Virus record (IMG/VR): IMGVR_UViG_3300047557_004250
Location: 1-31,388 of that record
Source: a virus
DNA: 31,388 bases
Reading direction: 5' to 3' (one strand)
Below the pieces are notes generated by a model that saw only the letters and a program-made list of their open reading frames with translations, was not told the origin of the DNA and did no database searches. The stretch's first letter is position 1. The number at the start of each line of letters is the position of its first letter. The position numbers and the translations under genes were made by a program. Of this stretch, positions 1-31,388 are shown piece after piece.

Positions 1-323
1 CTCCGAACCATGTGTATTTGCTGGATGAATCGAAGCAATACATGCATGGATACTCTATACTCGGAGAAGAGCCGCTGCAGATATTCAAGCAGCCTATACG
101 CTTCTCTACACGCGGCAGAACATTCCAGTTTGTCTCGCACTATGCAGGGGAGACTAAGGAGAACACAAAGCATATAGTCTCCGTGCAGGTAGAGGGTAGC
201 AGGGGAGCTGAGTATACTGTTATCCTGCAGGATGACTCTGCTACATGTACCTGCCAGGGGTTTCAGTTCCGCAGCGACTGCCGGCACCTCGAGTTAGCGA
301 GAAACCAGTTACTATACTTGTAA
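1..323 (+). CDS. SWIM zinc-finger protein, 5' end outside window
   Basis: The reading frame is open from the left edge of the window to a TAA at 321-323, so the gene probably starts upstream; a GTG at position 12 is the only in-frame start near the edge and the ATG at 10 is in another frame. The C-terminal part carries CTC, then about ten residues, then CRH, which fits the CxC...CxH ligand pattern of SWIM zinc fingers. SWIM domains bind nucleic acid or protein partners, so a DNA-binding or regulatory role is possible but unproven. The coding DNA is visibly richer in G+C than the structural genes further right. The next gene starts about 100 bases downstream. Confidence 0.55.
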   Translation, partial: PNHVYLLDESKQYMHGYSILGEEPLQIFKQPIRFSTRGRTFQFVSHYAGETKENTKHIVSVQVEGSRGAEYTVILQDDSATCTCQGFQFRSDCRHLELARNQLLYL

Positions 324-337
324 CAGAAAATAATTGC

Positions 338-352
338 AACCAGCCTGGTTTT
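338..352 (+). terminator. Weak hairpin after SWIM gene
   Basis: AACC (338-341) and GGTT (347-350) can form a short stem directly after the stop codon of the first gene, and an alternative outer pairing of CAGAAAA (324-330) with TTTTCTG (349-355) is possible. There is only a short T stretch after the stem, so termination would be weak at best. Confidence 0.25.
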
Positions 353-369
353 CTGCGGTGTTTTGCATG

Positions 370-398
370 TTGATCTAATTTCGTTTGAAGTTGATAGT
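370..398 (+). promoter_or_regulatory. Possible sigma70-type promoter
   Basis: TTGATC (370-375) is separated by 17 bases from GATAGT (393-398). The match is 4/6 in each box. It is placed suitably to drive the small-gene operon that begins at 430, but no other support is visible. Confidence 0.25.
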
Positions 399-429
399 GG
401 GCTACATGAACAAACGAAAGGAGACAAAA

Positions 430-705
430 ATGAATGAAGCAGAAAAGCGCATGTACGGCATGTCCGCGGAAGATATTCGCGAGGAATACATGGAGTCGCT
501 GACCGCGCGGTTGAGTGGCTTGGAGATGGTCGTAGCAGGGATCCTGAGTGACTGCCAGGAGTTGCTAGCGAGTGGCTCGGGTATCGAAGGCGGCAGTAAG
601 ATCGTGAGTGCACGTGCAGCAGAGAGTGTCCGCAAGCAGTTGAACATCGCGAAGTTCATCGTGTTTGAGATGATGGATCGCCGTGAAGAGAAGGAGGCAG
701 CATAA
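430..705 (+). CDS. Hypothetical phage protein, 91 aa
   Basis: The ATG at 430 is preceded by a good ribosome binding site (AAAGGAG, 418-424), so I prefer it over the TTG at 385 in the same frame. The protein is helical and rich in Glu, Arg and Met, with no signal peptide or membrane segment; the middle (GLEMVVAGILSDCQELLAS) reads as an amphipathic helix. I do not recognise a family. Its stop codon TAA (703-705) shares a base with the ATG of the next gene, so the two are translationally coupled as part of a compact early-type operon. Confidence 0.6.
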   Translation: MNEAEKRMYGMSAEDIREEYMESLTARLSGLEMVVAGILSDCQELLASGSGIEGGSKIVSARAAESVRKQLNIAKFIVFEMMDRREEKEAA

Positions 706-863
706 TGAAGAAGGTTTTTGTGGTGATTGAGAATGTGGACGGATTCGATGAGATCCGTAAGATCTTCGCGAAGGAAGCTCCTGCGCTGATCTACATGGAT
801 GAGGTGCGGGGTGAGTCGCGCGGTGAGAACGATGTGTGTGTTGTTCCGATGGAGGTGGAGTGA
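705..863 (+). CDS. Small hypothetical protein, 52 aa
   Basis: This short frame starts at the ATG overlapping the previous stop (TAATG) and ends TGA at 861-863, which overlaps the next ATG. The peptide begins MKKVFVVIENVDGFDEI and ends in a Val/Glu-rich tail, suggesting a small alpha/beta fold with a first beta strand. No motif or signal peptide is visible and no function can be proposed. Start and stop overlaps on both sides are the main evidence that it is a real gene. Confidence 0.5.
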   Translation: MKKVFVVIENVDGFDEIRKIFAKEAPALIYMDEVRGESRGENDVCVVPMEVE

Positions 864-1096
864 TGTTTGCAAATCTAATGGCAGAAGTTGATTATGTTCG
901 CGCAGCACGTAACTACGATATCCTGGAAGCGATCATGTTCATCAACGAGTATGAGGAAGAGTTTCCGAGTGAAGTCCGCAGGGAGCTGAAGGAGTTCATG
1001 CGCCAGGGCGCGAAGATGTTTGCCCCTGTAGAGGTCGAGTACGAGCTAGTCAACTCCGACGATGTAGTAATCGACTCCTACAAGGTGACCCTATGA
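863..1096 (+). CDS. Hypothetical protein, 77 aa
   Basis: I place the start at the ATG overlapping the upstream TGA (TGATG at 861-865). The GTG at 836 in the same frame lies inside the previous gene. The protein is acidic, with helices around EAIMFINEYEEEFPSEVRRELKEF and a beta-like C-terminus. No family is recognised. The stop overlaps the next ATG at 1093 by four bases (ATGA), in keeping with a coupled operon. Confidence 0.55.
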   Translation: MFANLMAEVDYVRAARNYDILEAIMFINEYEEEFPSEVRRELKEFMRQGAKMFAPVEVEYELVNSDDVVIDSYKVTL

Positions 1097-1365
1097 AATC
1101 GAAGAAGCAATTATTTGTTGACCTCTCGATCTACTTTGGCGATCCGGAGTTCGCTGAGAAGGGGCTGCAGGCAAAAGGAATCTCTAACGAGACGTACGGC
1201 CGGAAGTCCTGCATCTATATCAACTGCGGCACCCCAGAGGAGCGCAAGAACATCGATGGGTTCCTGGCTGCACGGGGCTACAAAGTAAACCGCAACTACA
1301 ATCCAGGTGGTCCGCGGACCGAGGTTCAAGTGTCATACTTCAAAGGGGAGAATTGGAATGAATAA
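1093..1365 (+). CDS. Hypothetical protein, 90 aa
   Basis: The frame begins with an ATGA overlap with the preceding gene and ends TAA at 1363-1365. The protein has two cysteines close together (SCIYINCGTPEE) and a basic, Gly/Asn-rich C-terminal half (RGYKVNRNYNPGGPRTEV). No signal peptide or membrane segment is visible. The Cys pair is not part of a motif I can name. Function unknown. Confidence 0.55.
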   Translation: MKSKKQLFVDLSIYFGDPEFAEKGLQAKGISNETYGRKSCIYINCGTPEERKNIDGFLAARGYKVNRNYNPGGPRTEVQVSYFKGENWNE

Positions 1366-1477
1366 GGTAATCGAATGGACTATACTGCAGCTGATGACAG
1401 ATACTGCCGTGCTAGCTGAACAACGACTCGAGGAGCAACTGTATGACTTAGTTGCGACTCGCCTCTGCGGAGACTAG
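1358..1477 (+). CDS. Small hypothetical protein, 39 aa
   Basis: The ATG at 1358 overlaps the end of the previous gene and has AGGGGAG about six bases upstream. The peptide is a likely amphipathic helix (LMTDTAVLAEQRLEEQLYDLVA) with one Cys near its C-terminus. It is too short to assign. Overlap and ribosome binding site are the reasons to call it. Confidence 0.4.
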   Translation: MNKVIEWTILQLMTDTAVLAEQRLEEQLYDLVATRLCGD

Positions 1478-1478
1478 T

Positions 1479-1559
1479 ATGCATGACGTCGACGACTATG
1501 TAGTGTGGGCATGCATGTTCGCTGCGGGCTTCATCTTCGCTACATTGCTTTTTACCTAA
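1479..1559 (+). CDS. Very small membrane peptide, 26 aa
   Basis: The ATG is one base after the previous stop, with GGAG 8-11 bases upstream. The peptide starts with an acidic MHDVDDY segment followed by a hydrophobic stretch (VVWACMFAAGFIFATLLF) long enough to cross a membrane once. Such one-helix peptides are common in phage early operons. Function unknown, and a chance frame cannot be excluded. Confidence 0.35.
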   Translation: MHDVDDYVVWACMFAAGFIFATLLFT

Positions 1560-1816
1560 AGAAGGCTGCTGGCTGCAGCACACCGCAGCTGGCGTAGCGC
1601 AGCTGCCGGCAGGGGAACCGCTGCCGCGGAACCCCGGGCGGCGGGGGCAGATTCCGCAGCGGTAGTGCTCTAGTCAACTACGGGCCGGTATTCGACTCCC
1701 CTCTGGTACCCATCTGGCGGGGGCAAAAATAGACTGGTGTTCCAAAAACTGGCTGGTATGAAAATTTTTTCACGCCAAAAAACAATAAATATGGGCAGTT
1801 ACTATTTTATTAACCG
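1560..1816. other. GC-rich, hairpin-rich noncoding region
   Basis: No convincing gene is seen here. The first half is strongly GC-rich and self-complementary: GCAGCTG (1585-1591) pairs with CAGCTGC (1600-1606) around an 8-base loop, and GGGGAACC and GGAACCCC elements lie at about 1612-1636. From 1655 to 1712 the DNA resembles part of a tRNA (a D-loop-like AGCGGTAG and a T-loop-like TTCGACTCC) but an intact cloverleaf cannot be drawn. From 1726 the DNA turns abruptly AT-rich, leading into the promoter at 1817. It may be a decayed tRNA, a structured RNA, a terminator or a recombination junction. Confidence 0.4.
1640..1725 (+). repeat. 10-bp direct repeat 76 bp apart
   Basis: GGCGGGGGCA occurs at 1640-1649 and again at 1716-1725. 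The 76-bp period equals the length of a tRNA gene and the intervening bases include tRNA-like fragments. The spacing suggests an insertion or duplication around a tRNA-like segment, but this is only an inference. Confidence 0.5.
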
Positions 1817-1845
1817 TTGTGTTCTTACTACAATTCTGGTATAAT
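1817..1845 (+). promoter_or_regulatory. Extended -10 sigma70 promoter
   Basis: TTGTGT (1817-1822), a 17-base spacer and a perfect TATAAT (1840-1845), with TG at 1837-1838 giving an extended -10. Transcription would start near 1852, just upstream of the gene at 1876. This is the best host-type promoter in the window and fits an early operon read by unmodified host polymerase. Confidence 0.7.
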
Positions 1846-1875
1846 CGCTTTGCTGTATTTGAGATAGGGGTTCTA

Positions 1876-2115
1876 ATGAGATTCTGGACAATATGTTATC
1901 CTGACCGTACTGCTACTGGGATTGAGTATACTCACTGGGAGACGTTATCAGAGAAAGAGATTTTAGATCAATACTGGGTATACTGGTTTACGAAGATGAT
2001 TAATAATCAGCAACCGTTAGAGGATCTAACTTCGGAGAGGTGTATAGAGGATTGGTGTATTGTACACTGGGCAGAGCGTAACTATTGGCGTGAGATGAAG
2101 GAGTGTATACAATGA
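1876..2115 (+). CDS. Hypothetical phage protein, 79 aa
   Basis: The frame is open from a GTG at 1819, but that codon lies inside the promoter, upstream of the expected RNA start. The ATG at 1876, with AGGGG about five bases upstream, is the likely start. The protein is strikingly rich in Trp and Tyr (for example YWVYWFTKMINN and WCIVHWAERNYW), without a signal peptide. I recognise no family. It is the first gene of the AT-richer operon and ends in an ATGA overlap with the next gene. Confidence 0.6.
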   Translation: MRFWTICYPDRTATGIEYTHWETLSEKEILDQYWVYWFTKMINNQQPLEDLTSERCIEDWCIVHWAERNYWREMKECIQ

Positions 2116-2207
2116 GTGATACACTATTGATGGATCTAATGTATTTGGGTATTGGTGTTGTGATTGGAATTGTACTGCGTATTATAGTTAAAGTATATTG
2201 GGGGTAG
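2112..2207 (+). CDS. Small membrane peptide, 31 aa
   Basis: The ATG overlaps the previous stop codon (ATGA). A single hydrophobic helix (MYLGIGVVIGIVLRIIV) takes up most of the peptide and is followed by KVYWG, so an N-out or inner-membrane anchored peptide is likely. No function can be proposed. Confidence 0.45.
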   Translation: MSDTLLMDLMYLGIGVVIGIVLRIIVKVYWG

Positions 2208-2211
2208 TTAG

Positions 2212-2376
2212 ATGCGTGATCCGTTTATTACAGCAATAATTGTTATTTGTACTTTCTGCTCATTTGTACTTATCTGGGCAGCTGCTCATGGCACTGTAGC
2301 AAAGGAGTGTGAGAAACTTGGTGCATTCTATGTTGGAGATAAGGTGTATCAGTGTAGGTTGGTTAATACGATGTAA
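2212..2376 (+). CDS. Small membrane or secreted protein, 54 aa
   Basis: The ATG lies four bases after the previous stop, with GGGG/TAG upstream serving as a weak ribosome binding site. An N-terminal hydrophobic segment (AIIVICTFCSFVLIWAAA) is followed by a short domain with two cysteines 16 residues apart (KECEKLG...YQCRLV). That arrangement fits a membrane-anchored periplasmic peptide with a possible disulfide. Small proteins of this type are frequent in T4-like phages, but none is assigned here. Confidence 0.5.
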   Translation: MRDPFITAIIVICTFCSFVLIWAAAHGTVAKECEKLGAFYVGDKVYQCRLVNTM

Positions 2377-2397
2377 TTTTTTTTAGAGGAAATAGAG

Positions 2398-2568
2398 ATG
2401 AATAAGATTGGTGAGTTTCTCTGGAACAAGCGTGTTCCTATTATGCTGACATTGGGATGGGTGAATGTCGTCAATGGAGTATTGACTCTACTTAGTGGTG
2501 ATTTGATCGTAGGATTGGGAATACTTGGCTTAGGTGTATTCCTATGCTATGAAACGAAGAATCTATAA
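2398..2568 (+). CDS. Small two-helix membrane protein, 56 aa
   Basis: The ATG at 2398 has AGAGGAAATAGAG upstream as ribosome binding site. After a short basic N-terminus (MNKIGEFLWNKR) the protein has two hydrophobic stretches (VPIMLTLGWVNVVNGVLTLL and IVGLGILGLGVFLCY), suggesting a helical hairpin in the membrane. Such hairpins resemble phage membrane modulators or holins in outline only. The gene is far from the lysin at 7984, so I do not call it a holin. It ends in TAATG overlapping the next gene. Confidence 0.5.
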   Translation: MNKIGEFLWNKRVPIMLTLGWVNVVNGVLTLLSGDLIVGLGILGLGVFLCYETKNL

Positions 2569-2822
2569 TGACAAGAAAATTCGAATGGAGAGAAAGAAAC
2601 TCAAAGTGGCATTACTTTGATACTGAAACCGGAATGATTGTAGGGTCATCATTTAAGATAGCCCTACAAGATGTTTGGGGAGCTGTTGTCAATACTGGTA
2701 ACTTTGAGTATGCTTTCAAATTGGATGACGAGAAGCCTCTTGGCCATTACCTCGAACAAGAGTATGCCAAGAAGGCTGTTGAAAGATATTGGGACATTCA
2801 AAATAGGACTCTGATAGAATGA
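2568..2822 (+). CDS. Hypothetical phage protein, 84 aa
   Basis: The start overlaps the previous stop by one base. The protein is soluble-looking, with an N-terminal beta region (EWRERNSKWHYFDTETGMIVG) of WW-like appearance and a helical C-terminus. No catalytic motif is visible. The stop overlaps the ATG at 2819 (ATGA). Unknown function. Confidence 0.6.
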   Translation: MTRKFEWRERNSKWHYFDTETGMIVGSSFKIALQDVWGAVVNTGNFEYAFKLDDEKPLGHYLEQEYAKKAVERYWDIQNRTLIE

Positions 2823-3055
2823 ATAAACTAATTAGAGAACTTTCCGAACAGGCTGAAAAATATGCTGATGATAACTTTAGAGGTGAACCTACATGGTCTG
2901 AAGCATTTGAGTCAAAGTTCGCTGAGTTGATTGTTAGGGAATGTGTTAAAGTGATGTATGATAATGCTATAGAACGACGAGTTCCACCAGATATCAACCA
3001 AACACCTACACATTATGCTATTGCTGTATTAGAACATTTCGGAGTTGAATCGTGA
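2819..3055 (+). CDS. Conserved small phage protein, 78 aa
   Basis: The protein begins MNKLIRELSEQAEKYAD and contains FAELIVRECVKVMYDNA, a layout I associate with a widespread but uncharacterised phage protein group. It resembles the next gene product in its opening (MNxLIRxxE) and in the segment FAELIVRECVKVM versus FTHIIADHCASICM, so the two are probably paralogues from a tandem duplication. Both genes are coupled by ATGA-type overlaps. No enzymatic motif is visible. Confidence 0.6.
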   Translation: MNKLIRELSEQAEKYADDNFRGEPTWSEAFESKFAELIVRECVKVMYDNAIERRVPPDINQTPTHYAIAVLEHFGVES

Positions 3056-3327
3056 ACGAACTAATTAGAAAGTTTGAAAGAATATCACATATCGATGTAT
3101 ACGGACTTGGTACGGACAGAGAGAAATGGGAATTGACTCTAGAAAAATTTACCCATATTATTGCAGATCATTGTGCATCTATCTGTATGAGCCAAGCAGA
3201 TCGTAGAAACATTCGAAATGCATTTGGCATACCAGAAGAATCGAATATCAAGTACAAAGGACCAGATCCTAGCAATAGTATCGAATCACAATACAATCGT
3301 GAACTGAATACAACTAGGATTCAATAA
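3052..3327 (+). CDS. Hypothetical protein, paralogue of preceding gene, 91 aa
   Basis: Start GTG/ATG choice: the frame begins at GTG 3052, overlapping the previous TGA. The product opens MNELIRKFERI and contains FTHIIADHCASICMSQADRRNI, matching the pattern of the preceding protein. The C-terminal third is polar and probably disordered. Function unknown; tandem paralogy is my inference from these short matches. Confidence 0.55.
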   Translation: MNELIRKFERISHIDVYGLGTDREKWELTLEKFTHIIADHCASICMSQADRRNIRNAFGIPEESNIKYKGPDPSNSIESQYNRELNTTRIQ

Positions 3328-3329
3328 AG

Positions 3330-3491
3330 ATGGATATCTGGATTCTAATATTGGTGTCTACTCTATCCCCAACTAAGATTCTATATGATCCCTACCTTGA
3401 AACGGTAAGTGAGAATGATTGTAAAAAACATGCTGAATTAGTATCCAAAAGACAACCCGAAGTAAGAACCTACTGCGTGAAAAAGAAATGA
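3330..3491 (+). CDS. Small protein with N-terminal hydrophobic segment, 53 aa
   Basis: The ATG follows the previous stop by two bases. The N-terminus (MDIWILILVSTLS) is hydrophobic but lacks the basic start of a normal signal peptide, and the rest is polar with two cysteines (NDCKKHAEL and RTYCVKK). It may be a membrane-tethered or exported peptide. The gene ends in an ATGA overlap with the gene at 3488, which supports it being real. Confidence 0.45.
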   Translation: MDIWILILVSTLSPTKILYDPYLETVSENDCKKHAELVSKRQPEVRTYCVKKK

Positions 3492-3787
3492 ACGACGACC
3501 TCGATAAGATCTCAGAACTATTCGAGAAACAAAGAATAGCTGATAACGACGATGCAGAGAAGTTCTGGCAGAATCTCTCCTATGAGGATAAATGTAACGC
3601 TTTCCACGCTGTCGTATCCAGAATTGCAAAAGCAGAATTGATAGATAAAGGATCATATAGGTACGCCCTCTACGAAGTGTTTGGGTTTCAGCCCGATATG
3701 TACGCAAGAGGTATGAACTGCGGCTTTTTGGCTCTCCATAATAGTATCTCAGCTGACTATGATTATGACGATGGTACGATAACTTAA
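3488..3787 (+). CDS. Conserved phage hypothetical protein, 99 aa
   Basis: The acidic, helical protein contains FWQNLSYEDKCNAFHAVVSR and KGSYRYALYEVFGF, a pattern I recall from uncharacterised phage proteins found across aquatic myoviruses. The C-terminus has a NCGFLALHN motif and ends in a run of Asp and Tyr. No catalytic signature is seen. About 30 AT-rich bases separate it from the next gene. Confidence 0.6.
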   Translation: MNDDLDKISELFEKQRIADNDDAEKFWQNLSYEDKCNAFHAVVSRIAKAELIDKGSYRYALYEVFGFQPDMYARGMNCGFLALHNSISADYDYDDGTIT

Positions 3788-3816
3788 ATTTTTTAAATTT
3801 TTTCCGGGAAGGTAAA

Positions 3817-3987
3817 ATGAGACTAATAAGACAGTGCTGTGGCGGTGTATGCCACGCAGGAAAAGACTGCGAAGAAAGAGCCTACCTGGAATATCGTAAA
3901 CGCCATGGTAAGCATTGGTTTATTATGATGATGACTAGCCCCTTTATTACTTTTCTACTAGGACTATTGATTGGAAGTATGTTATGA
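3817..3987 (+). CDS. Cys-rich small membrane protein, 56 aa
   Basis: The ATG at 3817 has GGGAAGG six bases upstream. The N-terminal half has four cysteines in a tight cluster (CCGGVCHAGKDC), which could bind a metal or form disulfides, followed by a basic linker and one C-terminal hydrophobic helix (FITFLLGLLIGSML). The layout suggests a cytoplasmic Cys-rich head on a C-terminal membrane anchor. It ends in an ATGA overlap with the phosphatase-like gene. Unknown function. Confidence 0.5.
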   Translation: MRLIRQCCGGVCHAGKDCEERAYLEYRKRHGKHWFIMMMTSPFITFLLGLLIGSML

Positions 3988-4376
3988 CATATGGAGTTCA
4001 TTCTAATAGCTACCAGGGAGATTATAAACGTGTTCTTTGTGTTTGCTCTGCCGGCATACTGCGTTCTGCAACTGCTGCTCACGTCCTTTGCCAATATCCA
4101 TACGATTTCAATACTAGAAATGTTGGGACGGCTCCCTATGCACTTATTCCTCTGACCGAAGATCTAATTCAATGGGCAGATGAAATAGTCTGTATGGAAT
4201 CTGAGCACGAAATTGTTGTAAGACAAAAGATGATTGAATTTGCATTCAACAAACCAATCATCACCCTTCACATTGAAGATATCTACGAATACAGAAACCC
4301 CAAGCTAGTGAAACTGATTCAAATGAAATACAACGAATATCAAGCAAGCCTACGACCTTACGACGATAACTTTTGA
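3984..4376 (+). CDS. Low-molecular-weight protein tyrosine phosphatase-like protein
   Basis: The 130-residue protein has the C-X5-R-S phosphate-binding loop of LMW tyrosine phosphatases near its N-terminus (Cys21 to Arg27, VCSAGILRSATA). The rest follows the small bacterial predicted-phosphatase group (COG4551 type): a VGTAP segment, then LIQWADEIVCMES, and near the C-terminus an EDIYEYRNPKLVKLI segment holding the candidate general acid Asp. It would hydrolyse phosphotyrosine or a related phospho-ester in the cytoplasm. The substrate is unknown; in a phage it could modify host signalling or a nucleotide-linked modification. It is coupled to the gene before it by an ATGA overlap. Confidence 0.75.
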   Translation: MTYGVHSNSYQGDYKRVLCVCSAGILRSATAAHVLCQYPYDFNTRNVGTAPYALIPLTEDLIQWADEIVCMESEHEIVVRQKMIEFAFNKPIITLHIEDIYEYRNPKLVKLIQMKYNEYQASLRPYDDNF

Positions 4377-4383
4377 GGATATT

Positions 4384-4851
4384 ATGCTACTAGAACATGC
4401 AGAACGTGAAATGGATTTGATGGGGCTCACCGATGATGGTGAAATGAACGGAATGATGCGAAAGCACATCCTTCATATGGTAAAAGAGTTTGCAGCTGAA
4501 GGTCATTCTGGATTTTCTGCTAGCTACGCAATTCAACTGCTCGAGAAACTTTTAAAGTTCGAACCAATCACTCCTCTCACTGGTGAAGATTGGGAATGGG
4601 TTGATGTCTCCGAACAATCTGGAAAACCAATGTGGCAGAATGTGAGATGTGGAAGAGTATTTAAGGATGAAGATGGTGCTTATGATATTGAAGGAAGAGT
4701 TTTTTGGAATTGGCAGACTCTAGAAGATGGTGAAAAGTATAAATCATTCTATACATCACGTGATAGCCGTGTGTACATTACATTTCCTTATGTTCCAGAA
4801 ACAGTTTACGTGGAGGTAAACGATGATGAACAAGAGAGCAATCTACATTGA
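4384..4851 (+). CDS. Conserved phage protein of unknown function, 155 aa
   Basis: The N-terminal third is helical and Met-rich; the C-terminal two thirds contain PITPLTGEDWEWVDVSE, WQNVRCGRVFKD, a YDIEGRVFW segment and YTSRDSRVYITFPYVP. I recognise this as a widespread phage family without known function. The start ATG is preceded by GAGGAT. The end overlaps the next gene by 29 bases, whose own ribosome binding site (GGAGG, 4811-4815) lies inside this gene. Confidence 0.65.
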   Translation: MLLEHAEREMDLMGLTDDGEMNGMMRKHILHMVKEFAAEGHSGFSASYAIQLLEKLLKFEPITPLTGEDWEWVDVSEQSGKPMWQNVRCGRVFKDEDGAYDIEGRVFWNWQTLEDGEKYKSFYTSRDSRVYITFPYVPETVYVEVNDDEQESNLH

Positions 4852-5344
4852 TATGGATGGAGTCGTAGCTGACTTCGATAAATTCGTTTCAAACTTCTTA
4901 GGCCGTAAGATTGGATGGGGAGTCTCTGATCTTACAGCTGAAGAATGGCAAAAAATATCAGAAATTGACAACTTTTACTATCAATTAGACCTGATTCCTG
5001 AGTCGACCACAATTGTTGCCCTCTGTAAATCGTTTTCGACTCGCTTTGACGTCAGTTTTTTGACTGCTATTCCACGTGAACAAACGATGCCAACGTCAAG
5101 AGACGACAAAACTAGGTGGTTGAACAAGTACTTTCCTGGTCTTCCAATCAATTTTGGCCCTTTTTCACGTGATAAACAGAATTGGTGCAAGCCAGGTGAC
5201 ATCCTAATTGACGATAAACCAGAAAATGTTGAGCAATGGGTCGCCAAAAAAGGGGTAGCTGTTCACCATACAGGTGATTTTGACCGCACAATTCGCAATA
5301 TTCTTTCAGCAATCGACGATGAAACGCCAAGACTGTTGACTTAA
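4823..5344 (+). CDS. HAD-family 5'(3')-deoxyribonucleotidase
   Basis: HAD motif I is clear at the N-terminus (IDMDGVVADF), with Asp10 as nucleophile and Asp12 as acid/base, and motif IV appears near residue 130 (ILIDDKPENVEQW). Length (173 aa) and the SFLTAIPRE segment fit the NT5C family, which dephosphorylates deoxynucleoside 5'-monophosphates. In T4-like phages this activity is taken to tune nucleotide pools during replication. Two adjacent ATGs are possible starts (4823 and 4826); GGAGG eight bases upstream serves either. It ends the operon begun at 1876. Confidence 0.8.
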   Translation: MMNKRAIYIDMDGVVADFDKFVSNFLGRKIGWGVSDLTAEEWQKISEIDNFYYQLDLIPESTTIVALCKSFSTRFDVSFLTAIPREQTMPTSRDDKTRWLNKYFPGLPINFGPFSRDKQNWCKPGDILIDDKPENVEQWVAKKGVAVHHTGDFDRTIRNILSAIDDETPRLLT

Positions 5345-5408
5345 AATCATTTAATGTTGAGAATCACCATTGTAGTAATCAACTTTAATTAATTTTAAGG
5401 AGAAACAA

Positions 5409-6368
5409 ATGGCTCATCTAGTCGAAACAATGGCATACGCAGGCGCAACCCCATGGCATGGTCTTGGTAAGCCTGTTCCTTCTGACCTTTCACCACAACA
5501 AATGCTCGAGGCAGCTGGTCTTGACTGGCAAGTTCAGAAGATTCCTACGTTTGCCAACGTGTTTGATAAGCAAGTCTACACTGGTAAGGATGCTCTTGTG
5601 CGCTCAACTGATGGTAAAATCCTTGATGTTGTATCGCAAGACTGGAATCCTATGCAAAATCACGAAGCATTTGAGTTCTTCAACGACTTCGTATGCTCTG
5701 GTGACATGGAAATGCACACAGCTGGTTCATTGAAAAATGGTCAGATCGTGTGGGCACTGGCTAAGATCAAGGAGAGCTTTGATGTATTCAACGGTGACAC
5801 TGTGGAGTCATATCTACTTTTCACTCTACCTCACAAGTTTGGTCAGTCTATTGACGTTCGTTTCACTCCGATACGCGTGGTCTGCAACAATACTCTTACG
5901 CTGTCACTCAATACTAAATCAGATAATATGGTGAAAGTATCCCATCGCCGTGTATTTGATGGTGACCAAGTGAAGCAGACGTTGGGTATCGCTTCTGACA
6001 AGCTCGCTAAGTACAAAGAGATGGCTAAGTTCTTGGGCAGCAAGAAGTACAAGGAAGAGACTGTGAAAGAATACTTCAGCCGTATCTTCCCTGTCAATGC
6101 TTATGGTCGTTCTAAGAATGAAGAGACCAAAGTTAAGAAAGAACTATCCAAGTCTGCAGAACTGGCTTTGGAAGCTCTCTATGAGCAGCCAGGTGCCAAG
6201 TTTGCTGAGGGATCTTGGTGGCAAGCATTCAATGCTGTTACGTTCTTGACTGACCACATTATTGGTCGTACACAAGAAGGTCGTCTGACATCGGCTTGGT
6301 ATGGTCCTAACAAGGCTTTGAAGGTGAAGGCACTTGAGACCGCTGTCGAGATGGCGGAGGTAGCATGA
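5409..6368 (+). CDS. DUF932 phage/plasmid-like protein
   Basis: The 319-residue product opens with ETMAYAGATPWHGLGKPVP and contains a VSQDWNPMQN segment and VVCNNTLTLSL, which are typical of the DUF932 (TIGR03299) phage/plasmid-like family. The family's biochemical role is not established; genes of this kind are common in phages and plasmids. It starts at an ATG with TAAGGAG eight bases upstream, after a 64-bp AT-rich leader (5345-5408) in which no strong promoter stands out. The stop overlaps the next ATG (ATGA), so the entericidin-like gene may be co-translated. Confidence 0.8.
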   Translation: MAHLVETMAYAGATPWHGLGKPVPSDLSPQQMLEAAGLDWQVQKIPTFANVFDKQVYTGKDALVRSTDGKILDVVSQDWNPMQNHEAFEFFNDFVCSGDMEMHTAGSLKNGQIVWALAKIKESFDVFNGDTVESYLLFTLPHKFGQSIDVRFTPIRVVCNNTLTLSLNTKSDNMVKVSHRRVFDGDQVKQTLGIASDKLAKYKEMAKFLGSKKYKEETVKEYFSRIFPVNAYGRSKNEETKVKKELSKSAELALEALYEQPGAKFAEGSWWQAFNAVTFLTDHIIGRTQEGRLTSAWYGPNKALKVKALETAVEMAEVA

Positions 6369-6487
6369 AGAAATTAGCATCAGTAGTTCTGATGCTTTTG
6401 ATGACTGGATGCGGCACCCTTGGTGGTGCTGTATCTGGTGCAGGTAAAGATCTGTCAAAAGCAGGTGAATGGATTAGCAATAAATAA
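6365..6487 (+). CDS. Entericidin-like small lipoprotein, 40 aa
   Basis: The ATG overlaps the DUF932 stop (ATGA). A short basic N-terminus and hydrophobic stretch (MKKLASVVLMLLMTGC) end in a lipobox, LMTGC, so Cys16 should be lipidated after cleavage. The mature part is only 25 residues and has the Gly-rich spacing of entericidins (GAVSGAGKDLSKAGEWI). Entericidins are small envelope lipoproteins known in E. coli as a toxin-antidote pair (EcnB/EcnA); only one is seen here. A role in membrane stress or superinfection exclusion is speculation. Confidence 0.7.
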   Translation: MKKLASVVLMLLMTGCGTLGGAVSGAGKDLSKAGEWISNK

Positions 6488-6500
6488 TGTTTTTACCCAG

Positions 6501-6536
6501 TTGTATTTTAGTCATAACTTACTAGATACTGTCTAG
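6501..6536 (+). promoter_or_regulatory. Putative pqqA promoter with palindrome
   Basis: TTGTAT (6501-6506) and TAGATA (6523-6528) are 16 bases apart and could be a -35/-10 pair. The -10 sits inside a perfect inverted repeat, CTAGA (6522-6526), TACTG, TCTAG (6532-6536), which could be an operator or an RNA hairpin at the start of the transcript. The gap between the upstream stop (6487) and the pqqA start (6568) is large for this phage, which supports a separate transcript. Confidence 0.35.
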
Positions 6537-6567
6537 CCAATTGTGGCTTTTACAATAGGAGATAAAA

Positions 6568-6642
6568 ATGGAGTGGACTACACCAACAGCAAATGATATG
6601 CGTTTTGGTTTTGAAATCACAATGTATATCGCAAATCGTTAA
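6568..6642 (+). CDS. pqqA: PqqA, PQQ precursor peptide (24 aa)
   Basis: The 24-residue frame matches PqqA in length and sequence: it begins MEWTTP, has RFGFEITMY, and ends IANR. The Glu and Tyr that PqqE cross-links and that become the PQQ skeleton are present at positions 16 and 20 in the E-x3-Y motif. PqqA is the ribosomal peptide substrate of the PqqD/PqqE/PqqF/PqqC pathway for pyrroloquinoline quinone, cofactor of periplasmic alcohol and sugar dehydrogenases. No pqqB-F is seen in the window, so the peptide would feed host enzymes. A strong ribosome binding site (AGGAG, 6557-6561) lies six bases upstream, and a terminator follows at 6670. Too short for routine gene callers. Confidence 0.9.
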   Translation: MEWTTPTANDMRFGFEITMYIANR

Positions 6643-6643
6643 T

Positions 6644-6670
6644 CAACTATCGATCAACACTAGATAGTTG
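6644..6670 (+). other. Hairpin between pqqA stop and terminator
   Basis: CAACTATC (6644-6651) is the reverse complement of GATAGTTG (6663-6670), giving an 8-bp stem with an 11-base loop two bases after the pqqA stop. Its last base is shared with the terminator stem, so the two hairpins stack or compete. It may protect the 3' end of the short message. Confidence 0.5.
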
Positions 6671-6695
6671 AGCCCCTCACGGGGCTCATTTTTTT
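6670..6695 (+). terminator. Rho-independent terminator after pqqA
   Basis: GAGCCCC (6670-6676), loop TCAC, GGGGCTC (6681-6687), followed by ATTTTTTT. Seven perfect GC-rich base pairs and a T run make this a strong terminator. It separates the pqqA transcript from rubrerythrin, whose ribosome binding site (GGAG) follows the T run at once. Confidence 0.85.
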
Positions 6696-6704
6696 GGAGA
6701 TATT

Positions 6705-7139
6705 ATGAATTTAAAAGGCACTAAAACTGAGTTGAATCTCAAAGAGGCATTTGCTGGTGAATCACAAGCAAACCGTCGTTATCTATATTTCGCAAACATG
6801 GCTGACATCGAAGGATCTCCTGAAGTTGCTGCTGTGTTCCGTCATACAGCTGAAGGTGAGACTGGCCATGCTCATGGTCACATGGAATACCTTTTGAACG
6901 GTGCTGCTGGTGATCCTGCAACTGGTATGGAAGTTAAGAATGTTGCACAGGCACTGGAGTCAGCTATTGAAGGTGAAACACACGAGTATACTGATATGTA
7001 CCCTGGTATGGCGAAGACTGCTCGTGATGAAGGGTTTGATGAAATTGCTGACTGGTTTGAAACTCTTGCTAAAGCAGAGCGTAGCCATGCTGGTAAGTTC
7101 AAGAAAACTCTCGACGCTTATAACGCTGGAGTACAATGA
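6705..7139 (+). CDS. Rubrerythrin (ferritin-like diiron domain only)
   Basis: The 144-residue protein has the rubrerythrin four-helix diiron pattern: Glu19 ([10 protein letters not shown]), Glu52 with His55 (EGETGH), Glu91/Glu94 (EGETHEY) and Glu125 with His128 (KAERSH). The C-terminal rubredoxin-like domain of classical rubrerythrins is absent, so an outside electron donor is needed. Rubrerythrins reduce hydrogen peroxide in the cytoplasm. The gene has GGAG six to nine bases upstream, follows the pqqA terminator directly, and ends in an ATGA overlap with a small membrane gene. With the Bfd-like protein downstream it suggests a peroxide or iron-handling role during infection. Confidence 0.9.
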
Positions 7140-7276
7140 GTCTCTCACCAGAATCTAAAAACTCTGGAACGAACAAGACCTGGTTAGATCACTTCGAGCG
7201 TTGGTTTGATATTGCTCTTAGGTTTGGCTGGGTCTTGTTCATCTATGTGGTCGTGACAGGAAATTACATAAGATAA
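7136..7276 (+). CDS. Small membrane protein, 46 aa
   Basis: The ATG overlaps the rubrerythrin stop codon (ATGA), so the two are translationally coupled. The polar N-terminal 25 residues (including WLDHFERWFD) are followed by a single hydrophobic segment (IALRFGWVLFIYVVVTG) and NYIR. It may anchor or recruit the rubrerythrin to the membrane, but that is only suggested by the coupling. No family recognised. Confidence 0.5.
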   Translation: MSLSPESKNSGTNKTWLDHFERWFDIALRFGWVLFIYVVVTGNYIR

Positions 7277-7288
7277 CTAGGAGTTTTC

Positions 7289-7501
7289 ATGATTGTTTGT
7301 GTTTGCAGAAACATCAAAGAATCAGACTTCGATACGTCAGATGAACTATTGAGTAGACTCAATGATGTTGACATTTGCTGTGGACATTGTGTAGAGTATT
7401 GTGCGCAGCAAAAAAGAACACACTATTCATCTAGAAGTGGCACAGGCGACGACGAGACTAAGATACCGCTGGTCGGTTACGTAGGGGTGGATCCTACATA
7501 G
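7289..7501 (+). CDS. Bfd-like [2Fe-2S] protein with odd C-terminus
   Basis: The product opens MIVCVCRNI, the CxC start of bacterioferritin-associated ferredoxin, and has a CxxC (CGHC, Cys31/Cys34) about 24 residues later, the second half of the [2Fe-2S] binding site. Further Cys lie at 30 and 38. Bfd reduces ferric iron stored in bacterioferritin and so releases it. Only about the first 45 residues fit the family; the last 25 or so look like readthrough sequence leading into the tmRNA gene, whose acceptor RNA begins near the stop codon. The ATG has AGGAG eight bases upstream. It could pass electrons to the rubrerythrin, an inference from position. Confidence 0.65.
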   Translation: MIVCVCRNIKESDFDTSDELLSRLNDVDICCGHCVEYCAQQKRTHYSSRSGTGDDETKIPLVGYVGVDPT

Positions 7502-7575
7502 TGTGTTAGATATTGTTGTATGAAGCAAACCAAAAGGTGTTCTGGACGCGGGTTCGACTCCCGCCTGGTCCACCA
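7502..7575 (+). ncRNA. ssrA: tmRNA acceptor piece
   Basis: The T arm is GCGGG (7548-7552), a seven-base TTCGACT loop and CCCGC (7560-7564), preceded by GGAC as in E. coli tmRNA (GGACGCGGG). The 3' acceptor strand and CCA end at 7575. The 5' end of the mature piece is not visible; I place it just after the Bfd-like stop codon. Confidence 0.8.
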
Positions 7576-7663
7576 GAAGTGTTGTTTAGGGTGATATGTA
7601 AGAGTTTAACAAAGCTCTGAGGATTGGAATTCCCGACCTGTGAACAACAGGACACTTCTGATG

Positions 7664-7836
7664 GGCCAGACATGGTTTCGACAGGGCAAGGAGTAGGAGA
7701 GTGGACAACACGTCAGGCGATCGACGTAAATGAAGCAAAATAGTAAACGCAAATGACGAGCGTTACGCTCTAGCAGCTTAAATTGCTAGATGGGGTTTAG
7801 CCGGCTGTCCTTATTACCCAATCAGCCGGCACCGAT
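7664..7836 (+). ncRNA. ssrA: tmRNA coding piece
   Basis: The piece begins GGGCCAG and has the D-arm analogue GGTTTCGACAGGG. ACGTC (7710-7714) and GACGT (7723-7727) form a stem of pseudoknot 1. The conserved AATAGT precedes the tag frame, and TAGCA/TGCTA pair around the stop. After it lies an H-type pseudoknot: TGGG (7791-7794) with CCCA (7817-7820), interleaved with GCCGGCTG (7800-7807) and CAGCCGGC (7823-7830). The 3' end near 7836 is estimated. Confidence 0.85.
7749..7781 (+). other. tmRNA tag frame, ANDERYALAA
   Basis: The resume codon is GCA at 7749 and the stop is TAA at 7779-7781. The ten encoded residues end in ALAA, the signal for ClpXP-type proteolysis. Tags of this form are, from memory, typical of beta-proteobacteria, and differ from the E. 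coli tag at two positions. Confidence 0.92.
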
Positions 7837-7843
7837 TTCAAAT

Positions 7844-7851
7844 TATAAATA
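7844..7851 (+). promoter_or_regulatory. T4-type late promoter TATAAATA
   Basis: The octamer TATAAATA is an exact match to the T4 late promoter -10 recognised by gp55-directed polymerase with gp33 as coactivator. The phage encodes a gp33-like protein at 8496, so late promoters are expected. It lies between the tmRNA gene and the lysin at 7984, a typical late gene. Confidence 0.55.
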
Positions 7852-7983
7852 ACTTTATCTACAAGAGGGCCCACGGCTCAAAATATTATGTTTTTTTGAT
7901 AATTATTGCGTTTTGACTCTTAATCCGGATAACTGAAAGTTTCACCTCTATCCTTCATTTCATTAATCAAAGAGGAAGTTAAC

Positions 7984-8496
7984 ATGAAAAAGCTAGTGCT
8001 TATAACACTACTTGGTCTATGTTCACTGGTATTTGCAGCTAATGAGTTCTCAGAAGCAGATCACGACATAGTCCAAGAACAGCCAATCATAACAAAGTAC
8101 TCCGAGAAACAGATTGAGTGCCTTGCAAGAAATATGTATTTTGAAGCCAAATCAGAATCTGATAAGGGCGTCAGTGCGGTTGGTTTCGTAACAATGAACA
8201 GAGTTGCCGATGGTAACTTTCCAAGTACCATCTGTGAAGTAGTTCATCAAAAACTAGGCGAAGTATGCCAGTTTTCATGGGTCTGTATTCTCGGTAAGAA
8301 TCCGCATATCAGCGATCCACAAAGGTATCGTCAAATAAAAAATATGGCAAGGATCATTGCCGAGAACCACAAGCATATCAGAGATAAAGATCCATCTAAA
8401 GGTTCACTATTTTTCCATGCAACCTATATTCAGCCTAACTGGAATCTTAAGCGCAAGGTTAGAATTGGTATGCATGTATTCTACTCGAGGAAGTAA
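7984..8496 (+). CDS. SleB-type cell-wall hydrolase (endolysin), secreted
   Basis: The 170-residue protein starts with a signal peptide (MKKLVLITLLGLCSLVFAA, cleavage likely after VFA) and continues with the Hydrolase_2/SleB domain: IECLARNMYFEAKSES, where the Glu is the presumed catalytic residue, AVGFVTMNRV, EVCQFSWVC and a C-terminal LFFHATYIQPNW. The family cleaves peptidoglycan glycan strands. A signal peptide means export by the host Sec system. The leader has AGAGGAAG as ribosome binding site and a late promoter motif at 7844; a further weak promoter (TTGATA 7896-7901, CTTAAT 7919-7924) is possible. The stop overlaps the gp33-like start. Confidence 0.8.
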   Translation: MKKLVLITLLGLCSLVFAANEFSEADHDIVQEQPIITKYSEKQIECLARNMYFEAKSESDKGVSAVGFVTMNRVADGNFPSTICEVVHQKLGEVCQFSWVCILGKNPHISDPQRYRQIKNMARIIAENHKHIRDKDPSKGSLFFHATYIQPNWNLKRKVRIGMHVFYSRK

Positions 8497-8732
8497 TGAT
8501 TCAAGATATTAACTTTTTAAGTATTGTTGAATTTTCTAAAGAGATAGAAAAACTTGTCTCCGACAAGAAAATGGAGTATATTGATGCAGTTGTCTACTTC
8601 TGTGAAAAGAATGGTATTGACATAGAAACAGCTGCATCACTTATTAAAAGTAACTCCAAACTCAAAGCATCTATTCAGACAGAAGCTGAAAATCTCAATT
8701 ACTTACCGAAGACTAAACAACTGCCTATATGA
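8496..8732 (+). CDS. 33: Late transcription coactivator, gp33-like
   Basis: This 78-residue protein contains MEYIDAVVYFCEKNGIDIETAA and ends with AENLNYLPKTKQLPI, a layout I associate with the small gp33 homologues of T4-like phages of aquatic bacteria. gp33 links the gp45 sliding clamp to RNA polymerase to activate late promoters together with gp55. Position supports the call: gp33, gp59 and gp32 neighbour each other in T4 as well. It overlaps the lysin stop and the next start by a few bases, so the genes are coupled. Confidence 0.7.
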   Translation: MIQDINFLSIVEFSKEIEKLVSDKKMEYIDAVVYFCEKNGIDIETAASLIKSNSKLKASIQTEAENLNYLPKTKQLPI

Positions 8733-9319
8733 CAGACTATGACGCCTATAAATTGTATTGTGCTTTAAAACGGCATTTTCAATCAAAAGCGTACGACTTC
8801 TTTAAGTATAACGGTAAGCTGAAAGTATCGTACGCTGCTTTTGAAAAGCGTAACGACAAATACTTCTTTGCCAAGTTAGCCAAACATAAAGATCCAATTG
8901 GATTCTTAGCAGCTAACCTTTATCAGTCTGGTGATATGTGGATTGGTGAGCTAGTCAATGAGTCAGCAGCTGAATCAAACTACAGAGAGTGGTTAAAGAG
9001 AAAACAATCCCTCACGTACTACTTCAAACAAGACATAGAAGGTATAGATAATATTGTTGACGAGTATAAAGTGAGAGGTGGTCAGCATCCAAAGTTATTT
9101 CAGAGATATCTAGGTAAACAAATCAATTCTGAGACTCTCATCATAATTGATTTGTTGAATGGTGGTAACCTGTTCAAGTACTGGAACGATTCATTGGCTG
9201 ATCCAGTATGGCAAACTGAATACAATAAATTAATCAAACTTTCACCTTTTATCACCGTTGACTTAGATAAATATAAGAGTATAATGGATCAGGAATTATC
9301 CAAGTCCGTTACACATTAA
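8729..9319 (+). CDS. 59: Loader of replicative helicase, gp59
   Basis: The 196-residue, basic and aromatic-rich protein opens with TDYDAYKLYCALKRHFQSKAY and then YDFFKYNGK, typical of gp59, and its length is near the T4 protein. gp59 binds forked DNA and gp32 and loads the gp41 helicase onto lagging strands, coupling recombination to replication. It sits directly between gp33 and gp32 as in T4. Start ATG overlaps the gp33 stop (ATGA). Confidence 0.85.
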   Translation: MTDYDAYKLYCALKRHFQSKAYDFFKYNGKLKVSYAAFEKRNDKYFFAKLAKHKDPIGFLAANLYQSGDMWIGELVNESAAESNYREWLKRKQSLTYYFKQDIEGIDNIVDEYKVRGGQHPKLFQRYLGKQINSETLIIIDLLNGGNLFKYWNDSLADPVWQTEYNKLIKLSPFITVDLDKYKSIMDQELSKSVTH

Positions 9320-9342
9320 TTATGGTTAAGTGGATACGATAA

Positions 9343-9348
9343 TATAAT
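9343..9348 (+). promoter_or_regulatory. -10 element before gp32
   Basis: A perfect TATAAT lies 28 bases upstream of the gp32 start, in the only sizeable gap of this block. The region 17 bases further up (TTATGG, 9320-9325) is a poor -35, so a phage-modified or activator-dependent promoter is possible. Confidence 0.4.
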
Positions 9349-9375
9349 TTCATACGTTTATACAAGGAGCATACG

Positions 9376-10305
9376 ATGTCTTTCGCAAATCTCAAGAAGT
9401 CTTCCAAGTCCAGCCTGGACAAAATTACCCAGCAAGTTTCAAAACTAGCAAACCCTGAAGGTACCCCACGTGAAGCTGATAATCGCTTCTGGACACCTGG
9501 CGTAGATAAATCTGGCAACGGTTTTGCTGTTATTCGTTTCTTACCAGCACCAGATGGTGAGGATGTTCCGTTTGTTCGTATCTTCGAGCACGGCTTCCAA
9601 GGTCCAAGTGGTCAGTGGTATATTGAAAGATCTTTGACCACACTTGGTAGAGCTGACCCAGTATCAGAATACAACAGCCAGCTTTGGGCTACTGGTATCA
9701 AAGCCAATCAAGATCAAGTTCGTAAACAAAAACGTAAACTAACTTTCATTGCTAACATCTATGTGGTTAGCGATAAAGCACATCCTGAAAATGAAGGCAA
9801 AGTGTTCTTATTCAAGTTTGGTAAGAAGATCTTTGATAAGTTGAATGCTGCTATGAATCCTGAGTTTGAGGATGAGGAAGCAATCAATCCTTTCGATTTC
9901 TGGAAGGGTGCTAACTTCAAACTAAAGATTCGTACAGTTGAGAAGTATCGTAACTATGATGAGTCTCGTTTTGATTCCCCATCAGTGTTACTCGACGATG
10001 ATGGCGAACTAGAAAGAATCTGGAAGTCTGAGTACTCTCTACAAGAGATTATTGATGAAAAGCACTTCAAGAGCTATGAGGATCTAAAGCAAAAGCTATA
10101 TCGTGTCTTAGCTTTGGATGGTAGTAGTCCATCACCTGCTAAATCAGCAGCATCACTAGATCTCGGTGAGGATGAAGAAGAGTTTGAAACACCAAAACCT
10201 CAAAAGACAGCAAAGCCAGCATCTAAGAAGCAGGAATCTGCTCCATGGGATGAAAAGGAAGATGATGATTTTGCAAGATTCAAGGAAATGTTAGAGGACG
10301 ATTAA
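9376..10305 (+). CDS. 32: Single-stranded DNA-binding protein gp32
   Basis: The 309-residue protein has the gp32 three-part layout: a short basic N-terminus for cooperative binding (NLKKSSKSS), an OB-fold core (RFWTPGVDKSGNGFAVIRFLP, then PVSEYNSQLW), and an acidic C-terminal tail (EKEDDDFARFKEMLEDD) that in T4 contacts replication proteins. It coats ssDNA in replication, recombination and repair. The protein has no cysteine at all, so the structural zinc site of T4 gp32 (His and three Cys) cannot form; the stretch FEHGFQGPSGQWYIERSL takes its place. A good AAGGAG precedes the ATG, and a shared terminator follows. Confidence 0.93.
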   Translation: MSFANLKKSSKSSLDKITQQVSKLANPEGTPREADNRFWTPGVDKSGNGFAVIRFLPAPDGEDVPFVRIFEHGFQGPSGQWYIERSLTTLGRADPVSEYNSQLWATGIKANQDQVRKQKRKLTFIANIYVVSDKAHPENEGKVFLFKFGKKIFDKLNAAMNPEFEDEEAINPFDFWKGANFKLKIRTVEKYRNYDESRFDSPSVLLDDDGELERIWKSEYSLQEIIDEKHFKSYEDLKQKLYRVLALDGSSPSPAKSAASLDLGEDEEEFETPKPQKTAKPASKKQESAPWDEKEDDDFARFKEMLEDD

Positions 10306-10307
10306 GA

Positions 10308-10329
10308 AAGGGCCGAAAGGCCCTTTTTT
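10308..10329. terminator. Bidirectional terminator between gp32 and tape measure
   Basis: AAGGGCC (10308-10314), tetraloop GAAA, GGCCCTT (10319-10325) and a T run. On the minus strand the same stem is followed by fewer T's, so it works best for gp32 but can also end the convergent tail transcript. The T run overlaps the minus-strand stop codon (10328-10330). Confidence 0.8.
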
Positions 10330-12889
10330 ATTGCATGTTGAATCTATTGGTAGCTGCGTGGAAGCTGAAGTACGCATCATGGCTGCGAACCATTCCAGGC
10401 TGTGGGCTAGTTGTCGTAGGACTATAACCGCTACTACCCCCACCTTGAATGTTAAAGTTATTAACTACATTACTACCACCTTCAGTAGAAGATTCTTTAA
10501 TCTTCACCATATTCGCCAGAAGAGCTGCATCCTCTTGTAAGTTCTTTTTGATTGATTCAATATCAAATCCACCCATAAAGGTTTTAATTTGACCAGGTGA
10601 TACTAAACTAGCTAGTGGTGAAACGAATCCTTGTGCTTTTGACTCCCCTTCTTTAGCCATGCGCTCTTCTGTCTTCTTGGCAGCATCCAATTCAGAGTAT
10701 CCTTGTTCTCTGTAAGATGTGAATCTTTTCATCCACTCGGATCCATAATCAACATCTCCACTTGGTTCATTTTTTATAACTTCTTCTTTGGCAAGTAAAC
10801 TGTCTGCACTCGTTCCTAGTTTAGTTTTAGCTAGATATGCATCTAACTCTTTCTTAGCTTTTGGACCCCTGAACGCTTCCCATCTCTTAGAAATCAACAA
10901 ACTGAATTCTTGTGTCGTCAATTCGCCTTTGATGAAAGCATCGTAATCTTCCTGAATCATCGCTTTAAACAGCCTATCTTGAAGAGCTTCATCAAAGATG
11001 GCATCTTCCTTGATGCCAAGTTTCTTCAAAAGTTCTGCTAAAGTTGTTTGAGTGAACTGGTATTTACCTATTGCACCAGTTCCAATGATTTTACCAGTTT
11101 TATCGCTTCTACCAATACCAGCTTCTCTCGTCTTAGCGACTTGTTCTTTCTGCACTTGCCTTATTTCAGCAATAGTCATTTGGGTCAGTGGTTTAGATGT
11201 TTGGACAAAAGGTTTACCACCAGGTCCAAGGAATAGCTGATCATATCCTTTTCTACCAGTTGCACTTTCGTATTTTGATATAACCTCTGCAAGGCTACCC
11301 TGGCCTACGGGTGAAGTTACTGACATATTTGTTGAAGGAATAACAGCACCTTGCGGCATCTCACCTTTTGCATATCTCATTGCCTCTTCACGTGACATGC
11401 CTTTTTCAAGGCCTTCATTGAACCTTCCAACTAATTCATCATAATCTACCACAGCAGAAGGATTAACAAGATTCATCCCAGAAAGGCCTTTATAAAGTTG
11501 TTCAGCACCTTCTGCACCAAGTTCTCCTCCTTTTGAAGCACCATACAGTGTAGCTCCAAATTTAAGTGCGCCCGCTCCAAACTGTACTACACGACCTACC
11601 TTAGGAACTTTTTTCAATGCTTCAATTATAACACTAGACCCAGCGTACGTGAGAGCACCACCAACAAGTGTTCCGGTAACAGAACCAACTGCCTTGATTC
11701 CTATTTGCTTCCTCAACTCCTCTGCTTCTTCAGTAGTAAGTAACGCTTCTTTTTCTAAAACATCAATTTCACTTTTTGCCCAGTCAACCCATAAGAATTC
11801 CATTGCTACAGTCAATGCACCGGCCACAGTAAATCCTCTCAATTTCATCGAGTTTATCACTATGTTTTTTGTGGCTTCTGGAACCTTTTCAAACATGCGA
11901 AGGAAAATTCTACCCGCAACTAATTCAGCTCTTCCAACTGGTCCTTTGAATCCATTTTGTTTCATGAAATCGATTGCTTGTTTGTTTCTTCCAGCACTAG
12001 CTATACCACTTTGTACTTCAGCAGCTGCAGCGCCTGCATTCAATGAGGGTGTACGTATTGTAGCTGCTGTCGCTGCAGATGTTGCTCCAGAAACTGTTGA
12101 TCTAGATAATGCATATGCACCAGCACCTGCAGTAGCTATTCCTAGAGCAGGGCCGTAGTTGTTTATAAACTCACCCATTCTTTCTAGAAATCTTTCAAAT
12201 ACTTTATAATTGTGCTTGAGCGGTTCTACAAACCCACTAAATTGTTTTGTTATATCTTTGAAAGCAAGCGCTATAATATCCCTTGTTGCTTTCATAGCAG
12301 CTGTTATTTCAACCGCTGCCATTTTCAACAATCCCTTCAATGATTCTATCAACTGTTCAAAAATAGGTTGAATACTTCTGAAAAGGAATGAAAATAAGTT
12401 ACCTAAAGATCCAGTAAGTCTATCTTTTACATCATTATTAAGTTTATCCCAAACAAACGCCTTGGCCATGATACCTATAACTGCAACTGGTAGAGCTTTT
12501 GATATTCCATCAACTAGAGAGCTAGTTATTCCTGCAGCGCCTGTTGCTGTAGAAGCGATTCCTCTGGCTGCAGCAGAAGCACTTGTGGATAGTCCACGTC
12601 CCAGACTAGCTGTAAGACTTGAAATTGACTTGGTTATACTTGATGCTAATCCTTTGATATCTCGAGATAAATCTCTATTGGTTCTAACTACATTTTGTTG
12701 TTCTTTGAGATTTTGTGAAAGGATACGGCTGTTAGAGTTAGTAACAGCAACTAATGACGACATGGTTCTATTCAACTGAGACAGTGAATTTTGCTGCTGA
12801 CCAGCCTGGCGTAGCTGTTGCTGACGCTGAGCACGCATTTCTCTCAATGATTCCATAAAATAAACATTTTGTTTATTATCAGTTGCCAT
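10328..12889 (-). CDS. Tape-measure/baseplate hub protein with lysozyme-like domain (gp29 position)
   Basis: The 853-residue protein has a Gln-rich coiled N-terminus (about 1-110), long Ala/Gly-rich hydrophobic stretches (near 125-145, 245-265 and 395-425) and a C-terminal domain at about 533-690 resembling lambda-type muramidases: SKYESATGRKGY with a candidate catalytic Glu, TGAIGKYQFTQTTLAELL, and KRWEAFRGP. Size, composition and position directly after gp26/gp51 fit the tail-length tape measure, as T4 gp29. The lysozyme-like part could open peptidoglycan during DNA entry, which makes sense because the spike at 18841 lacks its own lysozyme. Similarity to gp29 itself is by position, not clear sequence. 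The ATG overlaps the gp51 frame. Confidence 0.65.
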   Translation of the reverse strand: MATDNKQNVYFMESLREMRAQRQQQLRQAGQQQNSLSQLNRTMSSLVAVTNSNSRILSQNLKEQQNVVRTNRDLSRDIKGLASSITKSISSLTASLGRGLSTSASAAARGIASTATGAAGITSSLVDGISKALPVAVIGIMAKAFVWDKLNNDVKDRLTGSLGNLFSFLFRSIQPIFEQLIESLKGLLKMAAVEITAAMKATRDIIALAFKDITKQFSGFVEPLKHNYKVFERFLERMGEFINNYGPALGIATAGAGAYALSRSTVSGATSAATAATIRTPSLNAGAAAAEVQSGIASAGRNKQAIDFMKQNGFKGPVGRAELVAGRIFLRMFEKVPEATKNIVINSMKLRGFTVAGALTVAMEFLWVDWAKSEIDVLEKEALLTTEEAEELRKQIGIKAVGSVTGTLVGGALTYAGSSVIIEALKKVPKVGRVVQFGAGALKFGATLYGASKGGELGAEGAEQLYKGLSGMNLVNPSAVVDYDELVGRFNEGLEKGMSREEAMRYAKGEMPQGAVIPSTNMSVTSPVGQGSLAEVISKYESATGRKGYDQLFLGPGGKPFVQTSKPLTQMTIAEIRQVQKEQVAKTREAGIGRSDKTGKIIGTGAIGKYQFTQTTLAELLKKLGIKEDAIFDEALQDRLFKAMIQEDYDAFIKGELTTQEFSLLISKRWEAFRGPKAKKELDAYLAKTKLGTSADSLLAKEEVIKNEPSGDVDYGSEWMKRFTSYREQGYSELDAAKKTEERMAKEGESKAQGFVSPLASLVSPGQIKTFMGGFDIESIKKNLQEDAALLANMVKIKESSTEGGSNVVNNFNIQGGGSSGYSPTTTSPQPGMVRSHDAYFSFHAATNRFNMQ

Positions 12890-13061
12890 TCTTGACTACT
12901 TCCTCTTGTCTTTTAATAAAATCTCGTAAAAACTCCAAATATAGATCTCGTTCAAATGGTATCAAGTTCTCTATTTCAGATATTTGATAATGATGATGCT
13001 GAGCCAATATAAAAATTATTTGATAGTAATTTTCTAATGAATTATGACTCAGCCCAACGTA
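12879..13061 (-). CDS. 51: gp51-like baseplate hub assembly factor, likely made by -1 frameshift from gp26
   Basis: On the minus strand a frame after gp26 encodes ENYYQIIFILAQHHHYQ, then ENLIPFERDLYLEFLRDF and a basic end, which I recognise as gp51-like (a catalyst of T4 hub assembly, not in the virion). It has no ATG or GTG: the first possible start, TTG at 13007, would cut off the conserved ENYYQ segment; CTG at 13052 overlaps the gp26 stop. The frame joins gp26 exactly one base back at the T TTT TTT heptamer (13067-13061). Slippage there would make a fusion of about 293 residues. The stop TGA is at 12881-12879, inside the next gene's start. Confidence 0.65.
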   Translation of the reverse strand, partial: YVGLSHNSLENYYQIIFILAQHHHYQISEIENLIPFERDLYLEFLRDFIKRQEEVVKNGN

Positions 13062-13759
13062 AAAAAATCTTCTAGGGTTCTTAATTCAATAGTTCTCTCA
13101 GTTCCATTTGAGTTAACATATTCTAACTTGTGATACAGTCTAGGCATTGTATCAAAGAACTTTTCAAACTTTCTTAATACATCTGTGGGCAAGTTCTCAA
13201 TAAAATCATCAACTTCTTTTACTGAACAGTCTTTGAAATACGTAATTGAGTCACCATCATAATACTTTTCCATACAACCTCTAATCATAACAAACAAAAT
13301 ATCTGCCATGTCAATTTTGTTAACAACATCCGACATCAGCGCTGCATCTGGGTACTTCATTACTATTCCGGATGTGTCAGATAATTCTATTACATTACTA
13401 TGTTCCTCATTCTGTATAATTTGTATTTCATCAACATCTATTTTAAAATTGTATTGTTTGTCATCTTCAAGATCAGTGTAGCTAAGTTCAATCACATTAT
13501 TGATTGATTTACCTCTTAACTTCAAAAAAATGTACTCGAGATCAAAAGATGCCAAGCTGTTTGCATTCAACTTGCTATCAACATCGCAATTTGATATTAC
13601 TTGTTTTAAAACATTAATAATATCATTCTTTTCCTCTCCTTGCTTAGCCATCAGAAGAAGTTTTTCTTCTTTGACTAAAAAAGGTCTGAATTTTACAGTT
13701 TCTTTTGTTGAAGGAATAATCAAATCAAAAGTTGGATACATTAATTTAGGTAAAGCCAT
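13049..13759 (-). CDS. 26: Baseplate hub protein gp26 (T4_baseplate family)
   Basis: The 236-residue product begins MALPKLMYPTFDLIIPSTKE and continues with VKFRPFLVKEEKLLLMA, the signature of the gp26 (T4_baseplate) family, whose member in T4 takes part in building the central hub. Most of the rest is acidic and helical (DVLRKFEKFFDTMPRLYH). Its last codons hold the slippery site for gp51. Position directly before the tape measure is that of tail-assembly chaperones in other tailed phages. The ATG has AAGGAG seven bases upstream and the gene follows gp54 by 15 bases. Confidence 0.85.
   Translation of the reverse strand: MALPKLMYPTFDLIIPSTKETVKFRPFLVKEEKLLLMAKQGEEKNDIINVLKQVISNCDVDSKLNANSLASFDLEYIFLKLRGKSINNVIELSYTDLEDDKQYNFKIDVDEIQIIQNEEHSNVIELSDTSGIVMKYPDAALMSDVVNKIDMADILFVMIRGCMEKYYDGDSITYFKDCSVKEVDDFIENLPTDVLRKFEKFFDTMPRLYHKLEYVNSNGTERTIELRTLEDFFTLG
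13061..13067 (-). promoter_or_regulatory. Slippery heptamer T TTT TTT in gp26
   Basis: Read on the minus strand, codons GAT TTT TTT ACG of gp26 contain seven T's in the X XXY YYZ phase required for -1 slippage. The gp26 stop follows 9 bases later (TGA, 13051-13049), leaving two outcomes: gp26 alone or gp26-gp51. Confidence 0.6.
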
Positions 13760-13774
13760 AACAACTCCTTAAAA

Positions 13775-14524
13775 TTATCTAATTCCCAAATTAAAATCTG
13801 GGTCATCTAACGGCTCATCGGACCAATCATAGTAAGAAAAATTAACGGTGAATTCTGATAACGTATTCGTAGATTCATGTGATAATGACATCTCACTTAC
13901 ACTGATTGGGAATGCTTTATACAAACTTACTTTTTTTATAGTTCTCAAAGGAAAAGATGCAACACCTCCACCAAAAAGGGAAGATGTTACAAAAGGTGTT
14001 CCTGCTGCAGCAAATATAACTGACCCCACTGTTTGAAGAATTTCACTACCTCTATATTTTCCTGGTTCACCATGAAAAACTATTACTTCCAATGTAGACG
14101 AATAATCACTTTTATACCCAAGCTGATAATTTTTACCCTTGCCAACCTCTTCCTCAGGAGTCCACTCGTAGATACATCTCATCCAATTGGTGAATACAGA
14201 TCTTATTATACCTCCAGAATCAGAAATGAATGTCAAAGATACATCAGGACTTGATGAAGAAAAGACAGGTGTTCTAACTGTTGGACCAATTCCATATCTT
14301 CTTGCTTCAGCTAAACCTAAAGCAGCACCTGGGAGTGTTGCTGATCTACAAAAAGCAGTTAGCAATAAACCATTCTCTGTAGCTTCTCTAACTGCTGAAC
14401 GCACATTAGCATCATTCCCTCCAAACTTTAGATTCCGAGGTATATTGAACTTCACTTCAAATAAATTGGGGCGCTGAACATCATATTTGCTAATCTTAGA
14501 TTGAAAATTTCTTAAATTTAACAT
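13775..14524 (-). CDS. 54: Baseplate-tail tube initiator, gp54-like
   Basis: The 249-residue protein opens MLNLRNFQSKISKYDVQRPNLFEVKF and ends with FPISVSEMSLSHE followed by LSEFTVNFSYYDW, matching the start and the tube-domain end of T4 gp54 (and of tail tube gp19, to which gp54 is related). gp54 starts polymerisation of the tail tube on top of gp48. It is shorter than T4 gp54 (320 aa), missing the T4 C-terminal tail. The ATG overlaps the stop of the upstream gene. A gp19-like tube protein is the alternative, but the length argues against it. Confidence 0.7.
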   Translation of the reverse strand: MLNLRNFQSKISKYDVQRPNLFEVKFNIPRNLKFGGNDANVRSAVREATENGLLLTAFCRSATLPGAALGLAEARRYGIGPTVRTPVFSSSSPDVSLTFISDSGGIIRSVFTNWMRCIYEWTPEEEVGKGKNYQLGYKSDYSSTLEVIVFHGEPGKYRGSEILQTVGSVIFAAAGTPFVTSSLFGGGVASFPLRTIKKVSLYKAFPISVSEMSLSHESTNTLSEFTVNFSYYDWSDEPLDDPDFNLGIR

Positions 14525-15060
14525 TACTTTTTATATACAAATTGTTCTAGAGGTAAGAATAATGCCTTTGACCACTGGGAAGGTGGTATCAAAAGAAACC
14601 TGGATCTAACGTGATTATTTAGGTAGCGTTTTATACAAGGCTTAAAATATTTTGAATTGGCAACCGATTTCAATACATCATAACTGAGATTTAATCTCAT
14701 TGCTTCTGTCATCGACTTGCTACTAGATGCTGACATTAGACTATCTAAAAGTCTTGCTCTTTGTATGTACGGAATGTAATGAAAGTTTATTCCCATGAAT
14801 CCGTTTGGAGCATGGTCAAAAGGAAAGATGATAGGAAATTTATCATACAGCGGTAATTTTTCTTTATGTTTAGGATCGTAGTGAAATAGGTACATTTTAC
14901 CTATCTGTAAGTCACGTGTTAAATATCTATCGCTCTTGTTAATTATAGAACTAGTTGGTGGACTGAGATCACTAAATGTTTGTTGGAACCATTTTGTAGC
15001 ATCTGCAATCTGACCACGTGATCTGGCCTGGTCGAGCATTTGACTATAGGTTATTGCCAT
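14524..15060 (-). CDS. Conserved T4-like phage protein of unknown function, 178 aa
   Basis: The sequence has a well-marked core, IGKMYLFHYDPKHKEKLPLY then FPIIFPFDHAPNGFMGINFHY and YIPYIQRARLLDSL, and ends IPPSQWSKALFLPLEQF. I associate this core with a conserved virion-linked protein of T4-like phages of aquatic bacteria, found next to the head completion gene, but no function is known to me. Its N-terminus is polar and overlaps the end of gp4 by 17 bases. No transmembrane segment is seen. Confidence 0.65.
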   Translation of the reverse strand: MAITYSQMLDQARSRGQIADATKWFQQTFSDLSPPTSSIINKSDRYLTRDLQIGKMYLFHYDPKHKEKLPLYDKFPIIFPFDHAPNGFMGINFHYIPYIQRARLLDSLMSASSSKSMTEAMRLNLSYDVLKSVANSKYFKPCIKRYLNNHVRSRFLLIPPSQWSKALFLPLEQFVYKK

Positions 15061-15496
15061 ATTTGATGCCTAGTTCCGTTTCTGTTAGTATTTGAAATTT
15101 CCATTTCCTGTCTGCGCAGAATTTTTCCGCATATTTCCACTTACTACTATTTATTCCCCAGGTTTTAACTTCATTGAGGTATCTTTTTGTGACTCTAGTT
15201 TTTGGTGTAGGTGGGACAGTTTGGGATTTGGGTTTGATCTCTATGACCACCGTTTCTATGATACCATTTTTGTTTTTCATTTTGACCCAGAAATCTGGAA
15301 AGTATCTGTGTATTCTATTATCTAATGGCGATAAATAAGGTATCGAGAACTCTTCACTGGCCCACTGAATAACATCTGGGTGTCTATCAAGGTGATCCAT
15401 GAATTTACACTCCCAACTAGAGCGATAAATAATATTTGTATGATCACCCTTATACTTGTTGGGGTTTTTGGGTTTGAAGATCCCTTTGTAACTCAT
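15044..15496 (-). CDS. 4: Head completion protein gp4 (TnsA-like endonuclease fold)
   Basis: The 150-residue protein begins MSYKGIFKPKNPNKYKGD and continues NIIYRSSWECKFMDHLDRHP, with HRYFPDFWVK and VVIEIKPKSQT downstream. These match T4 gp4 (also called gp50/65), needed to finish DNA-filled heads before tail joining. The E-x-K (EIKPK), PDF and WE residues are those of the PD-(D/E)xK nuclease fold shared with TnsA, so it may trim DNA at the head portal. It is the first gene of the minus-strand cluster; its start is only 11 bases from gp48 on the other strand. Confidence 0.88.
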   Translation of the reverse strand: MSYKGIFKPKNPNKYKGDHTNIIYRSSWECKFMDHLDRHPDVIQWASEEFSIPYLSPLDNRIHRYFPDFWVKMKNKNGIIETVVIEIKPKSQTVPPTPKTRVTKRYLNEVKTWGINSSKWKYAEKFCADRKWKFQILTETELGIKYGNNL

Positions 15497-15507
15497 TAGG
15501 AAATTAA

Positions 15508-16689
15508 ATGGCCTTAGTTCAAAACGACTTCTCTAGCACACAAGCGCAGGAAGCTAGTAAAAAAGATATTATATCCAAACACGTTAATCAAAACAGTGGT
15601 GATAGCTATTATGTGCCTCAATCCCAGCAATACAAATACGACGGACGTCCTAGTGAAACTATTGAAGATAGAAGATCCAGTAGTTTCAATGGAGATTCTT
15701 CACCAATAGTTTTTCCTGGTGACCTGTCTGGTGATTTCTATATATCTTTCAATGCATACAAATTCTCACAAAATAGATTTGAAGAAGCTAAACGAGAATT
15801 TTCTTTTGAAAAATCAATCTATCTTCCCTTACCTCAGTCAATCACAGATTCATTTGGTGCATCTTATACAGCAGAAAATTTATACTTTGTAGGCAATGCT
15901 ATCAGGAATGATATAACAAATGTCTCTACTTCAGAAGGAACAACAAGTTTCAATAACATGTTCTCACAAGGGGGTATGAACAGAGCTGCTTCTAGAATTT
16001 CTGACTACATCAGTTCTTTAAGTTCTGATCAAGGTGTAAGGCAGGCGGCGGCAGCTTTTGGTGTTGCTGCTTTATCTAATCCAAATATGGGTATACTAGG
16101 AGCCGCTGCTAAAACATCTTTCCAGGTAACAACTAATCCTTATCCTGTTATGATTTATTCGGGAACAGGATTCAAGAGTTTTTCTTTTGAGTGGACTTTA
16201 TATCCTGAAGATGCATCAGAGACGGAGACGATCAAAAAAATAGTCGGTTATTTTAGAAGGGAAATGCTACCAGAACAAGATAAAAATAATCCTTCTATAC
16301 TTAAAACTCCAGCAATTTGGGAGATTACTTTAAAGCCTGACTCTCATACAAAAAAATTCAAGAGATGCGTGATTACTGGATTGGAAGTAAACTACACTCC
16401 AAACGGAGCTGCTTTTATTTACTCGAGAGATTTAAATTCAGATCCACAGAGAGTTCCAGCCGGTGTTTCTATAAGAGTCAACTTCCAAGAAATTGAACTC
16501 TGGCTTGCAAATGATTTTAGTACCAACGAAAGTCAAGGATTTGATTACATTGATACCGTCAAAGCTAATCAGATTGTTTTTGAATCTAGAGTCGCAGCCT
16601 CACTTGATGATCGAGTGGAAGAAGAAAGAGAAGCCAGGAGGCCTGAAAATAGAGGCATCTTCTCAACTCCAACTAATATAGGGAGTTAA
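15508..16689 (+). CDS. 48: Baseplate tail tube cap, gp48
   Basis: The 393-residue product has a disordered, Ser/Gln-rich first 90 residues and then FSFEKSIYLPLPQSITDSF, PYPVMIYSGTGFKSFSFEW and IVGYFRREMLPE, the core of gp48. gp48 caps the hub and, with gp54, starts the tail tube. It opens the plus-strand baseplate operon. The intergenic space to gp4 is only 11 bp with AGGAAA as ribosome binding site, so its promoter must lie inside gp4; GATAAATA at 15424-15431 and 15331-15338 is a one-mismatch late motif that could serve. Confidence 0.85.
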   Translation: MALVQNDFSSTQAQEASKKDIISKHVNQNSGDSYYVPQSQQYKYDGRPSETIEDRRSSSFNGDSSPIVFPGDLSGDFYISFNAYKFSQNRFEEAKREFSFEKSIYLPLPQSITDSFGASYTAENLYFVGNAIRNDITNVSTSEGTTSFNNMFSQGGMNRAASRISDYISSLSSDQGVRQAAAAFGVAALSNPNMGILGAAAKTSFQVTTNPYPVMIYSGTGFKSFSFEWTLYPEDASETETIKKIVGYFRREMLPEQDKNNPSILKTPAIWEITLKPDSHTKKFKRCVITGLEVNYTPNGAAFIYSRDLNSDPQRVPAGVSIRVNFQEIELWLANDFSTNESQGFDYIDTVKANQIVFESRVAASLDDRVEEEREARRPENRGIFSTPTNIGS

Positions 16690-16692
16690 TTG

Positions 16693-17556
16693 ATGGCTGG
16701 TAAATATTTTACAAATTTTCCGCTAGATGTTTATAGTAATACCGTTTCAACAAACATACTAACAAAAATAGGATTTCAGGAAAAGCTAGATGAAAGATTC
16801 TACGTATTTCATCCGTATACTATAAGAGAAGGTGATAGACCCGATACTATAGCATTTTTATACTATGGTGATCCAATGCTCGATTGGATAGTATTATTCA
16901 GTAATAACATTGTTGATCCTTATTATGACTGGTATATGGATACTAACACAATCAAACAGTTCATCAATGACAAATATGGATCTGTTTCAAATGCTCAGTC
17001 TAAAATTAAGTTTTACAGGTCTAATTATTTAACAGATTTCTCTGTATTATCTCCAATAACCTTTAATAATCTTTCTGAAAATAAAAAGAAATACTGGAAT
17101 CCAATTCTAACTGCTTCAGGAGCTATTTCAGGATACGAACGAAAGAGAGAAGAAATCATCCATTCAACCAACATGGTTAAACAGTTGAATATTACTTTGC
17201 AGGGAAGCACTCAATTCTCAAACAGTGAAAACTCTTATCAATTATCTGGTGGAACCACTACTGCTATTGGGAATATAAAGTATGCAAATTCTAGTACTTT
17301 GATTATTGATAGTATTCAGGGTACATTTGCCAATACATCAACTGTGAAGGGAAGTACTAGTAATGCTAACGCTACAATATCATCAATTATAAATTTATCA
17401 ACAACCATTCCATCAGATGAACTTCTATACTATGAACCAGTATCATTTTATGACTATGAAAATGAATTGAATGAAAAGAAAAAGAATATTAAACTTCTCG
17501 ATGCTTCATATGTGCCTACTGTTCTTGATCTATTTAAAGAGTTAAATAATGTCTAG
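16693..17556 (+). CDS. 53: Baseplate wedge gp53, with inserted beta module
   Basis: The N-terminal 110 residues (YFTNFPLDVYSN, then DTIAFLYYGDPMLDWIVLFSNN and IVDPYYDWYM) match gp53, which joins wedges around the hub, and the C-terminus (FYDYENELNEKKKNIKLLD) also fits. Between them residues about 170-235 are a Thr/Ser/Asn-rich stretch (GGTTTAIGNI, GTFANTSTVKGSTSNANA) absent from the 196-residue T4 protein and similar in style to the modules of gp7. I start at ATG 16693 rather than the TTG at 16690. It overlaps the next gene by eight bases. Confidence 0.85.
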   Translation: MAGKYFTNFPLDVYSNTVSTNILTKIGFQEKLDERFYVFHPYTIREGDRPDTIAFLYYGDPMLDWIVLFSNNIVDPYYDWYMDTNTIKQFINDKYGSVSNAQSKIKFYRSNYLTDFSVLSPITFNNLSENKKKYWNPILTASGAISGYERKREEIIHSTNMVKQLNITLQGSTQFSNSENSYQLSGGTTTAIGNIKYANSSTLIIDSIQGTFANTSTVKGSTSNANATISSIINLSTTIPSDELLYYEPVSFYDYENELNEKKKNIKLLDASYVPTVLDLFKELNNV

Positions 17557-18844
17557 TTCAGTTCGTCCTGGTCAATGTGATATAGAATCTATTTCTATAA
17601 CAGATAACAGAAAATCAAAAACTCTTTCCATCAAAGAAGGCACCGACAAGTTTAAAAACTTTGTTGATTATGTACACTCTATAGATATTTTTGAAAGCAT
17701 TGAAAGACCTTATCTCCTTGCAGATTTAATGTTGCTTGATGGATCCTCCTTGTTCGAAGATTTCAACTTCTCTGGTGGAGAAGAATTCAAGATAGATTTC
17801 AAAGGTTTTGGTGATGATTCTTCAACATCTTACACATTGTACGTTACCGAAGTTAATTATCTTAAACCCAATGAAAATCTCAGATCAAAGTTGATTGGGT
17901 TGAGGTTAGCAAGTAAAGAGTATCTCAAAGCAAGCTCTACAATAGTATCTAAAAGTTACGAAAGTGGAGCAGATGAGATATTAAAGGATATTTTATCAAA
18001 CTTTCTCTCATCAAAAAAACCTTTGAAAATAGAAGGTAGTAAGTTTCAACCTAAAATAGTTATACCTTTTCTCAATCCTTTCTCAGCCATAGATATGATA
18101 AGAAGAAGGGTAGTTTCCTCAGAGAACAAATCTCATAATTTTGTTTTCTTTGAAAACCAAAAAGGATATTTCTTTAAAACAGTTGAAAATCTTTTGAAAT
18201 CAGAAAACTCCGATTTTGGCACCAAGACACTACAATTCTTTCAAAAGCAAGATATTTCATCTAACATTAAAGGACCCAGTTCTCAAATAAGTGACAAAGA
18301 CGCTCATCTATTATTTGCAAACTACACGGTAAAAACTTTATCAGATTTATCTCACTTGTTACGTGCTGGTGGATATAAAACGAAGATAGCAGAGTATGAT
18401 TTCACTAAAAAGAAATACGAAAGTAGAGAATTCACTCACAGCCCTAGCGGTCAGAATCCTTTATTAACTGATCAAATAAAAAGTGACTTTTCCGCTACAG
18501 AGATACTACCATTGCTTGTACCTTTTGCAACATATAGGGACGTAGACAACAACACATTAAACTTTCTATATGACTCACTTCCAGAGAGAATTGCATATTC
18601 TAATTTATTCAATCAGGAAACTACATTTATTGATGTGCCTGGTAATACTAAAGTATACGCTGGTTCAGTGGTAGAATTGAAAGTACCTAATTATGATTCT
18701 GTTGGTGGTGAAGATCTCAATAAAGTAGCAAGTGGTAAATACCTTGTTACAGCAGTTAGACATTCTCTTAATATCTACACAGATTCAAAATATACAACAC
18801 ATTTACAGCTTAAAAGATTTGATAGAGGAGCTCCTTCAAGATGA
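17549..18844 (+). CDS. 27: Baseplate hub protein, gp27-like
   Basis: The 431-residue protein lies directly before the spike gene, where the hub (T4 gp27, phage Mu gpD) is expected. It has a beta-rich N-terminal part (SIDIFESIERPYLLADLML, a typical hub phrase), a middle segment (LNPFSAIDMIRRRVVS and FVFFENQKGYFFKT) found in hub proteins of aquatic T4-like phages, and a C-terminal beta domain (GKYLVTAVRHSLN). The hub trimer joins tail tube and spike. gp27 identity rests on context and these phrases more than strong T4 similarity. Its stop overlaps the gp5 start (ATGA). Confidence 0.7.
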   Translation: MSSSVRPGQCDIESISITDNRKSKTLSIKEGTDKFKNFVDYVHSIDIFESIERPYLLADLMLLDGSSLFEDFNFSGGEEFKIDFKGFGDDSSTSYTLYVTEVNYLKPNENLRSKLIGLRLASKEYLKASSTIVSKSYESGADEILKDILSNFLSSKKPLKIEGSKFQPKIVIPFLNPFSAIDMIRRRVVSSENKSHNFVFFENQKGYFFKTVENLLKSENSDFGTKTLQFFQKQDISSNIKGPSSQISDKDAHLLFANYTVKTLSDLSHLLRAGGYKTKIAEYDFTKKKYESREFTHSPSGQNPLLTDQIKSDFSATEILPLLVPFATYRDVDNNTLNFLYDSLPERIAYSNLFNQETTFIDVPGNTKVYAGSVVELKVPNYDSVGGEDLNKVASGKYLVTAVRHSLNIYTDSKYTTHLQLKRFDRGAPSR

Positions 18845-19668
18845 CAACAGCAGCTATTGGTGAAGAGGGTTTCAGGTGGTTTATAGGTAAAGTTGAAGAT
18901 AGAGATGATCCCAAACAATTCGGAAGAGTCAGGGTAAGAATATACAATGTTCACCCTTTCACATCTAGTGGTGAGCCTGATACAGCAAAGGTTCCCAAGG
19001 ACCATCTTCCATGGGCTATGCCTATCAATTCTATACTGAGTGCGGGAATCATCAAAAACTTTGGTGGTGACTTCAAAAAAGATGGTGTAGGGTTAAGTAC
19101 TACAGGTCTATTGGTTGGATCGACTGTATTTGGATTCTTTGCAGATGGTAATGAATGTCAGATACCGTTGATCTTTGGTACTATTGCTGGTTTGGTTGGT
19201 GATGAAGAGGAAAACGAATTACCAAAAACCTCCTATGAGCAAAACAGTGTAGGAAACTTTAAAAATAATTTAAAAACTAACATTTCAATACCGTTTCCTG
19301 GTGAACCAGATTCTCCATATAATGCTAAATATCCTTATAACAAGAGTTTAAGAACAGAATCCGGTCATCTAGTTGAACTTGATGATACTCCTGGTGAAGA
19401 GCGCATTCATGTGATGCACAAGAACGGATCTTATGTCGAAATCGACAAAGAGGGTACAACCGTCATAAAATCTATGAAAGATAGATTTGATATCACTGTA
19501 GAGGATAACAATGTATACATTGGTGGTAATGCTAATGTGAAAATTGACGGTAATGTAACGATGTATGTAGATGGTAACGTGTTAACTAAAGTAAATGGAA
19601 CATATATTCTTGAGTCGCTAGGTAACATGATATTCAAAGCTCCAAGAGTAGATATTAACCCCACTTAA
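18841..19668 (+). CDS. 5: Central spike protein gp5-like, without lysozyme domain
   Basis: The 275-residue protein starts with an OB fold of gp5/VgrG type (FRWFIGKVEDRDDPKQFGRV, then VRIYNVHP) and ends with the beta-helix of repeating short strands (VYIGGNANVKIDGNVTMYVD). Between them is the ELDDTPGEERIHVMHKNGS segment of gp5/VgrG. The T4 lysozyme domain that sits between OB fold and helix (T4 gp5 is 575 aa) is absent. The spike would puncture the outer membrane when the sheath contracts; peptidoglycan cutting may rest with the tape-measure lysozyme-like domain. Confidence 0.88.
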   Translation: MTTAAIGEEGFRWFIGKVEDRDDPKQFGRVRVRIYNVHPFTSSGEPDTAKVPKDHLPWAMPINSILSAGIIKNFGGDFKKDGVGLSTTGLLVGSTVFGFFADGNECQIPLIFGTIAGLVGDEEENELPKTSYEQNSVGNFKNNLKTNISIPFPGEPDSPYNAKYPYNKSLRTESGHLVELDDTPGEERIHVMHKNGSYVEIDKEGTTVIKSMKDRFDITVEDNNVYIGGNANVKIDGNVTMYVDGNVLTKVNGTYILESLGNMIFKAPRVDINPT

Positions 19669-19677
19669 GGAAAAACA

Positions 19678-19974
19678 ATGCCAGGAGTTGTAAGAGCTTT
19701 TTTAGACAGTCATGTAGGCCATGCGTCACTGACTCCAAACCCCTTCCATAAGACGCCTTACGTGGAGGGTTCAGATGACGTGTTTGTAAATGGTATGCCG
19801 GTTGTCAGAGTGAATGATAAAACAGGATGCGGGGATCCTGCTGTGGGTGCTTCTTTCAATGTTTTTGTAAATGGGAGAGGTGTACATAGACAAGGTGATG
19901 CTACTGGTGGGCATGCTTCTTGGTTACCAAATGCAGCTGCTACTGGTTCAATGAATGTGTTTGTAAATGGCTAA
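19678..19974 (+). CDS. PAAR-repeat spike tip protein
   Basis: The 98-residue protein has the PAAR layout: two repeats of DVFVNGMPVVRVNDK and NVFVNGRGVHRQGD, with His at 13 and near 70-77 and Cys50 (TGCGDP) as candidate metal ligands. PAAR proteins form the sharp metal-bound tip of contractile spikes (as T4 gp5.4). It follows the spike gene by nine bases with AAGGAAAAACA as ribosome binding site, and overlaps the next gene by eight bases. Confidence 0.88.
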   Translation: MPGVVRAFLDSHVGHASLTPNPFHKTPYVEGSDDVFVNGMPVVRVNDKTGCGDPAVGASFNVFVNGRGVHRQGDATGGHASWLPNAAATGSMNVFVNG

Positions 19975-20224
19975 ACCAGATTATAGAGACATCTTACAGA
20001 GGTATGGTCAGGCAACAACTCCTGAAGAGAAGGCAGCTATTAAAAATGAGCTCAAGTTTACCGATCCATTGACTGCAGAAGAAATAGATTTATTCGAGTA
20101 TGTTGCTACTGGTTATCTTGAGACACCGGTGCAAAAAATACTCGATGAGAATCCATATCCTGGAGACGGTAAAACAAAATTGAGATCTTATGTTGGTGTT
20201 TATTACAGTACAACTCAGCCATGA
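19967..20224 (+). CDS. Hypothetical structural-operon protein, 85 aa
   Basis: The acidic, helical protein contains LKFTDPLTAEEIDLFEYVATGY and ETPVQKILDE. It has no membrane segment. Its place between the PAAR tip and fibre-type genes suggests a baseplate or chaperone role. I recall similar proteins in other T4-like phages of aquatic bacteria but no function. Start and stop overlap neighbours by a few bases. Confidence 0.55.
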   Translation: MAKPDYRDILQRYGQATTPEEKAAIKNELKFTDPLTAEEIDLFEYVATGYLETPVQKILDENPYPGDGKTKLRSYVGVYYSTTQP

Positions 20225-20604
20225 CAATAACAAGAAGAATAATCAAAGGATCATCTCTTACATATGAAGAGATGGATGAAAATTTTAGAGATTTGAGATT
20301 TGACACAACATTAGATAGGGTCACAGAAAATGGTAATGTGACAAATAATAACATTACAGTAAGAGATATTGTTGCCGCTAATATTGTTGCCAACAATATA
20401 ACAGTTCTAAATCAAAGTCCGAGTTTGACTGTAGCAGCTATCAATTCCGGTATCGTTAGAACTGTCTTTGTTGAGTACTCTTCAAACGTATCTCAGAACA
20501 CAATAGTAAGCAGTGGTAGATCTGCAACAGCTGGTGGACCAATCGATATTGATACTGGAGTAGTTCTAACTATTGAAGATGGTGGAACTTTAACAATCAC
20601 ATGA
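20221..20604 (+). CDS. Short tail-fibre-like structural protein, 127 aa
   Basis: The N-terminus TRRIIKGSSLTYEEMDENFRDL is the adhesin/fibre start seen in many tail fibre genes (KGSxLTxxExDxNF). It is followed by a repeating Asn/Val/Thr-rich stretch (NGNVTNNNITVRD, IVANNITVLN) of beta-solenoid look and a glycine-rich end with TIEDGGTLTIT. It may be a short fibre base or a fibre-attachment protein. No receptor-binding domain is seen. Confidence 0.6.
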   Translation: MTITRRIIKGSSLTYEEMDENFRDLRFDTTLDRVTENGNVTNNNITVRDIVAANIVANNITVLNQSPSLTVAAINSGIVRTVFVEYSSNVSQNTIVSSGRSATAGGPIDIDTGVVLTIEDGGTLTIT

Positions 20605-20611
20605 GGAACAA

Positions 20612-21361
20612 ATGAGTTTATTAAGATTAAACGCTATTAAAAACGCAAGTGCCACACCCAATAATATGACCCTTCATACGAACGGGTCGGTTACATTTTC
20701 AAATAGTGTCATTGTTGGTGGGTCTTTTTCGTACGACTCTCAAACATCCAATACCGTATCTGCTAACAGTTTAACCTGTAACACTGCAACAATCAATACA
20801 GACTTAAATATTGGTACAGTAACTGGATTTCCATTTTTTGATGGTATGGTTGTGCAGACAATTTTAAAAAGAGTAGATACAAGAACTGATTATCTAACTG
20901 GTACTACGGATGGTTTTCAGCAAGCAATAATTACAGAGCTGTCTGCTAATATCACTCCAAAATTTACTACAAGTATCATAACTTGTGAATATTGGATACA
21001 TGGAGAGGCTAATGATGCTGGTGGTTCTCAGAGTGTATGGAGAGTGTATAAGAATAATTCAAAGATAACCACAGCTGGATACGAGTCTTACAATAACGTA
21101 GCGGGGAATGTTAGATATTCTGGCATTGCAGGAAGTAATTTTGATAACAATTCTGATTCCACACTTCAAACCATCAGAATATTTTACTATGATAAACCTA
21201 ACACTACATCAGAAATCAGTTATCAACCTGTATTTGTCAATTCTACTGGTGCTACGCAATTTACTTTTAAACTAAACAGAACTTTTGCCAATATTGGTAC
21301 AGATAATTATGAGAATGCAGTCAGCTTTGTAAGACTAACAGAAATATACTCTTCAACATAA
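20612..21361 (+). CDS. Putative tail fibre/virion structural protein, 249 aa
   Basis: The first 70 residues are a repetitive Asn/Thr/Ser-rich region (NTVSANSLTCNTATINTDLN) as found in fibre shafts; the remaining 170 residues look like a globular beta domain (TRTDYLTGTTDGFQQAII, then FVNSTGATQFTFKLNRTF) of jelly-roll style that could bind a receptor. The family is not firmly recognised. ATG 20612 has GAGGAA six bases upstream. The gene sits between the fibre-like protein and gp25. Confidence 0.6.
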   Translation: MSLLRLNAIKNASATPNNMTLHTNGSVTFSNSVIVGGSFSYDSQTSNTVSANSLTCNTATINTDLNIGTVTGFPFFDGMVVQTILKRVDTRTDYLTGTTDGFQQAIITELSANITPKFTTSIITCEYWIHGEANDAGGSQSVWRVYKNNSKITTAGYESYNNVAGNVRYSGIAGSNFDNNSDSTLQTIRIFYYDKPNTTSEISYQPVFVNSTGATQFTFKLNRTFANIGTDNYENAVSFVRLTEIYSST

Positions 21362-21362
21362 A

Positions 21363-21782
21363 ATGGCATACGCAGATAAATTTACAGTCACATCTCTCAA
21401 AACAGAAAGATATAGTGACTTCTATAACAACTTCGATAAAAATTTTGGATCTGGTGACCTTGCTAGAAAAACTAATGAAGATTCGATAGTGAATTCTCTC
21501 AAGAATATTATATTTACTAACAAGGGTGAGCGTCCATTTTTTCCTGAATTTGGATGTAACATCAGAGGGTTACTATTTGAAAACTTTAGTCAGTTTTTGG
21601 CTGATACAATTAAATCAGAAATTCAGACTGCAATACAGAATTTTGAACCGAGAATTACAGCACTCAATATAACGGTTAAAGATGATTCTAATAATAATGG
21701 ATTCAGATTATATCTGTATTTCACCACAATAAATAATACTGAAACTGCGTCAGTAAACTTTCTCCTAAGAAGAATAAGATAA
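21363..21782 (+). CDS. 25: Baseplate wedge gp25
   Basis: The 139-residue product has the gp25 family core: SIVNSLKNIIFTNKGERPFFP, EFGCNIRGLLFENF and the conserved EPR (NFEPRITALNI). gp25 is the wedge protein of contractile injection systems related to lysozyme in fold name only, with no catalysis needed; it primes sheath assembly with gp53 and gp6. It directly precedes gp6, as is usual. Confidence 0.93.
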   Translation: MAYADKFTVTSLKTERYSDFYNNFDKNFGSGDLARKTNEDSIVNSLKNIIFTNKGERPFFPEFGCNIRGLLFENFSQFLADTIKSEIQTAIQNFEPRITALNITVKDDSNNNGFRLYLYFTTINNTETASVNFLLRRIR

Positions 21783-23573
21783 ATGGCAAATTCATCTGTA
21801 AATCTAGTCAATCTTGATTTTGACTCTATCAAAGCATCATTAAAAAGCCATCTAAGATCACAATCAAGATTTCAGGATTATGATTTTGAGGGATCAAATA
21901 TGAGCGTCCTCTTGGACGTCCTCGCTTACAACTCTTACCTGAACTCTTTCTATCTTAACATGATCTCAAGTGAAATGTTCTTGGATAGTGCTCAGTTACG
22001 TGACAGTGTTGTATCACATGCTAAAGAGCTCAACTATCTTCCAAGATCATTTAGATCTGCAGTTGCCAACGTAAACATTTCTATCACCCCATCAACGTCA
22101 GTAAGCTCCGTGGTGATTCCTGCTAAGACTTCGTTCACATCAAGGTTAGGTGCAAATAACTATAACTTTGTTACATCAGAAGCTATTGCATTGACTGTTG
22201 CTAACAATGGAACATTTACAGCTACAAATGTAAATTTATACGAGGGGTCGTATGTTACCGATACGTTTGTCAAAAATGGTGTTGATTCTAACCAGAGATT
22301 TGTTCTTACGAACCCTAACATAGATACTACAAGCATAGAAATATTAGTTTCTGAGGATAGTGGATCTTCAAACTTAGTATATACTCAAGCATTTTCACTA
22401 TACGGCCTTTCAACGAATTCTTATGCGTTTTTTGTTCAAGGAGCTCAGGATGATACTTATGAGGTGATGTTCGGGGATGGTTTCACTGGAAGACCTCCAA
22501 AAAGTTCAGCTATAATTGAAGTAACTTACAGGGTATGTAACGGAGAGCTACCTAACGGTGCAGATACTTTTGTGAACAACTCTTCCATCGACGGTCACTC
22601 TAATGTCGCAGTTATCTTAAACTCAGCAGCAACAAGTGGTTCAATTTCAGAATCCATTGATTCAATCAAATTCAATGCTCCTAGAAGTTTTCAAACACAA
22701 GAAAGAGCAATCACAGAAAATGATTACAAGTTTCTTCTACAAAGAGAGTTTCCTGAAATCCAAGCAATATCTGTATATGGTGGGGAGAAAGAAGATCCAC
22801 CTCAATATGGTAAAGTTTATCTTGCAATCGATATTGAAGGAGCCGATGGAATTTCAGATAGTAAAAAACAAGTATATAATGCATACTTGGAGGACAAAGT
22901 TCCATTAGGATTCACTACAGAAATAGTACCACCTTCTTTTGTTTTCCTTGATGTTGATTCAACTGTAAAATATAATTATAATATAACTACTCTATCCGAT
23001 AATCAAATTAAAACTAGAGTGTTGAATGCTATCAGTTCTTTTAACTCTAACAATCTTAACGATTTTAACACCACATTCAGGTATAGTAAATTTGTTACCG
23101 CAATAGACGGAGCCGACGGTTCAATACTCAACAATGATACAATTGTTACTCCTTTCATTTTATTGAATCCTATCACGTTCACTCCTTCGAGCTTCTCACT
23201 TAATTTCAATACTGAGGTTTTGATTACAACTCCTACTACTGATACACATCCAGCATCATCTGAGCGAGGTGTGTATTCAACTAATTTTGTTTATCAAGGA
23301 TTTACTTGTCAACTAGAGGATGATGGTATTGGTAACATACGAATCATGAAAATTAACACCGATGGAACCCATACAAAAATTATTAATATTGGTACAGTTG
23401 ATTATAATTCAGGAAAAATCATCATTACTGGTTTAAATGTTTCTTCCTATGCGGGATCTGGAATTAAACTATATGTGAAACCAGTTAGTTTTGATTACAC
23501 AGTATCTCTAAGAAACATACTTACAATCAATCCTTCAGATATCAACGTAACAATGCTTCCAATTAGGTCATGA
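21783..23573 (+). CDS. 6: Baseplate wedge gp6
   Basis: The 596-residue protein opens LVNLDFDSIKASLKSHLRSQ and continues with FEGSNMSVLLDVLAYNSYLN, the hallmark of gp6/gpJ wedge proteins, then VMFGDGFTGRPPKSSAIIEV and the AITENDYKFLLQREFPEIQ segment. gp6 dimers form the ring that ties the wedges together. Length is a little under T4 gp6 (660 aa). It overlaps the next gene by four bases. Confidence 0.92.
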   Translation: MANSSVNLVNLDFDSIKASLKSHLRSQSRFQDYDFEGSNMSVLLDVLAYNSYLNSFYLNMISSEMFLDSAQLRDSVVSHAKELNYLPRSFRSAVANVNISITPSTSVSSVVIPAKTSFTSRLGANNYNFVTSEAIALTVANNGTFTATNVNLYEGSYVTDTFVKNGVDSNQRFVLTNPNIDTTSIEILVSEDSGSSNLVYTQAFSLYGLSTNSYAFFVQGAQDDTYEVMFGDGFTGRPPKSSAIIEVTYRVCNGELPNGADTFVNNSSIDGHSNVAVILNSAATSGSISESIDSIKFNAPRSFQTQERAITENDYKFLLQREFPEIQAISVYGGEKEDPPQYGKVYLAIDIEGADGISDSKKQVYNAYLEDKVPLGFTTEIVPPSFVFLDVDSTVKYNYNITTLSDNQIKTRVLNAISSFNSNNLNDFNTTFRYSKFVTAIDGADGSILNNDTIVTPFILLNPITFTPSSFSLNFNTEVLITTPTTDTHPASSERGVYSTNFVYQGFTCQLEDDGIGNIRIMKINTDGTHTKIINIGTVDYNSGKIIITGLNVSSYAGSGIKLYVKPVSFDYTVSLRNILTINPSDINVTMLPIRS

Positions 23574-26500
23574 AAGAAATAGAAGACAATATCAGTGTAC
23601 TGATTCAAAATCACTTCCCAGAGTTCTATAAGGAAAGTGGTGATAACCTCATTGCTTTTGTAAAAGAATACTACGACTGGGCGCTGCAGACGAATAATCA
23701 TCTGTATCATTCTAGGAAGTTACTGGATTATAGAGATATTGATAAAACCGTAGATGATTTTCTTTTTCATTTTGAAGAAAAATATTTAAAGGGTGCCCCT
23801 GTTAGTTTTCAAAGATCCAGGTTTGATATAAAACATATTATTGACATATACAGAGCTAAAGGATCGGAGCAAGGTACAAAACTATTTTTTAATAGAGTGT
23901 TTGGTGACCCTTCCACAGAAGTTTATTTTCCTGGAAAGGATGTTCTGAGAGCATCTGATGGACAGTGGTATATCCCAAGATACTTAGAGGTAGAGATAGC
24001 TGATAAGACTTCTTCGTTCTTAGGAAGGTTGATTACTGGATCTGCTTCAGGAGCAACAGCGTTTGTTGAGGGAGTAAGTAGAAAAGTTATTAATGGAAAA
24101 TACATTGATGTACTTTATCTCTCTAATATTAGTGGATCTTTTGATTTTGGTGAAATCATTACCCAAGATGGATTTCTTGATGGTTGTCCAAAAGTAGTTG
24201 GTTCACTTACGTCAATAACGATTGTAGATTCAGGAAGAGAATTCGCTGTAGGAGATGTAGTAGATGTAGTGTCTAGTAGACGAGGCAAATTGGGTAAAGC
24301 AAGAGTAGATGAGGTGGGAAGATCTACTGGAAAGGTAACCTTCAACTTAGTTGATGGTGGGTCTGGATACAGATTAACAACTGTACCAGAAGTAGCAACC
24401 AGAATGCTATTGTTAAAAAATATTGTACCCTCAAGTGTATATGCACCAAATTTTGTTGAAGATGAAATAGTATATCAACCTTTAATTAATATAGTATTCA
24501 CAACAGCCAACACTGTATTCAACGTTGGAGATCTAGTTACAGGATCTAATTCTACAGCAGATGTAAGTACTGGTAGGGTCGTTGGTAGATCTCAAATTGC
24601 AATCACAGGTACAGTTACTGCTACTTCCACATCAAATGTCGTGATTGGAACAAACACTAATTTCACCACAGCACTTCAAAGTGGTGACTATATCAGGTTT
24701 CAATCAAATAATACCATTTTTCGGGTGAGAACTGCTAATGGTATAACTAATGCAACGCATCTCTTCCTAACGACTAATGGTCCTGATGTAACAGCAAACA
24801 CTGTTGTTCCTGCTAATGGAACATTGAGAATGGTACCAATAACTGGTTCATTTACAGACGCTGATAGAATAAAAAATACAACAGCATTAATTACAGGAAC
24901 TGCTAATTCAACTGCATATGGTACTGTCATGGGAGTGAATAGTACTGCTATTGGATTAGTAGATGTAGTTAATACATTCACACCTAATAATTATAATTAC
25001 ATTTATGGAGCAGTATCCAATGTTTATGCCAATGTAGATGTTATTGGTACAGGATCTTCCGCTGGATTTGAGATTGGTAGTCTTACAGATGAAGAAAGCG
25101 TTTATCTCAATACAGACATTATTGGATCAAATAACTCTATTATTCTTACAGCTCTCTCTGGTACAGTTTCCTCAAATGTAAACAGTGCTCAGGTAAATGG
25201 AACAAGTACTTCATTTACCACGGAAATTTATAGAGGAGATTATGTAAAGTTCTCTGGTAATAATACCATATTTCAAGTTAACAATGTAACTAATAACACT
25301 GTGTTATTTTTAACTACTAATGGTCCTGACTCTTCAGCTAATATATTAAGTCACAGTAATGGCACTTACAAAAATATTTTCTTGGATTCATTTAGGTATG
25401 GATTTCCAAAACTACCTCAAGCTAATCTCTCCTCTATTCTGAATCTAGCTTTGGATTTAGATGTGTTCCAAATAGGAACAATAGCTTCTTTAACTAATAT
25501 TAATCCAGGTTCTGATTATAATGTTTCTCCTTTTTTGAGAGTCAGAGATGCTGGTATAGCAGGATTCAATAGAAGAGATCTTCATATTGATGTTAACAAT
25601 CAATCCGGAGTTTTTGTGAATGGGGAAGAAATAGTTCAAAATTTCAGTACTCCTTCCGTTTCAATGTCTTTGAGTGGATCAAATAGTTCATTCACTCTAA
25701 CAGAAACAGTCACTCAGGATATTGGTGCTAGTAACTCGTACGGATCAGTTGTAACTGCCAACCTTACAAACGTTAAGTTATCAACATCAAACACGTTTGT
25801 GAATTCTACGTTACAGTCTGTTGCTGCTGGAACTGTTGAAGGAAATACAAACAGTGCACAGGTGAATGGTACTGGCACTTCATTTACTTCAGAGTTCACC
25901 CAGGGTGATTATATTAAATTCAGTGGAAACAATTTAATTTTCGAAGTTGATAGTGTATCAAACGATACAATTTTAACTCTTACAACCAATTGTGCGAGCA
26001 TTGGAGCCGGGAATACGGTACAAAGAGTTACGGAAGTTGCTGTTGGTCTAACTTCTAATAAAATATTCTTTGTTAATGTTGCTACTACAGATACAATACT
26101 TTCTCTGTCTAGAGGAAGAGTGTTGTCATCAAACGCTGATCAAGGATTTGTAAATGTCAAAAGAAAAACATTTAACCAATCTTTTACTCCAAACGTAGTA
26201 ATAACAGGAACTACTTCAGGCGCTACAGCAAATGTAGTCTCAATTACACAAATAGCTAACTCATCATTAATGGGATACAATGCAAATGTCACATCTATAG
26301 CAGGAACTGTTAATGGATCTATCCAATCCACTTCTATTATAAATTCTGGCTACGCATATGAAGAAGATGAAATAGTTACCCTCTCTACTGAAGGTAATCA
26401 GTATGTCGCTACAGGACTATCAAGATTATTGAGAGAAGGAACCGGTGAAGGAAGATTTTTATCAACAAGAGGATTTTTAAACAGTGATAAATATATTCAT

Positions 26501-26683
26501 GATGGTGATTACTATCAGGCATTTTCTTACGAGGTTCAATCTTCCTTAGGATTGGAAGTTTATTCAGATACGCTCAAAAAACTTCTACATGTTGCTGGAA
26601 CAAAGCTATTTGGCAGGGTTATCAGAGTATCATCAGCGAACGCTCAAATCACAACTGAAGGGGTTATTACAACTTTAAGCTAA
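23570..26683 (+). CDS. 7: Baseplate wedge gp7-like, with tandem beta modules
   Basis: This 1037-residue protein (T4 gp7: 1032) has the expected N-terminus for the group (LIQNHFPEFYKESGDNLIAF, then KEYYDWALQ and DIIDIYRAKGSEQG-like wording) and sits between gp6 and gp8 as in T4. Residues about 345-820 contain three copies of a module of about 65 residues with VNGTGTSFTSEFTQGDYIKF, SGNNLIFEV and LTLTTN as its core, and other Gly-rich beta segments. The C-terminus (YYQAFSYEVQSSLGLEVYSD) returns to a conserved form. In the baseplate gp7 is a peripheral wedge protein; the modules may face outward. Confidence 0.8.
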   Translation: MKEIEDNISVLIQNHFPEFYKESGDNLIAFVKEYYDWALQTNNHLYHSRKLLDYRDIDKTVDDFLFHFEEKYLKGAPVSFQRSRFDIKHIIDIYRAKGSEQGTKLFFNRVFGDPSTEVYFPGKDVLRASDGQWYIPRYLEVEIADKTSSFLGRLITGSASGATAFVEGVSRKVINGKYIDVLYLSNISGSFDFGEIITQDGFLDGCPKVVGSLTSITIVDSGREFAVGDVVDVVSSRRGKLGKARVDEVGRSTGKVTFNLVDGGSGYRLTTVPEVATRMLLLKNIVPSSVYAPNFVEDEIVYQPLINIVFTTANTVFNVGDLVTGSNSTADVSTGRVVGRSQIAITGTVTATSTSNVVIGTNTNFTTALQSGDYIRFQSNNTIFRVRTANGITNATHLFLTTNGPDVTANTVVPANGTLRMVPITGSFTDADRIKNTTALITGTANSTAYGTVMGVNSTAIGLVDVVNTFTPNNYNYIYGAVSNVYANVDVIGTGSSAGFEIGSLTDEESVYLNTDIIGSNNSIILTALSGTVSSNVNSAQVNGTSTSFTTEIYRGDYVKFSGNNTIFQVNNVTNNTVLFLTTNGPDSSANILSHSNGTYKNIFLDSFRYGFPKLPQANLSSILNLALDLDVFQIGTIASLTNINPGSDYNVSPFLRVRDAGIAGFNRRDLHIDVNNQSGVFVNGEEIVQNFSTPSVSMSLSGSNSSFTLTETVTQDIGASNSYGSVVTANLTNVKLSTSNTFVNSTLQSVAAGTVEGNTNSAQVNGTGTSFTSEFTQGDYIKFSGNNLIFEVDSVSNDTILTLTTNCASIGAGNTVQRVTEVAVGLTSNKIFFVNVATTDTILSLSRGRVLSSNADQGFVNVKRKTFNQSFTPNVVITGTTSGATANVVSITQIANSSLMGYNANVTSIAGTVNGSIQSTSIINSGYAYEEDEIVTLSTEGNQYVATGLSRLLREGTGEGRFLSTRGFLNSDKYIHDGDYYQAFSYEVQSSLGLEVYSDTLKKLLHVAGTKLFGRVIRVSSANAQITTEGVITTLS
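24606..26030 (+). repeat. Three divergent copies of a beta module in gp7
   Basis: Copies lie at about 24606-24800, 25160-25350 and 25822-25990. Each reads as a glycine-rich turn, a G-T-x-T-x-F-T motif, G-D-Y-[IV]-[RK]-F, a N-N-x-I-F-x-V strand and L-x-L-T-T-N. A fourth copy begins at about 31268 in the last gene. They diverge at the DNA level, so the duplication is old. Confidence 0.7.
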
Positions 26684-28959
26684 TGAGTACATTAATTACA
26701 AATAATTTAAAATTATTTTCAAGCGATAATTTTGTTGAATCCTTTACAGAACCTGGATTCAACATTTATTATATGTTTGTAGGTAATCCGCTTCCTTTTA
26801 CAAACGATAATTCTCCTCCACAATTGTATGATAATATTGATACAACGAATGTAAAAGTATTTGAAAATATGATCTATGGTAAGAGAATAACATCTAACGA
26901 TATTGTGAAGCTTATCAGAAGAACTGATTGGACAAGTGGAGAGGTTTATCAGAAATACACCCATGACAATACTAACCTCTTCAACGAAGATTTTTTTGTT
27001 ATGGTAGACGAAACGACCAGTTATTCGGTTTTCAAATGTCTTGATAATAATGGCGGAGCAAATTCTACTGATGCTCCTCTGTTAACAGAAACTTCTGCTG
27101 ACGATGACTTTTACTTCACTAGCGATGGGTATCAGTGGAAGTACATGTATTCAATAACTCCTTCGCAATTATCAAAATTTGGAACTACAGACTACATTCC
27201 AGTGTTCGTCAATCAGAATGTAGTAAGTAATGCTGTTGGTGGCTCAATTGATAATATCCAGGTGACCTTTGGAGGAATTGGTTACGCGTCCTATGCAAGT
27301 GGAACATTTCAAGAGGTACAAGTTGGCGGTAGTGAAACAACTTTTAAAATTGATCCTTCATCATCTTCAAGTAACGCTAATTTTTATACTGGTTGTGCCA
27401 TAAAGATTACAAGTGGTGTTGGAAGTGGTCAGCTTCGTAAAATTACATCTTATACGGTAGTTGGAGCTACTAGAACAATTACAACAGATCTTGAGTTTGA
27501 TCCACCACCAACTACATCATCGGGTTATGAGATCACTCCATTTGTTACTATAAGTGGTGATGGATCAAATGCGTCAGCAAGAGCAATTGTTAATGCTACA
27601 AGTAACACAATTTATAGAATTGAGGTTGTCGATAGGGGTATTAACTATTCTTACGCTGACGTTGTGGTAACAGGTAACACCGGAACTGCTTCACCAACAC
27701 CAGAAAACACAGCAACTGCAAAGGTAATCATAAGTCCAAAGGGTGGACATGGTAGTAATGCTGCAGCTGAGCTCGGCTGCCATAATGTTGGAATCAGTGT
27801 CGAATTTGATAGTGCAGTATCAGGTAATAAGATTGTTGATGAAAATGATTTTAGGTCCATTGGCATCATCAAAGACCCACTATTTTCAAATGTTCAGATT
27901 GGATCCTCAATAGGTGATAGGAGCGGTACATTTGTAGATGGAGAAGTAATTACGCAGACGTCTGGTTTTGAAGTAGCAGGTATTGTTATAACCAGTCCTG
28001 GGTCTGGTTACACTGCAAATGCAACGGTAACAATTACTGGTACAAATATTACTCCAGTTTCAGCTAATGCATCAAGTAATTCATCAGGAAAAATATCTGC
28101 AATCAACATAGCTAATAATGGTTCTGGTTATGAATCAGTCCCTTCAGTTAGTATTTCTGCACCGTTGGCTCTGAGCTTCAATGCTCAATCAGCTGTTGAT
28201 GGGTCTTCAGATTTCATTACAATATCCGGACACAAATTTCAAGATAATGATTATGTTAAGTACCTAGTAGCTTCTGGAAATACATCCCTGACGAACCTTG
28301 CAAACAACACGTCGTACTGGGTTGTTTCATCAAACTCTAGTGGTGTCAAATTAGCCACTACAAGAGAAGGATCACCAATCAATCTTTCACCAGGTGCTGT
28401 CAGTGAAACAGGTCATACATTGACTGGTCAAACAGCAACAGCAACGGCAGTGCTAGATTTAGATAGTATCGTAACTGCATGTGGAGTAATAACAGTAGTA
28501 GATACTAATTATATCAGGGTTACCAACGCTTATGGATTTTTCACGACAGGTAGTTTAATTATTGGTGAAACATCAGGTGCAAGTTCACCTGTTTCGAATG
28601 TAACCCAGCCATCATCTTACTTTGATCAAACCTTCAAGATTGTTGCAACTCAACCATCACCACCATTTCAGGAAGATGAGTTGGTCGTGCAATCTACAAA
28701 TGCAAACGGTTATGTGTATTCTGCAAATTCTTCAACTATGAGAATTGTGAATAAAAAGGGTGTGTTTAATAAAAGCGAGGTTGGGGGAACTACATACTAT
28801 GTTGATGGTATAACATCTGGAGTACAGGCTGAGATCACAGGAACGATAGAGGGAGATCTTGTGAGAGGTACTGGAGATGTAATATATATGGAAAATTTCA
28901 CACCAATAACAAAAACTGGTGGGCAAAAAGAAACTTTCAAACTTATTTTAGATTTTTAA
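26683..28959 (+). CDS. 8: Baseplate wedge gp8-like, extended
   Basis: The N-terminal half has the gp8 signature (ESFTEPGFNIYYMFVGNPLPF, then VFKCLDNNGGANS and YSITPSQLSKFGTTDYIPVF). T4 gp8 is 334 residues; here the protein is 758, and the extra length consists of Gly/Thr-rich beta segments with GSGY motifs (SPGSGYTANATVTI, NNGSGYESVPSVSI) and a HKFQDNDYVKYL module that also occurs in the next gene. The C-terminus (KTGGQKETFKLILDF) is conserved-looking. It starts at an ATG overlapping the gp7 stop. Confidence 0.82.
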   Translation: MSTLITNNLKLFSSDNFVESFTEPGFNIYYMFVGNPLPFTNDNSPPQLYDNIDTTNVKVFENMIYGKRITSNDIVKLIRRTDWTSGEVYQKYTHDNTNLFNEDFFVMVDETTSYSVFKCLDNNGGANSTDAPLLTETSADDDFYFTSDGYQWKYMYSITPSQLSKFGTTDYIPVFVNQNVVSNAVGGSIDNIQVTFGGIGYASYASGTFQEVQVGGSETTFKIDPSSSSSNANFYTGCAIKITSGVGSGQLRKITSYTVVGATRTITTDLEFDPPPTTSSGYEITPFVTISGDGSNASARAIVNATSNTIYRIEVVDRGINYSYADVVVTGNTGTASPTPENTATAKVIISPKGGHGSNAAAELGCHNVGISVEFDSAVSGNKIVDENDFRSIGIIKDPLFSNVQIGSSIGDRSGTFVDGEVITQTSGFEVAGIVITSPGSGYTANATVTITGTNITPVSANASSNSSGKISAINIANNGSGYESVPSVSISAPLALSFNAQSAVDGSSDFITISGHKFQDNDYVKYLVASGNTSLTNLANNTSYWVVSSNSSGVKLATTREGSPINLSPGAVSETGHTLTGQTATATAVLDLDSIVTACGVITVVDTNYIRVTNAYGFFTTGSLIIGETSGASSPVSNVTQPSSYFDQTFKIVATQPSPPFQEDELVVQSTNANGYVYSANSSTMRIVNKKGVFNKSEVGGTTYYVDGITSGVQAEITGTIEGDLVRGTGDVIYMENFTPITKTGGQKETFKLILDF

Positions 28960-28971
28960 TTAGAGGAACAA

Positions 28972-31388
28972 ATGGCTCTTGAGACAGATTTAAACATCGA
29001 TCCTTATTACGATGATTACAATGAAGATAAGAATTTTCATAGGGTATTATTCAGACCTGCTGTTCCTGTACAGGCAAGAGAGTTAACTCAGCTTCAGGAT
29101 ATTCTTCAAAATCAAGTAGAAAGATTTGGACAGAATATTTTTAGAGAAGGTAGCATAATCAGAGGGTGCTCTTTCACATACGATGACAAATATTTTTATG
29201 TAAAGGTTCTAGATCTTTTAGCAGATCCTGTTGGTAGTCCTGCAGATGTTGCCGCCTATGTCAACACATATATTGTTCATGAAGCTTCTGGACTACAGTC
29301 GATTTGTGTCAATGCAGTGACAGGTCTCCAATCACAAACTCCTGACCTGAACACATTGTATATCAAATATCTTAATACTGGTGATTCGAGTGGGTCTGAG
29401 AAGAAGACATTTGCATTGAACGATGTTCTAACGTCGTTTGATATAAATTATAAACTAATTTCTATTGCAGTGACATCAGGAGGTACTGGTTATGATAACT
29501 CACATCTAGTGAGTATAACTGGAGGAGAAGGAACTGGTGCTGTTGCAAACGTAGTCACATATTCTAATGGTACCATCAGAGCTATCGTACTAACATCACA
29601 GGGATCGGGCTATGTCACTGCTCCTACAGTTGCAATCACGAACACATCTGGTGGTTCGTCTGGTATCGGTTCGGGTGCAGCATTTACAGCTAAGAATTAC
29701 TATGCTAAATTGACTGTAGCTAATAGCCAGTTTGAAACAGGTGGTGCTACTAATATTGGTAGGGGATATGCTGCTAAAGTCACAGAAGGTGTTATTTTCC
29801 AAAAAGGACATTTTGTCAGAGTTGATCCACAAGAAATTATTGTGGAAAAATATTCCCCTCTACCAAATGGTCTTGCTCTTGGATTTACAACAAACGAATC
29901 TATTGTCAATAATAACGTAGATCCTTCTCTACTAGATGGAGCTCAGGGATATAGTAATTATACAGCTCCTGGTGCGCACAGACTTAAGCTAACAGCTAAT
30001 CTTGTAGTAAAAACTATTGCTGATGCTAAATCTGAAGAAGGATTCTTCTCTCTGGTAGAATTTGAAAATGGTAGAGTAACTAGACAGAGAACTCGTACAG
30101 AATTCAATTCTGTTGAGACAGAAATGGCTAGAAGAACTGATGATATGATGGGAGACTTTTCTGTCAATCCTTTCAGAGTTTATACTGATGATTTTATTGG
30201 CGTTGGTAATGCAGAAGTTAATTCCATATCTCATATTACAGCAGCAGTTACATCTGGTCTGGGTTATATCAAAGGTCACAGAGTTGAAATTACAGATACA
30301 ATTAGATTACCAATCAGGAAATCAACAGAAACAAGAATTGATGTAGATCAAGATGTGTCTATTAATTTTGGTTCTTATGTAATTGTAAATGAATATCTTG
30401 GTAATTTCAACTTTGAAGAAGCAGTGACAGTCGATCTGTATAACAAAGCCTCTGATGGTATCACTGCTAGATATGGTCAAACACCTAATAATACAGGATC
30501 ATTAATTGGAACCGCAAGACTTAGATCCATTGTTTATGATAGTGGTGCAATTGGAACGCCAGAATGTCAATACAGAGCATACCTGTTTGATGTTAAAATG
30601 CAGGCAGGATTTTCTTTCTCTCAAGTAAGATCAATATTCAAATCAGGAACTGGTTCAGTTGATTTGGTTTTAGAACCAGCAAGAGGAATAACATCATTTA
30701 CAGTTAATTTCAATGCTTCAAGTGATGTAAATGATACAAGTGAAACAATAACAATTTCAGATGCAAAGGCATATTTCACAGAAGGTGATTATGTTGTGTA
30801 TACAGTAGCTGCTGGAAATACAGCAGTGAGTGCTTTGGAAAACGGCACTGGATATTATATTAACTCTGTAAATAGTACCTCGATCTCTCTTAGAACATCT
30901 CCAACAGGATCAACTCCAGTTAACCTAACTGCTGGAGTAAGTGAGACAGGACACTTTTTATCAGCATCTAAGGGTCCAAAAGAAGCTGTGCTCAAGGACC
31001 CAGCATTTGATGCACTAATCTATTCATCAGGAACTTATGCGGTTTCAAATGTATCAAGTGCATCATTTCAATTCAGAGGAACTATACCAACTACATTCTC
31101 AGTAAGTGGTGTAGGAGCAATTGATGCTGTTACTCAATATGGTGCAGGGCACACATTCCCTTATGGTGTAGGTACAGTACTTAATAGTCTTCAAGAGACT
31201 GATTTAATAGTCATTCCAGCTGCAAACTCATACTCTTCAGCAAATATAGCTGGTTCAGTTTCTTCGTACAGTGGTAATGTTATTACTGGAACAAGTACAT
31301 CATTCCTATCTAGTTTATATGTTGGTGATTATATTCGTTTTGCTAACACTACGCAAGCAAATGCAGAGTTTAGAAGAATTACTAGAAT
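28972..31388 (+). CDS. DUF4815-type baseplate/tail structural protein, 3' end outside window
   Basis: The frame opens at ATG 28972 (AGAGGAAC upstream) and stays open to the right edge, over 805 codons. The start, IDPYYDDYNEDKNFHRVLFR then VQARELTQLQDILQNQVERFG, is that of DUF4815 proteins, large structural proteins of T4-like phages in the position of gp9/gp10. Later parts carry Gly-rich modules (VTSGGTGYDNSHLVSI, LTSQGSGYVTAPTVAI), a copy of the module shared with gp8 (about 30739-30960) and one shared with gp7 (from about 31268). It may connect fibres to the baseplate. Exact T4 equivalent unknown. Confidence 0.8.
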   Translation, partial: MALETDLNIDPYYDDYNEDKNFHRVLFRPAVPVQARELTQLQDILQNQVERFGQNIFREGSIIRGCSFTYDDKYFYVKVLDLLADPVGSPADVAAYVNTYIVHEASGLQSICVNAVTGLQSQTPDLNTLYIKYLNTGDSSGSEKKTFALNDVLTSFDINYKLISIAVTSGGTGYDNSHLVSITGGEGTGAVANVVTYSNGTIRAIVLTSQGSGYVTAPTVAITNTSGGSSGIGSGAAFTAKNYYAKLTVANSQFETGGATNIGRGYAAKVTEGVIFQKGHFVRVDPQEIIVEKYSPLPNGLALGFTTNESIVNNNVDPSLLDGAQGYSNYTAPGAHRLKLTANLVVKTIADAKSEEGFFSLVEFENGRVTRQRTRTEFNSVETEMARRTDDMMGDFSVNPFRVYTDDFIGVGNAEVNSISHITAAVTSGLGYIKGHRVEITDTIRLPIRKSTETRIDVDQDVSINFGSYVIVNEYLGNFNFEEAVTVDLYNKASDGITARYGQTPNNTGSLIGTARLRSIVYDSGAIGTPECQYRAYLFDVKMQAGFSFSQVRSIFKSGTGSVDLVLEPARGITSFTVNFNASSDVNDTSETITISDAKAYFTEGDYVVYTVAAGNTAVSALENGTGYYINSVNSTSISLRTSPTGSTPVNLTAGVSETGHFLSASKGPKEAVLKDPAFDALIYSSGTYAVSNVSSASFQFRGTIPTTFSVSGVGAIDAVTQYGAGHTFPYGVGTVLNSLQETDLIVIPAANSYSSANIAGSVSSYSGNVITGTSTSFLSSLYVGDYIRFANTTQANAEFRRITR

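Follow-up and report, generated by a model that had tools for sequence, protein, structure and literature searches.

Viral pqqA is not new, having already been in print in the available parts of two studies (PMC7678222 and PMC13188868). In Lake Baikal, the T4-like virus population VP_266 was described with a PqqA and a predicted Methylophilaceae host (Coutinho et al. 2020, PMC7678222), and a 2026 survey of reservoir sediment reported virus-encoded pqqA, pqqD, and pqqE (PMC13188868). PqqA is the precursor of PQQ, in which PqqE links a Glu and a Tyr, and PqqB-D may be reusable; one methylotroph strain had five pqqA copies, and added PqqA was converted to PQQ in a cell-free system (available part of PMC9851590). 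In Acetobacter, PQQ rose by 29% with pqqAB and eightfold with the whole operon (accessible text of PMC7936290), so that PqqA need not be limiting. Term searches showed that PqqA was absent from the papers on Melnitz, MEP301, MEP401/402, and Venkman, that PQQ appeared in the Melnitz paper as a medium component only (1 nM), and that pqq was absent from a survey of viral methane metabolism (PMC10904782). No report of pqqA in isolated methylophages was seen among the open-licence papers listed, and further reports may exist.

The window, which is the whole stretch of 31,388 nucleotides analysed here, comes from an IMG/VR virus contig (record IMGVR_UViG_3300047557_004250). Its proteins included gp32, a gp33-like coactivator, gp59, tail tube, and baseplate proteins, all of T4 type, and the phage is T4-like. 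The features at and around its pqqA gene were as follows.

6510..6555, + strand: structured pqqA leader, fold of -11.5 kcal/mol, z -2.5
about 6535-6548, + strand: small inverted repeat AGCCA-AUUG-UGGCU in the pqqA leader, recognised by eye
6557..6562, + strand: ribosome binding site AGGAGA, 5 nt 5' of the ATG, read from the sequence
6568..6642, + strand: pqqA, encoding the 24-residue PQQ precursor peptide MEWTTPTANDMRFGFEITMYIANR with Glu16 and Tyr20
6645..6669, + strand: stem-loop 3' of the pqqA stop codon, directly ahead of the terminator, from folding
6669..6695, + strand: intrinsic terminator with an 8 bp stem, a 4 nt loop, and a T run (stem-loop 6669-6688)

Translation of the window gave a pqqA frame from the ATG at 6568 to the TAA at 6640-6642. 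Profile searches with the peptide gave 37.9 bits for Pfam PF08042 (cut-off 21.1, E 1.7e-9) and 39.3 bits for the NCBIfam equivalog TIGR02107 (cut-off 20, E 3.9e-10), and a PDB search with it produced no match. The Glu-x3-Tyr pair that becomes PQQ is present as E16 and Y20. PqqA peptides are about 23-29 residues long, and the window peptide, at 24 residues and with a start codon and AGGAGA, fits this size. A preliminary description made from the sequence alone had claimed a complete, phage-encoded, 24-residue PqqA with the E-x3-Y motif and had proposed a comparison with the PqqA families; the residues proved to be as described, both curated cut-offs were exceeded, and the phage origin holds on the IMG/VR virus record and the T4-type genes of the window. 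Because the frame is kept at the same place in close relatives, and in view of its pN/pS (below), the gene is not a chance frame. It is a real, functional-looking phage PqqA, and as such a host-type metabolic gene inside a phage genome, as for a phage auxiliary metabolic gene.

The window peptide resembles chromosomal PqqA (PF08042, TIGR02107) in length, sequence, Glu16/Tyr20, and ribosome site, but it differs in lying in a phage with no pqqB-E alongside. A position beside pqqBCDE is usual for pqqA in hosts but not defining for PqqA; the window pqqA is not beside pqqBCDE, and no PqqE was found in the window. With Baikal VP_266 the window shares a PqqA in a T4-like phage, for which the same role was proposed there; methanol dehydrogenase was reported in VP_139 and VP_266, whereas none of the 65 records searched here had a PQQ alcohol dehydrogenase, and the host of the window is more likely a non-methylotroph, unlike the predicted Methylophilaceae host of the Baikal population, from which it is set apart by description (available part of PMC7678222). 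The reservoir-sediment survey is alike in having pqqA among its virus-encoded genes but read the gene as phosphate-solubilising, the two cases being likened by description only (available part of PMC13188868). Methylophilales phage Melnitz (MZ577097) is also T4-like and carries pqqA, with a permuted tmRNA according to its paper; unlike that of the window, its pqqA is situated before a tRNA-Leu, upstream of gp5-type genes and not beside rubrerythrin, and it lies under an antisense ORF call.

The strong ribosome site and the strong terminator that had been claimed on either side of the gene were both recovered, as AGGAGA at 6557-6562 and as the stem-loop at 6669-6688 with its T run. The fold of 6643-6694 reached -21.1 kcal/mol (z -7.05), and none of 200 shuffles was equally stable; the stem-loop and terminator set pqqA apart from the rubrerythrin gene at 6705. 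A scan of 6300-6800 showed no sigma-70-like promoter on the + strand upstream of pqqA, and there was no exact TATAAT in the 100 nt ahead of the ATG in the window. Across the phage pqqA genes, TATAAT preceded 39 of 87 (5.85 expected), an SD-like sequence was found in all distinct leaders (93/93), and stems of at least 6 bp occurred in 68 of 93, against a mean of 39.9 in shuffles and 318/646 for the leaders of other ORFs. The mean z of leader structure was -1.49 for phage pqqA (92 leaders), -1.43 for host pqqA (124), and -0.59 for other ORFs (120). Since host pqqA leaders are equally structured, the stem-loop is not a phage invention; leader hairpins are a tendency of pqqA in phages and hosts alike, with a putative function only. 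The T4 late promoter TATAAATA stood ahead of few phage pqqA genes (5 of 87, 0.75 expected). Palindromic stems such as ACATACT-AATGC-AGTATGT were also observed, with 34 motif matches upstream of pqqA and 17 elsewhere, the latter nearly all the same sites on the opposite strand; examples of leaders with TATAAT or palindromic stems are L063, L066-L070, L036, L041, and L049.

Conservation was followed through the neighbouring genes. A contig of 78,724 bases (L327, also L405), almost identical to the window, carried the same PqqA peptide at the same place, with an upstream protein 99% identical, a rubrerythrin 100% identical, and a base change downstream. For the upstream DUF932 gene, pqqA lay within 600 nt in seven of the nine closest relatives (86-99% identity), being absent from this distance in L332 and L335, and in 10 of the 80 relatives kept; for rubrerythrin, 11 of the 12 nearest loci (93-100%) had it directly upstream, the remaining one beginning 65 nt ahead of the gene, and 24 of the 80 relatives kept had it within the stretch examined, these DUF932 and rubrerythrin counts not being independent because some loci are near-duplicates. 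Among gp32 relatives, pqqA was found in one of 80 loci (51 of them extending 3 kb upstream) and in one of 34 whole records, namely that of the L018 contig; the three closest (74-75%) were uninformative, as two begin at gp32 and the third just before the tmRNA. The SAR11 phage Mosig, which is related to Melnitz and has rubrerythrin and a permuted tmRNA in common with the window, contained no PqqA in its whole genome and is one contrast only. Within the window's own clade the gene is stable; across the wider T4-like family it is patchy. Lack of conservation in related phages had been named in the preliminary description as evidence against the gene; in the closest clade (7/9) the gene proved to be conserved, with patchy presence further out. 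Variants of PqqA with the residue before Tyr changed (EITLY, EVTAY), which lie outside the pattern of the first scan, were seen in L411, L414-L416, L423, and L428.

A tblastn search against 50,697 phage records returned 12 that matched PqqA. Two 'Acinetobacter phage MD-2021a' records (CAKLQF020000010.1 and CAKLQH020000055.1; L010 and L011) were rejected, since pqqB, C, D, and E follow pqqA in these contigs, which look like mislabelled bacterial assemblies; one MD-2021a peptide remains as a row of alignment A1, which was the query of the IMG/VR scan. The other ten were Melnitz (4 records), P19250A, Venkman, MEP301, MEP401, MEP402, and ctXG6705; the last is an uncultured phage from a spring, and the nine others are records of methylophage isolates. 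At pqqA, five of the ten had no annotation, five had 'hypothetical protein', and none had PqqA, which agrees with the earlier remark that the gene is easily missed by gene finders; in the three checked (Melnitz, Melnitz-1, and ctXG6705), the 'hypothetical protein' was an antisense ORF. It is not claimable that all methylophages carry pqqA, since NCBI taxonomy names 18 species as Methylophilales or Methylophilaceae phage and the matches cover nine of them. A whole-record search gave PqqA over the cut-off in 23 of 24 chosen records, of which 23 had been picked for having PqqA and Mosig was added as the contrast.

The IMG/VR scan, whose pattern fixes the residues [FI]GFE[VI]TM, revealed at least 591 confirmed PqqA-coding stretches of at least 600 found; together with the seven of nine closest upstream-gene relatives, this is the positive outcome of the search of related phages and viromes that had been suggested beforehand. 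The 80 loci kept were the best matches of the at least 591 and are a biased sample. Host contamination was rejected as their source, as no pqqB-E lay near pqqA in any of the 80, a check that covered the best 80 of at least 591 confirmed stretches; no PqqE over the cut-off in 46 of 46 IMG/VR records also speaks against contamination. Two scans for other PqqA types gave 10 stretches and 1 stretch, and two of the 10 (L243 and L244) were rejected as spurious on reading. A second viral PqqA type, MKWSKPTYQKLRLGFEVTMYFKQV, was observed in six contigs (L236-L238, L241, L242, and L245), an enterobacterial type in L239 and L240, close to where the stretch examined ends, and an alphaproteobacterial type in L246. 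A plasmid search gave 21 records with a match, and the 10 listed were all replicons from Burkholderia or Paraburkholderia, with sizes of 0.7 to 3.2 Mb.

Many different neighbours of pqqA were seen among 88 loci. Twelve loci had the gene inside the T4 replication block, with regA on one side and hsp20 on the other, 5 further ones had it downstream of hsp20, and a member of the rubrerythrin family lay within 2.6 kb in 14 of the 88. Arrays of 21-28 tRNA genes stood next to it in five loci (L015, L020, L021, L034, and L049), some copies lay among ERF or YqaJ genes in recombination modules, and a contig of 356 kb with a match to gp23 (L086) contained another. Grouping by shared neighbour families gave 27 groups when at least two had to be shared and 6 groups when one was enough. 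Such a number of genomic contexts suggests repeated gain, and is most simply read as acquisition of pqqA by phages more than once, although shuffling of gene order within lineages occurs as well. On one pqqA-bearing phage contig (L027:3517-3592), ARAGORN predicted a tRNA with anticodon CTA (named tRNA-Pyl), a possible TAG suppressor.

A complete ATG-to-stop pqqA frame was present in 80 of 80 kept loci, in the window, and in 7 phage records. The residues W, P, R, E, and Y did not vary among the 77 distinct sequences, although the scan pattern itself imposes the E. The pN/pS was 0.22 over the 77 distinct pqqA sequences and 0.34 without the pattern-forced codons (75 distinct), against 0.47 (one antisense frame) to 2.39 for the other frames of the same DNA, all of these figures being rough because the sequences are related by descent, were picked for similarity, and are near synonymous saturation. 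The gene is kept by selection in related phages, with patchy presence further out.

Comparison of the window peptide with host genomes, also proposed in the preliminary description, showed 21 of 24 residues identical to Thauera PqqA, the closest among the host matches listed, 20 of 24 to Limnobacter, Hydrogenophaga, and Comamonadaceae, and 13-16 of 23 to Methylophilaceae, the host set consisting of the pattern-search matches listed. The isolated methylophages except Melnitz had PqqA of Methylophilaceae type (tail VMNK or VLNK), and that of P19250A was identical to the commonest host-set peptide (at least 31 occurrences among the matches listed). As for tmRNA, Methylophilaceae-type genomes had one-piece molecules with the tag ANDETYALAA or ANDETYSLAA, two Comamonadaceae had one-piece molecules with ANDERFALAA, Thauera had a permuted one with ANDERFAVAA, a pond Burkholderiales had a permuted one with a tag that differs from the window's, and the marine betaproteobacterium TMED22 had the window's tag, ANDERYALAA, on a one-piece molecule. 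The host could not be fixed by a DNA search with the window tmRNA, whose matches, in 13 of 25 genomes, were all short. Judged by residue identity, the window PqqA is of the Burkholderiales/Rhodocyclales type rather than the Methylophilaceae type, so the host need not be a methylotroph. The 24-residue peptide and the tmRNA make a Burkholderiales- or Rhodocyclales-type host the more likely one; a methylotroph host for the window is less likely, being disfavoured by peptide identity and tmRNA tag. The earlier emphasis on methanol accordingly fits the isolated methylophages and suits the window less (21/24 for Thauera versus 13-16/23 for Methylophilaceae). Methylophaga-type genomes (L103, L128, L158, and L163) had two or three pqqA copies within 8 kb, a host-side counterpart of an extra pqqA.

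None of the 65 records searched in two sets (50 and 15, window included) had a PqqE over the cut-off, and none had a PQQ alcohol dehydrogenase, absences that are not proof because many virus records are fragments. Of the 65 records, 62 were shown to carry pqqA, including 12 of the 15; the stretches examined of L418, L425, and L448 show none. Weak matches to the PqqE model occurred in 6 of 50 and 1 of 15 records, the best scoring 25.2 bits where the cut-off is 381; they resemble ordinary radical SAM proteins, since the model, for which there was no positive control with a true PqqE, also matched weakly in 14 of 14 control genomes. With Acinetobacter queries in tblastn, pqqB-E were found in 0 of 87 PqqA-bearing viral loci and, as the positive control, in 39 of 119 host blocks, which were at most 8 kb long and not centred. 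The PQQ alcohol dehydrogenase model matched in 14 of 14 host-type genomes, 9 of them over the cut-off. As neither PqqE (0/65 records) nor pqqB-E (0/87 loci) was found in the phages, the peptide would depend on host enzymes, in line with the original suggestion that the host brings the other pqq genes.

The phage gene is probably an auxiliary metabolic gene, with which a T4-like phage carries a copy of the host's PqqA and feeds the host's own PQQ pathway. In the infected cell, phage-made PqqA would be presented by host PqqD, host PqqE would join Glu16 to Tyr20, and a host protease with PqqB and PqqC would complete PQQ. One PqqA would be consumed per PQQ and the enzymes would be reused, so that pqqA would run out first when host transcription fails; a phage would then have reason to carry these 75 bases and no other pqq gene. 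With PQQ in greater supply, periplasmic quinoprotein dehydrogenases would stay active, namely methanol dehydrogenases in methylotroph hosts and, in the Burkholderiales-type host that the window points to, other PQQ-dependent dehydrogenases of alcohols or sugars. This reading is favoured by the identity of P19250A PqqA to the commonest host-set peptide, by the match of 14 of 14 host-type genomes to the PQQ alcohol dehydrogenase model, and by the precedents in PMC9851590; against it stand the patchiness in the wider family, the 29% gain from pqqAB in Acetobacter, the 0 of 65 records with a PQQ alcohol dehydrogenase, in contrast to the Baikal report, and the viral pqqD and pqqE of the reservoir survey. 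In cyanophages, psbA lets the phage supply the fastest-used part of the host energy system; phage pqqA, too, would supply the fastest-used part, but PqqA is a consumed cofactor precursor and not a protein subunit.

Host pqqA might instead have recombined into phage genomes as a passenger with little or no effect, as its patchy presence in the wider family and its location beside tRNA arrays in several phages would allow. We consider this unlikely, given the purifying selection outside the pattern-forced codons (the rough pN/pS of 0.34), the SD-like sites in 93 of 93 leaders, the many genomic contexts, and the nine methylophage isolate records from several lineages. A peptide without its enzymes could also compete as a decoy that ties up PqqD/PqqE and halts host PQQ synthesis, but phage peptides match host PqqA over the full length, to identity in P19250A, and both Glu and Tyr are kept where decoy lineages might lose one (an argument weakened by the scan pattern, which fixed Glu); a decoy is thus distinctly improbable.

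It is very improbable that a PqqA-like peptide and a phage enzyme make some other radical-SAM-modified product, a signal or inhibitor, for although weak PqqE-model matches were obtained in 6 of 50 and 1 of 15 records, the best reached 25.2 bits against 381, the same was seen in 14 of 14 controls, and most records had none. Least probable of all is superinfection exclusion, in which exported PQQ would close the outer-membrane importer PqqU and so deny rival phages their receptor; PQQ prevents a phage that targets PqqU from infecting E. coli, but in the available part of PMC12124388 this is known solely for E. coli phages with added PQQ. Supply of the precursor to the host pathway is preferred.

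With rather less assurance, at slightly better than even chances, pqqA can be regarded as repeatedly acquired, selected, and largely overlooked in phages of PQQ-making betaproteobacteria, both methylotroph and non-methylotroph, often as a small unit of its own with a -10-like TATAAT, a 5' stem-loop, and a strong ribosome site. If so, precursor supply would be a general bottleneck of infection and would connect phages with the oxidation of alcohol and methanol in lakes and seas. Because genes of 23-24 codons are easily skipped, pqqA may be undercounted and could be one of the commoner metabolic genes in phages of PQQ-using bacteria. If phage PqqA raises PQQ, phages would directly drive alcohol and methanol oxidation in natural waters, and cofactor feeding may be a common phage means of sustaining host energy supply during infection. 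Carriage of only the used-up part would be a testable rule for host genes taken by phages, and cultured pairs such as Melnitz and OM43 strain H5P1 make the idea testable. The breadth and missing annotation of phage pqqA are of more interest than the single case of the window.

Other genes of the window were observed on the + strand. The rubrerythrin gene downstream of pqqA lies at 6705-7139 (96.1 bits). Near it, a 70-residue ORF (7289-7501) with CxC and CCxxC resembles a Bfd-type [2Fe-2S] ferredoxin by eye, and a 130-residue ORF (3984-4376) has the stretch CSAGILRSATA, which by eye resembles the loop of a low-molecular-weight protein tyrosine phosphatase; neither ORF produced a Pfam, PHROG, or PDB match. 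A homologue of Tad3, the phage inhibitor of type I Thoeris defence, is encoded at 4384-4851 (PF25185, 133.9 bits, cut-off 27). A permuted tmRNA with the tag ANDERYALAA lies at 7462-7872, and the relatives of the window have permuted tmRNAs nearby with varying tags, such as ANDSEYALAA, ANDEQFALAA, and ANDELFLAAA.
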